From Desulfofustis sp. PB-SRB1 (GTDB lineage: Bacteria > Desulfobacterota > Desulfobulbia > Desulfobulbales > Desulfocapsaceae), in contig JAEQMT010000023.1 of the NCBI GenBank assembly GCA_016722945.1, positions 186,001 through 250,000 of the forward strand: a stretch of DNA of 64,000 bases. Reading direction: 5' to 3'. The notes beneath the pieces are model-generated. The model ran no database searches. It saw only the letters and a list, made by a program, of their open reading frames with translations, and was not told where the DNA came from. Of this stretch, positions 1 through 64,000 are shown one piece after another (within the stretch, counting starts at the first letter, position 1; every line of letters begins with the position of its first letter). A program made the translations under genes and the position numbers.

Positions 1-2
1 CC

Positions 3-932
3 GGGCGCTCCCGGTTTTCCTCACCGCCGAACCAGCCTAAATCGACAAACAAAACCGTACTGAGAAAGATCAATGAGTGGTGGCTGACCAGAAAGCCGGC
101 TAAAAAGAGCGCCCAGATTGAAATTAAAAGAGGTATCTTTTCTCCTCGTACCCTCTGGCTCCTCTGGCTGGGTACCGCGGGGATGGTTGGTTTCTGGCTG
201 TTTTCCAGCATCGATGGTTCTTCCCTTGTGCAGCGGGCGCTGGCCCATATCGATCTGTTTAAAATCGTGGTGGTCAGCGTTGAGGGAGAAACTCACAGTG
301 ATGCCGAACAGATTCGGGCAAGCTCCGGGATCATGGTCAGCGAAAGTATGTTCTCGGTTTCTTCCGAAGATGTCGAGTACGCGGTCACCTCGGCGAACCC
401 ATGGATAGCGGACGTTGAGATTATCAGGCGCTGGCCCGGCGAGATCATCATCGAGGTGGATGAATATGAGCCATATGCCCTGATGACCAGCGGCGCCGGT
501 GGAGGAGGACGCCTCTTCTATGTGGATCGGCGCGGCCATCCCTTTGCCCCGGTGGTAGCGGGGGACGATCTTGATTTTCCGGTGATCACCGGCATTGAAC
601 TCGAGCCGGACACTGCCGGCACCCAGGAACAACTCAGCGAACCCCTGCGGTTTCTGAACATGCTTGGCGGCAACGACCCCAACTTACCGGCCCAGTCGGT
701 GTCGGAGATCCACCTTGACGCTGAGCACGGTATGGTGGTTCATCTGGTGGAATACCCGTTTCCCATTTTCCTGGGAACACAGATCACCAGAGAGAAATAC
801 CATCGACTTCGCAAGGTTCTCGAGGTTCTTTACAAGCCGCGCAGACATGGCATGAACATCGGCACGGTGGACTATATCAGTATGGACTATCTGCCGGATA
901 AAGTTATTATCAGCACAAACGAATCAGGATAA
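3..932 (+). CDS. ftsQ: Cell division protein FtsQ, 5' end outside window
   Basis: Bitopic inner-membrane divisome protein that links early and late division proteins. The frame is open to the left edge with no upstream stop, so the true start lies outside the window; about 309 codons are present. The visible part has a basic cytoplasmic tail (many Lys/Arg), one membrane segment (LWLLWLGTAGMVGFWLF, encoded around bases 160-210) and a POTRA domain beginning FKIVVVSVEGE, then the FtsQ beta domain. The stop is 4 bases before the ftsA start, so the two are one operon. Family assignment rests on POTRA layout plus the ftsA-ftsZ context. Confidence 0.9.
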   Translation, partial: GRSRFSSPPNQPKSTNKTVLRKINEWWLTRKPAKKSAQIEIKRGIFSPRTLWLLWLGTAGMVGFWLFSSIDGSSLVQRALAHIDLFKIVVVSVEGETHSDAEQIRASSGIMVSESMFSVSSEDVEYAVTSANPWIADVEIIRRWPGEIIIEVDEYEPYALMTSGAGGGGRLFYVDRRGHPFAPVVAGDDLDFPVITGIELEPDTAGTQEQLSEPLRFLNMLGGNDPNLPAQSVSEIHLDAEHGMVVHLVEYPFPIFLGTQITREKYHRLRKVLEVLYKPRRHGMNIGTVDYISMDYLPDKVIISTNESG

Positions 933-936
933 TTGC

Positions 937-2196
937 ATGATGGCCGAAATATCACCCAGCGCTCACGAAGAGCAGGAAGAAGGTCCCCGCGAGATTCGTG
1001 GTGATCTGGTAGTCGGACTCGATATCGGCACCACCAAGGTGTGTTGCGTGGTGGGTGAGGCGTTTGACGACGGCATCGATATCATCGGGGTGGGTATCAC
1101 ACCGTCACTGGGCATTCGTAAAGGCGTGGTGGTCAATATCGAAAGTACCGTGGCCTCCATCCGCAGAGCCGTCAAGATGGCCGAGGATGTCGCCGGTTGC
1201 GATCTGGAATCGGTGTATGTGGGCATTGCCGGCAATCACATCAAGGGGTTCACCAGTCCCGGTATCCTCGCCATCAACGGCCGCGAGATCAAACAGGCCG
1301 ATGTCCAGGAGGTAATTGATGCGGCCCGCACCGTGAAGATATCGGAAAATCAACGAATCATTCACGTTCTGCCGCAGGAATACATGGTGGATGACCACAC
1401 CGGCATTCAAAACCCCCTGGGGATGACCGGGGTGCGGCTGGTCACCAATGTGCATATCGTCACCGCCGATATCGGCGCCGTCCATAATCTGATTACCTGC
1501 TGCAACAAGGCGGGGCTCGAGGTGACCGACATGGTGCTGGAATCGGTGGCCTCGGCCAAGGCGGTTCTCAGTCAGGATGAAATGGATCTGGGTGTTGTTC
1601 TGGTGGATATCGGCGGCGGCACCACCGATATTGCGGTGTTCTGCGACGGCACAATCCGGCAGACCGGCGAGATCGGCCTGGGCGGCCACAACCTTACCAA
1701 CGATCTCTCCATCGGCCTGCGCACCCCGCTGGGCGAGGCGGAACGGCTCAAGGAAGATTTCGGTGGGGCGCTGGCGGCGGTGATCAAGCCAAATCATGTG
1801 GTGGATGTGCCCTCGGTGGGCAGCCGCGAACCGCGCCGCGTCACCCAGAAGATTCTGGTGGACATCATCGAGGCACGGATGGTGGAGATCCTCGAGATGG
1901 TGGACCGCGAACTGGCTGTTTCCGGCCAGAAAAAACGGCTCAATGCCGGGGTGGTGATCACCGGCGGCACCGCCTTGTTGCCCAATCTTGGCGATCTGGC
2001 CGAGCAGGTCTTCGATCTTCCGGTACGGGTGGGCTATCCCGCCGGGATCGGCGGCCGTACCGAAGATGTCTACAGTCCGCGCTGTACCACCGGGGTAGGC
2101 CTGGTCGTCCATGGCCGCGAGCATCAGCGCTCGATGCTCCATCGTGATCCGTCGATGATGGGGCGGGTGAAGGGATGGTTCAAAAAGATGTGGTAA
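937..2196 (+). CDS. ftsA: Cell division protein FtsA
   Basis: Actin-like ATPase that tethers FtsZ filaments to the membrane. At 419 aa it has normal length. Residues 29-34 (DIGTTK) form the first phosphate loop and VDIGGGTTD near residue 220 the second; a GGTALLP motif lies in the C-terminal third. The last 13 residues (MMGRVKGWFKKMW) form the amphipathic membrane-targeting helix. Two adjacent ATG codons (937 and 940) could start the gene, with a weak AGGA upstream. It sits between ftsQ and ftsZ, the usual order. Confidence 0.97.
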   Translation: MMAEISPSAHEEQEEGPREIRGDLVVGLDIGTTKVCCVVGEAFDDGIDIIGVGITPSLGIRKGVVVNIESTVASIRRAVKMAEDVAGCDLESVYVGIAGNHIKGFTSPGILAINGREIKQADVQEVIDAARTVKISENQRIIHVLPQEYMVDDHTGIQNPLGMTGVRLVTNVHIVTADIGAVHNLITCCNKAGLEVTDMVLESVASAKAVLSQDEMDLGVVLVDIGGGTTDIAVFCDGTIRQTGEIGLGGHNLTNDLSIGLRTPLGEAERLKEDFGGALAAVIKPNHVVDVPSVGSREPRRVTQKILVDIIEARMVEILEMVDRELAVSGQKKRLNAGVVITGGTALLPNLGDLAEQVFDLPVRVGYPAGIGGRTEDVYSPRCTTGVGLVVHGREHQRSMLHRDPSMMGRVKGWFKKMW

Positions 2197-2270
2197 GTGG
2201 CTCTTTATCGTTTATCAGCCGGATGTTTCATGATATGATCGCGAAGTTTTAATTTTTATAGTTGATGAAC

Positions 2271-2416
2271 TCGTAAAAACCCTGAATTTACTTGCTAACG
2301 TCATTCCCGCCCTCGATAACAACACTCAAGGGCAGGCTGCAGCGGGAATCCAGTAATTTCATTTGATTATGGATTTCGGTTCAACTCCACAATGACCGTA
2401 ATTGGGGTTTTTACGA
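2271..2416. repeat. Family-1 dispersed MITE-like repeat, copy 1
   Basis: This fills most of the 288-bp ftsA-ftsZ gap. It is bounded by an exact 12-bp terminal inverted repeat, TCGTAAAAACCC at 2271-2282 and GGGTTTTTACGA at 2405-2416, which extends outward with mismatches. Inside is a second inverted repeat (CATTCCCGC / GCGGGAAT). The internal sequence recurs at 60326-60484 and, degraded and inverted, at 53302-53362. It has no coding potential, which fits a non-autonomous palindromic element. Confidence 0.75.
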
Positions 2417-2484
2417 CGCCATTATGCTGGATGCCGGGCTTTAACCGGTTGGTGAACATTTTTCATACCTGAGGGGGGACTGAG

Positions 2485-3705
2485 ATGCCGTTTCGTATGG
2501 CGGAAACTGAGCAGGTTGCAACCGTAAAGGTTATCGGTGTTGGCGGTGGCGGCGGCAACGCCATCAACACCATGGTGGACAACCGGTTGCAGGGGGTACA
2601 ATTTATCTCCGCCAACACCGACAAACAGACCCTCGCCCAGTCCCGAGCAGATATCTGCATACAGCTCGGACCCAGCATCACCAAGGGGTTGGGAGCCGGC
2701 GCCGATCCCGAGATCGGGGCGCAGGCGGCGCACGAATCACTCGATGAGATCAAGGAGGTTCTCAAGGGAAGCGATATGGTCTTCGTCACCGCCGGTCTTG
2801 GTGGCGGCACCGGTACCGGTGCCGCTCCCGTGGTGGCCCGGTTGAGCAAAGAGATGGGGGCCCTGACCGTGGCGGTGGTGACCAAACCGTTTAGTTTCGA
2901 AGGCAAACAGCGAGCCAAAAACGCCGAAGCGGGATGGCGGGAGCTTCACGATTTTGCCGACACCCTGATCACCATTCCCAATGACCGCCTCCTCACCCTT
3001 ATGCAGAAGACCTCCAAGCTCGCCGATATGCTCACCCTGGCCGATTCGGTACTGCTCCAGGCGGTGAAGGGGATTACCGATCTCATCAGTGTTCCCGGTC
3101 TGATCAACGCCGATTTTGCCGATTTGCGCACGGTGATGCGCGAGGTGGGACCGGCGATCATGGGCTCCGCCTCGGCGGTGGGTGAGAACCGGGCCGAGGA
3201 GGCCGCCAAACGGGCGATCGATAATCAACTCCTGGAAGATGTGGGGATCGATGGCGCCCGCGGCCTGCTGATAAATATCTCCGCCTCCCATGAGAGCTTC
3301 ACCATGGCCGAATTCATGGCGGCTTCCGCCCTGATTCAGGAAAAGGTGGACGAGGATGCCAAGGTGGTGATCGGCGCCCTGTATGATGATTCACTGGGCG
3401 ATGAGCTGCAGGTAACGGTGATTGCCACCGGGGTCGGCGAAACGGCGGGCACCCGGCGAACCATTCATCATGTGGAAGATCTGCGTCTCAGCCAGTTGCG
3501 GGTCGAGGGCGAGAGCCAGGGGGCAATGAAGCCGGCGCCTCCCAACGAGCAAAAAAAGGGTACCGTCCTGCCGGGCTCCAATTTCGAATCTTTTGACGCG
3601 CAGGGAAGTGATGCTCAAACTGAGAGCGTCGAACCGCGCCGTGGCGATACGCACTATGAGGATTACCTGGAAACCCCCACCTATCTGCGTAAAAAAGCAA
3701 ATTAG
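2485..3705 (+). CDS. ftsZ: Cell division protein FtsZ
   Basis: Tubulin-like GTPase that forms the Z ring. At 406 aa, the N-terminal nucleotide loop [13 protein letters not shown] comes first, and the tubulin signature GGGTGTG lies near residues 106-112. The C-terminal core is followed by a variable linker and the conserved tail peptide [10 protein letters not shown], which binds FtsA and ZipA-type partners. A strong GAGGGGGG ribosome site lies 7-8 bases before ATG 2485. It is separated from ftsA by a repeat element, so readthrough or its own promoter must supply transcription. Confidence 0.98.
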
Positions 3706-3724
3706 CTCACCCATCACCAGGGAT

Positions 3725-3862
3725 CCTTGAAACATGAGAAATTTCGTTCAAGATCAAGGCGCCAGGGAAATTTTGCCGCGGGCCGGAATGATAGTGCCGG
3801 GATAAGATTTTTTGAGCAACGCGGAGATTGGGCGAAAAGGCCATTTTGCAAGGTTCTCACCA
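3725..3862. repeat. Family-2 dispersed repeat, copy A
   Basis: About 140 bp that closely resembles 7237-7376 and 53381-53523. Shared blocks include CCTTGnAACATGAGA at the left, TGCCGGG in the middle, and TTGGGCGAAA...CATTTTGCAAGGTTCTCA at the right. The right end runs into the 5' part of the following radical SAM gene, whose upstream start candidate (TTG 3812) lies inside the repeat. The ends are imperfect inverted repeats. Confidence 0.7.
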
Positions 3863-5656
3863 TTTTTGAGTTCCCATACCAGACGCCATAGTGCCGATTC
3901 GGCACGAAAAAACCGCCTGGCCGGTGAACGGGGCGTCTACCTGAAAAAATGGGGCGACCGTCTGCCGGTGGCGCTGCTCTATCCCAACCGATACCGGGCC
4001 GGTATGGCCAGCCTCGGCATGCAGCTGGTCTATCACCAGCTCAACGAATGCGAAACTATTGTCTGCGAGCGCATCTTTCTCCCCGATGACGACTCTTCTC
4101 CCGTTTCCATGGAGTCGGGGCGCCCGCTGGACAATTTCGCCGTTGTCCTCTGCTCGATCAGCTTTGAGCAGGACTATGTCAATCTGGTTCGTCTGCTGCT
4201 GGATGGCGGTATCGCTGCCTTGAGTGAGCAGCGCGGTGAGCGGATCGAGCCCGGCGCGCCGCTGGTGGTGGGCGGTGGGGTGGCGCTTTCTATGAATCCC
4301 GAGCCGCTGGCGCCGTTTTTTGATCTGCTTTTGATCGGTGAGGCGGAGGTACTGCTGCCGCCGTTGCTCACTATCCTCAGCGAGCCGCTTGGTTCACGCC
4401 GCGAGTTTCTTGGTCGTAGCCTGGTTTTGGGGGCGGGGTTTTACGTGCCGCGCCGCTACACCCCGAGCTATGACGGGGCCGGCCGATTTGTCGGGATGCA
4501 GGCCGATGGCGGCGCCCCTGCCCGTGTCAAGCGGGTGTACGCCGATGAAACCCAGGTAACCGGCCGCTCCCAGCTGTTGAGCCCGGATGCCGAGTTTGCC
4601 GATCTCTACATGGTGGAGTTGGGCAGAGGGTGCAGTCGCGGCTGCCGGTTCTGCACCGCCGGATTTGTCTTGAGACCGCCGCGTCTCTGGGGTGAACAGA
4701 CGGTGGCCGCGGCCCTTGCCGATTGTCCGGCGGACATTAGCCGGGTTGGTCTGCTGGGCATGGAAATGACCGATGAAGAGACCATCGAGACCATCTCAGA
4801 GCACATGCTGGCGGACGACCGTACTCTTTCTTTTTCTTCATTGCGGGCTGATCGCATATCCGGCCGTCTGCTTGCCCTGCTTGGCAAAACCAGACCCAAA
4901 AGTCTTGCCATCGCCCCGGACGGCGCCTCGCAGCGGCTGCGGCGGGTGATCAACAAGGGGCTCAGCGAGGCTGATATTATCTCCGCCGGCGAGCATCTCG
5001 CCGCCGCCGGGCTCTATCGCCTGAAGCTCTACCTGATGATCGGGCTGCCCACCGAGACCGCGGCCGATATCGACGAATTTCTCGGTCTGCTCGGCAGGCT
5101 GCGCGAAGCAATGAACACAATCGGTCGCAGCCATGGCCGGTTATGTGAGCTGATCGTCTCGGCCACTAGTTTCGTGCCCAAACCGTGGACCCCGTTTCAA
5201 TATCATCCCTTCGGCTCACCCGAACCGCCCGCTCAAGGTGAGTCGATATCAGCCGATAGGGCCGTATCAATGCTGAAAAAACGGACCGCGCAGTTGAAAA
5301 AGGGGATCACCGCGCTTGCCAACGTCACGCTCAAAACGGATAAAGTCGAAGATGCTCTCTGGCAGGCGGTGCTGGCCCGTGGTGATCGAAGGCTGGCCCC
5401 AGTCTTGCTGGATATGGCGGCATCGGGTATATCATCGAAGCGGGCCATGAAACAACACGGGGTGAGCGCCGATCTCTTTGCCACCCGCCACTACCGCGAC
5501 GACGATGCACTGCCATGGCAGATTATCGATCAGGGTATAAACGATTCGTATCTCTTCGATGAATATAGCAAAGCGATTTTGGCCCGGGAGAGCCGCCCCT
5601 GTGAGCCGCCCCACTGCCGAAGATGCGGGGTCTGCGGCCGGCCCCCGGACAACTGA
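3812..5656 (+). CDS. B12-binding-type radical SAM protein
   Basis: Radical SAM enzyme of the class with an N-terminal cobalamin-binding-like domain; the substrate is unknown. The protein is 614 aa from TTG 3812. The motif GCSRGCRFCTAG supplies the CxxxCxxC triad near residues 274-281. A Cys-rich tail (HCRRCGVCG) at the C terminus resembles a zinc or extra Fe-S site. Homology starts around GERGVYLKKWGDRLPVALLYP, so the start is uncertain: TTG 3812 and TTG 3866 both lie in or at the edge of a dispersed repeat, and no ATG occurs before conserved sequence. The last 98 bases overlap the kinase reading frame downstream. Confidence 0.75.
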   Translation: MSNAEIGRKGHFARFSPFLSSHTRRHSADSARKNRLAGERGVYLKKWGDRLPVALLYPNRYRAGMASLGMQLVYHQLNECETIVCERIFLPDDDSSPVSMESGRPLDNFAVVLCSISFEQDYVNLVRLLLDGGIAALSEQRGERIEPGAPLVVGGGVALSMNPEPLAPFFDLLLIGEAEVLLPPLLTILSEPLGSRREFLGRSLVLGAGFYVPRRYTPSYDGAGRFVGMQADGGAPARVKRVYADETQVTGRSQLLSPDAEFADLYMVELGRGCSRGCRFCTAGFVLRPPRLWGEQTVAAALADCPADISRVGLLGMEMTDEETIETISEHMLADDRTLSFSSLRADRISGRLLALLGKTRPKSLAIAPDGASQRLRRVINKGLSEADIISAGEHLAAAGLYRLKLYLMIGLPTETAADIDEFLGLLGRLREAMNTIGRSHGRLCELIVSATSFVPKPWTPFQYHPFGSPEPPAQGESISADRAVSMLKKRTAQLKKGITALANVTLKTDKVEDALWQAVLARGDRRLAPVLLDMAASGISSKRAMKQHGVSADLFATRHYRDDDALPWQIIDQGINDSYLFDEYSKAILARESRPCEPPHCRRCGVCGRPPDN

Positions 5657-7097
5657 ACAACCACAAGAAGATAGTGGGAGGCGGCGGTCGCGTACCGACC
5701 CCTCTATTCAGTCTTTCAACCTCACAAAATACTTCTCGTTCTCAGCATTTGGCGTCTTTCTGGTTTTTGCGCTATCTCTTTCATGGATTATAGCAAACCA
5801 CGCCCGCAACGTCATGCTTCAGCAGAGCGAGGACTATTCCCTGCTGCTCGCGGAAAACCTCAACCAGCAGGTATTTCGGCGCTTCGTGCTGCCGGCGGTG
5901 GTGCGTTACGGACGGATTGCCCTGCGCAATCCGGAGCAGTTCGACTATCTCGACCGCATTGTCGACGGCGTGGTACAGGGGCTTGCCATCGATTCGGTGA
6001 CGATTTTTGACTCCAGTGAGAACGTTATCTCATACTCCACCGACACCGAGCTGGTGGGGATTCGGGATCGAGGCGGGATAGAGTATCAAAAGGCGCTGGA
6101 AGGCGAGGCCAACTCCCGGTTTATCTACCATGGCTCCATCTTCAGCCTGTTCAGCGGTTCCGATGATATCGGCTGTGAATTGATCACCTATATCCCGTTT
6201 CGCCAGGTCAAAGAGAGTGGCGAAGAGGGGGAGGCGATTATGGGGGTCATCGAGATAACCAAGGATCTCACCAAGGATTATACCGCGATTTTGCGGCTGC
6301 ATGGCAGGATCATCATCGTTTCCTTGCTGATGATGACGGTGCTTTTTCTCGTTATGTATACCATCGTCTCGCGGGCCGGCCGGATTATCGAGCGGCGCAC
6401 CGGCGAGCGTCTCAAGCTGGAAGAGCAGCTCTCCAAAACCAAACAATTGGCCCAGCTGGGCACCATGATCGCCACCGTTTCACACGAGATCAAAAGCCCT
6501 CTGGGAATTGTTCGCAGCACCGCCGAGGTCTTGAAAAAACGAATCGAGAAGGTGGCGCCGGGTAACGAGCAGCTCTCCCAGATCATCGTTGACGAGACCA
6601 ACCGCCTTAATACCATCGTCACCGAATTTTTAGATTTTGCCAGACCTCAGGAGCCAAAGCCCGCCCCCCACGACCTGCATCAGATTATCAGCCGCGCCGC
6701 CACCTTCGTGCATGGACTGGCCGAGCAGAGTGGGGTGGTCATCAAGACCGAGTTCACCGATGGCGGGCTTATCCGAGCGGTGGATGAGGATATGCTCTAC
6801 CGTGCTTTTCTCAATATCACCATTAACGCTATCCAGGCCATGGCCGACGGCGGCGCCCTCACCATCACCACGAAGGTTGACGACGACGGATGGGCGGTAA
6901 TCACCATCGCCGATACCGGGAAGGGCATGAGCCAGGAGAAAATGGACCACATTTTCGAGCCCTTTTTCACCGACAAACACAAGGGCACCGGTCTTGGCCT
7001 GGCTATTGCCCAAAGCAGTATCGACAGCCACCACGGTACGATCTCCGTGCGTGGCGGTGAAGATGGCGGCGCCACCTTCGTTATCCGGCTTCCCTGA
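5601..7097 (+). CDS. Membrane sensor histidine kinase
   Basis: Two-component sensor kinase. GTG 5601 is chosen because ATG 5559 would give a 98-base overlap with the upstream gene; 5559 remains possible. There are two membrane segments (YFSFSAFGVFLVFALSLSWI and IIIVSLLMMTVLFLVMYTIV) around a periplasmic sensor region. Then come a short coiled linker, HisKA with the phospho-acceptor His in VSHEIKSPLG (residue 309 counting from 5559), and an HATPase domain with DTGKGM and GTGLGLAIA. No cognate regulator is adjacent; the NtrC-type regulator lies two genes downstream. Confidence 0.88.
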   Translation: MSRPTAEDAGSAAGPRTTEQPQEDSGRRRSRTDPSIQSFNLTKYFSFSAFGVFLVFALSLSWIIANHARNVMLQQSEDYSLLLAENLNQQVFRRFVLPAVVRYGRIALRNPEQFDYLDRIVDGVVQGLAIDSVTIFDSSENVISYSTDTELVGIRDRGGIEYQKALEGEANSRFIYHGSIFSLFSGSDDIGCELITYIPFRQVKESGEEGEAIMGVIEITKDLTKDYTAILRLHGRIIIVSLLMMTVLFLVMYTIVSRAGRIIERRTGERLKLEEQLSKTKQLAQLGTMIATVSHEIKSPLGIVRSTAEVLKKRIEKVAPGNEQLSQIIVDETNRLNTIVTEFLDFARPQEPKPAPHDLHQIISRAATFVHGLAEQSGVVIKTEFTDGGLIRAVDEDMLYRAFLNITINAIQAMADGGALTITTKVDDDGWAVITIADTGKGMSQEKMDHIFEPFFTDKHKGTGLGLAIAQSSIDSHHGTISVRGGEDGGATFVIRLP

Positions 7098-7236
7098 GGA
7101 TGGCGTCCGCACCGTTAAGCGGTGTCCGCGGGTGTCGTATGGGTCGGGAGCGTTTGTGTGCAAGCCGTTTTTCAGCATACGGGCAATGTGCTTGCTTGCC
7201 CATTGCACCTAATTATGTTCATATGCAAAAAATACG

Positions 7237-7376
7237 GGAGCCTTGTAACATGAGACTTTTCGTTCACCATCGAGGCGCGAGGTACATGGTACCGCGGGCC
7301 GGGCTGATAGTGCCGGGCCAACATGGTTTGCGCAGCGCTGAGCTTGGGCGAAACAGTCATTTGGCAATGTTCTCAT
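7237..7376. repeat. Family-2 dispersed repeat, copy B
   Basis: This occupies the right half of the 316-bp gap between the kinase and the flavoprotein gene. It begins GGGAGCCTTGTAACATGAGA and ends GGCAATGTTCTCA, matching copies at 3725 and 53381 along its length. The part of the gap to its left (7098-7236) shows nothing recognisable. Confidence 0.7.
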
Positions 7377-7413
7377 ACACAATTACTCTCCAACTATGTA
7401 TATGAGGTGCACA

Positions 7414-9147
7414 ATGGGTAAAAAAGTGGTGATCGTCGGGGCGGTGGCGGCCGGCCCGAAGGCGGCGGTGCGTATCAAAAGGCTTGATTTTTCCGCCCAA
7501 GTGACCCTGATCGATGAGGATTCCATCATCTCCTATGGCGGCTGCGGGATTCCCTACTACGTTTCCGGTGACGTACCCGATGAAAAGGAGCTGCGTTCCA
7601 CCAATTTTCATATGGTGCGTGACAAAGACTATTTTGAACGCGCCAAAGGCGTCACCACCCTCACCCGGACCAAGGCGCTCACCATCGATCGCAAGAACAA
7701 AAAAGTGGAAATCGAGTCACTGGAGACCGGCGCCCGCGACTGGCTCGACTATGACGCCCTGATGCTGGCCACCGGCACCGAACCCTTTGTCCTGCCCATC
7801 CCCGGCGCCGACCTGGACGGGGTCTTCTGCGCCAACAACATTCATCGGGCAGTGGCTATCAAGGAGCGCATCGCGGCCGGTAAGGTGAGCTCGGCGGTGG
7901 TCATCGGCGGCGGCGCCATCGGGGTGGAGATGGCCGAGGCACTCAAGGATCTGTGGGGGGTCGATACCGCCCTGGTGGAATTTTTCGATCAGCTGCTGCC
8001 CAACCTGGTGGATTGGGAGATGGCCGCCATTCTCGCCACCCATCTGCGTGACAACGGGGTGGCGGTGCATCTTGGTGAACCGGCCCGCGAGATTATCGGC
8101 GAAGGCGGCACAGTGGCCGGAGTTCGCACCGACAAGCGCACCCTGGCGGCCGATCTGGTAATCATGGCGGCCGGTGTGCGGCCCCGCGCCGAGCTGGCCC
8201 GGGCGGCCGGCCTGCACGTTTCGGAAAGAGGGATGATCGTGGTCAACGATCATATGCAGACCTCCGATCCGGCCATCTACGCGGCCGGCGACTGCGTGGA
8301 GATTACCAATCTGGTGTCCGGACGCAAGTTCTTCGCCCCCTTAGGTTCCCTGGCCAACAAAGAGGGGCGGGTGGCCGGCGACAATATCGCCGGCATCCCG
8401 TCCACCTTTGCAGGCGGGGTGGGCAGTTTCATCATGAAGGCCTTTGACATGTCCATCGGCTCGGCCGGGCTCACCCTCAGCGCTGCCCGGGCGGCCGGTT
8501 ATGATGCCGATATCTCGCTGACCTCGCCGGTGGACCGGGCCCATTTCTATCCGATCCACGGCATTGCCTGTTTTCTCATGGTCTTTGACCGGCGCACCAG
8601 AAAAGCGCTGGGGTTGCAGGGCATCGGGCCGATGGGCGACGGCATCCTGGCGCGCATCAACGGGGCGGCGCCGCTGCTTTGCGCGGGTGCCACTATAGAG
8701 GATTTCAACACCATCGAAATGGCCTACTCACCGCCTTTTTCCGCCGCCATCGACTCCGTTAACGCGGCCTCCTATGTGGCCGAGAATTTGTGCGACAACC
8801 GGATGCGCAAGATCGACATGCGTGAGTTTTTCGAGTATATGAAAGACCCGACGGTCCAACCCGACTGGATGATGCTTGATGTCCGCCATCCCAAGGAGTC
8901 GCAGCCCTGTGTTGATCGTTTTGGCGCCGAGCGCTGGCTGTCGCTGCCCTACGATCAGGTGCGTGAGCGCTGGCGCGAACTGCCCACCGACAAGACCATG
9001 GTGGTGCTCTGCAATGCCGGCACCCGATCCTACGAGGTGCAGCGCTTTCTCGATCAGGTGGGTGGGCCTTCCGCTGTCGTGCTGGCCGGCGGGATCAATG
9101 TGGTAAAACGGATCGATGGCGATCTCTTACCCGGCTCCGCCGGTTAA
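7414..9147 (+). CDS. CoA-disulfide/polysulfide reductase-like flavoprotein with rhodanese domain
   Basis: FAD/NAD(P)H oxidoreductase of the CoA-disulfide reductase, NADH peroxidase and NAD(P)H sulfur-reductase family. ATG 7414 is chosen because GAGGTG lies four bases upstream. Of 577 aa, residues 1-450 hold the FAD fold (VVIVGAVAAGPKAA), the single redox Cys44 in SYGGCGIPYY, the second Rossmann motif VVIGGGAIGVEMAE and the FAD-binding YAAGDC. The C-terminal 110 residues form a rhodanese domain with active-site Cys533 in VVLCNAGTRS. In this fusion type the rhodanese probably hands persulfide sulfur to the flavoprotein. This suits polysulfide or CoA-persulfide reduction in a sulfur anaerobe; the exact substrate is inferred. 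Confidence 0.87.
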   Translation: MGKKVVIVGAVAAGPKAAVRIKRLDFSAQVTLIDEDSIISYGGCGIPYYVSGDVPDEKELRSTNFHMVRDKDYFERAKGVTTLTRTKALTIDRKNKKVEIESLETGARDWLDYDALMLATGTEPFVLPIPGADLDGVFCANNIHRAVAIKERIAAGKVSSAVVIGGGAIGVEMAEALKDLWGVDTALVEFFDQLLPNLVDWEMAAILATHLRDNGVAVHLGEPAREIIGEGGTVAGVRTDKRTLAADLVIMAAGVRPRAELARAAGLHVSERGMIVVNDHMQTSDPAIYAAGDCVEITNLVSGRKFFAPLGSLANKEGRVAGDNIAGIPSTFAGGVGSFIMKAFDMSIGSAGLTLSAARAAGYDADISLTSPVDRAHFYPIHGIACFLMVFDRRTRKALGLQGIGPMGDGILARINGAAPLLCAGATIEDFNTIEMAYSPPFSAAIDSVNAASYVAENLCDNRMRKIDMREFFEYMKDPTVQPDWMMLDVRHPKESQPCVDRFGAERWLSLPYDQVRERWRELPTDKTMVVLCNAGTRSYEVQRFLDQVGGPSAVVLAGGINVVKRIDGDLLPGSAG

Positions 9148-9188
9148 GCCACTCTTTTTCAGATGAACCACCACGTACAAGCGGCTGG

Positions 9189-10322
9189 ATGAACGGTCTC
9201 AATTTCAGGATCGCCTTACTTTTGGCGGTGCTGCTTGTCTCGGCCCAGCTACTGGCAACGGCGGTGGTGTTGGTTCTGGTGCTGGATGCGCGCTCAGCCG
9301 CCACCGTCCTTGGCACGCTAGGGGCGCCGCTGGTGATGTTCGGGCTGCTCACCACCGGCGTGCTTACCGGTATCGGCGTGCGCCGGGTTGCCCGCATCAC
9401 CGTGGAGCCGCTGGCCCGGCTGGTGGCCGCCGGTGCCGCCCAGCTCGATGACGACGAGCTGCTGAAAACCCGGCAATCAGATGCAAACGAGCTCAGCCGG
9501 CTCTCTTCCACCCTGCATTCGATGATGCTGCGCATCGAGCTGGACCGCCGCCGCCTGCGCGAAACCGTTTCCTCGCTGGAACATGCCAACGCCGAGCTCA
9601 AGGCCGCCCAGAGTGAGATGATCGAGGCCGAAAAACTGGCGGCGGTGGGCCGGCTGGCGGCGGGTCTCGCCCATGAGGTGGGCAATCCGCTGGGGATCAT
9701 CCAGGGCTATCTGGAGCTGCTCGATGATGAACAATCCGCCGATCGGCGCCTTGAGTTTTCCACCCACGCCCGCCAGGAACTTGCCCGGATCGATACCCTG
9801 CTGGCTAAGCTGCGCGACGTGGCCTCCCATAAACCGGCCGCGCCACAGCCGGTTTTTGTGGATGAGGTGTTGCGCGAGCTGCTGGCCGTACCGCTGCTGG
9901 TGAAACCAGCTCATATCAATCTGCTTACCGATATTGGTGAGAACCTGCTGGTGAACGGCGATCCCGAGGCGCTGCGCCAGCTCTTTCTCAATTGTCTGCT
10001 CAACGCGCGTGACGCGGTTGCCACCGGTGGAGCGGGGGTGTTCGGGGAAATCAGCGTTCGCGCCGGTTATGAAGGTGCAGATGCTGGCGAGCCCGTTGTG
10101 GTGGTGGAGATCGGCGATAATGGCGACGGTGTCGATGAGGCCGCCGCACCCCATCTGTTCGAGCCCTTTTTCACCACCAAGCCGCCCGGCGCCGGCACCG
10201 GTTTGGGGCTTTACGTCTGCCGCCTGCTGGTGGCCGCCCATGGCGGCGCCATCACCCTTACCAACCAGCCCGGCGGTGGCGCCATTGCCCGTATCACCCT
10301 GCCGGCTGTAGAGCGAAGATGA
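9189..10322 (+). CDS. Sensor histidine kinase, NtrB/PilS-like
   Basis: A 377-aa kinase with two N-terminal membrane helices (residues about 7-30 and 38-58), a HAMP-like linker, a coiled coil, HisKA with the His in GLAHEVGNPLG (residue 162) and HATPase motifs DNGDGVD and GTGLGLYV. The stop overlaps the next start (ATGA), so it is translationally coupled to the NtrC-type regulator and is its likely partner. No periplasmic sensor domain of note is visible. Because a sigma-54 promoter and pilY1 follow, a pilus-regulating PilS role is possible but not shown. Confidence 0.88.
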   Translation: MNGLNFRIALLLAVLLVSAQLLATAVVLVLVLDARSAATVLGTLGAPLVMFGLLTTGVLTGIGVRRVARITVEPLARLVAAGAAQLDDDELLKTRQSDANELSRLSSTLHSMMLRIELDRRRLRETVSSLEHANAELKAAQSEMIEAEKLAAVGRLAAGLAHEVGNPLGIIQGYLELLDDEQSADRRLEFSTHARQELARIDTLLAKLRDVASHKPAAPQPVFVDEVLRELLAVPLLVKPAHINLLTDIGENLLVNGDPEALRQLFLNCLLNARDAVATGGAGVFGEISVRAGYEGADAGEPVVVVEIGDNGDGVDEAAAPHLFEPFFTTKPPGAGTGLGLYVCRLLVAAHGGAITLTNQPGGGAIARITLPAVERR

Positions 10323-11725
10323 ACAAAGCTAAACTGCTGATCGTCGATGACGAACCGAATATGTGCACCATGCTCACCGCCATGGTCGCCCGCCACGGCT
10401 ACCAGGTGCAGAGTTGTGCCGATGGTGAGGCGGCGCTTTCGCTGATTGCGTCCGAGCAGTTTGATTTCATCCTCTGTGATGTAAAGATGCCGAAACTCGA
10501 CGGCCTGGGCTTTCTTGAACAGGGGCGCGAACATCTGGGTGAGACCACGGTGATCATGATGTCCGCCTACGGCACCATCGATCTGGCCATTGAGGCCATG
10601 CGGGCCGGGGCGTACGACTTCATCTCCAAACCGTTCAAGAGTGACGAGGTGCTGCTCGCCCTCAAAAAAGCGGCGGAGCGCGAGCGTCTGCGGCGTGAAA
10701 ATGCCGAACTCAAGCGCCGCCTGCAGACCCTCCAGGCGGCCACCGGTTTTGGCGCCATGATCGGCGCCAGCCGGGCCATTAAGGCGCTGTTTGCACGCGC
10801 CGAGCGGCTGGCGCCATATGACGCCACGGTGCTCATCACCGGTGAGTCGGGAACCGGCAAGGAGCTGGTGGCGCGCGGCCTGCACGACCTTTCACCACGT
10901 TCCGGCCAGCCCTTTATCGCGGTGAACTGCGGCGCTATCCCCGATCAGCTGCTGGAATCCGAACTTTTCGGCAATGTCAAAGGTGCGTTTACCGGCGCCG
11001 ATACCGCCCGGGCCGGGCTCTTCGAGGCGGCCCACGGCGGCACCTTGCTGCTCGATGAAATTGGTGAGCTGCCACTCACCATGCAGGTGGCGCTGCTGCG
11101 CGTGTTGCAGGAACGCGAGGTGCGCCGGCTGGGCGCCACCAGAACCACCTCGGTGGATGTCCGGGTGGTGGCCGCCACCGCGGTGGATCTCAGTGAGGCG
11201 GTGGCGGCCGGATCGTTTCGCGATGACCTCTATTACCGGGTCAACGTCCTGAACCTGCGGGTGCCGCCGCTGCGCGAACGACGCGAAGACATCCCCCTGC
11301 TGTGCCACCACTTTGTAAAAAAATTTAATAATCAATTCGGTCGTTCCATCAATGGGTTTACCCCCGCCGCCCTGAAACTGCTTTCTGGGTACCAGTGGCC
11401 CGGCAACGTACGCGAGCTGGAAAACGTCATCCAGCACGCCGTGTTGATGGCCCCGCACGAGATGATCGAGGTGGCCGATCTGCCCACCGGGCTGGGGGTT
11501 TCCGCCGAAGGTGCCGATTCGGCCCTGAGCCTCGCCTTAGGACTTGACACCCTCTCCGTAAAGGCGGCCCGGGCGCTTGTGGAAGCGCAGCTGATCAGGC
11601 TGGCGCTGGCTGAGTGCGGCGGCAACAAGAGCCGCGCCGCCGACCTACTGGAGCTGAGCTACCCGTCACTGCTCGCCAAGATCAAGGAGTATGGGATCGA
11701 TCGCGATGATGGCAAGTTTGTGTAA
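10319..11725 (+). CDS. Sigma-54-dependent NtrC-family response regulator
   Basis: At 468 aa, it has the classic three-part layout. The receiver has phospho-acceptor Asp54 ([12 protein letters not shown]). The AAA+ domain has Walker A GESGTGKE at residues 175-182, the sigma-54 contact loop GAFTGA at 222-227 and Walker [12 protein letters not shown]. The C-terminal Fis-type helix-turn-helix includes the segment [14 protein letters not shown]. It activates RNA polymerase with sigma-54. A good -24/-12 promoter lies 97 bases after its stop, before pilY1, so that gene is a natural target. Confidence 0.95.
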
Positions 11726-11821
11726 ACATGACGGTCAACTTATCCCATACACTCACCCAAAACGCTATCAGGCGCCATGGTAACCATTTATTCTTCAATA
11801 ATATGTCAGCAATCTATATTT

Positions 11822-11837
11822 TGGCATATTTATTGCT
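11822..11837 (+). promoter_or_regulatory. Sigma-54 (-24/-12) promoter of pilY1
   Basis: The sequence TGGCATATTTATTGCT matches the -24/-12 consensus TGGCAYR-N4-TTGCW with exactly 10 bases between GG and GC. It lies 97 bases after the stop of a sigma-54 activator gene and 177 bases before pilY1, on the same strand. Transcription should begin near 11848. Confidence 0.75.
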
Positions 11838-11847
11838 TATAAAAAGT

Positions 11848-12013
11848 GAACTGTTTTTGTGCGTGCCGTTGCTCTGACCTGAATCGCTTATAACTCAGGG
11901 AATGAGTGTTGACCCAGGCCCGGATGGCGAGCGATCGCAGGGGGCTTTACCAAAATTCATCTATCGCGAAAGATAGACCTAAGGTAGGTAATATATTTAC
12001 TTAAGGATTTTAA
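11848..12013 (+). promoter_or_regulatory. Long, possibly structured 5' leader of pilY1
   Basis: From the predicted sigma-54 start to the ATG there are about 165 untranslated bases. Near 11958-11975 a perfect 6-bp hairpin (TCTATC / GATAGA) encloses a GCGAAA loop of GNRA type. It is followed by CCTAAG, which resembles half of a tetraloop receptor, and by repeated GGTAGGTA. This looks like a folded RNA element, but it does not match a riboswitch consensus I can name. Ribosome site AAGGA precedes ATG 12014. Confidence 0.4.
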
Positions 12014-12883
12014 ATGGATCGGTATAAAGGTGGGATATTAAGCTGGCTTGGAGGTAAGCGAGGTGTTGAGGTTGAGACGGACGGTGCTTCAGAGAGGAGG
12101 CGGTCTGTTGGAAATCGGATACCCGTAGTAAGTATCAAACGCTTGCATGCACTCGCGCTGGTTGCCCTGTCTATATTCATGACACTGCCGGGGAGTGCTC
12201 AAGAACTGCAGTTCGATTGCGGTGCAACCGCCAACGTCGACAGCGACAACGATGGTTTTGCCTGTCTTGAAGGTGACGTGAGCTGGCCCGATAATGTCGG
12301 CAACCGCAGTAGCGTCGATAACAATGCATTGTATCATCCTGGTGGCATTGATATATGCGCTGATGGTTTTGATCAAAACCTCTATGATGGTGACGCGGTT
12401 TGTTCCGATGCTTTTGAGTGCGTGGAGATTTACGACCACCCGTTGGTCAACAATTTTTCTGCGCCGCCGCCCAATATCATGTTGTTGATTGATAACTTCG
12501 CCATGTACTTTTCTGAAAACAGCTTTTCCAAGATAATTAATCCATATGATCTGCCATTTCATCCACATGACTATGCTCGAGAGGTTCCCTTTTTTCGATG
12601 GGGGGACGGTCGTGTAGTAGATGACCATTTCTCCACTTATGAAATTTATGCTGAAGCTGATGCATTGCACATCGGTGCTCACTGGCATGAAATCAACAAG
12701 GCGTGGTACAATCCCCACGATACCTACCTGCCGCCCCCTGATCCGGATCCGGATCCGGACTGGGAGTGGGACCCCGCTTCCGGATTGAATACGCTTTACC
12801 CACGCCTTTCTGAAGTATTAGATAACGATAACAATTCCTTGCTGCTCCCGCGGGGGGGTGGCAAACGACTTATACTGCACTAG
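12014..12883 (+). CDS. pilY1: PilY1-like pilus protein, N-terminal fragment
   Basis: First of three pieces of a 7.1-kb pilY1-like gene (about 2,370 aa if joined). A basic 37-residue N terminus precedes a hydrophobic signal-like stretch ending at GSAQ. A DxDxDG-like segment (DSDNDGFACLEGD) and a von Willebrand A-like start (PPNIMLLIDN) follow, but the metal-binding Ser residues expected in DxSxS are replaced (DNFAM). A Pro-Asp repeat PPPDPDPDPD is near the end. The frame ends at TAG 12881, just after a run of seven G at 12852-12858. Adding one G (or removing two) restores the reading frame into the next fragment. Confidence 0.75.
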   Translation: MDRYKGGILSWLGGKRGVEVETDGASERRRSVGNRIPVVSIKRLHALALVALSIFMTLPGSAQELQFDCGATANVDSDNDGFACLEGDVSWPDNVGNRSSVDNNALYHPGGIDICADGFDQNLYDGDAVCSDAFECVEIYDHPLVNNFSAPPPNIMLLIDNFAMYFSENSFSKIINPYDLPFHPHDYAREVPFFRWGDGRVVDDHFSTYEIYAEADALHIGAHWHEINKAWYNPHDTYLPPPDPDPDPDWEWDPASGLNTLYPRLSEVLDNDNNSLLLPRGGGKRLILH

Positions 12884-15396
12884 GCTATCTCCAAACAGAA
12901 TCCACCAGTACCCAGATATCAGACAACGGTGCGGTTTTGCACCATTTTGCCTATCCCCGTGATATCAATGGCCCCCATGTCAGGCTCCGAACTTCAGCGT
13001 CGTATGCAAACATCCCCAACCCTGCCTTAGATAGCGCGACAAGGCCTTCTAGCGGTGCTATTCAAACCTGCCCCAACTATTATAATGAGGTCGACTATCC
13101 CGAATCGAGAAGGAGCTTGGTAACCGCTGCCGCCGATAAATTGATGGTGACACCCCACCATGGCTCTACGGTTGCGTTCTTAAATAAATGTGAAGGCTTC
13201 AAATATCATGGTAATGGCTCAATTACTTACGGCACTGGTGGTGATTTTTCAAGTGGCAATATAAATATAGCGAGGTTTACGAGCGTTGTCCTGCCGCCTG
13301 ATTACACAGACCCAGCAGAGCTAGAAGCTATTTTACATTTTGAACTTTCCAGCAAAGATGGCTCTGCTCCCACTGATTACAAGGGTACAAATCTGTCCCT
13401 GTGGGGGGCGGAATGGGTCGTCGGAAACAACACGAGCACCACTCCATGCGATGACCCAGAATTTTTCCTTGAGACTGTTACGACTGGTGTTCCTAGAGCT
13501 GTGGGCACAATCACAGCTTACACTATAGCCGATAATGACTGTACTGGCTGGCGGGATGAACGAGAGACTGATGACAATGTGGATAAAACGGGAACACTGA
13601 GTATTGACGTATCCACAATTGTGCGGGAAATAATTGGGCGGAACGACTGGAAGGAGGGCGATCCGATTACCATTGTATTTAAATCTAATAGTACGACTGA
13701 CGGTGAGGTTGATAACTTCGCGTTGCACTTTCGCACTCCTGGCACAAAAATGCAGGCACGAACCTATGACGAGGACTTCGACTACGATCTGCGGGAAATC
13801 GGATCTCGACATATGGGCCACGCATACACTACCCAAAGCGAGATACTAAAAACACATTGGGCTTCTGATAGTGGGAAATTGAGGAGCCCCGAGGCAGGCC
13901 TTGCCTGGTTGCCGGATTACCCCAAAACCGGGTTTTACCACCTCTTTGTCCATATTCCACCCCAGGCAAATGACCCCGCCGCCCAATATGAAATTGTTAA
14001 TAGGGATAATGTTCTCCTTGGCACCGTCGAAGTAGAGAATGATCCTCTTAATCAGTATAATACGAGCGATGACCTTAATAAGGGTAATAAAGCACGTTGG
14101 GTGGAACTGGTGGAAACCGCGAAGCTGGCCAGTGGCATAAACGGTACACAAACCCCTGTCACAACATTAAGCCTCAATGCGGGCGACCTTATGGTCGCCC
14201 CCCGTTTTGGCGCGACCTCAGAAGACTCCGCGACCTTCAGGATTGGCGACGATGATCAACTCTATACGGTAACCGGCAGTACGACAACCTCGTTGGACTT
14301 TACCCCGGCGATCACTACGGACTATGACGCCGACACCAAAATTGTCTTCGATAAATTCTGGTATTTTGAGGCCGACCGTGACCATTTTACCATGCAACTT
14401 GCCGCGGCCGCACCTGGTGGGGCAGATTACATTACCGTCACCAAAACCCCTGCTGATTTTACCCCGGAGCCGGGCGCCGTTATCCAGATAGGCGGCGACG
14501 AAGAAAAATATACCGTGCTGGCCGGCAGCAACGCCAACACACTTAACATTGCGGTACACAGAGCCTATGCTTCGGATGAAGTTACCGGTTTACAGAAAAA
14601 ATATCCCGGCAATGCCGACATTATATACCATCATCCGCGAAAACAGCTCCAAATACATCAAATACATCATCTTGCCTGGCAGGTGGTTGACGATCGTGAT
14701 CACTATCTTACCAGCACCATTGAACCATTGACGTACAAACATCAAAAAAACTCGAGGAAGCCAATCGAAGACGGCCCCTTATGGGTGGTCTTTGAGGACT
14801 TTGGCCAAACTGTGGAGGTAGGTGATTATATACCAATTCAAGGCTACGATTATAAAATAACCAAAGTTGAGAGACCCACTGGTCAGATCAAGGTAACCCT
14901 GGTTAACGATACGGATCCTGCTGTAGTATTTGATGGTTTAGATTTGCAACGTACAGATTACATTTCTGTTCGGGATACTGATACGATTAGTTATTCCGGC
15001 GGCTTGGCAGAACCTGGCGATTTTGTCAAGATAGGCGATATGAACGGGGCCTATCAGATCTCACCCGGCACTGAGGGCAATACCCTTTTTATTAAGCACA
15101 AGTTTCACGCCCGCCATATTCTCCCGCATCAGCAAGGCAGCCGGGTCACTATTCTGCGCCCGTATCTGGTGGTGACCGACACCCACGACATCTTCGACCA
15201 ACCCCTTGGCGGCCTCACCACCCAGGTGTATCGTTGGCGCGATCTGGACTCATTCTCGATCGATGATGAGTTGAAAATATCTGAGACTAATCTCTCATTT
15301 GATGATGGCGAACTGGTTCGTGTCGGGCGTGGTGAAAGTTGCGGCGAGTACGAGTGCCTGTCTGAGGCTCAATACGATGCACTCTTGCCCCCGTGA
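12859..15396 (+). CDS. pilY1: PilY1-like protein, middle fragment (frameshifted)
   Basis: This continues the pilY1-like protein in another frame after the G7 tract; sensible sequence starts at once with WQTTYTALGYLQ, so no separate start is needed (a TTG at 12937 is only formal). The piece is large, secreted-type and Asp/Thr-rich, with repeated short modules such as DYISVRDTDTISYSGG and EPGDFVKIGD that look like beta-rich binding repeats. No enzyme motif is visible. It ends at TGA 15394, just after a run of five C (15388-15392). Removing one C joins it to the next fragment. Confidence 0.65.
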   Translation, partial: WQTTYTALGYLQTESTSTQISDNGAVLHHFAYPRDINGPHVRLRTSASYANIPNPALDSATRPSSGAIQTCPNYYNEVDYPESRRSLVTAAADKLMVTPHHGSTVAFLNKCEGFKYHGNGSITYGTGGDFSSGNINIARFTSVVLPPDYTDPAELEAILHFELSSKDGSAPTDYKGTNLSLWGAEWVVGNNTSTTPCDDPEFFLETVTTGVPRAVGTITAYTIADNDCTGWRDERETDDNVDKTGTLSIDVSTIVREIIGRNDWKEGDPITIVFKSNSTTDGEVDNFALHFRTPGTKMQARTYDEDFDYDLREIGSRHMGHAYTTQSEILKTHWASDSGKLRSPEAGLAWLPDYPKTGFYHLFVHIPPQANDPAAQYEIVNRDNVLLGTVEVENDPLNQYNTSDDLNKGNKARWVELVETAKLASGINGTQTPVTTLSLNAGDLMVAPRFGATSEDSATFRIGDDDQLYTVTGSTTTSLDFTPAITTDYDADTKIVFDKFWYFEADRDHFTMQLAAAAPGGADYITVTKTPADFTPEPGAVIQIGGDEEKYTVLAGSNANTLNIAVHRAYASDEVTGLQKKYPGNADIIYHHPRKQLQIHQIHHLAWQVVDDRDHYLTSTIEPLTYKHQKNSRKPIEDGPLWVVFEDFGQTVEVGDYIPIQGYDYKITKVERPTGQIKVTLVNDTDPAVVFDGLDLQRTDYISVRDTDTISYSGGLAEPGDFVKIGDMNGAYQISPGTEGNTLFIKHKFHARHILPHQQGSRVTILRPYLVVTDTHDIFDQPLGGLTTQVYRWRDLDSFSIDDELKISETNLSFDDGELVRVGRGESCGEYECLSEAQYDALLPP

Positions 15397-18300
15397 TAAT
15401 TTTGTCCGGTCCAGTGGAGCTGTTACCGCCTCAGACGACCCTGAGGAAGAATCCTCCACGATCACCATTTCACGTGATGATCTTTCCGACTACCAGATCA
15501 CAGGGCTCTTCTTCAGCCCCGCAAACAGCTATGATGAATATCGAGTCATCTCCGCGGCTGGCAATAGCTTAACCTTCTCCCCTCGGCTCAACGCAAATCT
15601 TGCGAAGAATGAGCGGTTGATATTTGACACGGAGATCTTCGTCCGTACGCCGGTTGAAGAGGTGTGGAATATGAGGAATTGGCTCTACTATTACTATACA
15701 GCAAGAGACCGGAATTACGCAAACGTAGGGTCAGCCGTGGCGGATGCCAGGGGGGCTAATATCGGCCTTTATAGTCTGGTGGATACCACCGGGAGAAATG
15801 ATTATTTTCCACTAGCTGGTATATATCACGATTTTGGATATGATGTGGACGGCGCTCGGGTGGTACCGCAGCCGGTCAAGTTGCCTAACGGGCTGGACAA
15901 GACCCAAGAATTGCTGAAAGAGCTAGAGTCATTAGAGTTTGATATGGGGTACTGGTACACGATGCCCATGGCGCTTGGCGATATCGGCCGCTACTTTGAT
16001 CAGACTGATGAGGATACCTTTGATAATGCCAGCGGATTGGTCGCCACCACGGATAATGAAAACATGTTTTATCCTCAAGAGGCTACCCCCGAAGGCAGCA
16101 ACTTCCCCTGGACGCCAGGCTCCAATAACCCTTGGTATACTGAAAAAGATGGTGGGTCCTGCCAGAATAGCGCCGTCATCTTCCTGGGCATCTCTGAAAC
16201 AGAAAAATACGGTGACTACAATATATTTGAGTTTGATCCTGTCCCCGGAGTATATGGTGAAACCGGTATATCCTCCGCACCCAACGCCGATGGGGATGAC
16301 TCCTCGGACTATGACGGATCTCAAAATCCACCAGATGATGCCGACGATGCCAAAAAATATTATGGTGATACTGAAGATAATACCTACTCAGATATCGCCA
16401 TGCATTACTATGAGCGTGATTTGAATACGAATTTGCCCAACAAAGGAAAGGTAACCGACTATGATCAGAACCCAGCCCAAAATCTGAATTTCTATGCCAT
16501 CACCCAGGGACAAATGGCCCCTTTATCCGGCAAAGATGGCTTGAGTTGTCCTCCCGCATGCCAGTGGCCGGTTGACTTCATTTATGAAGAGGAGATAGAT
16601 CCACCCAATGGATCTGGCTGGCAAGTTTATGACAAAAATAATACCATTCACGAGGGCCTTCAAAAAACAAGAGCGGGATACGATGAGACCGATGTACTGG
16701 CCGATCTCTACCATGCCTCAGTGAGCGGGCGCGGCGAGTTCATTGCGGCACAGTCCAACCGGGATATCTCCGATGGGCTGAGCCGATTTATTACCAGCAT
16801 CGTCGACGATAGCCTCTCCGGCGCCGCCGCCGGCATAACGCAAACGCAGGTCCTTAAAGATGATGTTCAGGTCTACCTTGCCTCACTGAAATCGGATGAT
16901 TGGAGCGGCGATGTCAAGGCGTTTGAACTCTATTCCCAAGAGGAGTATGATCTCAGGAAAGAAGAATTAAGGCTAGCGGGAGATGAGGATGCCCTCCCTG
17001 AATTCTTACCGGGTGAGCCCAAGCCAGTAGCCCGCTGGCAGGCCTCCTTGGCAAACAGAAATAGGGCACATGATGACCGGGTCGTCATTTCCTTCCGAAA
17101 CGCCGGCGCATCCAGCGGGGGAATTGCCTTCAAAGTGCCGACTGACCCTTTTAACCCCTCAAGTACGGAGATTTCAGAAGATGACCTTAACGATTACTTC
17201 GGTCTCCCGACAGAGGCTAGTGAAGGATCGGATAGGACGAGAAATCTGATCAATTATCTGCGCGGCGACGATGCCCAGGAGGCGCCGGTTGGTACTTTTC
17301 GCTCCCGGCGGGGGGCCGTTGAAGATGAGACTGTCAGCCCACCTTCCGAAGTTCAAGGGCATTTTTTCCTTGGTGATTTCGTCAATTCGTCGCCGGTACT
17401 CTATACAAGTGGTGCAGGAAGTGTGGGAGACGATAGTAATGCCCGGTTGTTTGTCGGCGGCAACGCCGGCGGGCTGCATGTGTTTAATCCAAATAGTGGA
17501 GAAAACGGCCAACAAGGCGGGAAGGAGGAACTGTTTTATATCCCCAGTTTTGTCTACCCCAACTTGACGGAATTGAGCGACCTCAGATACGATCATAAAT
17601 TTTTCGTGGACGGCCCCATCTATATTGCCCAACTCGATGATCGTAACCCCAACACTGTCGATACGGTGTTGCTTACCGGCGGGCTTAATAAAGGGGGGAA
17701 AGGCTACTATGCCCTGAGGGTGAATCAAATTATCAGCAACGCCAGCGAGGACAATGCTGCTGCTGCCAATATCGTCGCCTGGGAATATCCCAGTGAATTG
17801 GCTGCAACCGACGGTGTTCAAATGACCGATGTCAACAGCCTCATGGGATATAGCTATAGCCCGGCATATACTGTTCGTTCAAACGATGCTGTTGTTGAAA
17901 GTAATGGCTCAACAACGGAATGGATGGTGGTGTTTGGCAACGGTTATAACAGCAGTAACGGGACGGCAGCTTTAATCATCCTCGGACTCAACAACGATGG
18001 CTCCATAAGGTGGCGTAAGGAACTTGATACCGGTTTTGGAGGTAATGAAGACTCATCGCGCTGCAATGGTTTGTCCGCGCCGGCCTTGATCGATATCGAT
18101 AACGATGCCAGGGTGGATTTTGCCTTTGCCGGCGATCTCTTTGGCAATATGTGGAAATTTGATTTGCGCGATCCTGACCATCGTAACTGGGAAATATATT
18201 TCCAAGACGCCGCTGGCGTGCCGCAACCGCTCTTTAGAGCTCATGGCGCCTATCGGAACACCACTGATGGCTGGGTAAATACCGATCAACCGATCACCAC

Positions 18301-19132
18301 CCAGCCCGAGGTAATGTCGGCGAGTTGCGCTTTTGGTCAGTCAGGCTATATGGTGCTGTTCGGTACCGGTCGCCTGCTTGCCCAAAACGAGAATTTTGAT
18401 CAGTCACCCAATACCTTCTACGGCATCTGGGATATGAGCCCGGCTTTTGATACTATCGATGACGACGGGAACAATCCAGGGCGCGCTAAGTATCTTGGCG
18501 CCCTACAACCGCCTATCGGCGAATCTAATCGGTTGGACTGGCAAGAGGACCGGATCTTATCAGCACTCTCGGGCCAATCCCTGCTGCGCCAGTTTGTCCA
18601 ACTTGAAGGCACCAATGAGCTTGATATAAGATATCGGATTACCACCAATCATCCCGATCATCAAATCAATTGGTATAACCCGGGAACAGGAAATGGTGAA
18701 CACGTTGGCTGGTACTACGAGTTGCCCGCTGCTACCGAACGGATGGTAAACAATCCCAGAGTAGCCGATGGGATAGTGAGTTTTATTTCAACGGCGATGA
18801 CGGCGCCGATGTGCTCATCAGGATTTAGGTCGTATATTCACGCCCTGGACGCATGCTCGGGAAACCGTCTTAATCTGCCCTATTTCAACATAAACGGTGA
18901 CCTGCTATTGAATTCGGGGGATTTGATCAATATCGGCACGGTCGATGACGAGGATATTCAGGTTCCGGTAAGTGCGGTTTCTCGGGAAGGGCGTCTTTTT
19001 ATGGGGAGCGCACTTGCTGTCGGTGAGGATGGCGGGATAACATTGTTTACTAATTCAAGCGGTGAAATAGAACCGATCGTAACCAAGCCTGAGCAGCTGG
19101 GCATAACCCACTGGCGAGAGATTAGAGACTAG
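15389..19132 (+). CDS. pilY1: PilY1-like protein, C-terminal beta-propeller fragment
   Basis: This carries the conserved C-terminal PilY1 domain. FLGDFVNSSPVLYTS and LFVGGNAGGLHVFNP are propeller signatures, with YDHKFFVDGPIY following. The calcium-binding-like loop DIDNDARVDFAFAGDLFGNM precedes the conserved WKFDL. PilY1/PilC proteins are tip adhesins and regulators of type IV pili, exposed on the outer surface. The formal ATG at 15299 is an artefact of the frameshift; protein-like sequence begins near 15389 with RDNFVRSSG. The downstream end is intact at 19132. Confidence 0.85.
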   Translation, partial: PRDNFVRSSGAVTASDDPEEESSTITISRDDLSDYQITGLFFSPANSYDEYRVISAAGNSLTFSPRLNANLAKNERLIFDTEIFVRTPVEEVWNMRNWLYYYYTARDRNYANVGSAVADARGANIGLYSLVDTTGRNDYFPLAGIYHDFGYDVDGARVVPQPVKLPNGLDKTQELLKELESLEFDMGYWYTMPMALGDIGRYFDQTDEDTFDNASGLVATTDNENMFYPQEATPEGSNFPWTPGSNNPWYTEKDGGSCQNSAVIFLGISETEKYGDYNIFEFDPVPGVYGETGISSAPNADGDDSSDYDGSQNPPDDADDAKKYYGDTEDNTYSDIAMHYYERDLNTNLPNKGKVTDYDQNPAQNLNFYAITQGQMAPLSGKDGLSCPPACQWPVDFIYEEEIDPPNGSGWQVYDKNNTIHEGLQKTRAGYDETDVLADLYHASVSGRGEFIAAQSNRDISDGLSRFITSIVDDSLSGAAAGITQTQVLKDDVQVYLASLKSDDWSGDVKAFELYSQEEYDLRKEELRLAGDEDALPEFLPGEPKPVARWQASLANRNRAHDDRVVISFRNAGASSGGIAFKVPTDPFNPSSTEISEDDLNDYFGLPTEASEGSDRTRNLINYLRGDDAQEAPVGTFRSRRGAVEDETVSPPSEVQGHFFLGDFVNSSPVLYTSGAGSVGDDSNARLFVGGNAGGLHVFNPNSGENGQQGGKEELFYIPSFVYPNLTELSDLRYDHKFFVDGPIYIAQLDDRNPNTVDTVLLTGGLNKGGKGYYALRVNQIISNASEDNAAAANIVAWEYPSELAATDGVQMTDVNSLMGYSYSPAYTVRSNDAVVESNGSTTEWMVVFGNGYNSSNGTAALIILGLNNDGSIRWRKELDTGFGGNEDSSRCNGLSAPALIDIDNDARVDFAFAGDLFGNMWKFDLRDPDHRNWEIYFQDAAGVPQPLFRAHGAYRNTTDGWVNTDQPITTQPEVMSASCAFGQSGYMVLFGTGRLLAQNENFDQSPNTFYGIWDMSPAFDTIDDDGNNPGRAKYLGALQPPIGESNRLDWQEDRILSALSGQSLLRQFVQLEGTNELDIRYRITTNHPDHQINWYNPGTGNGEHVGWYYELPAATERMVNNPRVADGIVSFISTAMTAPMCSSGFRSYIHALDACSGNRLNLPYFNINGDLLLNSGDLINIGTVDDEDIQVPVSAVSREGRLFMGSALAVGEDGGITLFTNSSGEIEPIVTKPEQLGITHWREIRD

Positions 19133-19292
19133 ATACCCGGTGCTCAGAAACGGCAAATGGTGGCTCATGGTTTATAGTTATGCGTGAACAAACTGCCGAT
19201 GTGTGGGAGGCGGATTAATCGCACGAAATGAGAAGAGGTTTTGGTAACTCAGTGGTGTAGTTAAAAACCCTTATTATCGGTGAGATAAGCAA

Positions 19293-19793
19293 ATGAAACA
19301 GTTAATACTGGTACTATATTTAATTTCCTTCATAATGACATGGTGTTTCGCCTCAAGCGTGTTGGGCCAGCAACAAACAAGAATCAACCAAGAACCGGAC
19401 AACGCATCAATCGAATTTGAGAGATTCGGTGTTATCGAGGAAATAAACCCTGTTAAATTAATCATCACCATTGATGGTGGTAAATATCTTGTCGATGATA
19501 CGGTGATGATTAATCATGACGGTAAACCAATAATCTTTGACGACTTTCATTCCGGTATGCCGGTCCAATATAGCACGGATCATGATTATCTGATTGCATT
19601 ATCGCCGCTTTCGCACGATGATCCGCGTTTTCAATTTATTGTATCGGGCGAATGGCCCGCTGCTGTAACGGGGAGTAATCCAAGAGGATATAGGGGGAAC
19701 GGTGGAAGCGCAGGATCTACCACAAGCAGTAATAATTCCTCCGGCCAGGAAATCCGCCTGCGGGATGGAGTCTGGACAAACGTAGGACCGTAG
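19293..19793 (+). CDS. Small secreted protein next to pilY1
   Basis: A 166-aa protein with a clear signal peptide (MKQLILVLYLISFIMTWCFA, cleavage probably after VLG). The mature part has a small beta-type domain, FGVIEEINPVKLIITIDGG then YLVDDTVMINHDGKPI, followed by a Gly/Ser/Asn-rich low-complexity tail. A companion role like PilY2 (a small protein downstream of pilY1 in Pseudomonas) is possible from position only. The 160-bp gap before it holds no clear promoter; GAGATAAG serves as a weak ribosome site. Confidence 0.55.
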   Translation: MKQLILVLYLISFIMTWCFASSVLGQQQTRINQEPDNASIEFERFGVIEEINPVKLIITIDGGKYLVDDTVMINHDGKPIIFDDFHSGMPVQYSTDHDYLIALSPLSHDDPRFQFIVSGEWPAAVTGSNPRGYRGNGGSAGSTTSSNNSSGQEIRLRDGVWTNVGP

Positions 19794-19873
19794 CGCGCAT
19801 CAGTTCCAACCTCTGTGTCAAATTACCCGGACAGGGTGTTTCATTGCCCGCCCGCGTCTCGCCCCCACAGCTT

Positions 19874-20737
19874 TCAATGGCTACGGTGCGGCGGGGTTTT
19901 GAAAAGTTTCAGGCAGACGAAATTAAGCGTGATGGCAAAAATGATGGCGGCGATGCCCAGGGCCAGGTTGAAAAGCGGCGGGGTGGTGAGGGCGATGCGC
20001 ACCATGACGGTCGACAGGGCGAAGCCCGAGTTTCTGAAAATGGCGTAGAAACCGGGCTGAAAGCACTGCGAAATAAGCACCACCAGCACGTCGGCGATGA
20101 TCAGCAGGGTGTAGAAATCAAAGAGAAAATCGGTGTGGGGTATGCCCAGCAGGCTCAAGATCAGGCTGCGCACCCCCATCACCGTAAACGAGGCGAGCAA
20201 CAGCAGCGAGATCGCCTTCTTGGCGGCCACGAAGGCAAACAGCTCGGCGGCCGGCAGGGGCGTGTCGGGGGCCTGTTTCTGGATGAGATAAAAGAGTCCC
20301 AGCAGACCAAAGATGGCCACCGCCCCGAAACAATCTGAGACGATGTAGAGCACCGCCTGCTCGTTGCCGGAAAAGGCGATGGGCTCGGGGAATTTCGAGA
20401 GTTCCTTGAAGGCGTTGCGCAGCATGATCAGGGCCAGCAGTTCGAACTGCTTGGCCACCGCCCGTGAAAACGAACAGGGCAGGGTGAAGATCAGGCTGAT
20501 CACCTCCAAAATCAGCACCACCGTAAAGGCGGCCCCGATGGCGGCGAAATGGCTGGTGCTGATAAAGCGGTCAACGAGCGGCACCACTATCCCCATCCGC
20601 TTGAGTTCGATGAGGATAAGGGCACCGATAAAAAAAACCACCAGTGCCGCCGCCACCGTGCGGTGCATCTTTTCCCGCTCCCACCAGTTCTGGATGGGGT
20701 CGAAGATATAGGTGATCTGTTCGTAGACCCGGTTCAT
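19874..20737 (-). CDS. Polytopic membrane protein of unknown function
   Basis: About 287 aa from ATG 20737; the frame extends upstream to 20911 but that part is Cys/Pro-rich and not protein-like, so the internal MNRVYEQITYIFDP start is preferred. There are six or so hydrophobic helices, including AALVVFFIGALILIEL, FAAIGAAFTVVLILEVISLI and LALGIAAIIFAITLNFVCL. I recognise no family motif. It is convergent with the pilY1 group and divergent from ridA, so it stands alone. Confidence 0.55.
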   Translation of the reverse strand: MNRVYEQITYIFDPIQNWWEREKMHRTVAAALVVFFIGALILIELKRMGIVVPLVDRFISTSHFAAIGAAFTVVLILEVISLIFTLPCSFSRAVAKQFELLALIMLRNAFKELSKFPEPIAFSGNEQAVLYIVSDCFGAVAIFGLLGLFYLIQKQAPDTPLPAAELFAFVAAKKAISLLLLASFTVMGVRSLILSLLGIPHTDFLFDFYTLLIIADVLVVLISQCFQPGFYAIFRNSGFALSTVMVRIALTTPPLFNLALGIAAIIFAITLNFVCLKLFKTPPHRSH

Positions 20738-20943
20738 GGTAATGGTCTTAACACCGTGTTTTCGTGAAGGGGTAGTAAAAACTGAGCCTACCACGGCAGG
20801 TGGCGGGCGGCAAGTGGCGCCCGCCGGCCTGATTGTATGCACGAATAGACGATACCGTGAAAATAAGTGTTGACAAGCAGAAGCGGATAGAGAAATGTCG
20901 ACATCCAACATTCGACATTTATCCCCTCTTTCGGAGACTCTTC

Positions 20944-21354
20944 ATGAGCGTGCACACGGCAATTAACACGGCTGCGGCGCCGGCGGCGGTTGGTCCCTAT
21001 TCACAGGCGCGGATGGCTGGTTCGTGGCTCTATGTCTCGGGTCAGCTGCCCATCGACCCGGCCACCGGCACAATGGTAAGCGGCTCCATCGCTGATCGGG
21101 CCGAGCAAATCTTTCACAACATCGAGGCGATTGTCGCGGCGGCCGGCGGCAGGGTCGAGGACATCGTCAAAATCACCCTGTTTCTTACCGATCTGAGTGA
21201 CTTTGGGCAGGTCAATGAGGCCTACGCCCGTTTTTTCCAGGAGCCCTATCCGGCCCGCAGCACCATCGGCGTGGCGGCCCTGCCGCTGGGATCGAACATC
21301 GAGGCTGAGGCCGTCGCTTGGGTAGCACCAACCACCGATCAGGAGGCCCCATGA
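20944..21354 (+). CDS. ridA: RidA-family enamine/imine deaminase
   Basis: A 136-aa member of the Rid/YjgF family, which hydrolyses reactive enamines such as 2-aminoacrylate released by PLP enzymes. ATG 20944 follows GGAG. Family signatures are AVGPYSQARMAG, SGQLPIDPATG and the active-site Arg in PYPARSTIGV. It overlaps the next gene by ATGA. The coupling to a PLP lyase that makes 2-aminoacrylate explains why it is here. Confidence 0.92.
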   Translation: MSVHTAINTAAAPAAVGPYSQARMAGSWLYVSGQLPIDPATGTMVSGSIADRAEQIFHNIEAIVAAAGGRVEDIVKITLFLTDLSDFGQVNEAYARFFQEPYPARSTIGVAALPLGSNIEAEAVAWVAPTTDQEAP

Positions 21355-22352
21355 ATCTTGCCAGACTGCCGCGCCGCGGCTACGTAGACGCCCCCACCCC
21401 CATCGAACCGCTCTTTCACCTCTCGGAGCTGCTGGGCGGCCGGGTGAACTTCTGGATGAAGCGTGACGATCTGCTGCCCGGCTGCGCCGGCGGCAACAAG
21501 ACGCGCAAGCTTGACTATTCGTTTGCCGATGCCATCGCGGGGGGCGCCGACACCATTGTCACCTGCGGGGCGGTACAGTCCAACCACTGTCGGCTCACCC
21601 TGGCCTGGGCCGTCAAGGAGAAGATGGATTGTCACCTGGTGCTGGAAGAGCGGGTCAAGGGCAGCTACAAGCCGGACGGCTCAGGCAACAATTTTCTCTT
21701 TCACCTCATGGGGGTGAAAAGCATCACGGTGGTGCCGGGCGGCTCCGCCATGGCCCAGGAGATGCAGAAGGTGGCCGACAGGCTGGTCGATGAGGGCCGG
21801 ACTCCCTACATCATCCCGGGCGGCGCCTCCAATTCCATCGGGGCTACCGGCTATGTGGCCTGCGCCCAGGAAACCGTGCAGCAGCTCTACGAAAAGAAAC
21901 TGGTAATCGATCACATCGTCGTGCCCAGCGGTTCGGCCGGCACCCACGCCGGCATGGTGGTGGGCATGGAGGGCACCAGCGCGAATATCCCCATTTCCGG
22001 GATCAACGTGAGCAGGCGCCGTGAGCTTCAGGAAAAAATTGTCCATGAACTGGTGGCGGCCACCGCCGAGCGGGTTGGTGTCGCCCGGCCCATCGCCGCC
22101 GAGAAGGTGCGCTGCTTTGATGAGTATGTGGGGGAGGGCTACTCGCTGCCCACCGAATCGATGATCGAGGCGGTGAAGATCATGGCCTCCACCGAGGCGA
22201 TTTTGATGGATCCGGTCTATTCCGGCAAGGCCATGGCGGGCATGATCGATCTGGCCCGCACCGGTTATTTCGACGGGTGCGCAAACGTCTTGTTTTTGCA
22301 TACCGGGGGCTCGCCGGCGCTGTATGCCTACACCCCCACCTTTATGTCCTGA
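21351..22352 (+). CDS. D-cysteine desulfhydrase / cysteate sulfo-lyase family PLP enzyme
   Basis: A 333-aa PLP-dependent enzyme of the D-cysteine desulfhydrase, ACC deaminase and (R)-cysteate sulfo-lyase group. The PLP Lys50 is in GGNKTRKLDY, preceded by FWMKRDDLLPG; the phosphate-binding loop is SGSAGTHAG. These enzymes cleave a beta-substituent (H2S or sulfite) and leave pyruvate plus ammonia through 2-aminoacrylate. The neighbours are RidA upstream and a TRAP transporter downstream. Import of an amino acid thiol or sulfonate and release of its sulfur is the likely pathway. Which substrate is used cannot be told from the motifs visible. Confidence 0.85.
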   Translation: MNLARLPRRGYVDAPTPIEPLFHLSELLGGRVNFWMKRDDLLPGCAGGNKTRKLDYSFADAIAGGADTIVTCGAVQSNHCRLTLAWAVKEKMDCHLVLEERVKGSYKPDGSGNNFLFHLMGVKSITVVPGGSAMAQEMQKVADRLVDEGRTPYIIPGGASNSIGATGYVACAQETVQQLYEKKLVIDHIVVPSGSAGTHAGMVVGMEGTSANIPISGINVSRRRELQEKIVHELVAATAERVGVARPIAAEKVRCFDEYVGEGYSLPTESMIEAVKIMASTEAILMDPVYSGKAMAGMIDLARTGYFDGCANVLFLHTGGSPALYAYTPTFMS

Positions 22353-22478
22353 CATGGCAGTTCGGGGTGGCGCAGTCACCCCCTTAAAAGGCGGATATCC
22401 GAGGTATCCGTTATAACCGTATCGAAACGGTGAGGCCCAGCCACCGGCCTCCCACATCCCACAAGGAGGGAACCGACT

Positions 22479-23480
22479 ATGAAACGAACAACTTTACTCT
22501 TCCTGGCCGCCGTGGTCGCGGCGCTGTTGTGGGCGCCGGTCGCCTTTGCCGCCCCCACCGTCATCAAAATTGCTCATCCCAACGTGCCCCAGCACCCCAT
22601 GGGCCAGTGTTTTGAAAAATTCAAGGAGCTTGTCGAAGCACGCTCGGACGGTCGCTTTCGGGTGGATATCTACGACAGCTCAAAATTCGGTAACTTCGAC
22701 TCTGTGGTGCAGGGACTGCAATACGGCATGCTGCAGATGGGTTCCGCCTCCACCCCGAACCTCTCACCATTTTCCGATTCCTTTCTCATCTACGATCTGC
22801 CGTTTCTGTTTCCCGATTATGAGTCCACCGACCTGATCACCGACGGCCCCATCGGCATGGAGGCCGCCAAGGCTCTGGAGAACAGCGGCATCATCGGGCT
22901 GGGCTACATCGAGATCGGTTTTCGCAACCTCTGGAACAACCAGCGCACCATCACCACCATGGCCGATGCCAAGGGCCTCAAGATCCGCTCCACCCCGTCC
23001 AAGGCCCACATCGCCACCCTCAAGGCGCTGGGCATGAACCCCACCCCCATCTCCTGGGGCGAGGTCTATACCGCGTTGCAGCAGAAGACGGTGGACGGCA
23101 TCGATATTGACCTGAACCTGGCCTGGTACAACAACTTTCCCGAGGTCAACAATAATGTCACCATCGTCAACAGCCTCTACAGCCCGCACCTGGTGATGCT
23201 TTCCCAAAAGTTCTACGACGGTCTCTCCCCCGAGGATCAGCGTCTGATTCTCGACACCTTCGAGGAGGTCAAGCTCTATGAGCGCCAGCTCATCCGCGAC
23301 GGTGAGAAGGAGATTATGGCGCAACTGGCCGATAAGGGCGTCAACGTCACCGTGCTCAGCGATGAGGAACGCGCCAAGTGGGCCGAGGCCACCGCCTCCG
23401 TCTATGGGGAGTTTGAAGAGAGAATCGGCAAGGAGCTGATCGAGCAGGTTCGGCAGACGATTGCCGCCGGCAGTAACTAA
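22479..23480 (+). CDS. TRAP transporter substrate-binding protein, DctP family
   Basis: A 333-aa periplasmic protein with signal peptide ending VAFAA. DctP hallmarks are MGSASTPNLSPF, DLPFLFPDYES and the conserved Arg region KGLKIRSTPSKAH, where Arg binds the ligand carboxylate. AAGGAGGG gives a strong ribosome site. A short palindrome CGGATATCCG at 22391-22400 lies in the 126-bp leader and could be an operator for the GntR protein encoded downstream (inferred). It is followed by the DctQ and DctM subunits. Confidence 0.92.
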   Translation: MKRTTLLFLAAVVAALLWAPVAFAAPTVIKIAHPNVPQHPMGQCFEKFKELVEARSDGRFRVDIYDSSKFGNFDSVVQGLQYGMLQMGSASTPNLSPFSDSFLIYDLPFLFPDYESTDLITDGPIGMEAAKALENSGIIGLGYIEIGFRNLWNNQRTITTMADAKGLKIRSTPSKAHIATLKALGMNPTPISWGEVYTALQQKTVDGIDIDLNLAWYNNFPEVNNNVTIVNSLYSPHLVMLSQKFYDGLSPEDQRLILDTFEEVKLYERQLIRDGEKEIMAQLADKGVNVTVLSDEERAKWAEATASVYGEFEERIGKELIEQVRQTIAAGSN

Positions 23481-23494
23481 AGAGGTGTTTAGCC

Positions 23495-23523
23495 GCCGCT
23501 GGATGAGCTGCTCATCCAGCGGC
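23495..23523 (+). other. Perfect intercistronic hairpin between dctP and dctQ
   Basis: A perfect 13-bp stem (GCCGCTGGATGAG / CTCATCCAGCGGC) with a 3-base loop sits between the dctP stop and the dctQ ribosome site GAGGAGG. There is no T-run, so it is more likely a 3' stabiliser or partial attenuator that keeps the binding protein more abundant than the membrane subunits. Confidence 0.6.
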
Positions 23524-23537
23524 ATCGAGGAGGTCGC

Positions 23538-24032
23538 ATGGCTCCGCTGAAAACGTTTTTTTCCCGGGCCGAAGAGATATTTGCCAGCCTCTGCCTGGGG
23601 GCCATGATCGTGCTCATCTCGGTCCAGGTGTTCAGGCGCTACGTTCTGCAAAGCTCGCTGGACTGGTCCGAAGAGTTGGCCAGATACTTTTTTATCTGGG
23701 CCGTCTACATCGGCTGCAGTTTCGCCACCCAGCAGGATCGGCACCTGGAGGTGACCATTTTGCGCACCGTCAAGGGCGGCAAGTGGGCCAAACCCATCAC
23801 TATTTTAGCCTATGTGCTCACCGTGATTTTCTGCGCCACGGTGGCGGTGTGGGGCACCCAGATGGTGCTGTTTCTCATCAAGACGGGGCAGAAAACCCAG
23901 GCCCTGGAGATCGCCATCTTCTGGGTCTACATCGCCATTCCGCTGGGCATGGGGCTGATGTGTCTGCGTACCCTGGAGCGATTGTGGCTGCTGGTAACCG
24001 GCAAAATATCGGCTGCGCCGGAACATCTATAG
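23538..24032 (+). CDS. TRAP transporter small permease, DctQ family
   Basis: A 164-aa inner-membrane protein with four hydrophobic helices. The DctQ signature RRYVLQSSLDWSEELARYFF includes the conserved Trp-Ser-Glu-Glu. It lies between dctP and dctM in the same operon; the ribosome site GAGGAGG follows a strong hairpin. The subunit associates with DctM in the Na+-driven uptake complex. Confidence 0.92.
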   Translation: MAPLKTFFSRAEEIFASLCLGAMIVLISVQVFRRYVLQSSLDWSEELARYFFIWAVYIGCSFATQQDRHLEVTILRTVKGGKWAKPITILAYVLTVIFCATVAVWGTQMVLFLIKTGQKTQALEIAIFWVYIAIPLGMGLMCLRTLERLWLLVTGKISAAPEHL

Positions 24033-24041
24033 GGGGATATC

Positions 24042-25325
24042 ATGGATTCCAGCATCTTGTTGATTTTTATCTCCCTGGCCCTGTTTCTCATCCTCAGTGT
24101 TCCCATCGGGATCGCCATCGGCTTGTCGGTGGCGGTGGGCATTGTATTCGGCGACATCCTGCCCAGCGCCTTTCTCATCCAGAAGATGTTCACCTCGCTG
24201 GACGTCTTTCCGCTGATGGCGGTGCCCTTTTTCGTGATGGCCGGTGAGATCATGCAGAAAGGCTCCATGGCGCAGCGGCTGCTGGAGGTGTCGCGCGCCC
24301 TGGTGGGCCACATCACCGGCGGCATGGCTCACATCTCGGTGCTCACCAGCCTGTTCTACGGCGCCCTGTCGGGCTCGTCGCCGGCGACGGTGGCGGCGGT
24401 GGGCGGGATCATGATCCCGTCCATGATCAAGGAGGGGTATTCGCGCTCATTCGCCACCGCGGTAAACACTTCGGCGGGTTCGCTGGGGGTGATCATCCCG
24501 CCCAGCGTGCCGCTCATCATCTACGGCACCACGGCCGGCGCCTCGGTGGGTGATCTGTTTATCGCCGGCATCTTCCCCGGTCTGGTGATCGGCGTCTGTC
24601 TGATGATCTGCAGCTATATCCTGGCCAGAAAATACGGGTTCAAGGGGACCGGTGAGCGGGCCGGTTTATTGACGGTGTTGGTCGCCCTGAAAAACTCCCT
24701 CTTCGCCCTCATGGTGCCCATCATCGTGCTGGGCGGCATCTACGGCGGGCTCACCACCCCCACCGAGGCAGGCGTCATCGCGGTGGTCTATTCCTTTATC
24801 GCCGAAGGCATTATTTTGCGCACCCTGTCCTGGAAAAAGGTGTGGGAGATCCTGCGCGGCACGGCGCTCACCACCTCGTCGATCTTTCTGGTGGTGGCCA
24901 CCGCCACCGCCCTGGGTCAGATCCTGCTCTTTAACAATGTGCCCGATATGCTGGTGAATCTGCTGCTCACCATTTCGGAAAACAAATTCGTCCTCATTCC
25001 CATCATCCTGATTTTTCTACTGATCATGGGCACCTTCATGGACGCCCTGGCCAACATCCTTATTCTCACCCCGCTGCTGCTGCCGGTGGCGGTGGAACTG
25101 GGCATGCACCCCATCCATTTCGGCATCGTCATGATCATCTGCGCCTCCATGGGCTTTCTGACCCCGCCGGTGGGCGTCAATCTCTTTGTCGGGTGCAGTA
25201 TCGGCAAGATCAGCATCGAGAAGTTAAGCGTCGCGGTGCTGCCCTTTCTGTTCACCATGTTCATCGCCCTGATGCTGATCACCTTTATCCCGGCCATATC
25301 TCTCTGGCTACCGGGGCTCTCCTAG
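24042..25325 (+). CDS. TRAP transporter large permease, DctM family
   Basis: A 427-aa polytopic protein with about 12 helices, which forms the Na+-coupled translocation path. Family motifs are LSGSSPATVAAVGGIMIPSM, NTSAGSLGVIIPPSVPLI and TPTEAGVIAVVYS. A ribosome site (GGGGGAT) overlaps the short 9-base gap after dctQ. The next gene starts 6 bases after its stop. Confidence 0.94.
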   Translation: MDSSILLIFISLALFLILSVPIGIAIGLSVAVGIVFGDILPSAFLIQKMFTSLDVFPLMAVPFFVMAGEIMQKGSMAQRLLEVSRALVGHITGGMAHISVLTSLFYGALSGSSPATVAAVGGIMIPSMIKEGYSRSFATAVNTSAGSLGVIIPPSVPLIIYGTTAGASVGDLFIAGIFPGLVIGVCLMICSYILARKYGFKGTGERAGLLTVLVALKNSLFALMVPIIVLGGIYGGLTTPTEAGVIAVVYSFIAEGIILRTLSWKKVWEILRGTALTTSSIFLVVATATALGQILLFNNVPDMLVNLLLTISENKFVLIPIILIFLLIMGTFMDALANILILTPLLLPVAVELGMHPIHFGIVMIICASMGFLTPPVGVNLFVGCSIGKISIEKLSVAVLPFLFTMFIALMLITFIPAISLWLPGLS

Positions 25326-25331
25326 AATCCA

Positions 25332-26564
25332 ATGCAGGTAAGATCGACACCCGTCGACAAGCCGCTGATCGGCGTGATGGGCCACGCCGGCGCCGGTCAC
25401 GTCCATTCCCATTCCGGCTTCATCCAGGATGATTCCGCCGGGTTTGCGGTGGTCACCACCCTGATCAGGCGTGCCCTGCCCGCCGACACAAGGGTTACCG
25501 GCATCAGTGTGGAGGGTGGTACGGTTGCCGTCCGCACCGCCGACGGCGGTATCGGCCGGGCCGCGGCGAGGCGCGGGTTCTCCCATTATGAGCAGGAACT
25601 GATGCAGCGTGGGCTCGGCTGCGATGCGGTGATCAGCCAGTCCTGCGCCTTTCGCTGTTTCGGCCGGATTTACGGCCAGGGGGTGCTGGAGGCGCCGGTG
25701 GCCTTCCAGACAGCTCTGTGTCTGGCCGTTATCGACACCTTTTCCCGAAAGTACCCGGATCAGGTACGGGTGGCCGATGAAGGGTTTGCCGGTAACGTCG
25801 GGCGCTGCCTGGCGGCGCACCTTGCCGTCGATGGTATACCGGTTGCCGCTTTTGCTCTGATCAACGCCAGTGCCGGCGGAATCGGGCCGGTGGAGGATCT
25901 GGAGGGCAACGTCTGTTTCGCCGCCAAGGGGGAGCTGATGAAAGCGTTTGGTCTTCACCGGCTGCCCACCATCATCGTCGAGAGCAAGGCCTATGTGCCC
26001 GCCGTGGGGGAAGAGCTGGTGACCAATTCCTTTTTCATCCGCCATAGCAAAACATATGACAACCCGGTGGTGGCCACGGCCCTGATTGAGGGGGCGAAAC
26101 AATGCGATCTGCCCTATCTCAGCGCCGACCATGCCTATCCGCGATATACCGGTGATATGCGGCGGGTTACCGCTGATTTTGCCGCGCGCCTGAAAACCCT
26201 TGCCGAAAAGATCGAGAGCGCCTCCTCGGCCGCCGAGAAAACGGCACTGGTGGCCGAGCTTGCCGTTCTTGCCAGCCAGGATGCGGGTGGCATCACCTAT
26301 ATGAGTGATCCGCTGTTCGATCTGGTTGCCGGCGGCGGGCTGATGCCCGGCACCGCGGCGGTGCTCTCCATGGTGGTGACGAAACCATACATCAAGGCGC
26401 GGATGATCCCGGAAGTAGATGAAAACGATATTGAAGATTACCTCGCCATCATCGGTGGCGCCGTGCCCGAACTCCATGAGAATATCCATGCGGCGAACGC
26501 GTGTGTTGAGAAGGTCGGTGCCGCCAACCTCACCACCATAGACGAAATGCTCGCGGGCGGCTGA
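25332..26564 (+). CDS. Conserved protein of unknown function linked to TRAP operon
   Basis: A 410-aa soluble protein that I do not recognise. It opens with PLIGVMGHAGAGHVHSHSGF, rich in Gly and His, which suggests a metal or phosphate site. Other notable parts are CDAVISQSCAFRCFGRIYGQG, INASAGGIGPVEDLEGN and SADHAYPRYTGDMR. No signal peptide or membrane helix is seen. It follows dctM by 6 bases and precedes a GntR-type regulator by 15, so it probably acts on the imported compound or its product. It may be an enzyme with a ring-opening or hydrolytic role, but this is a guess. Confidence 0.6.
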   Translation: MQVRSTPVDKPLIGVMGHAGAGHVHSHSGFIQDDSAGFAVVTTLIRRALPADTRVTGISVEGGTVAVRTADGGIGRAAARRGFSHYEQELMQRGLGCDAVISQSCAFRCFGRIYGQGVLEAPVAFQTALCLAVIDTFSRKYPDQVRVADEGFAGNVGRCLAAHLAVDGIPVAAFALINASAGGIGPVEDLEGNVCFAAKGELMKAFGLHRLPTIIVESKAYVPAVGEELVTNSFFIRHSKTYDNPVVATALIEGAKQCDLPYLSADHAYPRYTGDMRRVTADFAARLKTLAEKIESASSAAEKTALVAELAVLASQDAGGITYMSDPLFDLVAGGGLMPGTAAVLSMVVTKPYIKARMIPEVDENDIEDYLAIIGGAVPELHENIHAANACVEKVGAANLTTIDEMLAGG

Positions 26565-26579
26565 GTCGAGGCAAAGACA

Positions 26580-27254
26580 ATGGGGGGACTCAACAAACAG
26601 ACCTATTGCGAGCAGGTGGTCGATTTCATCAGGGCCAAGATCCTGGCCGGAGAGCTATCCCCGCTCTCTCCCGTGAAAGAGGCGGCAATCGCCGACGAGC
26701 TTTCCATCAGCCGGGCGCCGGTGCGCGAGGCCATGCAGATTCTGGTGCGCGAGGGACTCATCGAAGGCCATCCCCAGAAGCGTAAATTTGTCCGGGCGCT
26801 TACCGCCAAGCAGATCCGAAACAGTTACTTTACCGGCGGCGTCCTGGAGGCGGCGGCGGTGGCGGCGGTGGTTGAGTGCTACAGCGATGAAGATATCGCC
26901 GCCCTGGAATCAATCGTCGCGCGGATGCTGGCGGTGGCCAGGCAGTCAGGTTCGGTGGCCGAGCAGGCACCGCTGGACGACGCCTTCCATGACCTGCTCT
27001 TTACCCGGGTGGACAACGAGCTGGTGGTGGAGCTGTGCAAACGCTCGTGCCAGGGTATCTCCAAATTTCTGCTCTTTAAGCATTGGGTAAAACTCTTTCC
27101 GGCGCAGATGGTGTACGAGCGCCACCTTGAAATCGTTAATGCCATAAAGTCACGCGACCAGGCCCTGGTGGAGTCCGTTATCCGCGCCCATTACATCAGC
27201 TCCGGTGAGAAGATGGCAGCCTTTGGTGTCGATGTCTATTGCGCCGCCGCCTGA
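26580..27254 (+). CDS. GntR-family regulator, FadR/FCD type
   Basis: A 224-aa repressor. The N-terminal winged helix-turn-helix contains LSISRAPVREAMQILVREG, the classic GntR recognition region. The C-terminal FCD ligand-binding domain is all-helical with a conserved metal-binding His region (DDAFHDLLFTRVDN). As the last gene of the RidA-lyase-TRAP cluster it probably senses the transported substrate and regulates this operon. Confidence 0.9.
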   Translation: MGGLNKQTYCEQVVDFIRAKILAGELSPLSPVKEAAIADELSISRAPVREAMQILVREGLIEGHPQKRKFVRALTAKQIRNSYFTGGVLEAAAVAAVVECYSDEDIAALESIVARMLAVARQSGSVAEQAPLDDAFHDLLFTRVDNELVVELCKRSCQGISKFLLFKHWVKLFPAQMVYERHLEIVNAIKSRDQALVESVIRAHYISSGEKMAAFGVDVYCAAA

Positions 27255-27425
27255 TCAGCGTTCTGCTTTTTCCATGGCGACGGGCGGCGAATAAATCACC
27301 GTTTTATATTTTTACGATGTTTTTTGATGAGTTGCGTTATGCTGGGGGCATGCGGCCGTAGTTTCCATTCATCCTATCCGGCTTCATTCGTGTCGTAGAT
27401 TGCCCGCGGCACGAAGGCACATGCT

Positions 27426-27600
27426 TTACGACTTCATCAAGGATAATGAAGTCGTAAAAAGTCAGACTTGCAGGCTAAGATGGCTAAGTAATAAGTCTAC
27501 TAGGAGTGGTGGTCGTTTTGACCTCGCAGGCGTACAACTGGTACGTCGAGAAGTCAAAACGATCCCACGACGACGTAGAGCGAAGTTTTTACGACGCCAT
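27426..27600. repeat. Composite palindromic repeat related to family 1
   Basis: This lies in the 477-bp gap between the GntR gene and the Anbu cluster. TTACGACTTCAT (27426-27437) and ATGAAGTCGTAA (27446-27457) form a perfect 12-bp hairpin. ATGAAGTCGTAAAAA (27446-27460) also pairs, with two mismatches, with TTTTTACGACGCCAT (27586-27600), the same termini as the family-1 repeat. Inside, TCGTTTTGAC (27513-27522) pairs perfectly with GTCAAAACGA (27553-27562). Short frames here are not genes. The rest of the gap shows nothing. Confidence 0.65.
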
Positions 27601-27731
27601 CAAGGGTAAGCTGGTGGGTTTCAGCCTGGTTGGGGCACGATCCCCGAAATTGAGCGTGCTACGAAAGGAGCTGGGGGCCCACGACGACACGCAGTCATGA
27701 TATTGTCGTAAATAGAGGTCAGAGCCCGCGG

Positions 27732-28592
27732 TTAAAGGTGGCGTCGCTCCATGGTAATCTGGTGCGACATGGTGGCGGTGGCATCAGTGCCGCGAAAGGT
27801 GCCGGTGAGCGGGGCGGTATCTTCCCAGATGGCGGAAGCCGCGTAGACGATATGGTGATCGGCCACGGCCAGGCCGTGGGTGGGATCGAAGCCGCGCCAG
27901 CCGAACCCTGGCAGATAGACCTCGGCCCAGCCGTGTAGATCCGCCTCGACAAGATCGACATCCCCCTCCTGGCAGCCGCTTACGAAACGGGCTGGAATGC
28001 CCGCCAGCCGGCAGGCGCCGATAAAGACCAGGGCCGTATCCCGGCACGACCCACCACCGCCGGTCAGGGTCTGACCGATTGGCTGCAGTCCCGGTTCATG
28101 CCGGCTGATTTTTTCGATATGCTCGAACAGATGGACGGTGAGCAGCTTGAGAAACAGCAGAATGTTGTGGCGGGCGCCGTCTCTGATTTCACGCACGAGA
28201 TCGCCCAGCATGCCGCGTTCTTCGTTGTTCATCAACGGTTGGATATCCAGGCAGGCGGCCAGCGGCGGTGTCTCGGCGGCATGAAGGACGAGGGGAAAGA
28301 GTTCGCCAGCGGTAAGAAACGAGTTGAAGGGATTGGCCAGCAGGGTTTCGACATCAAAATTGACGACGACCTGCAGTGATTCCGTGATACCATGGAACCA
28401 GGCCAGATGAAACGGGTTGTTCTCAGCGTCCAGCCCCAGTGAGACGCCGGCCGGCTCCGGGGTGATGGTGATGGCGTAGTCGGAAATCCGCTGGAATGGA
28501 TCACCGCGCGGATGCAACCGGATTAGGTGCGGTTCCAGGAAGACCGGACGACTATACTCGTAGTGGGTTTGGTGAACGACATGGTAAAGCAT
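27732..28592 (-). CDS. Transglutaminase-like protein of the Anbu cluster
   Basis: A 286-aa protein with an N-terminal beta domain (MLYHVVHQTHYEYSRPVFLE) and a transglutaminase-like catalytic domain: Cys in GGGSCRDTALVFIGACR, His in LHGWAEVYLPG and Asp in WRGFDPTHG. It is predicted to hydrolyse or cross-link amide bonds. It is the last gene of the minus-strand cluster ATP-grasp, alpha-E, Anbu, transglutaminase, 9 bases after the Anbu gene. The same four-gene set is conserved in many bacteria and is proposed to make or process a peptide. Confidence 0.9.
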   Translation of the reverse strand: MLYHVVHQTHYEYSRPVFLEPHLIRLHPRGDPFQRISDYAITITPEPAGVSLGLDAENNPFHLAWFHGITESLQVVVNFDVETLLANPFNSFLTAGELFPLVLHAAETPPLAACLDIQPLMNNEERGMLGDLVREIRDGARHNILLFLKLLTVHLFEHIEKISRHEPGLQPIGQTLTGGGGSCRDTALVFIGACRLAGIPARFVSGCQEGDVDLVEADLHGWAEVYLPGFGWRGFDPTHGLAVADHHIVYAASAIWEDTAPLTGTFRGTDATATMSHQITMERRHL

Positions 28593-28601
28593 GGCGGCAT
28601 A

Positions 28602-29345
28602 TCAGAGGGAGTTGACCCGTTCGAGTTTGGCGGCGATATTTTCGATCCACTCTGAAGGCAAATCCAGCACCGATGATCGCAGCCGGTCCTGCCACCAGTT
28701 GTAGATATCCTGGAGGTCGGCATACTCGTAGCGATGCTCGACGAATTCGCCGTTTCTGCCGAAAAACAGCACCACGTCGATGGGGAAATCCACGTCCGAG
28801 GCACTGATCCTGGTTGAGTCAAACGCCAGACAGCCGACCTTGAGGGCAAAGAGCAGCGAATCTGTGTAGACCAGGGTACGATCCAGCACCGGTTTGCCGT
28901 AGCCCCGTTCGCCGATGATGTAGTAGGGGGTGTTGCGGCTGATTTCCACCCAGTTACCCTGGGGATAGACCAGGTAGAGTTTGTGGGAATTATCACCCTT
29001 GAACTTGCCGCCCACCAGGGCATGGATGTCGAAATTCAGCCCGCTCTCCACCAGAGAGGGCTTGTCCTCTTTCGAGACCTTGCGGATCTTCTCGGAAAAA
29101 TCGTTGACTACCTGATAGAGGCGATCGCATTCATCCAGCAGGTTGTCCTCGATGTCCTCTTCAAAGTAGGTTAGGGTTTTGTCCCGCACCGAGCGCAGGC
29201 CTGAGGTCATCACGAAAAACGAACCGCCGGCCACCGCCAGGGTCTTGATCTTACGGGCGGTGATAACCTCGTTACCCGAGGTTATCCTGGTGTCGGCAAT
29301 GCCGACGAGCCCCTCTTCTACTGATACGCCGAGACAAAAAGTCAT
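28602..29345 (-). CDS. Anbu, proteasome-type peptidase
   Basis: A 247-aa member of the Anbu (ancestral beta-subunit) branch of the proteasome/HslV Ntn-hydrolases. The N terminus MTFCLGV places Thr2 as the nucleophile after Met removal, with Asp in GIADTRITSG and Lys in TARKIKTLAV matching the catalytic Asp17 and Lys33 of the family. Its start overlaps the end of the alpha-E gene (ATGA), implying coupled translation. Anbu forms open helical oligomers; its natural substrate is not known. Confidence 0.9.
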   Translation of the reverse strand: MTFCLGVSVEEGLVGIADTRITSGNEVITARKIKTLAVAGGSFFVMTSGLRSVRDKTLTYFEEDIEDNLLDECDRLYQVVNDFSEKIRKVSKEDKPSLVESGLNFDIHALVGGKFKGDNSHKLYLVYPQGNWVEISRNTPYYIIGERGYGKPVLDRTLVYTDSLLFALKVGCLAFDSTRISASDVDFPIDVVLFFGRNGEFVEHRYEYADLQDIYNWWQDRLRSSVLDLPSEWIENIAAKLERVNSL

Positions 29346-30337
29346 GATTCGCTGGTTCCTGGTGATTGTTCAAGGTCGGAAGAAGGAGCGGTGCTGGTGG
29401 CGAAAAACGTGTTCTGGACGGCTTCGTCCATTCGGTTCATGCGCAGCTGCAACCGGTCGGTGAATTCATGCAGCCCCTGGGAGAAGACATCTTCAACGCT
29501 CTGAAAGGAAAGCTCGGCACAGAGCTGACCGATCACCTTTTCCGCCTCGTTGGAAAAATAGCCGATCCGGGTGCCGGTGATATCGTGCAGATATTTCTGC
29601 GCCTTGGTAAGGCAGTAGAGCACGGAACGGGGAAAACGGTGATCCATCAGCATGAATTTGGCCACGGTGGTGGGGGCAATTCTTCCATAGCGGTGGCGGT
29701 ACGCCTGGAAGCTCGAAGTTGCCTTTAACAGCGCCGCCCATTGTACCTCATCGATGATGGTTCCCACATCCTGTAAATGAGGCAGCAGGACAAAATATTT
29801 TACGTCGAGGATGCGCGAGGTCTTGTCGGCTCGCTCCAGCATCCGGCCCAGGTTGAAAAAGAGCCAGGCATCGTCATGATCCATGGCGTCATCCACCAGG
29901 CCGCTGAGGGTGAGGGTGCGCCGCTTCACCTCCTCGCAGAAGGTGTAGGGGTTGTTGAAAAGAGCGTCGGGCTGTTTGGCCTCTTTTTCCACGGTGTGGT
30001 AATAGACGTTGAGCAGCTCCCACATCTCAATGGGGATGAGATCACGCACCGCCAGACCGTTTTCCCGTGCCTTGCCCAGACATGATAAAATAGAGTTGTC
30101 ATACCCTTGATCGATGGTGAGAAAGGTGAGCACGTTTTTCTTGGTGTCGCGCTCGTAACGCTCGGTAAACACTTTCTGGTCGCCCGACACCGATACCAGC
30201 GCTGACCAGTGGCTCTGCTGCATGAGCGACAGATCCAGGGTCAGGTGCCAGTTGACGTCGAGAAAGCGGGCGATATTCTCCGCCCGTTCGATGTAGCGGC
30301 TCATCCAATAGAGTGAGTCGGCAACCCGGCTGAGCAT
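29342..30337 (-). CDS. Alpha-E domain protein
   Basis: A 331-aa all-helical protein of the alpha-E family, recognised by MLSRVADSLYWMSRYIERAEN at the N terminus and DVGTIIDEVQWAALL further on. Alpha-E proteins are almost always next to a circularly permuted ATP-grasp protein, as here, and are thought to assist peptide ligation. It is coupled to the Anbu gene by a 4-base overlap, and the ATP-grasp gene ends 24 bases upstream. Confidence 0.9.
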   Translation of the reverse strand: MLSRVADSLYWMSRYIERAENIARFLDVNWHLTLDLSLMQQSHWSALVSVSGDQKVFTERYERDTKKNVLTFLTIDQGYDNSILSCLGKARENGLAVRDLIPIEMWELLNVYYHTVEKEAKQPDALFNNPYTFCEEVKRRTLTLSGLVDDAMDHDDAWLFFNLGRMLERADKTSRILDVKYFVLLPHLQDVGTIIDEVQWAALLKATSSFQAYRHRYGRIAPTTVAKFMLMDHRFPRSVLYCLTKAQKYLHDITGTRIGYFSNEAEKVIGQLCAELSFQSVEDVFSQGLHEFTDRLQLRMNRMDEAVQNTFFATSTAPSSDLEQSPGTSES

Positions 30338-30361
30338 GATATGATCTCCGTTGTGAATCCG

Positions 30362-31798
30362 TTAATCGAGAACCCAGGTATCCTTGCTGCCGCCGCCCTG
30401 GGATGAGTTGACCACCAGTGAATCCTTGACCAATGCGACCCTGGTGAGACCGCCCGGCATCACCTTGATCTCCTTGCCGTAGAGGATATAGGGACGAAAA
30501 TCGATATGCCGGCCCTCGAAGTGATCACCCACCAGCACCGGCGCCCGTGAGAGGTTGACGATGGGCTGGGCGATGTAGTTACGCGGCCTGGCCTTGATGG
30601 CGGCGGCGAAGCTCTCCATTTGTTCGCTGGTTGCGGTTGGGCCGATCAGCATGCCGTAGCCGCCGCTCTCATTGGCGGCCTTAACCACCAGCTTGTTGAG
30701 GTTGGCCAGCACATGGTCGCGCTCTTTTTTCTCGGAGCAGAGATAGGTGGGCACGTTGTTCAGGATCGGGTCTTCGTCCAGGTAGTATTTGATGATTTTC
30801 GGGACATAGGCGTAGATCACCTTGTCATCGGCCACGCCGGTGCCCGGCGCATTGGCCAGTGTCACCCGGCCGGCCCGAAAGACATCCATGATACCCTTGA
30901 CGCCGAGCACTGACTCCGGGCGAAAGACCAGGGGATCGAGAAAATCCTCACCCACCCGCCGATAGATCACATCCACCCGTTTGAGCCCCTTGGTGGTGCG
31001 CATCATGACCTGATTGTCATGGACGATGAGATCACGCCCCTCCACCAGTTCCACCCCGGTCTGCATAGCAAGATAGGAGTGCTCATAGTAGGCCGAATTA
31101 TACATGCCCGGCGTCAAAATGGCGGCAGTGGTGGGCTTGGCGGTAGGCGGCGCCACCTCGAGCATCATGTTGAGCAACATGGTGGGGTAATCGTCCACCG
31201 GCCGGATATTTGACTGCTGAAACATCAGCGGCAGGGTGCGTTTGAGGATGCGCCGGTTGGCCAGCACGTAGGATACCCCGGAGGGTGAGCGGAGGTTGTC
31301 TTCCAACACGAAAAACTCACCTCTTTCATCGCGTACCAGATCGGTGCCGGTGACGTGGCACCAGACCCCAAGCGGCGGGTCGATACCCATGCATTCGGGA
31401 AAATATCCTTCCGCCGAATTGATCAGCTCGCCTGGAACAACCCCGTCTTTGACGATTTTCTGCTCATGGTAGACGTCATCGATAAAGAGATTGAGGGCAT
31501 GGATACGCTGTTTAAGGCCGCGCTCCAGACCCTCCCACTCGGTGCGCTCGATGATGCGGGGGATGATGTCAAAGGGAAATATCTTCTCGGTGCCCTCGGT
31601 GTGACCATACACTGTGAAGGTGATGCCCAGATCGTAAAAGGCCTGCTCGGCGGCCGCCTGCCTGGCCTCGATCTCTCCGGTGGGCAGTGACTCGATGCGA
31701 GTTTTTAACGCCGCATAGCCGTGGCGCGGGACTCCTTCGGGGGTAAACATCTCATCGAAAAAACCACCGGTCTCATAGTTGGTAAATTTCATTGGCAC
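30362..31798 (-). CDS. Circularly permuted ATP-grasp protein
   Basis: A 478-aa protein of the circularly permuted ATP-grasp type 2 family, predicted to ligate amino acids or peptides using ATP. Recognisable blocks are VTGTDLVRDERGEFFVLEDN, RSPSGVSYVLANRR, ANAPGTGVADDKVIYAYVP and VVKAANESGGYGMLIGP, the last providing the ATP-binding Lys and Gly-rich loop. It is the first gene of the four-gene minus-strand operon. A start at Met3 is equally possible. Confidence 0.9.
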   Translation of the reverse strand: MPMKFTNYETGGFFDEMFTPEGVPRHGYAALKTRIESLPTGEIEARQAAAEQAFYDLGITFTVYGHTEGTEKIFPFDIIPRIIERTEWEGLERGLKQRIHALNLFIDDVYHEQKIVKDGVVPGELINSAEGYFPECMGIDPPLGVWCHVTGTDLVRDERGEFFVLEDNLRSPSGVSYVLANRRILKRTLPLMFQQSNIRPVDDYPTMLLNMMLEVAPPTAKPTTAAILTPGMYNSAYYEHSYLAMQTGVELVEGRDLIVHDNQVMMRTTKGLKRVDVIYRRVGEDFLDPLVFRPESVLGVKGIMDVFRAGRVTLANAPGTGVADDKVIYAYVPKIIKYYLDEDPILNNVPTYLCSEKKERDHVLANLNKLVVKAANESGGYGMLIGPTATSEQMESFAAAIKARPRNYIAQPIVNLSRAPVLVGDHFEGRHIDFRPYILYGKEIKVMPGGLTRVALVKDSLVVNSSQGGGSKDTWVLD

Positions 31799-31916
31799 AC
31801 TTGTGGTTGATAGGTAAAGCTAAACCGTCGCGCGGGGTTCGTTGCGGGCTGCGTGGCGAGGTGGATAGTAGCAATACCATTATTTCCTGCTGGATTCAAG
31901 CCGCTCGTTATGTTGT

Positions 31917-32837
31917 GGGGTCAGGTCTTTTATTTTGGTGTTTTGCCGGGTTTTATTGTACCATCATTGTATGGCGCGACCACTTCGAATAGAATTTCCC
32001 GGCGCGGTGTATCATGTAAGTGCCCGTGGCAATAACCGGCAGGCTATTTTTTCAGGCGATAGCGATAAAGAGCTGTTTCTTTACATACTGCAACAAACGC
32101 TCAAGAGCCACAACGTCCTCTGTTTCGCCTACTGCCTGATGACAAACCATTATCACCTGATGATAGAGACTCCGGAAGGCAATCTCTCGCACTTTATGAA
32201 GCAGCTCAACGGCATGTACAGTCAACGGTACAACTATCAGAACCAGCGTGTCGGGCATCTATTTCAGGGTCGTTTCAAATCAATTGTTGTGGAGAAGCAG
32301 ACCTACCTGCTTGAACTGTGCCGCTACATCGTGCTTAACCCGGTTCGTGCGGGTATGGTTGCTCACCCAGGGAAATATCCTTACTCCAGCTATAATGATA
32401 CCGCCGGGGCAGCCGATGCGGCTGGTTTTCTTTCGATTGACTGGTTGCTTGCACAGTTTGGCAATAATCGGCACGAGGCTCAGGCCGAATATCGAAGTTT
32501 TGTTCAGGCGGGGCTGGAGGCTCAGTCACCCTGGAGAGATTTGCAGGGACAGTGCATCCTCGGCGATAAAGCATTTGTTGAACAATTGACTCCTTATACG
32601 GCCCGCGGCGGTGAAGTACGAGAGGTGCCGGTTTTTGCCAGAAACATCAACAGGCCGCAATTGTCGGAGATCTTTCCAGCGGAGATACGATCATCAAAGA
32701 GGATGCGCAACGAGGCTATGTATAAGGCTTATGCTGAGCATGGATACAAACAAAAGGAGATCAGTATTTTCTTGAATCTGCACTATTCCACCGTAAGCAA
32801 TATTCTGAAAAAACACCAAAATAAAAGACCTGACCCC
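31917..32837. mobile_element. REP-type element with perfect 28-bp inverted repeats
   Basis: The 28 bases at 31917-31944 (beginning GGGGTCAGGTCTTTTATTTT) are the exact reverse complement of 32810-32837. They bracket a REP-associated tyrosine transposase gene. The right repeat contains the last sense codons of the transposase and ends one base before the ATG of the thioesterase gene at 32839. No obvious target duplication is seen, in keeping with HUH/Y1 elements. Confidence 0.85.
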
Positions 32838-32864
32838 GATGGAAAAGATCGTTTTTCATCCTGA
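31971..32864 (+). CDS. REP-associated tyrosine transposase (IS200-like Y1)
   Basis: A 297-aa HUH-superfamily single-strand transposase. ATG 31971 starts MARPLRIEFPGAVYHV, the typical N terminus; the longer frame from 31935 is not expected. The metal-binding HUH pair is in MTNHYHLMIE and the catalytic Tyr is probably in CRYIVLNPVRAGM. The C terminus has a helix-turn-helix-like end (YKQKEISIFLNLHYSTVSNI). The frame runs through the right inverted repeat and 26 bases into the thioesterase gene, so its last ten or so residues are chance sequence. Confidence 0.9.
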   Translation: MARPLRIEFPGAVYHVSARGNNRQAIFSGDSDKELFLYILQQTLKSHNVLCFAYCLMTNHYHLMIETPEGNLSHFMKQLNGMYSQRYNYQNQRVGHLFQGRFKSIVVEKQTYLLELCRYIVLNPVRAGMVAHPGKYPYSSYNDTAGAADAAGFLSIDWLLAQFGNNRHEAQAEYRSFVQAGLEAQSPWRDLQGQCILGDKAFVEQLTPYTARGGEVREVPVFARNINRPQLSEIFPAEIRSSKRMRNEAMYKAYAEHGYKQKEISIFLNLHYSTVSNILKKHQNKRPDPDGKDRFSS

Positions 32865-33258
32865 GATTCACACCTATCATATCGATTTTGCCGGGCATGT
32901 GAGCAATATCGTCTACATCAAGTGGATGGAGATTGGTCGTCTCAAGCTTCTTGCCGCGGCGGGCATGGCGTTGGTGGATATCATGGCCGGAGATATCAGG
33001 CCGGTGCTGGCAAAAACCGAGATCACCTACAAAAGACCGCTCTATCTGGGGGATGTGGTGCGGGTGGAGCTGTGGATCGGTACGCTCAGGCAGACCTCGG
33101 CCGAAATGGTGTTTCGGATCTATCGAAACGACAATGAACTGGCTGCCAGAGCAACTCAAAACGGGCTCTTCGTCAGCGCCCGCACCCTGAAACCGTATCG
33201 CCTCAGCGCCGGGGAACGGGAGCTGTTTATCCCGTTTGTGCGGCAGGGTGCGGATTGA
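32839..33258 (+). CDS. 4HBT-type acyl-CoA thioesterase
   Basis: A 139-aa hot-dog-fold protein. YHIDFAGHVSNIVYIKWMEI carries the family catalytic Asp/His pattern (D-x-x-G-H-V-x-N-xx-Y). It probably hydrolyses an acyl-CoA. The ATG at 32839 is one base after the inverted repeat of the REP-type element, and no ribosome site is visible. Translation may be coupled to the transposase, whose stop (32864) overlaps this gene by 26 bases in another frame. The native upstream region has probably been displaced. Confidence 0.8.
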   Translation: MEKIVFHPEIHTYHIDFAGHVSNIVYIKWMEIGRLKLLAAAGMALVDIMAGDIRPVLAKTEITYKRPLYLGDVVRVELWIGTLRQTSAEMVFRIYRNDNELAARATQNGLFVSARTLKPYRLSAGERELFIPFVRQGAD

Positions 33259-33283
33259 TACCGACCACCACACCCCAAATAGG

Positions 33284-33312
33284 TTGCAAATCATTGCCGT
33301 TTTCCCTACAAT
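33284..33312 (+). promoter_or_regulatory. Sigma-70-type promoter of polyamine operon
   Basis: TTGCAA at 33284-33289 and TACAAT at 33307-33312 are separated by exactly 17 bases. They lie 43 bases before the GTG start of the arginine decarboxylase gene, on the same strand. The ribosome site GAGGAGA follows. Confidence 0.6.
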
Positions 33313-33354
33313 CGCCCGCTACTATCTTCACCAGACAGAGCAAGAGGAGAGATC

Positions 33355-33912
33355 GTGAACGGTATGGTTCCCACCAAGATGTTCTTTACCAAAGGTGTCG
33401 GCCATCACCTGAACAAGCTGCAGAGCTTTGAGATGGCGCTGCGTGAGGCGGGGGTGGAGAAATGCAACCTGGTGGCGGTGTCGTCGATCTTTCCGCCTGA
33501 TTGCCGCATTATCTCGAAAGAGGCCGGCATCAAACATCTGGTGCCGGGGCAGATCACCTACGTGGTAATGGCCAAGGAAAGTACCAACGAGCCCGGTCGC
33601 ATGGTCTCTACCGCCATCGGTCTGGCCCGGCCCAAGGACTCGAAACAGTACGGCTACATCAGCGAGCACCACGCCTTCGGCCATACCCAGCGAAAGGCGG
33701 CGGATTTTGCCGAGGATCTGGCCGCCACCATGCTCGCCACCACCCTGGGCATCGATCTTGATCTTGATAAGGCCTGGGACGAGCGTAAACAGGTCTACAA
33801 GATCGATCATCGGCGCAGTTTCGTCAGCCGCTCAATCGCCCAGACCGCACGGGGCCACAAGGACGGGCTGTACACCACGGTGGTGGCGCTGGCGGTAATG
33901 CTCTTTGAATAG
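33355..33912 (+). CDS. pdaD: Pyruvoyl-dependent arginine decarboxylase
   Basis: A 185-aa proenzyme that converts arginine to agmatine. It self-cleaves at a Ser-Ser bond to form the pyruvoyl group; the site is in NLVAVSSIFPPDC near residue 43, matching the archaeal enzyme's VSSI site. Other family motifs are TNEPGRMVSTAIGLA and YGYISEHHAFG. GTG 33355 is supported by AGAGGAGAG just upstream. First gene of a polyamine operon with a deoxyhypusine-synthase-like protein and agmatinase. Confidence 0.93.
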   Translation: MNGMVPTKMFFTKGVGHHLNKLQSFEMALREAGVEKCNLVAVSSIFPPDCRIISKEAGIKHLVPGQITYVVMAKESTNEPGRMVSTAIGLARPKDSKQYGYISEHHAFGHTQRKAADFAEDLAATMLATTLGIDLDLDKAWDERKQVYKIDHRRSFVSRSIAQTARGHKDGLYTTVVALAVMLFE

Positions 33913-33925
33913 AACCAATGGCAAG

Positions 33926-35011
33926 ATGAAAAAGAGCTGCTCTCAATTCAGCGGTTGCCCGGACATCGTGCCGCGGCGCATCACCGCGAACATGTCCATC
34001 GATGAGTTGGTGTCATTGATGGGCGCCACCTCCTTTGAAGCCCGCCGTGTCCACCGCGGCGCCCACCTTTTTGCTGATATGATCAACGAGGGCGATACCA
34101 TCTGGCTAGGCGTCGCCGGGGCCGGTATTGCCGGTGGCATGGGCGGTATGGTGATTTCGCTGATTGAGCATGGGTTTATCGATGTGATCTGCTCCACCGG
34201 GGCGCAGGTGTATCATGACCTGCATTTTGCCTTCGGCCTGCCGGTGAAGGCCATCAATCCGGCGGCCGACGATGATCTGCTGAGAGCGTCCGGCGACACC
34301 AGGATATATGATATCGGCATCCGTGATAAAGAAACCCTCGATGCCCAGGATGAGTTGATCAGGGCCTTCGTGCGTGATCGTTACCAGGAACTTGGTGGCA
34401 GCAATCTTGCCAGCTGGCGTTTTAACCATGAGTTGGGCAGTTGGGCGGCGGCTACGGCGCCGCACCCGGAACTCAGCTTTGTGGTGGCCGCCGCCAAAGC
34501 GGGGGTGCCGATCTTTTTCGATTCAGCCACCAACCACTCCATCGGCATGGTTCTGGCCCAGCTCAGCCTTGATGAGCATGCGGTGCAGATCTGTGCCCAT
34601 GATGATATCCTTGATTCGGCCGCACTCATGTTTTGCGCTGATAAAACCGGCTTTGTCGAGCTGGGCGGCGGCGGGCCGAAAAACTTCATCCAGCAGACCG
34701 CGCCGACCCTGGATCAGATGTTGGGCATAAAATTCGACGGCGCCGAACGGGGGTTGCAGATCGGCACCGCGGTTGAACGCGAGGGCAGTCTGTCCGGCTG
34801 CACCTTCGGCGAGGCGGTGACCTGGGGCAAATACAAAGAGGCCGATAGCAACCGGCTCATCCAGATCTGGGCCGAATACAGCCTGGTGTTACCGCTGTTA
34901 ACCGCCTCTGTCATCGATTCCTGCCCGGCCCGCCCCGCCACCCGGCTGGTGGAGCAGATCGACGCCCATCGCGATACCCTGCGGGCGGCCTATCGTGCAA
35001 AACATCCATAG
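33926..35011 (+). CDS. Deoxyhypusine synthase-like protein
   Basis: A 361-aa NAD-dependent enzyme of the deoxyhypusine synthase family. The catalytic Lys is retained (Lys302 in EAVTWGKYK), as are the NAD-binding GVAGAGIAGGMGGMV and the GGGGPKNF loop. Bacteria lack eIF5A, so bacterial members act on small amines; homospermidine synthesis from putrescine is a known activity in the family. Placed between arginine decarboxylase and agmatinase, it probably uses the putrescine they make. ATG 33926 is chosen; a TTG 21 bases upstream overlaps the previous stop. It overlaps the next gene by 17 bases. Confidence 0.85.
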   Translation: MKKSCSQFSGCPDIVPRRITANMSIDELVSLMGATSFEARRVHRGAHLFADMINEGDTIWLGVAGAGIAGGMGGMVISLIEHGFIDVICSTGAQVYHDLHFAFGLPVKAINPAADDDLLRASGDTRIYDIGIRDKETLDAQDELIRAFVRDRYQELGGSNLASWRFNHELGSWAAATAPHPELSFVVAAAKAGVPIFFDSATNHSIGMVLAQLSLDEHAVQICAHDDILDSAALMFCADKTGFVELGGGGPKNFIQQTAPTLDQMLGIKFDGAERGLQIGTAVEREGSLSGCTFGEAVTWGKYKEADSNRLIQIWAEYSLVLPLLTASVIDSCPARPATRLVEQIDAHRDTLRAAYRAKHP

Positions 35012-35870
35012 TCTTCAGTTTCTCGGAGCCGACACCCGCCACGGTGATCCTCATTCGGCCCGTTATCTGGTTCTTCCCATCCCGTATGAAGGGGGGGTGT
35101 CATATGGTACGGGAACGGCGGCGGCGCCCGAGGCGGTGCTGAGAAGCTCGGCGTATCTGGAACTATATGATGAAGTAGTGGACGACGAGCCCAGCCGGCA
35201 CGGTATTGTTACCCTGGCGCCACTAAGCGTGGAAGGTGATCATGAAACCGTGCATCGCTCTATTTATGAGCAGTGCAAGACCATTTTCAACAGAAACACA
35301 TTTCCGTGTATCATTGGTGGGGATCATTCCATCAGCAACCCTGTCTTTGGTGCCCTGCAAGAACTCTATCCCACCCTCTCCTGCGTACAGATCGACGCCC
35401 ATGCCGATTTGCGCGACCACTACGATGGCAGCCGCTTCAGCCACGCCTCGGTGATGGCGCGCATCCGCGAGCTGACGCCTGATGTGCTGCAGATCGGCAT
35501 ACGCAGTATGAGCAGGGAGGAGGCGGAGCTGATCAAGCAAGAGCATTTGGCAGTCTGTACCATGTATGGGTTCCGCGGTGGCGGCTATGACTGGCGGGCG
35601 GCGCTGGCATCGTTGCCGGATCCGCTCTATCTCAGCTTCGATGTGGACGCCATGGACTGGAGCGTGATCGCCTCCACCGGCACGCCGGAGCCGGGCGGCT
35701 TGAGCTGGGATGAGGCAATGGTGCTGCTGCATGCGATATTTAGCGAAAAAACGGTGGTGGGATGTGATATTGTTGAGCTTGCCGCCTCACCGACTGATCG
35801 TAACTCAGCTTTTGCGGTAGCCAAGCTGCTCTATAAAATGATCGGCCTGCACGCTGCCACGTTTACCTAA
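34995..35870 (+). CDS. speB: Agmatinase
   Basis: A 291-aa ureohydrolase that splits agmatine into putrescine and urea. Mn-binding motifs are GGDHSISNP, QIDAHADLRDHYDG and SFDVDAMDWS. A Gly-rich segment GGVSYGTGTAAAPEAVLRSS is typical of the N terminus. It overlaps the deoxyhypusine-synthase-like gene by 17 bases and directly uses the product of the pyruvoyl decarboxylase two genes upstream, so the three genes form an arginine-to-polyamine route. Confidence 0.93.
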   Translation: MQNIHSLQFLGADTRHGDPHSARYLVLPIPYEGGVSYGTGTAAAPEAVLRSSAYLELYDEVVDDEPSRHGIVTLAPLSVEGDHETVHRSIYEQCKTIFNRNTFPCIIGGDHSISNPVFGALQELYPTLSCVQIDAHADLRDHYDGSRFSHASVMARIRELTPDVLQIGIRSMSREEAELIKQEHLAVCTMYGFRGGGYDWRAALASLPDPLYLSFDVDAMDWSVIASTGTPEPGGLSWDEAMVLLHAIFSEKTVVGCDIVELAASPTDRNSAFAVAKLLYKMIGLHAATFT

Positions 35871-35882
35871 AGGAACGCATCC

Positions 35883-36785
35883 ATGGCCACCATAGTCTGC
35901 GTGGGGCTTGCCTGCCTTGACAATCTGTTCAGGGTTGCGAAACTGCCGGCGGGAGGCGGCAAGTTCTTTGCCGAAAAATATGTCGCCGCCCCGGGCGGGC
36001 CCGCCGCCACCGCCGCCATTACCGTATCGGCGCTGGGTCACGACGCTGTTTTCCTGGGACGGCTGGGCGATGATACGGCCGGCCACTCCTTGCTGGCGAC
36101 ATTATCCGGTACCGGGGTCGATACCAGTCATGTCCGCTTGCTGCCCGGCCACTGCTCACAGGTTTCATCGGTAGTCATTGATCACTTCGGTGAGCGTCAG
36201 ATCATTAACTTTTCTTCACCGCGTCTCGCCCCTGACCCCTCCTGGTTGCCCGCCGATATCATTGCATCCGCTGATTTTCTACTGGTTGACGTGCGCTGGC
36301 CGGAAGGCGCCAAAAAGGCGCTGGAGATAGCCGCCGCGGGCAATGTTGCGAGCCTCATAGACGCTGATCTGGCGCCCGTTGATACCAGCCCGTTGATTGG
36401 CCTGGCCAGCTATGCGGTGTTTAGTGAAGGAGGGTTGAGCCGCTATACCGGTACGTCCGCGATTGGTGAGGGGCTTTTCCGGGCACGGCAAAAGTCAGGG
36501 TGCTGGGTGGCGGTAACCGCGGGAGAGCAGGGGAGTTTCCGGCTTACCACCGATGGCGGGCTTGTTCGGTGTCCGGCGGCATCAGTAGATGTTGTCGATA
36601 CCTGCGGGGCCGGCGACGTCTATCACGGCGCTCTGGCGGTGGCACTTGTCGAACAGATGGAAATCGATGCGGCGATGCGCTTTGCCACCGTGGCCGCCGC
36701 CCTGAAATGCACCACTTTCGGCGGCAGCCTGGGGGTTGCCGATCGCGCCGTGGTGGATAGGTATCGTGCTGCCACAGGTCGGTGA
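35883..36785 (+). CDS. PfkB-family carbohydrate kinase
   Basis: A 300-aa ribokinase-like kinase. The N-terminal signature is GGPAATAAITVSALGHDAVF and the C-terminal ATP/anion-hole motif with catalytic Asp is DVVDTCGAGDVYHGAL. It probably phosphorylates a sugar or sugar-like ligand. It follows agmatinase by only 12 bases (ribosome site AAAGGA), yet its function fits the sugar cluster downstream better, with the isomerase 235 bases away. Substrate is unknown. Confidence 0.88.
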   Translation: MATIVCVGLACLDNLFRVAKLPAGGGKFFAEKYVAAPGGPAATAAITVSALGHDAVFLGRLGDDTAGHSLLATLSGTGVDTSHVRLLPGHCSQVSSVVIDHFGERQIINFSSPRLAPDPSWLPADIIASADFLLVDVRWPEGAKKALEIAAAGNVASLIDADLAPVDTSPLIGLASYAVFSEGGLSRYTGTSAIGEGLFRARQKSGCWVAVTAGEQGSFRLTTDGGLVRCPAASVDVVDTCGAGDVYHGALAVALVEQMEIDAAMRFATVAAALKCTTFGGSLGVADRAVVDRYRAATGR

Positions 36786-36811
36786 GATGTAGCCAATCCC
36801 TATAAAACATC

Positions 36812-36838
36812 GCAGACCCCGGTGGCGCCGGGGGCTGC
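36812..36838. terminator. GC-rich hairpin after the kinase gene
   Basis: GCAGACCCCGG pairs with CCGGGGGCTGC (one A-G mismatch) around a TGGCG loop, 27 bases after the kinase stop. It lacks a T-run on this strand, so it may act with Rho or only stabilise the 3' end. The rest of the 234-bp gap contains a TTGACA at 36919 without a matching -10 box. Confidence 0.4.
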
Positions 36839-37019
36839 CCATCAATCATGCAATCAAAAACAGACGACGCCGGACCATAGGCCGTCACCTTTAAAACCGG
36901 CCCAACGATGAAATAATATTGACATCAACTGGTGCTTATGTGAGTCTGGCGCCACTGTTTCACGCTTTCATCTAAAGGTAACGAGTGGGTAACGGGTATG
37001 CCCTGGGGGGTATGGCGAG

Positions 37020-38368
37020 ATGAAAAGGATCACACCGCGGGTGGGGGTGCTGGCGCTTGGTCGCGGTACCTTCGATGTCTCATACGCCAACCAGATTCTT
37101 ATCGAGGTGCTGGCAATCCTTGATAGCCTAGAGCTGGAACTGCTGGGGTGCGGAGAACTGCTCCTGGACGCTGATCAGGTTAACTCCGAGCTTGCCTTGC
37201 TGGAGAAGCAACAGCTCGACATCGTCCTGCTCCTCCAGGTTACCTTTACCGATGCCTCACTGACTCTGGAAATCGGGCGGCGTCTGAGAGGTTTGCTGGT
37301 GATGTGGTCGTTTCCCGAGCCTCGTACTGGAGGCAGGTTGCGTCTCAACTCCTTGTGCGGCATCAATCTTGCCGCTCACGCCCTGTCCCGAGCCCATATA
37401 CAATTTGCCTACATCCATGGCGCCCCCTCTGATGAGAGGGCGATAGAGCGGCTTGGTGATCTTGCCGGCGGGGTGGCGGTGCGCAGGAGTCTGCTGGCTA
37501 CCCGCATTGGGGTGATCGGTACCCATCCGGATGGTTTTGATTCCTGTATGTTCAGTCATAAGGAGTGTGGCGAGCTGTTTGGTGTCGAGGTGGTTACCCA
37601 CGATCTTATCACCTTTCTCGATTCGCTCGGAGAGATTGATGATGGCGCCGCTCTGCAACTCTACGATGAACGGCGCACCGTGCTGGTCAATCTCGATGAA
37701 ATGGACAAAGATGTTACCCTGCGCTCACTCAAAGCGTATCTGGGAATGCGCCGGCTCGTCGATGAACATGGCTACCATGGGCTTGCCGTTCGCTGCTGGC
37801 CCGAGTTTTTTACCCACTACGGCGCCGCCGCCTGCGGGGCGCTGGCACTTTTAGGCGAAAACGATATTGCCGGTGGCTGTGAAGCCGACGTGCATGGGGT
37901 GATTACCTCATTGATCCTGCGGCGGCTGGCCGGTGAACCGGCTTTCAATACCGACCTGGTTGATTTGGACCCGGATTCCAACACCTGCGTCTTCTGGCAT
38001 TGCGGGCAGGCGCCGGTGCAGCTGGCCGATCCGAATAAAGAAATCAGGGCGACCATTCACTCAAACCGCAAACTACCGCTGTTACATGAATTTGCCCTGA
38101 AACCGGGCCGCATCACCATGGCCCGGATCAGCAAAGGGCATGATACCACCAGAATAGTTATCGGCGGCGCTGAGATGCTGCGGGCGCCGCTCCCGTTTTC
38201 CGGAACTTCGGGGTGGCCCGGCTGGACAGCCCGGTTGACGAGGTTCTGGCAAATTTGATGGAGGCCGGGCTGGAGCACCATACCGCCATCGTCTATGGAG
38301 AGCATCGGCCGGCATTGCGGGTGCTGGCTGCCCGACTTGGTTTAGATGTCGTTGAGTTGACCACATAG
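37020..38368 (+). CDS. L-fucose isomerase-like protein, frameshifted
   Basis: An L-fucose/L-arabinose isomerase-like protein. The first 396 codons are intact to 38210, with WPEFFTHYGAAACGALALL and HSNRKLPLLHEFALKPGR as recognisable parts. After GTSG at the G-run 38210-38213 the frame runs into a premature TGA at 38256. Adding one G gives the expected C-terminal sequence GTSGVARLDSPVDEVLANLM, continuing EAGLEHHTAIVYGEH and on to TAG 38366. The gene is therefore either a recent frameshift mutant or an assembly error. It probably interconverts the sugar released by the GH31 enzyme of this cluster. Confidence 0.75.
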
Positions 38369-38404
38369 AGTGTTGCATCGGGCCGCGGGTAAGGGGAAAA
38401 CAGT

Positions 38405-38974
38405 ATGAAAACCGTGGAAAAAATCGAGCTCCTGTTGGCGTACATCAACAACATTGTCGAGAAGATCGTGGTCAACTGCGCCTGGTTGATGCTCTTTGCC
38501 ATAACCCTGCTCAATATTGTCCAGGTCTTTTTCCGCTATGTCCTGAACAACGCCCTGTCCTGGTCGGAGGAGGCCTCATTGTGGATGATGGTCTGGATCA
38601 GTTTCATTATCATACCGGTGGCCTACCGCAAAGGGCTCAATATCAGCATGATGCTGTTCAGGGATATGCTGGGCAGAAACCGCATGGAGTACATCATTCG
38701 CTGCCTGTTTCACCTGATCGTCATCCTCATTGCCGTCATCTGCCTCTACCAGTCCTGGATCATGTTCACGGCGGGCCGGCGAATCGAGCTTCCTGCTTTG
38801 GAGATCAGCAAGGCCTGGGTCTATGCGATCATGCCGCCGGCCTGGATTCTGCTGATGCTGGCGGCTGTTGAGAAATTCTTTGCTGATGTGACGGGCATTA
38901 TCGATCCCCGACGGGTCCGCCAGGCGGAAGACCGGAATTCATCTCAACCAGGTTCGGAGGAGGTGAGAGTATGA
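38405..38974 (+). CDS. TRAP transporter small permease, DctQ family (second system)
   Basis: A 189-aa membrane protein with four helices. The signature FFRYVLNNALSWSEEASLWM matches DctQ. Its stop overlaps the next ATG (ATGA), so it is translationally coupled to dctM. It belongs to a second TRAP set in gene order Q-M-P, unlike the P-Q-M order at 22.5-25.3 kb. Confidence 0.92.
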   Translation: MKTVEKIELLLAYINNIVEKIVVNCAWLMLFAITLLNIVQVFFRYVLNNALSWSEEASLWMMVWISFIIIPVAYRKGLNISMMLFRDMLGRNRMEYIIRCLFHLIVILIAVICLYQSWIMFTAGRRIELPALEISKAWVYAIMPPAWILLMLAAVEKFFADVTGIIDPRRVRQAEDRNSSQPGSEEVRV

Positions 38975-40293
38975 TGTACTTCATCATCTTTCTGGTAATG
39001 ATGTTCGGCGGCCTATCAGTGGTCTTCGCCCTGCTCTTTGGCCCGGGCCTGGCCTTTGTCATCGACGGCAAGGTGATGTTTCTCAAGCTCCTCTACTCAC
39101 GCCTGTTCAACGGGGTATACAGTCCACCCCTGCTGGCCCTGCCCTTTTTTATCGTGGCCGGCGAAATTATGAACCAGGGCGGCATCACCAAGAATCTCGT
39201 CAAACTGGCACAGGCCTTTCTCGGCCACCGGCGCGGTGGTCTGGCCCAGGTCAACATTGCCTCTTCCATGCTGTTTGCCGGGTTGTCCGGCTCCGCCGTG
39301 GCCGACACCTCGGCCCTTGGCGCCATGCTCATCCCCGCCATGGAAAAAAACGGCTATACCCGCCGTTTCGCGGCCGCCGTCACCGCGGCAAGCTCAGTTA
39401 TCGGTCCGATAATCCCGCCATCGGGGCTGATGATTCTCTACGCATTTGTCATGAATGTCTCCGTTGCCGGGCTTTTTGCCGCCGGCCTGGTGCCGGGCCT
39501 TGCCATCGGTCTTGGTTTGATGGCGCTTACCGCCTATCTGGCCCGGGTGAGAAATTTTCCCGTGGCCAATGAGCCGATGTTCTGGTCGGAGCGATTGAGG
39601 GCGTTGCGGGAGGGAGCGATCCCACTGCTGACCCCGGTGATTATGCTGGGCGGGATTCTGGCCGGTATCTTTACCCCCACCGAGGCGGCGGCGGTGGGAG
39701 CGGGCTATGCCCTGCTGGTTGCCCTGACCACCAGGCAGATGAAGTTCTCCGATATTCCTCGGGTATTTACCTCCGCGGCAATATCTTCCGGGGTGATTCT
39801 GATGCTGGTGGGGGCGGCGGTGAGTTTTGCCTCTATTGTCAGTTTTTATCACACCCCTGAAAAAATGGCGAGGCTGGTGCTCTCCATCAGCGAGAATCCA
39901 TACGCCGTCTTTTTCATGGTAAATATTCTGTTGTTTATCGTCGGCATGTTTCTCGATGCCGGTCCGGCCATCCTCATCCTTGGCCCCATCCTCGGCCCGG
40001 CCATGGCCCAGGTGGGTATTCACCCGCTCCATTTTGCAATATGTATGTGCGTCAACGTCACCGTCGGGCTGGCAACTCCGCCCATGGGGCTGGTGTTGTT
40101 CGTGGCGGCGGGGTTAAGCCGCGAATCGTTGGAGAAGATCGCCATTGAAATGATCCCGTTTCTATTGGTGGAATTTCTGGTGATTTTTCTTATCTCATAT
40201 TTTCCGATCCTTACCCTGGCGATTCCCAATTGGCTGGGGTATCTGGACGTACCCTCGGCCGCCGGCTGGCTGCTGCGCGGAGTGGGAGGGTAG
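38971..40293 (+). CDS. TRAP transporter large permease, DctM family (second system)
   Basis: A 440-aa polytopic protein. FAGLSGSAVADTSALGAML, VTAASSVIGPIIPPSGLMI and TPTEAAAVGAGYALL are the family motifs. It is coupled to the DctQ gene by ATGA. Together with the binding protein downstream it should import an organic acid or sugar acid for the enzymes in this cluster. Confidence 0.94.
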   Translation: MMYFIIFLVMMFGGLSVVFALLFGPGLAFVIDGKVMFLKLLYSRLFNGVYSPPLLALPFFIVAGEIMNQGGITKNLVKLAQAFLGHRRGGLAQVNIASSMLFAGLSGSAVADTSALGAMLIPAMEKNGYTRRFAAAVTAASSVIGPIIPPSGLMILYAFVMNVSVAGLFAAGLVPGLAIGLGLMALTAYLARVRNFPVANEPMFWSERLRALREGAIPLLTPVIMLGGILAGIFTPTEAAAVGAGYALLVALTTRQMKFSDIPRVFTSAAISSGVILMLVGAAVSFASIVSFYHTPEKMARLVLSISENPYAVFFMVNILLFIVGMFLDAGPAILILGPILGPAMAQVGIHPLHFAICMCVNVTVGLATPPMGLVLFVAAGLSRESLEKIAIEMIPFLLVEFLVIFLISYFPILTLAIPNWLGYLDVPSAAGWLLRGVGG

Positions 40294-40328
40294 CCGCTGG
40301 TACAACCAACAAAGAGGAGGAGTATAAA

Positions 40329-41372
40329 ATGAAACAATTTCTGGTAGTGTTTACGGCTTTTTTGCTTGTCTGCGCGGGCGGCCTGGTCAATGCGGCGGAT
40401 CACACCCTGCGCATCGTCCATCTATCCAACACCAACGATGAAGATTACGACGGGGCCTTGACCTTTAAGGATTACGTTGAGGCCCGCTCGAACGGCACCA
40501 TAGAGGTTGAGATATATCCAGGCGCCCAACTCTGCGGTAATGCCGGCGAATGTTACGAGGCCACCCAGGCCAACATCATCCAGATTCATCAGATGACCAT
40601 CGGCGGCATATCCGTTGCCTTTCCCGAGCTGCAGGTTATGGATCTGCCGTATATGATGAATAACGACGCGGTGGCGGAAGAGGTGCTGACCGGGCCGTTT
40701 CTCAATGTCGTGCGTCAGCATGTCTTGAAAAAGGGCGGACCGAGAATCATGACCATGACCAATACCGGCGGTTGGCGTAACATCGCCAACACCAAAAGAC
40801 AGATCCAGTCGCCCGAGGATATGAAAGGGTTGCGGATTCGTACCATCAATTCACCGCTGCAACAGGCGCTGGTCAAGAACCTCGGCGCCTCGGCCACGCC
40901 GGTGGCCTGGCCGGAGGTCTACACATCGTTGGCAACGGGGGTGATCGACGGCTCGAAAAACGGGATCACCGATATTGTCGGCATGAAATTCCATGAGCAT
41001 ATCAAATATCTCACCCTGGACGGCCACGCCTATATGGCAAGTTTATGGATCATGAATGAGGATACCTACCAGGCCCTCACCCCAGAACAGAAGCGAATCG
41101 TCAACGACGGATTCCGCCATCTCGGCCAGGTCTGTTTCGCCTTCCCGAAACGCCGTTCAATTGAGGCATATGAAGAGTTCAAGAAGGCCGGTGGTACCAT
41201 CTATGTTCCCACCCCGGAAGAAAAAGAGGCCTTCCGCCAGGCGGCGGCGCCGTTGCAGAAGTGGTATACGGACAAGTACGGCGCTGAAGGCGAGGAACTG
41301 TTAGCGGCCTATCAGACTGCCATCGATGAGGCGGAGAAAAAGCTCGAGGCCGAGCTTCAATTGAATATGTAA
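40329..41372 (+). CDS. TRAP transporter substrate-binding protein, DctP family (second system)
   Basis: A 347-aa periplasmic protein. ATG 40329 is chosen because GAGGAGGAG lies 11 bases upstream and the signal peptide KQFLVVFTAFLLVCAGGLVNA follows at once. DctP features are YPGAQLCGNAGECYEATQAN, VMDLPYMMNNDAVAE and the ligand-binding Arg in KGLRIRTINSPLQ. It closes the Q-M-P transporter operon. Confidence 0.93.
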   Translation: MKQFLVVFTAFLLVCAGGLVNAADHTLRIVHLSNTNDEDYDGALTFKDYVEARSNGTIEVEIYPGAQLCGNAGECYEATQANIIQIHQMTIGGISVAFPELQVMDLPYMMNNDAVAEEVLTGPFLNVVRQHVLKKGGPRIMTMTNTGGWRNIANTKRQIQSPEDMKGLRIRTINSPLQQALVKNLGASATPVAWPEVYTSLATGVIDGSKNGITDIVGMKFHEHIKYLTLDGHAYMASLWIMNEDTYQALTPEQKRIVNDGFRHLGQVCFAFPKRRSIEAYEEFKKAGGTIYVPTPEEKEAFRQAAAPLQKWYTDKYGAEGEELLAAYQTAIDEAEKKLEAELQLNM

Positions 41373-41444
41373 GTCTGCTGTTATTCTCTCCGGCGGACAG
41401 AATATCATTTCCGCCCGCCGGGGCATCAGAACCGCCGGATTACC

Positions 41445-43679
41445 ATGAATCCTCAGAATTGGGAGGCGATAACCGGGCTGAAACTGACGGCGGTTCTCGC
41501 CGATAAGCTCGTCTTTGCAACCAGTGCGGGGCCGCTGGAGGTAAGTTTCTGGGATGAGGACATCGTCCGGATTCGTTTTGGCGGTGAGCGGGGATATCAC
41601 TACCCGATCATTGTTGGAGAGCCGTCGGCAACCGAGTTGTCCTATGGCTGTAAGGGGAGCGTACATGTTGTTAGTTGCGGGAGCGGGGAAATCCGACTCG
41701 AGTCCGCTGAGGCAGATCCGCTTTGCTTCACCTTTTGTCAGAACGGCAGACCGGTGGTTATGCCGTCTGAGGATGGCCATTTCGTCCGACGCTTTCGTAT
41801 TCCGCCGTTTGCCCGCCTGGAGAGCGGCTGGTTTTTTTCCGTCGGCTTGGCGCCGGGAGCGTCAATCTACGGCTTTGGGGAAAAGTATGCGAACCTGAAC
41901 AAACGGGGACAGCAACTGGTAAACTGGGCCGAAGATGCGCTGGGCGTCAACAGCGAGTTGTGTTACAAGAATGTTCCGTTCTGCTGGACGCCGGACGGCA
42001 CCAGCTCCGCCGCCGGAAAAAGCGGGTACGGCGTGTTTATCAACACCACCGCCCGGGTTACCCAGGCGCCCGGCTATCCGCATTTCTCCAACTGGAGCTA
42101 TGGCGCCCTGGTTGAAGATGATGTGCTGGATCTCTTCTTTATCGCCGGGGATACTCCCGCTGCAATGATCAAACGTTATACCGATATCACCGGACGAGCC
42201 AGGGAGGTTCCCCGCTGGAGCCTCGGTGTCTGGATGTCGCGGGCCTATTACAAAAATTTTGAAGAAGCCGAGGAAATTGCCCGTGCCATCCGCGCCACGC
42301 GGATTCCCTGCGATGTCTTTACCCTGGATGGCCGCGCCTGGCTGGATACCGATCAGCGGTTTTACTTTCAGTGGGATCCCGCCAGATACCCGGAGCCCGA
42401 GAAATTCGTGGCAATCATGGGCGAGCTCAGTCTGAAACTCTGCGTCTGGGAGTATCCGCTCTGTTCGGTCAACAACCCGCTTTTTGATGAGTTCGATGCC
42501 AGGGGCTGGTTCGTCAAAGACGCGGCCGGCGCCACCTATCGGTATGAATTTGATCTCTCTCCCTTCGGCACGGTGCTGACCCCACTGCCTGATTCCGGTC
42601 TTTTTGATTTCACCGTGCCTGAAGCCGCCCACTGGTGGTATGAACAGCACCTTCGGTTGCATAACATGGGGGTGGACGTTTTCAAGGTCGATTTTGGTGA
42701 GCAGATACCCGAAGCGGCGTTTAATTCCCACGGGGAAAGCGGGGTGATCTGCCACAACGGTATGGCGCTGCTCTACAACATGACCTGCTTTCAGGCATCC
42801 GAGGATTATTTCGGCCAGGGACTGGTCTGGTCGCGCAGCGGCTGGGCCGGATCGCAACGTTTTGCCACGCAATGGGGCGGCGATCCGCAGGTTTCGTGGA
42901 GTGGTCTGGCAGGCTCGATCATGGGCGGTTTGAACTGGGGTCATTCGGGAGCCCCGTTTTACGCACATGATATCGGCGGCTTCTATGGCGGCCCGCCTGA
43001 TGATGAACTCTATGTCCGCTGGCTGCAGGCCGGGGTCTGCTCAGCATTCTGCCGAATTCACGGGATTGGCCCGCGGGAGCCATGGTATTTCAGTGAGCGG
43101 ACACTCACCATTGCCAGAACGTGGCTGGCACTGCGCTATCGCCTTATTCCCTACCTGCAGCGCCAGATCAAAGAGGCCACTGTTTCCGGGATGCCGGTCA
43201 TGCGCAGCATGGTGCTGGCGTTTCCCGAAGACAAACATCTCTGGTCTTTTGAGCTGCAATATATGCTTGGCGATCATCTGCTGATTGTGCCCGTCACCCA
43301 GCCCGGCGGGTGGGTGAGTTTTCGTCTGCCACCAGGCGTCTGGTATGACTATTTCACCGGCAGCGCTCAGGCCGGTGATCAGACGATAACCATGCAGGCG
43401 CCCCTTGAAACCATTCCGATTTTTGTCCGGGAAGGGGGTGTTGTTGTCGAAGGCCCGGCCGTACAGCATACCGGTGAAATCGCAGATGGAGGCCGTCTCG
43501 AAACAATCAGGGTGTTTGGCTTCCCTGGAATCCACTGTTTGATGCACGAACGAGATGTTGCCGTGTCCCACACCCCGGAACGAGTTGATCTCTCATTTGA
43601 ACCGGGCATACGGTGCGAGGTCCACGGAGCCCGCTTCACCAGTGAAGAAGGTCTCCTGAGAATTTTTTCTGACAGGTAA
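41445..43679 (+). CDS. GH31 alpha-glycosidase, YicI (alpha-xylosidase)-like
   Basis: A 744-aa glycoside hydrolase of family 31. The nucleophile Asp416 sits in VFKVDFGEQIPE and the acid/base Asp480 in ATQWGGD; the segment NWGHSGAPFYAHDIGGF completes the active site. Spacing and motifs match the alpha-xylosidase YicI more than sulfoquinovosidase. There is no signal peptide, so it acts on imported oligosaccharide or glycoside in the cytoplasm. It lies 72 bases after the second TRAP set and presumably works with the isomerase and PfkB kinase of the cluster. Confidence 0.88.
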   Translation: MNPQNWEAITGLKLTAVLADKLVFATSAGPLEVSFWDEDIVRIRFGGERGYHYPIIVGEPSATELSYGCKGSVHVVSCGSGEIRLESAEADPLCFTFCQNGRPVVMPSEDGHFVRRFRIPPFARLESGWFFSVGLAPGASIYGFGEKYANLNKRGQQLVNWAEDALGVNSELCYKNVPFCWTPDGTSSAAGKSGYGVFINTTARVTQAPGYPHFSNWSYGALVEDDVLDLFFIAGDTPAAMIKRYTDITGRAREVPRWSLGVWMSRAYYKNFEEAEEIARAIRATRIPCDVFTLDGRAWLDTDQRFYFQWDPARYPEPEKFVAIMGELSLKLCVWEYPLCSVNNPLFDEFDARGWFVKDAAGATYRYEFDLSPFGTVLTPLPDSGLFDFTVPEAAHWWYEQHLRLHNMGVDVFKVDFGEQIPEAAFNSHGESGVICHNGMALLYNMTCFQASEDYFGQGLVWSRSGWAGSQRFATQWGGDPQVSWSGLAGSIMGGLNWGHSGAPFYAHDIGGFYGGPPDDELYVRWLQAGVCSAFCRIHGIGPREPWYFSERTLTIARTWLALRYRLIPYLQRQIKEATVSGMPVMRSMVLAFPEDKHLWSFELQYMLGDHLLIVPVTQPGGWVSFRLPPGVWYDYFTGSAQAGDQTITMQAPLETIPIFVREGGVVVEGPAVQHTGEIADGGRLETIRVFGFPGIHCLMHERDVAVSHTPERVDLSFEPGIRCEVHGARFTSEEGLLRIFSDR

Positions 43680-43754
43680 GGCCGAGCATTGTTCGGGGGA
43701 CGGTATATTTAAATGCTGCCCTGCGGGCAAGATTTGCAGGTCACCCCCTCGCTT

Positions 43755-44135
43755 TCAATCGTGCACGTAAAGCTCGTCTATCTCATCCCATGTTTCGATA
43801 TCGCCCTGCCGCAGAAGCGCCAGCTTTTTATAATAAAACATCTGCACCGAGATAAACTCCACGCGCAGATCCTGGCATTTTTTCGGCTCATTGGGCGCCA
43901 ATGCGCACGCCTCGGCATCGGGCATGGCGACGATGCGATCGATTTCGTCGAGCAATCCCTGTTTGGTCAAGCGCAGAAATCGGGTGTGTTCGATGATGAC
44001 CGGCGGCGCGTAGTTGATGCCCTCCAGCCGGACGGCGGTTTTTTCGATAATCTCTGGGGAAGCGTCATTGGGCATTTCCTGGACCTGGCGGCGGAACTGG
44101 TCAATCTTTGCGGAAAATTCCTGTTCTTCGCTCAT
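43755..44135 (-). CDS. Small protein coupled to the SbtM maturase
   Basis: About 126 aa from ATG 44135, which overlaps the maturase stop (ATGA) and has GGAG upstream; the longer frame from 44156 is less likely. It is acidic and mostly helical, with the segments QFRRQVQEMPNDASPEI, YAPPVIIEHTRFLRLTKQG and LRVEFISVQMFYYKKLALL. I know no named family for it. Translational coupling to the radical SAM maturase suggests a role in making, exporting or recognising the modified seleno-peptide. Confidence 0.7.
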   Translation of the reverse strand: MSEEQEFSAKIDQFRRQVQEMPNDASPEIIEKTAVRLEGINYAPPVIIEHTRFLRLTKQGLLDEIDRIVAMPDAEACALAPNEPKKCQDLRVEFISVQMFYYKKLALLRQGDIETWDEIDELYVHD

Positions 44136-45694
44136 GGCTGCTCCTTGGTTATGCAATGATGTTGGTAGTGCGGCTCTTTGAAACAGTAGGGGTCAAGGGC
44201 GGTAAACGGGTCGAGTCCTAAACCGGTGGTAATGGCCAGACAACTGCCGCAAACCGGGCGCAGTTCACAATGAAAACAGGCGCTGCTGCCGTCTCGGATG
44301 GCGCCTGCCGGTGAAGATTCATATATGGTGATAAGTGAGTCGCTGTGCACCGTGCCGATGGGTAAGCATGCCTTTCGACATCCATACACCTCGCCGTCTG
44401 GGAGCAGGGCGACGAAATTGAAAGCGGCGCCGCAACCAAATCCGGTGCATCCGCCGCTAACCGGGGCGCCTTCTTCATGTCTAATGATATTGAACAGATT
44501 ATCTTTTGTTCCCATGATCGGGTTGGCGGCGGCGGCCTTGAGGTAGTCAGCCAGAAACTGCTTGAAATCACCGGGTGGGACGGATGCCAGCGATGCCCCC
44601 TCGCCGGACAGGGCCAACCGGTTGAAGGTGAACAGGTTGACCTTGTCACGCAGATACTCGGCCAGGGGCAGTACCTGGTCTCTATTTGCCCGGGTGAGGG
44701 TGAGCATCACCATGGAGTAGATTCGCAATGTTTTCAAAACGGACAGAAAATCGATGGTACGTGAGAAATGACCGGCGCCGCGGATATAGTCGTTATGTTC
44801 GGCCAGCCCCTCAAGGCTGACCTGCATGAATGCCGGGTGCTTGATGTCGATGAGTGTTTGCAGGTCTTGCCTGGCGGTGGGGTTGCCAAGAATGCCGATG
44901 GTAAAGCCTCGTTCGGCGGCGCCTTTGTACAGGGCGGTGAAATCAGGGTGCAAAAAGGGGTTGCCGCCGGAAAAGCTGACCTGGCCGCGCACCTGGAAAT
45001 GACGGCAGAAGTCGTAGAAATCGTCGAGGATGCGGATACCTTCAAAGAGTTCGACGGCCCGCCGACTGCTTCGGTCATAACAATGACGGCAGTGCAGGTC
45101 ACAGGCCTGGGTGATATGCCACTGCAGGGTAAATATGCGGGCCCGCAGATAGCGCTCGTCAACCACCGTCTCAGACGTGAAAGCCCGGATAAGCCTTGAG
45201 GGAGGGGAGATAATCAGACCGCGTGATTCAGCCTGGTCAATAATCGCCTCGATGTGGCCTATGCTGACACCGCCCTGCTCAGCGGTGCGCCTGCTATCAA
45301 TTGACTCTCCGACCAGCTTGAGGGCCAGCAGTTCGTGGCCGGTGGGGGAAAATATTTCTATCTCGCCTTTACCATCACCGTACACCACCACGAACCCCTC
45401 TTCCTGCTGTGGCGATACCTTTTCACCGTGCAGCAGGGCGGGCAAATCACTCCACTGCACCTTGAGGAGGCGGACGCCGGGGTGAATCATGCGGGTGATG
45501 ACTTCTTCGGGCGGTTGTGGCGGATTGGCGCGCAGCCGGTATGCAGTAAGCTCGATTTCACCGCAATCGGCGCAATATGGCGCTGATTCGCACCAGTGTG
45601 GATTGTCGCGCAGGAAGGTCACGATATCGTCTGGGCTCAGTTCCGGCAGTGGCCGGTCAAGCAGGCGGGAGGTATAGGGAAATATGTGTTGCAC
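44132..45694 (-). CDS. sbtM: Radical SAM/SPASM maturase, SbtM-like
   Basis: Radical SAM peptide maturase of about 520 aa. The rSAM triad is in CDLHCRHCYD near the middle. The C-terminal SPASM region carries many Cys (GGCTGFGCGA, GCRKACL, CFHCELRPVCGSC), ligands for auxiliary clusters. The N-terminal 180 residues form a separate domain with CESAPYCADCGE, possibly the peptide-binding part. GTG 45694 is preferred; a TTG at 45733 overlaps the U-tract of the terminator. It lies directly downstream of the six-Sec precursor gene, as expected for the selenobiotic (SbtA/SbtM) pair. Confidence 0.85.
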   Translation of the reverse strand: MQHIFPYTSRLLDRPLPELSPDDIVTFLRDNPHWCESAPYCADCGEIELTAYRLRANPPQPPEEVITRMIHPGVRLLKVQWSDLPALLHGEKVSPQQEEGFVVVYGDGKGEIEIFSPTGHELLALKLVGESIDSRRTAEQGGVSIGHIEAIIDQAESRGLIISPPSRLIRAFTSETVVDERYLRARIFTLQWHITQACDLHCRHCYDRSSRRAVELFEGIRILDDFYDFCRHFQVRGQVSFSGGNPFLHPDFTALYKGAAERGFTIGILGNPTARQDLQTLIDIKHPAFMQVSLEGLAEHNDYIRGAGHFSRTIDFLSVLKTLRIYSMVMLTLTRANRDQVLPLAEYLRDKVNLFTFNRLALSGEGASLASVPPGDFKQFLADYLKAAAANPIMGTKDNLFNIIRHEEGAPVSGGCTGFGCGAAFNFVALLPDGEVYGCRKACLPIGTVHSDSLITIYESSPAGAIRDGSSACFHCELRPVCGSCLAITTGLGLDPFTALDPYCFKEPHYQHHCITKEQP

Positions 45695-45731
45695 GGGTAA
45701 GTTTGTAACGCAGGTAGTGATAAAGTTGCAC

Positions 45732-45767
45732 AAAAAAAAGCCGGTGACCCGTGAGGGTTACCGGCTT
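45732..45767 (-). terminator. Intrinsic terminator between sbtA and sbtM
   Basis: Read on the minus strand, AAGCCGGTAACCC pairs with GGGTCACCGGCTT (one wobble) around a 4-base loop and is followed by eight U. It lies 35 bases after the sbtA stop. It should make most transcripts end after the precursor gene and only some read through to the maturase, a common precursor/maturase arrangement in RiPP loci. Confidence 0.9.
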
Positions 45768-45789
45768 AATTTGTTAAACACGCGCGAAC

Positions 45790-46067
45790 CGCACGTCAAT
45801 GTTAGCCGCTTCAGCCGCTGGATGCTTTTGGTTTTTCCTCTTCGGCGCTCCCGGCGCCGTCAGTTGAACCGCTTCAGCCGCTGGATGCTTCTGGTTTTTT
45901 TACTTCGGCGCTCCCGGCGCCTTCGTCAGAACCACTTCAGCCGCTTGCCGCTTCTGGTTTTTTAATCTCGGCGCTCCCGGCGCCTTCGTTAGAACCACTT
46001 CAGCCGCTTGCGGCGGGCTGATCCTTGTCAGTGCTCCCGGCACTTGACTTGGCTCCTCACCCGGAGC
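45790..46067 (-). promoter_or_regulatory. Array of SECIS-like hairpins in sbtA
   Basis: After UGA59, UGA80 and UGA101, 15 bases separate the UGA from GGCGC-CGGGA-GCGCC. After UGA40, 12 bases precede AGTGC-CGGGA-GCACT, which keeps pairing through two compensatory base-pair changes. After UGA122 the hairpin CGTGC-GGTTC-GCGCG again starts after 15 bases, but it lies beyond the TAA stop, in the 3' untranslated region. UGA36 is followed at once by GCTCC/GGAGC and may share the UGA40 element. Pentaloop position matches bacterial SECIS elements bound by SelB. Confidence 0.8.
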
Positions 46068-46176
46068 TTCAACCGCTGGCCGCATTGGCGTGACCGCCGG
46101 GCAGGGCGGCACCGCCCATGCCAAGCAGTCCGGCGACGCTCAGGCTGGCCAGGAGCTTTTTCAGATCCTTGTTCAT
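45802..46176 (-). CDS. sbtA: Six-selenocysteine RiPP precursor, SbtA-like
   Basis: A 124-aa peptide when six in-frame UGA codons are read as Sec (U36, U40, U59, U80, U101, U122); the stop is TAA at 45802-45804. ATG 46176 follows GGAGG by 6 bases. Residues 1-32 (MNKDLKKLLASLSVAGLLGM, then GGAALPGGHANA) look like a signal or leader. After SGUSSGUG come four units with exact 21-residue period: SGUSGSNEGAGSAEIKKPE and variants, ending SGUSG. No other stop interrupts the frame, and the UGAs fall only in SGU positions. Hairpins that can serve as SECIS elements follow the UGAs at constant distance. A radical SAM maturase gene lies immediately downstream. Standard ORF calling would miss this gene. 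Confidence 0.9.
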
Positions 46177-46439
46177 GTTCACCCTCCAATGAAAAAGTTG
46201 AGCGATTCCATAGATAATTTCTATGATAAGCCGCGCAGTCATAGGAAGGCTAAATTATAGACGGGGTGTTGTCAACAGATTTCCTTATCAGTTCTGATGA
46301 TTTCCAGGTACCATATCCGGTCAAAAGAGTTATTATTCGCTCAGGATTGAAAATACCTCCTCGTGCATATCGGCGAACCAGCGGAGATTAAAGGAGTGGT
46401 TCGTATGAAAAAAGCGATGATTGAAAGGAGAACGACCTC

Positions 46440-46874
46440 ATGTATCGCCTGACTTACAAAAGCAAAAGTTCGGGGCCTATTAACAAGGAAACCCTGCGTG
46501 ACATCCTCTATGCAAGCATGGAATCGAATCGGCTCCATGGGGTGACCGGGGCGCTGTTGGCAACCCACAGTCACTACCTGCAGGTGCTGGAAGGTGATTT
46601 TGCCGGGGTGAACGAAACATTTCTGCGCATTGCCCGTGACCCCCGCCACGACACCCTTGAACTGGTGGCCTTCGGCCCCGTAACCCGCCGGCTCTTTGAT
46701 AAATGGAATATGAAGGCGTTCGGCATCTTTGATCTTAACAAGGAACTGGCCGACCAGCTCATGGAGAAATACGGCGAGGAAAACGGCGGGGTGCGCTTTC
46801 CCATTCAGGAGTGGGCCGCCCTGAGCCTTATCTTTGACGTCAGCATGATGAACAATCAGGCGTTTTCGTTTTAG
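46440..46874 (+). CDS. BLUF-domain blue-light sensor
   Basis: A 144-aa protein, a single BLUF domain with short tail. The flavin-site residues are present: Tyr6 (RLTYKS), Asn30 (ESNRLHGVTGALL), Gln48 (HYLQVLEGD), and Trp89 and Met91 (DKWNMKAF). BLUF proteins sense blue light with FAD and signal through protein partners. ATG 46440 has AGGAGA 8 bases upstream. It is divergent from sbtA and 30 bases before a transporter gene. A photosensor is unexpected in an anaerobe of this kind. Confidence 0.9.
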   Translation: MYRLTYKSKSSGPINKETLRDILYASMESNRLHGVTGALLATHSHYLQVLEGDFAGVNETFLRIARDPRHDTLELVAFGPVTRRLFDKWNMKAFGIFDLNKELADQLMEKYGEENGGVRFPIQEWAALSLIFDVSMMNNQAFSF

Positions 46875-46904
46875 CCCCTCACTGTTCAGGTTTCCCCGGC
46901 ACCA

Positions 46905-48497
46905 GTGCAACGTTTGCCTGTAGCCTCTTCGATTTCTCGGCCGATCCGGTTCTGGTACTGGGTGCGCGATGACGTGCTGGGCATCGTCACCGAGATGCGG
47001 TGGAGCTACGTGCCGCCGCTCATGGTCTATCTTGCCTACGGTATTTCCGGTTTCACCGCTATTGTCGAGAATTTTTTCGTCAAGCAGGAGTTGGAGCTTT
47101 CCGCCGCCTTTCTGGCCGGATTGGGATTCTGGGCGGGTCTGCCGTGGGCCTTGAAAATGCCCATCGGTCACCTGGTGGATCTGTTCTGGCGGTTCAAGGC
47201 GCTCTTTGTCTATGCGGGCGCCCTGCTTATGGCGGGGAGCCTGCTCATCATGGTGCGGCTGACCGGTGGCAATATCTGGATGAGCGGGATCTGGACGGCC
47301 GACACCTGGTACGTCATTGCCGTGCTGCTGGCCCCCATCGGTTTTGTGCTCCAGGATGTGGTGGCCGATGCGATGACGGTGGAGGCGGTGCCCAGCCGCA
47401 CCGAGGACGGCGAGCCCATTGCTGAAGATGAACTCAAACGGATGCACATCACCATGCAGACCCTGGGCCGTATCGCCATTATCGGCGGCATGGCTCTGGT
47501 TTCTGGACTTGGCGGCTGGCTGGCCAAGACCCTCTCCTATACGGTGATGTTCCAGATGGCCCTGATCATTCCAGTGATCTCGGTGGCCGGGGTGACCCTG
47601 GGCGAGATCCTCACCGTCCGCCGCCGCGCCCGCTCGAAGCGGCAGCAAAATGACAATGAGCGCATCCCGGCGGCGCAGCCCGGAGGGCGCCTGCAGCCGA
47701 ACTGGTATATCCTCGGTGGCAGCCTGTTGTTCGTGATCATGACTCTGGGGCTGGGCTTGTCTGCTCTTGTTCTGAAAAAGGAGATTATTTTTCTGGTGTC
47801 ACTTGCCATTATCGGCTATCTCATGCGCCAGCTTCTGGCCGAGCTGACCCCTGAAAAACGGCGCGAGATCGTCGGGATTGCCGTCATTATCTTTATCTTC
47901 CGGGCCATGCCCAACGCCGGCGCCGGGGCGAGCTGGTGGCAGATTGACGTGCTGGGCTTTGATGAATCATTTTTCGGCACCCTCAGACAGATATCGGCTA
48001 TTCTGGTTATCGTCGGCCTACTCACCCTGCGCGGCTGGATGAGCCGCCGGCCCATTCCCTATCTGGTGGTGTTTCTGTCGATATACCAGGCGATCATGAT
48101 GCTGCCTTTTATCGGCATGTTTTACGGGCTGCATGAGTGGACCGAACAGATGTTCGGTTTTGGGGCACGCACCATCGCCATTATCGATATCATGGCCGAC
48201 TCACCACTGGGTCAGGTGATGATGGTGCCCATGCTGGCCTGGATCGCCAGAGAGGCACCGGCCACCCAGAAGGCAACGTATTTCGCGGTGATGGCGGCAT
48301 TTACCAATCTGGCATTGTCTGCCGCCAACCTTGCCACCAGCTACATGAATAAGCTCTTCATTATCGAGCGCGGTGATTACCATCAGTTGGGAGCGCTCAT
48401 GATCAGTGTGGCAATAGTCGGCCTGCTCGTCCCTATCGTAGCCGTTATGGTGGAACGGGCGACGGCGCGGCCACGGGAAAACGCGGTTGTGCCTTAA
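46905..48497 (+). CDS. BT1-type (folate/biopterin transporter-like) membrane protein
   Basis: A 530-aa membrane protein with about 12 helices, of the MFS branch that includes BT1 folate/biopterin transporters. FTAIVENFFVKQELELSAAF, GLPWALKMPIGHLVDLFWRF and GFVLQDVVADAMTVEAVPSR are the family-type segments. It starts with GTG 46905. The ligand is not known here. The gene follows the BLUF sensor by 30 bases and may be co-transcribed with it. Confidence 0.75.
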   Translation: MQRLPVASSISRPIRFWYWVRDDVLGIVTEMRWSYVPPLMVYLAYGISGFTAIVENFFVKQELELSAAFLAGLGFWAGLPWALKMPIGHLVDLFWRFKALFVYAGALLMAGSLLIMVRLTGGNIWMSGIWTADTWYVIAVLLAPIGFVLQDVVADAMTVEAVPSRTEDGEPIAEDELKRMHITMQTLGRIAIIGGMALVSGLGGWLAKTLSYTVMFQMALIIPVISVAGVTLGEILTVRRRARSKRQQNDNERIPAAQPGGRLQPNWYILGGSLLFVIMTLGLGLSALVLKKEIIFLVSLAIIGYLMRQLLAELTPEKRREIVGIAVIIFIFRAMPNAGAGASWWQIDVLGFDESFFGTLRQISAILVIVGLLTLRGWMSRRPIPYLVVFLSIYQAIMMLPFIGMFYGLHEWTEQMFGFGARTIAIIDIMADSPLGQVMMVPMLAWIAREAPATQKATYFAVMAAFTNLALSAANLATSYMNKLFIIERGDYHQLGALMISVAIVGLLVPIVAVMVERATARPRENAVVP

Positions 48498-48611
48498 GTG
48501 CTGCCTGCTATCGATATTGACAGCTATCATCGGCATCGCAAATTTATAGTGTTGCCCTGGCGGTTGTCGATGGGGTGCTGACTACTTTCAATCCTCCATG
48601 GAGATAACACC

Positions 48612-49259
48612 ATGTCACTTGCCAAAACCCTGCAACAGATAAAAGAGGCGGCCGGCTCCCGGATTCCGGAAGCGGAGCGAAACCTGATGGCCCGCGCCAC
48701 TGCCGAGTTGCGCGAGTCGGGTATTACGGATGGCGTTCTCAAGGTGGGGATGGAGCTTCCCGGCTTTGAGCTGCCCGCTGTGGGCGGTGAGATGGTCTCA
48801 TCAGCGGAGTTGCTGAAGGACCACAACCTGGTTCTCACCTTCTACCGGGGCGTCTGGTGACCCTATTGCAACGCGGAGCTGGAAGCGCTGCAGAACATTG
48901 TTGACGAGGCCGAGGTACTTGGCGCGAAGATTATCGCAATCTGCCCACAACGTCCTGAATTCCTGAGGAAAATGGGAGAGAAGCACGGCCTGAGCTATGC
49001 TATTGTGCGAGATGAAGGCAATGGTTATGCGGCCCGGCTGGGATTGCGCTTCACCGTGCCGGATTATCTGCGGGAGGTGTATACAAAGTTCTCCATCGAT
49101 CTGCCGCGGCTCAACGGTGAGCAGTCATGGACCCTGGCCATGCCGGCCCGCTACGTGATTGATCGTTCTGGACGGGTGGTGGCGGCGGACTGTGATCCCG
49201 ATTACACCAATCGGCCCGAGCCGGAAAAAACCCTTGGCGATCTGCGGGCCATCGGCTGA
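48612..49259 (+). CDS. Selenocysteine peroxiredoxin-like protein
   Basis: A 215-aa AhpC/TSA-type redoxin whose peroxidatic residue is selenocysteine: TGA at 48858-48860 gives FYRGVWUPYCNAELEAL, where relatives have Cys. The same frame continues for 132 codons with conserved redoxin sequence (AKIIAICPQRPEFLRKMG, IDRSGRVVAADCDP), so the TGA is not a true stop. N-terminal part has GMELPGFELPAVGGE. Sec83 probably reduces peroxides and Cys86 may resolve. A hairpin CGGAGC-TGGAA-GCGCTG begins 13 bases after the UGA. Normal annotation would give two truncated genes. Confidence 0.9.
48874..48890 (+). promoter_or_regulatory. SECIS-like hairpin of the peroxiredoxin gene
   Basis: CGGAGC and GCGCTG pair (one A-G mismatch, one wobble) around pentaloop TGGAA, whose first base is 20 nt after the UGA. 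The same pentaloop occurs in mvhD. This supports UGA decoding as selenocysteine. Confidence 0.6.
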
Positions 49260-49431
49260 GCCTTCAGGAGGCATGGGCTCGCCACTAGACCCCTGCCGAT
49301 GCCCGGTGTGGCCAGCCATCATCGCGGCCATGCAATAGCTGGATCCCGCCGGTTGCGGTGATACAGTAAGGATGGTTCTGGGAGGGGCGATCTCCAGAAC
49401 GGCCGCCAGACTGGTACGATTATCACGATAG

Positions 49432-49647
49432 TCAGCTTTTCGGCCAGGCTCCGTCGGTCTCCTCGCTTATCATGTAGCAGAAATTATCCCAGGTATACTC
49501 TTTTTTGCTGATGGGACAGCGCAGGGTGACCGATGAGCCGTCGATTCCGGTCACTTCCCAGTCGCCGGCCCGTTTGTTTCCTTCGATTCTGATCTTCTGG
49601 CCGATATGAAAGGGATAGGCGGTGAGAACGGTTACGATCTGGCTCAT
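49432..49647 (-). CDS. Small conserved hypothetical protein
   Basis: 71 aa from ATG 49647 (GGAG upstream); the longer frame from 49680 adds unconserved residues. It is beta-rich with IGQKIRIEGNKRAGDWEVTG and KKEYTWDNFCYMI, like a small SH3-like or Tudor-like barrel. It lies 13 bases downstream of the CooC-type gene on the same strand and may be part of that operon. Function unknown. Confidence 0.6.
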   Translation of the reverse strand: MSQIVTVLTAYPFHIGQKIRIEGNKRAGDWEVTGIDGSSVTLRCPISKKEYTWDNFCYMISEETDGAWPKS

Positions 49648-49660
49648 ATCATGCTCCAGG

Positions 49661-50419
49661 TCAGGCTGAGAGCGGCGCACTCATCAATTGCTCGATGGCG
49701 ACCACCGATGCGCTTGTGTCGGGAAGCTCCAGCAGCGAGCGTTTTTCCATATCAAAATCCAGCAGGGTCGGATCATGGGGTATGGTGGCCACAATGGGCA
49801 GGCCGATCTGCTCAACTTCGGCGCTGAAGGCGTCGCTCAATTCTTCCGGGGCCCGGGTGACGATAATACCGCACTCCTTGACGGTGAGCTTGAGGCCCGG
49901 CAGCATCTCGTTGATCCTGGCCAGAGCTCGCAGGCCGCGCAGGGAGTAGTCGGTGATCAGATAGAGCATGTCCACCCGGCCGCTGGTACGGCGGCTGAGG
50001 TGCTCCATGCCCGCCTCGTTGTCCACCACCATGTGGCGGTAGCTTTCGGCGAGGCGCTCGGTGAAACTGTTGAGAATGTTGTTCACCATACAGTAGCAGC
50101 CCTGTCCCTCCTGGCGACCCATGACCAGCAGGTCGAAATTTTCATGCTCGATAAGTGATTGCTCCACCAGACTTTCCAGGTAGATGGTCTTATCCATGCC
50201 GGAAGGCACCGACTGTGGGTCGCGCATGAAGTCCTCGCGGATATCGCCGATGGTGGCGGTAACATCGAGGCCCAGTGTTTCACCGAGATTGGAGTTGGGA
50301 TCGGCGTCAACGGCCAGGATCGGGGTGTCTCCGGCCCGGATCAATTGACGGATGATCAGTGCCGAGACGGTGGTTTTGCCGACGCCGCCCTTGCCGGCGC
50401 ATGCGATTACGGTGCCCAT
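49661..50419 (-). CDS. cooC: CooC-type nickel-insertion ATPase
   Basis: A 252-aa SIMIBI ATPase that helps load nickel into carbon monoxide dehydrogenase. Start ATG 50419 gives MGTVIACAGKGGVGKTTVSA with the P-loop; upstream in-frame sequence is not protein-like. The Cys-x-Cys metal site is C108-Y-C110 (GQGCYCMVNN), as in CooC, and AVDADPNSNLGETLG and MVVDNEAGMEHLSRRT are family motifs. Its presence implies a CO dehydrogenase elsewhere. It ends an operon with HdrB-like and membrane HdrC-like genes. Confidence 0.92.
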   Translation of the reverse strand: MGTVIACAGKGGVGKTTVSALIIRQLIRAGDTPILAVDADPNSNLGETLGLDVTATIGDIREDFMRDPQSVPSGMDKTIYLESLVEQSLIEHENFDLLVMGRQEGQGCYCMVNNILNSFTERLAESYRHMVVDNEAGMEHLSRRTSGRVDMLYLITDYSLRGLRALARINEMLPGLKLTVKECGIIVTRAPEELSDAFSAEVEQIGLPIVATIPHDPTLLDFDMEKRSLLELPDTSASVVAIEQLMSAPLSA

Positions 50420-50454
50420 AATGATTCTAACTCTTTTTTGAGGTTTTGGTTGTA

Positions 50455-51375
50455 TTAAGCGGCGGCGGTGGCGCGCGCTTTTTTCCGTGATTTTTTCTCT
50501 GTGGTGGGAGGGCCGAGCCGGCTTTCCAGCAAACTGATATGGTGGTCGGCAATGGAGCTGTTCAGCCCAATACCCAGCACTTCCGGGCTGAGCCCCAGAC
50601 AGAGCCCGAGCAGTTGCGGATAGAGCAACACCGGCAATGGATCGCCTTTCTCGGTTGCCTGCACTGAGTCGAGCTGCAGATAGCAGTAAGCGCAGACGGG
50701 GACGATAAACTCCGCCCCGGCAACCCGTGCGCCTTGTACCTTTTCCAGCAGCAGGGAGCGCGAAAGATCCTCGTTGATCCCAGCCAAAGCGGCGCCGCAG
50801 CACTCCAGCGCACCCGGCCAATCCAGATTGGCGGCGCCGGTGAGCTGCACCAGCTCGCCCGTGATGCGGGGGACGAAGGAGTCATCGAACCTGGTTACCT
50901 CGCGCGGGCGCAGTAGATGGCAGCCATGCAGCACCGCCACTTTGAGTTCGGTATAGCGGTGGCTCAGCTTGGCGGCGATGGCGGGTGTTCCCACCTCATC
51001 ATGCAGAACGGTGAGCAGATGTTTGACTGAGCCGGTACCGTGGTAGGTGAGGGAGTCTTTGGCGAGCAGCTCGTTTACCGTTTCGCCCAGGTGCGGGTCG
51101 CCGGCCATGGCGTGGCGGGCCTTCTGTAGACTGCCGAAACAGCAGTTGCAGATGGTCATGATATCGATCCCGCGTTTTTCGGCCAGGGCGATATTACGGA
51201 CCGAGGGCGCCAGATAGGCGGTTTCATCCACATTGCGCACCGGGTATCCGCAGCAGGTGAAATCGTCGATGGTTTCAAGCTCGATGCCGAATGTCCGCAG
51301 CACCGCCGTTGCCGAAACCGCATACTGCTCGATCCTGATGGGGATATTGCACCCCTGGAAAAATGCCAGTTTCAT
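50455..51375 (-). CDS. HdrB-like heterodisulfide reductase subunit
   Basis: A 306-aa protein with two CCG domains, the hallmark of HdrB-type catalytic subunits with non-cubane [4Fe-4S] clusters: FFQGCNIPIR, DDFTCCGYPV, CNCCFGSL in the first half and HGCHLLRPR, ECCGAALAG, CAYCYLQ in the second. A Lys/Arg-rich tail follows. The start overlaps the stop of the membrane HdrC-like gene (ATGA). It should receive electrons from, or pass them to, that membrane subunit; the disulfide or other substrate is unknown. Confidence 0.88.
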   Translation of the reverse strand: MKLAFFQGCNIPIRIEQYAVSATAVLRTFGIELETIDDFTCCGYPVRNVDETAYLAPSVRNIALAEKRGIDIMTICNCCFGSLQKARHAMAGDPHLGETVNELLAKDSLTYHGTGSVKHLLTVLHDEVGTPAIAAKLSHRYTELKVAVLHGCHLLRPREVTRFDDSFVPRITGELVQLTGAANLDWPGALECCGAALAGINEDLSRSLLLEKVQGARVAGAEFIVPVCAYCYLQLDSVQATEKGDPLPVLLYPQLLGLCLGLSPEVLGIGLNSSIADHHISLLESRLGPPTTEKKSRKKARATAAA

Positions 51376-53096
51376 GCCGTGCCTCCGGCTTCGAGTTTAT
51401 CGAGCGCCCCGTTTTTCAGATGATAGAAGATATCGGTGAGGGCCACGTTGTTGGGGCAGTGCTCCTGGCAGAGGTAGCAGGTAGAGCAGCTCCACAGCAT
51501 GCGTGCCCCCATGGCCAGATCCTTGTTGCCGATGCCGAGGCTGAAGATGATCTGATGAGGCAGCAGGTCGAGTGTTTCCTGGGGGTTGTCGTAGCCTCTT
51601 ACCACCGGGCAGATGTTGGTGCAGCGCTGGCAGGAGTAGCAGGCGAGATAGTTGTTTGCCCCCACCTCGGCCGGAGCGTTCATGGTGATGGAACCAAGCT
51701 CGGAAAGTTTTGCAAAGGCGGTCTTGAACTTCTGCTCGATCGTTTTCAAAGCATGTAGGTGCTGGGTGCCGAAGGTGCGGAGTAGTGAGAGGGGAAAAGA
51801 AAAATGGCTCAGAATCGAGGTTTCCGGCACGTTTTTGCTGAGCAGATAGTAGCGGGCATGGGTGAAGAGCTCACGCAGGTTGATGCCTGAAGGACAGACC
51901 TCGGAGCAGCGATCGCAACTGGTGCAGATATAGAGCCCCTTCTGCAACCGCTTGGTGGTGTCGTGATCAAGATTTTTGCCGGAGGCGATCCGTTGCAGGT
52001 ACTGTACTTTCTCCGAAGGCAGGATGAAGTCATTGGCAAACGACTCGTAAAAGGTCAGCGACGAGCATCGTTCACTACAGGCCCCGCAATGGGTGCAGGC
52101 GGAGAGGCCTATCATCTGCCGGTTCAAGGTGGTTGCCGCATCCGGGGCCGGGTTTTTGAAACCGGCAACACCATTGATAAGAAGAGATACGGGGGCGGCG
52201 ATCACATGAAACATCTTGCTGAACGGCAACCAGGCCAGCAGGGAAAAACAGAACAGTAGGTGAAGAGTACCAAGCAGCGAGGTAGCAGGGCCGTCGCCTA
52301 GTGCAGCAGCGATGGGGCCAACCAGTTTTGCCAGGGTAAAACTCACCGGAGCCCCCGAGGCCGGGGCGTGGCACTCGGTGCAATAATTTTCACTGACGGC
52401 GGCGCCTTCTTCCACCAGAGCCGGGTCAAAGGGTTTGGTCACCCGTGCTGAAACCAGTCCCTGTTCGGCGGCCCAATAGGTTTCAAGAGCAACTGACTCA
52501 GGGTCGTCGGGATCAAGCCCGGCCCATTCATCCACCATTTCCTGGAATTCGGCGTGGGAGGCGATCTGGCTGCTTTGAAATAAAAATCCGGTGATGATGA
52601 TACCTCCCACCAGAGACAGGGCCAGCCAGTCGCTTGCATAACTGCGCACCCGTTTGGGGCGATCGGTGAGGCGCCGGTAGATGGCCAGGCCAACCCCGAT
52701 CACCACCAGCACTCCGAAAAACTCGCGCAGGCCGAGAAAGGGCTGCAGGGTCGATTCATAGTTGCTGAAGAAAAAGGTAGAGACCGAATAGCCCAGGCCA
52801 TGCATGAGCAAAAGCCCGATAAAACCTATAAAAAGCAGACCATGCGCCGCCCAGCGCCAGGAGTTTTTGGCAAGCAGCCGCCGCTGGAAGAGCACATCGA
52901 CAAACAATGATCTGACCAGTTTCAGCAACCGGCCACTGGAGATTGTGGCGCCCACCGCCGTAAGTGCCGAACCAATTCGTCTGCCTGTTGAAACGGCAGT
53001 ATCATGCCCGTTGAAGCCTTTGCCGAACCAGGTGAACAGGCGCCAGCCAAGACCGGCCAGGAAAATCAGAAACGCGATGATCAGGAGCATATCCAT
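51372..53096 (-). CDS. Membrane NarI/heme-c/HdrC-like Fe-S protein
   Basis: A 574-aa membrane protein. Several helices (residues about 3-25, 80-103, 120-140, 165-185) form a NarI/HdrE-like heme b module. A c-type heme site CTECH lies in a short loop (NYCTECHAPASG), and a further helix follows. The C-terminal half has four 4Fe-4S motifs: CTHCGACSERC, CTSCDRCSEVC, CYSCQRCTNIC and CSTCYLCQEHC. It resembles HdrC/HdrE fusions such as QmoC but with membrane part first and a doubled ferredoxin section. It probably links menaquinone to the HdrB-like subunit. Confidence 0.85.
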   Translation of the reverse strand: MDMLLIIAFLIFLAGLGWRLFTWFGKGFNGHDTAVSTGRRIGSALTAVGATISSGRLLKLVRSLFVDVLFQRRLLAKNSWRWAAHGLLFIGFIGLLLMHGLGYSVSTFFFSNYESTLQPFLGLREFFGVLVVIGVGLAIYRRLTDRPKRVRSYASDWLALSLVGGIIITGFLFQSSQIASHAEFQEMVDEWAGLDPDDPESVALETYWAAEQGLVSARVTKPFDPALVEEGAAVSENYCTECHAPASGAPVSFTLAKLVGPIAAALGDGPATSLLGTLHLLFCFSLLAWLPFSKMFHVIAAPVSLLINGVAGFKNPAPDAATTLNRQMIGLSACTHCGACSERCSSLTFYESFANDFILPSEKVQYLQRIASGKNLDHDTTKRLQKGLYICTSCDRCSEVCPSGINLRELFTHARYYLLSKNVPETSILSHFSFPLSLLRTFGTQHLHALKTIEQKFKTAFAKLSELGSITMNAPAEVGANNYLACYSCQRCTNICPVVRGYDNPQETLDLLPHQIIFSLGIGNKDLAMGARMLWSCSTCYLCQEHCPNNVALTDIFYHLKNGALDKLEAGGTA

Positions 53097-53301
53097 AAGG
53101 AATTACCGGTTGTGATAAATACGTTGAGCACCGGCGATGACAATGGTGCCGGGCACGCCATGTGAAGCAAGAATAACCATATTACGAGAGTACCGGCGAG
53201 AGTGGAAAAAGTCAATTCTCATCGAAATGTCTGTACGTGAGGGAATCAAAAAAAACGTATATTAATTGTGCCGGACCTGATCGGGTACCTGGGACTATTC
53301 G

Positions 53302-53362
53302 TAATGATGGGATTCGTTCTGCAGTCTGCCCTTGAATGGTGTAATCGAGGGCGGTAATGATG
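53302..53362. repeat. Degraded inverted copy of family-1 repeat core
   Basis: Read on the minus strand, this matches the inner part of the repeats at 2271 and 60326 (CCGCCCTCGATTACAC then TTCAAGGGCAG), with scattered changes. It abuts the family-2 copy at 53381. The rest of the 493-bp gap 53097-53589 contains a GTGCCGGGCAC palindrome at 53149-53159 and nothing else recognised. Confidence 0.55.
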
Positions 53363-53380
53363 GTAGAAAGTAAATGTAGA

Positions 53381-53523
53381 GGGAGCCTTTAAATATGAGA
53401 GTTTTCGTTCACGATCAAGCTGCGAGCAACATATTACCGTAGGCAACCACCTGATATTCCCAGGATAAAATTTTTTGAGCAATGATGAGGTTGGGCAAAA
53501 CGGCTATTTTGCAAGGTTCGCTA
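53381..53523. repeat. Family-2 dispersed repeat, copy C
   Basis: Starts GGGAGCCTTTAAATATGAGA, then GTTTTCGTTCACGATCAAG, and ends GGCTATTTTGCAAGGTTC. It aligns along its length with 3725-3862 and 7237-7376 in the same orientation. It is AT-richer in the middle than the other copies. Confidence 0.7.
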
Positions 53524-53589
53524 TATTTTTACGATCTCACCATAGGTGGAAACGGTGATGTAACCTCGCCCTATACTGTGGTAAGGATG

Positions 53590-54189
53590 TTAGCGGTTCT
53601 CAGTATGGCCACGGCCCCCGGCAATGATCTCATCTTCCGTTACCACGTAGTCGAGCAATTGATCGTGGGGATGTAATTGCAGTTTTTCGATTACCTGCAT
53701 GGAAAAGGCAAGACCAATACGGGCTGCTTCCGGGATGGCAGCCAGCAGCCGGTCGTAGTAGCCGCCGCCATAGCCCAATCTGCCGCCGCGCTGATCAAAC
53801 ACGGAGCCGGGTATGATTACCACCTCAAGTACATGCGGTGCGATCCGGTTTCTTTCGGCAATTTCCGGTGTTGGTTCGGGGATGCCGCAATAGCCGGGGG
53901 TGAGCTCGGCGCCGGGGTTGGTGATGGCCGCCAGCTCGAGGGTTTTAGTGGCCACCCTGGTTACCGGTACCACCAGGGTTTTGCCGCTGCCCAGGACCCA
54001 GTCCAGAATAGGAGTGGTATCCACTTCGGAGCGAAAATTCACATAGGAACAGATGGTTGCGGCACGAATCAGGCAATCAAGGGTGATGAGTTGCTCGTAA
54101 ATGAGTGTGCTTTTCTTATTTCGTTCAGGTGCGGGCAGTGCATCGCGCCGGGAGAGAGACTCTTTTCGCAGGTGAGTAGTAGTGGCCAT
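53590..54189 (-). CDS. 5-formyltetrahydrofolate cyclo-ligase
   Basis: A 199-aa enzyme that converts 5-formyl-THF to 5,10-methenyl-THF with ATP. ATG 54189 gives the normal length; the frame runs on to 54351 but without conserved sequence. Motifs are HLRKESLSRRDALP at the N terminus, VVPVTRVATKTLELAAI, and the signature GRLGYGGGYYDRLLAAIP. It fits the folate one-carbon genes (metF, metV) nearby. No ribosome site is evident. Confidence 0.9.
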   Translation of the reverse strand: MATTTHLRKESLSRRDALPAPERNKKSTLIYEQLITLDCLIRAATICSYVNFRSEVDTTPILDWVLGSGKTLVVPVTRVATKTLELAAITNPGAELTPGYCGIPEPTPEIAERNRIAPHVLEVVIIPGSVFDQRGGRLGYGGGYYDRLLAAIPEAARIGLAFSMQVIEKLQLHPHDQLLDYVVTEDEIIAGGRGHTENR

Positions 54190-54359
54190 GGTGTAGAAAT
54201 GGTTCTGGGTAAAAAGTTGAGACGGAAGCGGGGTGTTTTGCCGGCAGTATAGCTGATCACCGCCTTTTTTCAGTACATTTATCTTAAATGACAATTTCTC
54301 CCCTTGAATTTTTTCTTCGTCTGTTTTACAATCGTGCGCGTTGGTGAACAATAAGTTTG

Positions 54360-54596
54360 TAGTAATTCCAATTCACAGGACTCAATTCTCAGTTAAACCG
54401 GGCAGTACGCGTCACTATTTTCCCTCGGAATATCGATCAATAGAATACCCTGCTATTTGTAAACGCTCAGGTGCAGCTTATGACGTCAGCGTGATTTTAA
54501 GTTCAGCCGCCGCCGGCGGTTGTAGTCGGTGTTGCACAGTGCAGCCGGCAATATTAAAAAGGGATGGACAATCCCATGTAGAAAGGAGCATGAACA
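54360..54596 (+). promoter_or_regulatory. Long leader of cold-shock gene
   Basis: The gap before the cold-shock gene contains about 240 untranslated bases with a GC-rich hairpin (GCCGCCGCCGGCGG near 54508-54521) and the ribosome site AAAGGAGC. Cold-shock genes commonly have long, temperature-sensing leaders; whether transcription covers all of it is inferred. Confidence 0.35.
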
Positions 54597-54797
54597 ATGT
54601 CAGAAGGAACAGTAAAATGGTTTAATGATGCAAAGGGCTTCGGCTTCATTGAGCAGGATGGAGGTCAGGATGTCTTCGTGCATCATTCCGCCATTCAGGC
54701 CGATGGCTTCAGATCACTCGCTGAGGGAGATCGGGTGAGCTTTGAAGTGGTTGACGGCCAGAAGGGACCGGCTGCCAAGAACGTTGTAAAGCTGTAG
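54597..54797 (+). CDS. Cold-shock protein, CspA family
   Basis: A 66-aa single cold-shock domain. RNP1 is KGFGFIEQ and RNP2 is DVFVHHSAI; the protein begins [14 protein letters not shown]. It binds single-stranded nucleic acid and melts RNA structure. AAAGGAGC lies 8 bases upstream of ATG. A hairpin after the stop probably ends the transcript. Confidence 0.96.
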
Positions 54798-54803
54798 AAC
54801 ACA

Positions 54804-54833
54804 AACGGGCGGCGCCGTTTGGTGTCGCCCGTT
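54804..54833 (+). terminator. Hairpin after the cold-shock gene
   Basis: AACGGGCG and CGCCCGTT form a perfect 8-bp stem around a 14-base loop, 7 bases after the csp stop. The downstream run of T is poor. The rest of the 304-bp gap up to hdrA holds no clear feature. Confidence 0.6.
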
Positions 54834-55101
54834 GACCCTTTGCTGAACATTCTTCACCCGCCATTCGTTTTTTTTTCTCATTTCCCCTGTCAATTCACAC
54901 CTCCAGTACCTTCCCACTACATAAGGCAAATCTGAGCACACCGCTGTTGACGGCTGAAAAAAAAATGTCTTATCAGTGCAATTCCATGATACTTCATGGT
55001 ATATTGTGCTGGTGGTTTTGTTAGATGTAAGAATTCTTGGTGTCGGTGCCGGTTAGCTTGACCCGTCGGCGCTTCAGAGCTTGTATAGTAAGGAGGAAGA
55101 T

Positions 55102-58100
55102 GTGACTGCCATTACCCCCCCTTCGGGGCAGCAAAATCCCAAAATCGGCTCGGTGCTGGTGGTCGGCTCCGGTGTCGGCGGCATGCAGGCGGCCCTTGAT
55201 ATGGCCGGCAGTGGCCTGATGGTGCATATGATCAACGATGAGTCATCCATCGGCGGCACCATGGCCCGGCTTGACAAGACCTTTCCCACCGGCGACTGCG
55301 CCATGTGCATGATCTCGCCGCGGATGGTGGAATCAAGCCGCCATCCCAATATCAAACTGCATACCCTCACCTCGGTGCAGTCTGTTTCCGGCCAGGCGGG
55401 TAATTTTACCGTCAAACTGCTGCGCAAGGCACGCTACGTCGATCCCGACAAGTGCACCGGCTGCGGCGCCTGCGAGCCAAAATGCCCGGTGCGGGTGGAT
55501 AACGAGTTTAACCTTGGGCTGGACAAGCGCAAGGCCATCCACGCCCTGTTTCCCCAGGCGGTGCCCAATACCAGGGCCATTGACAAAGATGTCTGCCTCT
55601 ATCTGACCAAAGGGGTATGCCGCAAGTGTGAGAAGGCCTGCGATGCCCATGCCATCAATTTTGAAGATACCGATACCGAATTTGAATTTACGGTCGGCTC
55701 GGTTGTTCTCACCCCGGGATTGCGTACCTATGATCCCGGCGTGGGGCAGGAGTACGGCTACGGCCGTCTGGCCAACGTGGTCACCTCTCTGCAGTTCGAG
55801 CGGCTGCTTTCCGCCTCGGGACCCTGCGGCGGGACGGTTGAGCGGCCATCGGACAAGGCCCATCCAAAGCGGCTGGCGTGGATTCAATGCGTCGGTTCGC
55901 GCAACGACCACAACGCCAATCCCTGGTGCTCGTCGGTATGCTGCATGTATGCCGCCAAGCAGGCGATCATCGCCAAGGAGCATGACGCCGAGGTGGAGTC
56001 TACCATTTTTTATATGGATTTGCGGGCCTTCGGTAAAGATTTTGACAAGTATATCGATCTTGCCAAAAATAAACATGGGGTTAGCTACCGGCGGGCGATG
56101 ATTGCCGGCATTGAAGAAGACCCGGAGACTAAAAACCTTCTTATTCACCATGTCGATGAAGCGGGTAACCGGATTAAGGAGGAGTATGATCTGGCAATTT
56201 TATCCATCGGGTTTCAGCCCAGTGAACAGTCTCGGACATACGGTGAGCTGTTCGGCATCGATCTCGATGACTACGGATTTGCCGCCACCTCCAGACTCAC
56301 CCCGGTCAAGACCAGCCGCGACGGCATATATGTAGCAGGTATTTATCAGGGGCCCAAGGATATCCCGGAAACGGTCACCCAGGGCAGCGGCGCCGCCGCC
56401 CAGGTCATGTCGCTCTTGGGCGATAGACGCGGCAGCGAGGTGGAAGAGGTGGTGCTGCCGCCTGAGATCGATATCGCCGGCCAGGATCCCCGCATCGGGG
56501 TGTTTGTCTGCCACTGCGGGGTAAATATCGCCGGCACTGTGGATGTCCAGCAGGTAGCCGAGGAGGTTGGCCGGGAGCAGGATGTGGTACATGCCGAAAC
56601 CATTATGTACGCCTGTGCCCCGGATGGTCAGGACAAGGTCAAGGAGCTGATCAAGGAGAAGGGAATCAACCGGGTGGTGATCGCCTCCTGTACGCCGCGC
56701 ACCCACTCACCGCTGTTTATGGATACCATCCGCGAGGTGGGGTTGAACAAATTTCTCTTTGAGCTGGCCGATATTCGTGAACAATGCTCCTGGGTACACA
56801 AGGACAACAAGGAGTTCGCCACCGCCAAGGCCACCGAGATCACCAAAATGAACGTGGCCAAGGCGCGTCATCTGGATCCGGTGAGCCAGAATTCGGTGGG
56901 GGTGAATCATGCCGCCATGGTGGTGGGAGGCGGTCTGGCCGGGATGACTGCCGCTCTGTCGCTTGCCGAGCAGGGCTACGGGGTGCATCTGGTGGAACGA
57001 CAGGAGCAGCTCGGTGGGCTCATGCGAATGGTGCGGCGTAACCTGGAGGGAGACGATCTGCAGAGCTCTCTCGCCGATACCATCGCTAAAGTTGAGGCGG
57101 AGCCGGCAATCTCCGTTTACCTGGGCGCCACCGTCGAGAAAACCGACGGCTATGTCGGCAATTTCGTCACCACCCTGACAAGCGGAGACTCTATTGAACA
57201 CGGCGCCACCGTGATTGCCACCGGCGGCCGCGAATATGAACCGGTGGAGTATGGCTATCAGGACTCGGAGCGGATCATAACCCAGCGCCGTCTCGAAAAT
57301 ATGCTGGTCGAGCAGCCGCCGGTGGCCGGCGCCACCTATGTGATGGTTCAATGCGTCGGTTCGCGCGAGGAGCCGGCCAATTACTGTTCGCGCATCTGTT
57401 GTCAGGATGCCTTGAAGAACGCCATTGCCATCAAGGAGGCTGAGCCGTCGGCACGGGTGGTGGTGCTGTATCGTGATATGCGCGCCTATGGACTGAAAGA
57501 GGAATATTACAAAAAGGCCCGCGAGTTGGGTGTACTCTTCTTGTTGTTCACCCCCGAGGCAAAACCGGTGGTGGAACCGGGCGATACGGGCTGCCGGGTG
57601 AGTTTGCCGGGTAAGGTGCTGAACAAGGAGATGGTCATCGATGCTGACTGGGTGGTGCTTTCCACCGGACTCAGGCCACAGCCGGACGCCATTGAATTTG
57701 CCAAAAAGTACAAGCTGACCTGCAATATTGACGACTATTTTCTGGAGGCCCACGTCAAACTGCGGCCGGTGGATTTCCCCAGCGAAGGCTATTTTCTGGC
57801 CGGCCTGGCTCATGCGCCAAAAAATACCGAGGAAACCATCAGCCAGGCACTGGCCGCGGCCGGACGTGCCGGGGCGCTGCTCTCCAACGAGAAGCTGACC
57901 GTTTCCGGGATCATCTCCAAGCATGACCGCCAGATGTGCATGTCGTGCCTGGCCTGCTTTCGCGCCTGCCCGTTCGGCTCCCCCTTTATCGATGAAGACG
58001 GGATGGTCAGCCACAACGAGATCAAGTGCACCGGCTGCGGCATTTGCGCCGGCGTCTGTCCGGCCAAGGCCTTTCAGGTCAACTTTTTCCGTGACGATCA

Positions 58101-58140
58101 GATAACCGCGATGATCGATGCGGCCACCGAAACACCGTAA
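55102..58140 (+). CDS. hdrA: HdrA-like electron-bifurcating flavoprotein (double-length)
   Basis: A 1012-aa flavoprotein starting at GTG 55102, preceded by AAGGAGG; the TTG at 55081 lies before that ribosome site. Two FAD-binding halves are visible: VLVVGSGVGGMQAAL near the N terminus and MVVGGGLAGMTAALSLAEQG near residue 600. Fe-S motifs include CTGCGACEPKCP, CRKCEKAC and two C-terminal ferredoxin clusters (CMSCLACFRACP, CTGCGICAGVCP). HdrA subunits bifurcate electrons between ferredoxin and a second acceptor. It heads the operon hdrA-mvhD-metV-metF, so methylene-THF reduction is the likely partner reaction. Typical HdrA is about 650 aa; this is a fused, longer form. Confidence 0.9.
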   Translation: MTAITPPSGQQNPKIGSVLVVGSGVGGMQAALDMAGSGLMVHMINDESSIGGTMARLDKTFPTGDCAMCMISPRMVESSRHPNIKLHTLTSVQSVSGQAGNFTVKLLRKARYVDPDKCTGCGACEPKCPVRVDNEFNLGLDKRKAIHALFPQAVPNTRAIDKDVCLYLTKGVCRKCEKACDAHAINFEDTDTEFEFTVGSVVLTPGLRTYDPGVGQEYGYGRLANVVTSLQFERLLSASGPCGGTVERPSDKAHPKRLAWIQCVGSRNDHNANPWCSSVCCMYAAKQAIIAKEHDAEVESTIFYMDLRAFGKDFDKYIDLAKNKHGVSYRRAMIAGIEEDPETKNLLIHHVDEAGNRIKEEYDLAILSIGFQPSEQSRTYGELFGIDLDDYGFAATSRLTPVKTSRDGIYVAGIYQGPKDIPETVTQGSGAAAQVMSLLGDRRGSEVEEVVLPPEIDIAGQDPRIGVFVCHCGVNIAGTVDVQQVAEEVGREQDVVHAETIMYACAPDGQDKVKELIKEKGINRVVIASCTPRTHSPLFMDTIREVGLNKFLFELADIREQCSWVHKDNKEFATAKATEITKMNVAKARHLDPVSQNSVGVNHAAMVVGGGLAGMTAALSLAEQGYGVHLVERQEQLGGLMRMVRRNLEGDDLQSSLADTIAKVEAEPAISVYLGATVEKTDGYVGNFVTTLTSGDSIEHGATVIATGGREYEPVEYGYQDSERIITQRRLENMLVEQPPVAGATYVMVQCVGSREEPANYCSRICCQDALKNAIAIKEAEPSARVVVLYRDMRAYGLKEEYYKKARELGVLFLLFTPEAKPVVEPGDTGCRVSLPGKVLNKEMVIDADWVVLSTGLRPQPDAIEFAKKYKLTCNIDDYFLEAHVKLRPVDFPSEGYFLAGLAHAPKNTEETISQALAAAGRAGALLSNEKLTVSGIISKHDRQMCMSCLACFRACPFGSPFIDEDGMVSHNEIKCTGCGICAGVCPAKAFQVNFFRDDQITAMIDAATETP

Positions 58141-58153
58141 CCATGAGACGATT

Positions 58154-58678
58154 ATGACCCAGACTGAAGCAGCGGCGCCCCAGAGCGTCAATCCCGAGCA
58201 GCCACTGAGCAGCGTCCCGGCGGACTGGCAGGCCAACATCATCGCCTTTGCCTGCCACTACTGCGCCTTCGCCGCGGCGGATCTGGCCGGCGTCATGCGG
58301 CTGTCGTATCCGCCCAATGTCAAGGTGGTGCGGCTGCCCTGTACCGGCAAACTTGATCAGATCTATATCCTGCGTGCCTTTGAGCGCGGTGTTGACGGCG
58401 TCTTCGTAGCCGGCTGACTGCCCGGTCAATGCCATTTCCTGGAAGGAAATACCAATGCGGCCAGACGGGTGGAGCGGCTCAAGAAGATGCTGCTCACCGT
58501 TTCATTGAGCCCCGAGCGGCTCACCTTTTACAATCTCTCCGCCGCCCAGGGACCCCGCTGGGCGGAGATGTGCACCGAGTTTACTGAAAAAATCGGTAAA
58601 TTGGGGCCGTCACCCATCAGAATGGCGCTGCGTAAAAAACAGGCAACCCGGCAGCCCGAATCGCCCGCTCAAAAGTAA
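58154..58678 (+). CDS. mvhD: MvhD-type [2Fe-2S] subunit with selenocysteine
   Basis: A 174-aa electron-transfer subunit that connects HdrA to a hydrogenase, formate dehydrogenase or reductase. TGA 58415-58417 (codon 88) must be read as Sec, giving GVFVAGULPGQCHFLEGN, where homologues have Cys or Sec; conserved sequence continues in the same frame (NAARRVERLKKMLLTVSLSP) to 58678. Other cluster ligands are in CHYCAFAAADLAG and LPCTGKLD. ATG 58154 is chosen; an ATG 36 bases earlier overlaps hdrA. A perfect hairpin follows the UGA. Automatic annotation would split this gene in two. Confidence 0.93.
58434..58450 (+). promoter_or_regulatory. SECIS-like hairpin of mvhD
   Basis: ATTTCC and GGAAAT form a perfect 6-bp stem around pentaloop TGGAA, starting 16 bases after the UGA. 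Position and loop agree with the hairpins in the peroxiredoxin gene and in the seleno-peptide gene. Confidence 0.7.
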
Positions 58679-58705
58679 TTTTTTTATAGCTGAGGAGTAT
58701 CTACA

Positions 58706-59371
58706 ATGATCGTTGGTGAACAAAAACCGTTTGAGGAAGTCTGGAACCAGGTAAAACACCATAAACGGCTCCTGGTTTTTGGCTGTAATACCTGTGTGGC
58801 GGTCTGCCATCAGGGCGGCAACAAGGAGGCCGGGGTGCTTGCCTCGCTGCTTCGCATGCGGGCCACCCAGGACGAGGTCGATATAGAGATTATCGACAGC
58901 GGTATCGAGCGCCAGTGCGAACATGAATTCTTCGAACGCACCGAAGAGCTGGTAGCCGGGGCCGAGGCGGTGCTCAGTCTGGCCTGCGGTATCGGGGTGC
59001 AGTTCATGGCCGGCAAATACCCTGACACTCCCATCTATCCCGCCCTGAACACCACATTTCTCGGCGATGTACCGGAGACCGGCGTATTTACCGAGAAATG
59101 CCAGGCCTGCGGCGACTGCGTACTTGGCGCCACCGGCGGCGTCTGCCCGGTGAGCCGTTGCGCCAAACGGGTGCTCAACGGCCCCTGCGGCGGCTCCAAT
59201 AAAGGCATGTGCGAGATATCCAAGGATACCGAGTGCGCCTGGCAACTGGTGGTTGAGCGCCTTGAACGGCTCGGCAAGCTCGATGACTATGAAAAAGTGC
59301 AGCCGATCAAGGACTGGTCGAAAGACCGTTCCGGCGGGCCGCGTTCGTTCAGGCTGGAGGATTTCTCATGA
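58706..59371 (+). CDS. metV: MetV-type zinc/Fe-S partner of methylene-THF reductase
   Basis: A 221-aa protein of the MTHFR C-terminal (MetV) family. Cys-rich parts are GCNTCVAVCHQGG near residue 26, SGIERQCEHEFFE, and CQACGDCVLG with CPVSRCAKRVLNGPCGG in the C-terminal third. These ligate zinc and Fe-S clusters. In acetogens MetV forms a complex with MetF and, in some species, with Hdr subunits. Its stop overlaps metF (ATGA), so the two are made together. Confidence 0.9.
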   Translation: MIVGEQKPFEEVWNQVKHHKRLLVFGCNTCVAVCHQGGNKEAGVLASLLRMRATQDEVDIEIIDSGIERQCEHEFFERTEELVAGAEAVLSLACGIGVQFMAGKYPDTPIYPALNTTFLGDVPETGVFTEKCQACGDCVLGATGGVCPVSRCAKRVLNGPCGGSNKGMCEISKDTECAWQLVVERLERLGKLDDYEKVQPIKDWSKDRSGGPRSFRLEDFS

Positions 59372-60306
59372 GCGCGACAACCACTAAGAGCAGACTGGAA
59401 CAGGTACTGAAAAGCGGCCATCAGGCGGTCACCAGCGAGTGCGGACCACCGCGCTCCAGCGATGCCGCCCATATCATCGAGAAGGGCGAACTGATCAAGG
59501 ATCATGTGGATGCTATCAATGTCACCGATAATCAGACCTCGGTGACCAGACTGTGCAGTCTGGCGGCCTGCGTCCACCTTAAGCTCAAAGGTCTTGATCC
59601 GGTCTTGCAGATGGTGGTGCGGGACCGTAACCGTATTGCCCTGCAAAGCGACCTGCTGGGGGCGGCCTCGTTTGGCATCAGCAACGTCTTGTGTCTGTCC
59701 GGCGACCATCAGAGTTTTGGTGATCACCCTCAGGCCCAGAATGTCTTTGATCTCGATTCCATGCAGCTTGTCCAGACGGTGCGTTACATGCGCGATGAAC
59801 AGAAATTTCTCAGTGGCGACGAGATCAAGACTCCGCCCAACATGTTTGTGGGCGCCGCCGCCAACCCGTTTGGCGATCCCTTTCACATCCGGGTACCACG
59901 CCTTGCCAAGAAGATCGCCGCCGGGGCCGAATTCATCCAGACCCAGTGTATCTACAACCTGGCTAAATTTGAGCTCTGGATGGAAGGGGTCCGGGCCCGC
60001 GGCCTGCATGAGAAGGTCTATATTCTGGCCGGTATCACCCCTATGCGTTCGGTGGGTATGGCTCGCTACCTGCAGAAAAACGTGCCGGGCATGGATGTGC
60101 CTGATGAATTGATCGAACGGCTCAAAGGGGTGGAGAAGAAAAAACAATCCGAGGAAGGAATTACCATCGCGGTGGAGTCCATCCAGCGCCTCAAGGAGAT
60201 CGAGGGGGTGGCGGGTTTTCACGTCATGGCCATCGAATGGGAGGAAAAGGTACCTGAAATCGTCGAGCGCTCGGGACTTTACCCACGACCGAAGGTGAAT
60301 GGATGA
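59368..60306 (+). CDS. metF: Methylenetetrahydrofolate reductase
   Basis: A 312-aa FAD enzyme that reduces 5,10-methylene-THF to 5-methyl-THF in the methyl branch of the Wood-Ljungdahl pathway. TIM-barrel motifs are VTSECGPPRSSDAAHI, VLCLSGDHQSFGDHPQ (flavin site), VGAAANPFGDPFHI and GAEFIQTQCIYNLAKFELWM. In the operon with hdrA, mvhD and metV it may take electrons through the Hdr complex rather than directly from NADH. Confidence 0.93.
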   Translation: MSATTTKSRLEQVLKSGHQAVTSECGPPRSSDAAHIIEKGELIKDHVDAINVTDNQTSVTRLCSLAACVHLKLKGLDPVLQMVVRDRNRIALQSDLLGAASFGISNVLCLSGDHQSFGDHPQAQNVFDLDSMQLVQTVRYMRDEQKFLSGDEIKTPPNMFVGAAANPFGDPFHIRVPRLAKKIAAGAEFIQTQCIYNLAKFELWMEGVRARGLHEKVYILAGITPMRSVGMARYLQKNVPGMDVPDELIERLKGVEKKKQSEEGITIAVESIQRLKEIEGVAGFHVMAIEWEEKVPEIVERSGLYPRPKVNG

Positions 60307-60325
60307 TAGTTATCCGGTTACCCGT

Positions 60326-60484
60326 GATGGCGCCGTAACAACCTTAAAATTGCTTGCTACCGTCATTCCCGCCCTCGATTACACCCTTCAAGGGCAGGCT
60401 TCAGCGGGAATCCAGTAAATTCAGTTGATTATGGATTTCGGTTTAACTCCACAACGACCGTAATTGGGGTTTTCACGAAGCCAT
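60326..60484. repeat. Family-1 dispersed MITE-like repeat, copy 2
   Basis: About 160 bp between metF and the dsrE-like gene, clearly homologous to 2271-2416 (shared TTGCTAnCGTCATTCCCGCC and GATTATGGATTTCGGTT). The ends GATGGCGCCGTAACAACC and GGGGTTTTCACGAAGCCAT are the same termini with more mismatches than in copy 1. Confidence 0.7.
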
Positions 60485-60514
60485 AAAATACTAACGAGAT
60501 ACTGAGGAGAGAGT

Positions 60515-60874
60515 ATGACTAACAATGTCGTGATCACCATTGCCTGCGGGACGGACAATCCCAATCGTTCCACCCGGGCCATTCACCTGGCCACCGTCGC
60601 CCACAAAGAGGGCAAACAGGTCAGCCTCTTTCTGCTCGATGAGGCGGTATATCTTGCCAAAAAAGGGTTGATCGACCACCTCCGGGCCGCCACCGGTGAT
60701 ATCGCCGATGATTTGATGACATATCTGCAGGCAAACGAGGTGCCCATCCTCGCCTGTACTCCCTGCGCCAAATCACGCGGCATCGCTGAGGAGGATTTAA
60801 TTGAAGGGGCGCGGATGGCAACGGCGGTGGAGCTTATCAATCTCTGCTGCGACGCAACCGTTATCAGTCTTTGA
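60515..60874 (+). CDS. DsrE-family protein
   Basis: A 119-aa DsrE/DsrF-like protein: ITIACGTDNPNRSTRAIHLA at the N terminus, KQVSLFLLDEAVYLAKKG, and conserved Cys in VPILACTPCAKSRG, which may carry persulfide sulfur. It could be a sulfur carrier in this sulfur-dependent metabolism. GAGGAGAGAG lies just before ATG 60515. The last base of its stop codon is the first base of an inserted IS element, and the reading frame is not shortened. Confidence 0.85.
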   Translation: MTNNVVITIACGTDNPNRSTRAIHLATVAHKEGKQVSLFLLDEAVYLAKKGLIDHLRAATGDIADDLMTYLQANEVPILACTPCAKSRGIAEEDLIEGARMATAVELINLCCDATVISL

Positions 60875-62836
60875 CAGGAGTTTAAGAGATAAACGGCAAT
60901 TTTCAGAATAAGATGTGTGATATCATACTGTTACGTACGTCAACGCTGTAAGCCCCTCCTTTTCTCACCCAATCTTTCCTCACAAATGATATAAAATCAG
61001 TAACATGCTTAATTTTTCTCTTGACATGTAAGACCCTATTGTATAGGCATAGGCATGGCACATTTCCACATAAAGAAGAAAAAAGGAAGACCCTATCTCT
61101 ACGTGCGAGAAATAGCCCGTGTCGGCGGCAAACCGAAGGTGATCTCCCAAGTCTATCTCGGCTCCCCGGAAAAGGTCGCAGCGCTTGCCGCAGGACACAC
61201 TCAAGAACTTTCAGAGCTGAAAGTCGAGGAGTTTGGCGCGTTGTGGCTTGCTTTGGAGGTTGACCGGGATATTGATCTAAGCACCATCGTCAACTCCCAT
61301 GTGCCGAGAGGGGAACGGGAGAAAGGACCACCGGTGGGGGATTATTTCCTCTACTGTGTCTTGAATCGAATGGTGGAGGCAGTCAGCAAGAACAAACTGG
61401 CAGATTGGTACCGGCAGACAGCGATCCAGCAGCTTCGGCCGGTTGAACTTGATGAACTCACCAGTCAACGGTATTGGGAAAAGTGGGACCGCGTCAGTGA
61501 GGACGACCTAAAAAAAATCTCGCACAGCTTTTTTGCGCGTGTCTGGGAAAAAGAGCGCCCTGCCTCCGACTGCCTCCTCTTTGACACGACAAACTATTAC
61601 ACCTTCATGTCAAGTCATACCGACTCGGAGCTTTCTCGGCGGGGCAAGAATAAAGCCGGACGACATCATCTTCGCCAGATTGGGCTTGGGCTTCTGGTGG
61701 CCAAAGATTCACGACTGCCGCTGCACTGGTCCGCTTATCCGGGAAACCTCCATGACAGCAAATTGTTCGAGGCAGTCATGGACGAGATGTTCGGGATTGT
61801 CTGCGGTCTTGACAACACCAAGGAGCGCCTCACCGTTGTTATCGACAAGGGAATGAACTCGGAGGGCAATTTTTCTTGGATTGACGAGCACTCCAGGGTT
61901 CACTTCGTCACCACCTATTCGACCTATTTTGCTCAGGATCTCGCAGCCACGCCGCTGGATCGTTTCGAGATTGTCGATCTGGCCAAGAATGAGCGGTTGA
62001 TTGAGGATGACCGAAGGGAGGACTGCCTCAAAGCCTTTCGTTCCAGAGGGGAGTATTGGGGAAAGGAGCGCACGGTTGTCGTAACGTATAATCCCCGAAC
62101 AGCCCGCAAGAAGGCATATACCTTTGAGAACAAACTCGAGACGATCCGCCGGCAACTCCTTGAGATGCGGGCTAAGGTGCGAGAGGGGGTGCCTCATTGG
62201 CGTAACGCCGAGAAAATAGAAGGGCGGTATCTCAGGCTTTGTAAAAGACTGCACATCTCATCTGATTATTTTGAGTTGCGTTTCGAGACCTCGGGCACGA
62301 GCCTTTCCATGAGTTTCAGAAAGGACCCCGACAAATTGAAACAGAGACGAGCGATGTGTGGGAAGAACATCATTATCACCGACAATACGGACTGGACAAC
62401 GGCGGAAATCGTGCAAGCCAGTCTGGATCGATGGCAGGTTGAGGAAACCTTCCGCTTGAGCAATGATGATGATTTGGTGGGTGCTCGTCCGTTTCGGCAC
62501 TGGACCGACAGCAAGATCCGACTGCATCTGTTTACCTGCGTCGTTGCCCTGACCTATGTGCGCATCCTTGAGAATCGACTCGCACGTAACGGAGTACAAC
62601 GTACGGCACATGATGTTATGACTGACATGCGGCGGCTGCATTCAGTGTTATCGGTGAAGAAGGGAGCGAGAAAGCCTGAACGTCGACTGGAAACACCTGG
62701 TAAGACCCAAGCCGAAGTCCTACACGCCTTCGGATATCAAATCGACAGCAGTGGGGTCTTACGCCCTTTGCTTGCATAAACCTATGCTGGGCAAGGCTTT
62801 GGGGCAAATTTGCTGGATTAACTCTTAAACTCCTGT
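60874..62836. mobile_element. IS1634-like insertion sequence
   Basis: The element is bounded by a perfect 15-bp inverted repeat, ACAGGAGTTTAAGAG at 60874-60888 and CTCTTAAACTCCTGT at 62822-62836. It contains one transposase gene. The left end begins at the last base of the dsrE-like stop codon. Right of the element lies the original terminator hairpin. A target duplication is not clear (only TTG on both sides). Confidence 0.85.
61055..62779 (+). CDS. IS1634/IS4-type DDE transposase
   Basis: A 574-aa transposase, apparently intact. The N terminus MAHFHIKKKKGRPYLYVREI and VSQVYLGSPEKV-like segment match IS1634 proteins. The DDE core contains DCLLFDTTNYYTF (first Asp), VVIDKGMNSEGNF (second Asp) and a Glu in RWQVEETFRLSNDD in the typical YREK-like block. 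Full length and intact inverted repeats suggest recent activity. Confidence 0.92.
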   Translation: MAHFHIKKKKGRPYLYVREIARVGGKPKVISQVYLGSPEKVAALAAGHTQELSELKVEEFGALWLALEVDRDIDLSTIVNSHVPRGEREKGPPVGDYFLYCVLNRMVEAVSKNKLADWYRQTAIQQLRPVELDELTSQRYWEKWDRVSEDDLKKISHSFFARVWEKERPASDCLLFDTTNYYTFMSSHTDSELSRRGKNKAGRHHLRQIGLGLLVAKDSRLPLHWSAYPGNLHDSKLFEAVMDEMFGIVCGLDNTKERLTVVIDKGMNSEGNFSWIDEHSRVHFVTTYSTYFAQDLAATPLDRFEIVDLAKNERLIEDDRREDCLKAFRSRGEYWGKERTVVVTYNPRTARKKAYTFENKLETIRRQLLEMRAKVREGVPHWRNAEKIEGRYLRLCKRLHISSDYFELRFETSGTSLSMSFRKDPDKLKQRRAMCGKNIIITDNTDWTTAEIVQASLDRWQVEETFRLSNDDDLVGARPFRHWTDSKIRLHLFTCVVALTYVRILENRLARNGVQRTAHDVMTDMRRLHSVLSVKKGARKPERRLETPGKTQAEVLHAFGYQIDSSGVLRPLLA

Positions 62837-62852
62837 TTGAGTTTTGGTGCAA

Positions 62853-62880
62853 GGCCGAACCGGTGGTAGCCGGTTCGGCC
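62853..62880. terminator. Bidirectional terminator between dsrE-like and formate dehydrogenase genes
   Basis: GGCCGAACCGG and CCGGTTCGGCC form a perfect 11-bp stem around TGGTAG, followed by TCGTTTGTTT. It serves the minus-strand formate dehydrogenase gene ending at 62903 and presumably also the dsrE-like transcript before the IS insertion moved them apart. Confidence 0.8.
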
Positions 62881-62902
62881 TCGTTTGTTTGAGGGCGAAG
62901 CT

Positions 62903-64000
62903 CTACGCCGTCATCTTCTCCACCCGTACCGCGCATACCTTGGTCTCGGGGATCTTGGCGATGGGGTCAAGGGCCGCGTTGGTGAGCATGTTGGTGGGGC
63001 TTTCGGCGAAATGAAAGGTCATCGACACCAGGCCCGGCGGGCAGACCGCGGTAAGCTTGGTCTTGGCCGTAGTGGTACCACGCCGCGAACTTACCTGTAC
63101 CATCTCGCCGTCGACAAGGGCCAAATGGGCCGCATCGGCCGGGTTGATCTTGACGAACTCCTCGCTTACCAGTTGTTCCAAGCCTTCCACCCGGCGGGTC
63201 ATGCTGCCGGTGTGATAGTGAAAGAGGCTGCGGTCGGTGGTGAGCAGCAGGGGGAACTCGTTGTCGGGCAGTTCCGCCGATTCCCGAAAGCTCAGCGGCA
63301 TCAGCCGCGCCTTGCCGGATGCGGTGGAAAACCGTTCGGTATGTAAAATCGGCGTGCCCGGATGATCAATCGTTGGACACGGCCACTGCAGCCCGCCTTC
63401 TTCCAGCCGCTCATAGGTGATGCCGCCATAGCTTGGCGTGAGTGCCGCAATCTCCGCCATGATCTCGGCCGGTGTGTTATAATCAAAGCCGGGTGCGCCC
63501 ATGCGCCTGGCGATTTCGGTGACGATCCGCCAGTCTTCCTTGGCCTCGCCTCTGGGGGCAATGGCGGCACGAACCCGCTGGATGCGACGCTCGGTGTTGG
63601 TAAAGGTGCCGTCCTTTTCGGCAAAGGTTGCAGCGGGCAGTACGACGTCGGCCAGTTGCGCGGTTTCGGTCAAAAAGATGTCCTGTACCACCAGGAAATC
63701 GATTTTCTCCATCGCCTCGATGGCATGCGAGGCGTTGGCCTCGCTGAGATAGGGGTTTTCGCCCACCAGGTAGAGGGACTTGATTGTCCCCTCGTGGATC
63801 TTGTCGAAGATCTCCGAGTGGGTGAGCCCCGGCGTTTCTGAGAGCTTCACGCCCCAGGCGGCCTCGAATTTTTGCTGGGCATCCGGGTTGTCCACCTTCT
63901 GATAACCGGGATAGACATCGGGCAGTCCGCCCATGTCACACGAGCCCTGCACGTTGTTCTGGCCGCGCAGCGGGTTGACGCCGCCGTGTGGAATGCCCAC
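62903..64000 (-). CDS. Formate dehydrogenase alpha subunit, C-terminal part
   Basis: C-terminal 365 aa of a molybdopterin (bis-MGD) oxidoreductase, most like the formate dehydrogenase large subunit; the N terminus, including Fe-S motif and catalytic Cys/Sec, is beyond the right edge. Seen here are GVNPLRGQNNVQGSCDMGG, LYLVGENPYLSEANASH, LADVVLPAATFAEKDGTFTN and TERRIQRV, all typical of the cofactor-binding domains. The C-terminal domain has HYHTGSMTRRVEGL and VRVEKMTA at the end. The first codon in the window is an internal GTG, not a start. Confidence 0.9.
   Translation of the reverse strand: MGIPHGGVNPLRGQNNVQGSCDMGGLPDVYPGYQKVDNPDAQQKFEAAWGVKLSETPGLTHSEIFDKIHEGTIKSLYLVGENPYLSEANASHAIEAMEKIDFLVVQDIFLTETAQLADVVLPAATFAEKDGTFTNTERRIQRVRAAIAPRGEAKEDWRIVTEIARRMGAPGFDYNTPAEIMAEIAALTPSYGGITYERLEEGGLQWPCPTIDHPGTPILHTERFSTASGKARLMPLSFRESAELPDNEFPLLLTTDRSLFHYHTGSMTRRVEGLEQLVSEEFVKINPADAAHLALVDGEMVQVSSRRGTTTAKTKLTAVCPPGLVSMTFHFAESPTNMLTNAALDPIAKIPETKVCAVRVEKMTA

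Follow-up and report, generated by a model that had tools for sequence, protein, structure and literature searches.

The 64-kb stretch of Desulfofustis sp. PB-SRB1 DNA analysed here (the window) carries on its minus strand a short precursor gene, sbtA, followed by sbtM, a gene for a radical SAM/SPASM maturase (Table 1). Translation of 46176-45802 on this strand yields a single frame that begins with MNKDLKKLLASLSVAGLLGMGGAALPGGHANA, continues into a core with six UGA sites and then reaches TAA; the UGAs, at residues 36, 40, 59, 80, 101 and 122, are its only interruptions, and Ser-Gly precedes all six. The original prediction, made from the letters of this DNA, had claimed this frame, a GGAGG element ahead of the ATG and an exact 63-nt spacing of four UGAs, all of which are borne out (GGAGG lies 6 nt upstream, and the last four UGAs are 21 codons apart). 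Tandem Repeats Finder detects the same 63-nt period in 3.2 copies at 45809-46008; the repeat is GC-rich and the core is of low complexity, dominated by Gly, Ser and Ala. UGA is otherwise an ordinary stop in this genome, since 17 of the 41 long ORFs in the window, sbtM among them, end in TGA, which rules out genome-wide reassignment of the codon. The six sbtA UGAs are unequal: five are followed by a conserved hairpin whose loop lies 17-21 nt away, and the first (46071-46069) is not.

Table 1. Features of the sbtA-sbtM locus (window positions; R1, covariance model of the hairpin described in the text)
Feature	Positions	Strand	Basis
Ribosome-binding site GGAGG, 6 nt before ATG	46183..46187	-	sequence
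sbtA precursor gene, 124 codons + TAA, six in-frame UGA	45802..46176	-	sequence; TIGR04081 match
Leader, residues 1-32 (MNKDLKKLL...HANA), signal-peptide-like, AxA end	46081..46176	-	TIGR04081 on residues 1-26; AxA pattern
UGA 36, without its own standard-distance hairpin	46069..46071	-	fold; not found by R1
UGA 40 (46059-46057) + hairpin 46044-46030, loop CGGGA at ~17-18 nt	46030..46059	-	R1 25.8 bits, E 0.0017
UGA 59 (46002-46000) + hairpin 45985-45969, loop at ~20-21 nt	45969..46002	-	R1 37.1 bits, E 8.2e-6
UGA 80 (45939-45937) + hairpin 45922-45906, loop at ~20-21 nt	45906..45939	-	R1 35.7 bits, E 1.6e-5
UGA 101 (45876-45874) + hairpin 45859-45843, loop at ~20-21 nt	45843..45876	-	R1 42.8 bits, E 5.8e-7
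UGA 122 (45813-45811) + hairpin 45796-45780, loop at ~21 nt	45780..45813	-	R1 19.6 bits, E 0.033; fold
Terminator-like hairpin + T-run between sbtA and sbtM	45732..45767	-	stem 45738-45767 listed on + strand only; T-run read from sequence
sbtM, radical SAM/SPASM maturase, ends TGA	44132..45733	-	TIGR04082, 598.2 bits, cut-off 350
SbtM N-terminal RRE-like domain, modelled residues 72-200	45134..45520	-	model pLDDT 88.1; weak fold matches to RRE domains
SbtM radical SAM domain, CX3CX2C (C211, C215, C218)	44654..45115	-	PF04055; alignment
SbtM SPASM domain	44267..44434	-	PF13186

Both genes belong to families already curated in NCBIfam. The sbtA leader scores 35.3 bits against TIGR04081 (SbtA; cut-off 30.5; 37 bits in the genome search), the core presents Sec/Cys in the S/G-S/G-U-G/S motif of SbtA as six SGU sites, and the adjoining gene product is the sole protein in the genome over the cut-off of TIGR04082 (SbtM). 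The expectation of an SbtA/SbtM-type precursor beside a radical SAM maturase was thus correct, both cut-offs being passed, as was the family attributed to it; its description as a comparative-genomics prediction of thio(seleno)oxazole is outdated, in-vitro formation having been reported (PMC11002830). In that account, Lewis et al. 2021 describe an SbtM (WP_083768621) under whose action Cys and Sec peptides lost four hydrogens in vitro; by NMR, the Cys product contained a thiooxazole (PMC11002830). Because this chemistry was published in 2021, the SbtA-SbtM pairing is not new, and the window locus stands at the extreme end of a family already known. A 2026 inventory names the precursor selenobacteriocin, with the motif SGUG and two Sec; in the sections of it available, the great majority of the 119 prokaryotic selenoprotein families contain a single Sec and a small minority contain two or three, with three the table maximum (PMC13188914). 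Our literature search found nothing on selenobiotics or selenooxazole, and in the available portions of the papers on the SbtA/SbtM RiPP family no natural product or function is described. The window shares with the system as there described the leader family, the radical SAM/SPASM maturase, the gene order, the Sec codon in an SGU motif and a SECIS element just downstream (PMC11002830, PMC13188914). It differs in having six Sec rather than the two of the inventory (PMC13188914), a first UGA lacking its own standard hairpin, and 63-nt tandem cassettes of which the last hairpin lies beyond the stop; the proposed decoding-cassette architecture, the hairpin in the 3' untranslated region, the weak point at the first UGA, the six-Sec maximum and the signal-like leaders and RRE-like SbtM domain, reminiscent of bufferins, are what is new here.

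The sbtM frame probably starts at the GTG at 45694, downstream of its longest extent, as its best relatives align only from residue 14. The CX3CX2C motif and the SPASM cysteines are invariant among 17 aligned SbtM proteins, the window's included; in and around the SPASM domain the alignment gives invariant Cys 429, 434, 452, 486, 489, 495, 498 and 517. A PDB profile search with the N-terminal domain returned nothing better than E 1, and the Pfam model NGO1945_C matches 4 of 63 members of the domain, giving a hint of relationship, although generic HTH models match as many. ACGX-type radical SAM/SPASM maturases (TIGR04340) are of the same enzyme class, but the window SbtM scores 146 bits against a cut-off of 400, and ACGX precursors are of another kind.

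No further gene was found to accompany the pair across the relatives compared. Among 61 SbtM loci taken from a profile scan of genome contigs, no neighbour besides SbtM (ORFs of at least 90 aa) is shared by more than 15; the 15-locus ORF cluster itself was rejected as a conserved partner, since it is chained together by shared domains and its five scanned members are an assortment of signalling proteins (GGDEF, response regulator, histidine kinase). A conserved third gene was sought likewise with six window neighbours, including a 133-aa ORF, none of which has a tblastn match in 101 loci, bar one weak match of a TRAP protein. The 133-aa ORF, after sbtM at 43755-44156, shows no convincing family match and no homologue in SbtM loci. 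A divergent gene for a BLUF blue-light sensor (46440-46874; PF04940, E 1e-24) adjoins sbtA, here in a likely relative of sulfate reducers, and its protein has no match in other SbtM loci. A 10-locus cluster of minus-strand ORFs overlaps the sbtA region and is a putative antisense shadow. In 4 loci SbtM has genes for RND-type transporters nearby.

To place the six UGAs in context, we compared precursors selected by leader similarity and not by UGA (132 loci, of which 106 have a leader match, giving 93 distinct SbtA with the window's included and one truncated). For counting, a UGA at most three codons after the last Sec was taken as the stop, other homologues having TAA or TAG at that place. 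On this basis at least one in-frame Sec-type UGA occurs in 90 of the 93, so that the frame whose loss in homologues would have told against the original prediction is instead conserved. The number of Sec per precursor is none in 3, one in 4, two in 36, three in 28, four in 19, five in 2 and six in 1, the last being the window's alone, above all 92 others. The 252 Sec-UGAs lie in SGUG or SGUS context in 179 instances, with a median spacing of 22 codons (162 gaps, 8 of them under 13); for Cys sites the median is 8 codons (13 gaps). Sec and Cys interchange among homologues (L033, L053, L057, L065, L066), and the anticipated relatives with Cys in place of Sec in the SGU motif beside SbtM exist, as in L065 and L066, whose precursors have Cys only and retain SbtM. 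These two (L066 near 5250-5480, L065 near 3700-3890) have tighter repeats; the L065 genome has SelB, and that of L066 (Sedimentisphaerales) has none over the cut-off.

A separate search of 93 genomes of the window's family found SbtM over the cut-off in 42 and SbtA in 44, with both in 41 and neither in 48 (Fisher p 1.2e-21); SbtM occurs by itself in G084, and SbtA by itself in G020, G053 (where SbtM is broken, 277 bits) and G057. One genus (G007, G008, G012 and G023, for example) keeps both genes far apart or on different contigs, showing that the pair can be unlinked. Among cultured species, Desulfofustis glycolicus and Desulfosediminicola flagellatus possess SbtA.

For the hairpins behind the UGAs, we built a covariance model (R1) from 44 diverse elements of other genomes, with no window sequence, and ran it on the 64-kb window: its top five matches are those at UGA 101, 59, 80, 40 and 122, and the sixth lies elsewhere, with E 1.3. 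Run on 14 other loci, which include members of its training set, R1 gave 17 matches, all starting at Sec-UGAs, yet these are 17 of 32 such codons, so that a miss by R1 is weak evidence. An SbtA hairpin has mostly five to eight pairs and a loop of the form N-G-G/U, mostly 21 or 18 nt past the UGA. Under a single rule applied to all codons, it was present behind 233 of 252 Sec-UGAs; the corresponding figures are 2 of 23 for Cys codons occupying the Sec position of the motif and 562 of 6995 for the remaining codons. A looser rule also lets through 39.7% of 1500 control windows. Of the two Cys codons concerned, that of L057 retains a modified form of the hairpin, which would fit a Sec-to-Cys replacement in the recent past. 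If the loop is held at +21, five or more of the six pairs form at 55% of Sec-UGAs and at 4.5% of other codons. In the six-pair helix of the 44 elements 96.6% of cells are paired, a percentage inflated by their having been chosen for a loop at +21; changes on both sides occur at all six pairs (67 cells), and the covariation score of 0.69 compares with at most 0.18 for slid partners and is reached by 0 of 500 shuffles. Folding energy, taken alone, does not support the hairpins, single elements (z -2.2 to +0.5 against shuffles) being not clearly unusual, and Rfam has no match on 45700-46300.

The consensus given for bacterial SECIS elements, a loop of 3-9 nt on a stem of 4-16 bp, G in the first two loop positions and a loop 16-37 nt from the UGA (PMC13188914), describes the hairpins of U40, U59, U80, U101 and U122, and U36 just through a shared hairpin at 29-30 nt. 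The window gene differs from other bacterial selenoproteins with such elements (formate dehydrogenase, for example) in being short, with many UGA-hairpin units in series, and in having its terminal unit in the 3' untranslated region. Each 63-nt repeat would then serve as a decoding cassette, whose GAGSAE-like spacer peptide may be for the most part the hairpin in translation and whose 21-residue length may be set by the room needed for a UGA and its hairpin. Bacterial SECIS elements are described as placed in the coding region (PMC1088965; PMC13188914, in the parts available), whereas the hairpin of UGA 122 lies wholly downstream of the TAA (45804-45802). The same holds widely: in 71 SbtA the last Sec is near the end, so that a hairpin at the standard distance must enter the 3' untranslated region, and 68 of the 71 have one, which in 61 follows the stop over its entire length. 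By our counting rule, 26 SbtA end in a UGA that itself stands two or three codons after a Sec-UGA, so that hairpin distance would have to discriminate between the two.

UGA 36 is the weak point of the frame. We found no hairpin at 16-24 nt after it, and R1 gives no match there; a five-pair hairpin directly behind it (46052-46067) has its loop at +7, under the 16-nt minimum (PMC13188914). Were UGA 36 not read, nothing after residue 35 would be made, and termination at this codon is a real weakness of the Sec reading because it has no standard hairpin of its own. UGA 36 stands 12 nt before UGA 40, however, and the loop of the latter's hairpin lies 29-30 nt from it, inside the 16-37 nt range; it may be read with the help of that hairpin, and the simplest account is that the two codons probably share one SECIS. 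A further 7 SbtA have UGAs doubled at a distance of three to six codons. Five of these (L036, L047, L049, L062, L064) were ruled out as hairpin-less cases because a hairpin belonging to the first UGA encloses the second UGA and the stop in its loop, which leaves the window, L050 and L060 only; in the same five the stop follows the last UGA immediately. In L033, which is closely related to L060, Cys occupies both of the doubled positions, an argument that a hairpin-less first UGA is read.

Decoding further requires selenocysteine machinery, and SelA, SelB, SelD and tRNA-Sec of the window genome all score above curated cut-offs. Its SelD gene (G000:C1:254885-255808, L069) has one internal TGA, so that the selenophosphate synthetase is probably itself a selenoprotein. 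SelA passes the cut-off in 34 of 42 genomes with SbtM and in 36 of the remaining 51 of the family, and its presence is therefore no marker of SbtM genomes. Eight SbtM genomes have no SelA over the cut-off, four of them complete or nearly complete. Neither the family search nor the window SelA as query found SelA in G023, G027, G036, G037 and G079, which are 97-100% complete (the first four in 1-2 contigs) and have SbtA and SbtM over the cut-off. Of the 70 genomes in which SelA passes the cut-off, 26 have selA beginning 185-669 bases into a contig, a position that would fit a long repeat, perhaps an rRNA operon, next to it. SelB is present in the genome of L013 (Desulfosediminicola flagellatus); the draft genome of L052, a locus with five Sec-UGAs, has no SelB over the cut-off, the one trace being a SelB-like fragment where a contig begins.

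The leader is the remaining element. Judged by simple pattern rules, 34 of the 93 SbtA leaders are lipobox-like and 55 of the other 59 have a loose AxA-type end; their resemblance to signal peptides or to lipoprotein signals is the ground on which we infer export. Taking these lines together, we give a probability of roughly 0.7 to the reading in which all six UGAs are decoded as Sec, five through their own predicted SECIS elements, SbtM would turn the Ser-Gly-Sec sites into thio(seleno)oxazoles and the predicted leader would direct export. The decoding of the six UGAs is supported by family membership, the conserved frame, Sec/Cys interchange, covarying hairpins at fixed distance and the Sec machinery; the Sec-rich modified peptide of the original prediction finds its support in the same family, machinery and frame, and in the motif and the SECIS-like hairpin. 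SbtM would grip the conserved leader through its N-terminal RRE-like domain and modify the Ser-Gly-Sec sites in the cytoplasm, after which the general Sec export route and signal peptidase may finish the product, a route proposed because no transporter or protease dedicated to the pair turned up as a common neighbour in the loci compared.

Two alternatives deny that the whole frame is translated. That it is a chance opening within a GC-rich tandem repeat might be suggested by the low-complexity composition and by single hairpins hardly stabler than shuffles; this is ruled out, to the point of being negligible, by the conservation of frame, motif and hairpin across genomes, by SbtA/SbtM co-occurrence and covariation, and because precursors found by leader alone nearly all (90/93) have at least one such UGA. 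That translation mostly ends at UGA 36, giving a 35-residue leader ahead of a decaying or regulatory relic, would accord with the missing hairpin at 16-24 nt and the R1 miss, but we regard it as distinctly unlikely: five downstream hairpins with E of 6e-7 to 0.03 are unexpected in a relic, other SbtA have doubled UGAs and two share the hairpin-less first one, and the paired Cys of L033 points the same way.

Other alternatives accept the peptide and differ on its fate. It might stay un- or lightly modified as a selenium store or redox buffer, with SbtM acting mainly elsewhere. The Sec-rich selenoprotein P of eukaryotes, a selenium carrier, offers a precedent, and no product of the window organism is known; we nevertheless consider a store unlikely, given that SbtA and SbtM occur together in 41 genomes and apart in 4, that the Ser-Gly-Sec context is conserved and that Cys-only precursors keep SbtM. 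SbtM activity on both Cys and Sec substrates is also reported (PMC11002830). A selenobacteriocin matured by a dedicated protease and transporter and active against competitors has the name used in the inventory in its favour (PMC13188914), together with the few RND-type genes near SbtM; the lack of any widely common neighbour among ORFs of at least 90 aa in 61 loci, the near absence of matches to the six window neighbours and the unlinking of the two genes in one genus make it very unlikely.

Granted the exported, modified peptide favoured above, its role may be sought by analogy. A multi-ring peptide would work in or beyond the periplasm, most plausibly by binding a soft metal such as copper. 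Bufferins are copper-sequestering RiPPs whose thiooxazoles are made by MNIO enzymes; they resemble the SbtA system in ring type (from Cys), in a signal-peptide or signal-peptide-like leader that is in some a lipoprotein signal, and, on the weak fold matches of the SbtM domain, perhaps in an RRE-type domain in the maturation machinery (PMC12452194). They differ in using an MNIO iron enzyme and a partner protein in place of radical SAM SbtM, and the available text describes no Sec in them (PMC12452194). The MNIO model PF05114 has no match in the window genome (as a control, it matched in 2 of 14 genomes), and neighbours compared across SbtM loci gave no link to copper. As a tentative proposal, less likely than not, the locus may make a bufferin-like product based on selenium: a multi-core metallophore, exported and bearing as many as six selenooxazoles per chain, with a radical SAM enzyme in the place of the MNIO, and decoded with one SECIS for two UGAs twelve bases apart (46071-46030) and the last SECIS beyond the stop.

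Standard gene calling would usually cut such genes at the first UGA and so miss the core. With more in-frame UGAs than any of the 92 other precursors compared, the window sbtA lends itself well to the study of selenium-rich peptide products, and its six-Sec cassettes allow tests of how a ribosome passes several stops, of how far a SECIS reaches and of whether one SECIS can serve two codons. For the family as a whole, the leaders and, by analogy, the ring chemistry suggest that the physiological role may lie in metal handling outside the cytoplasm.
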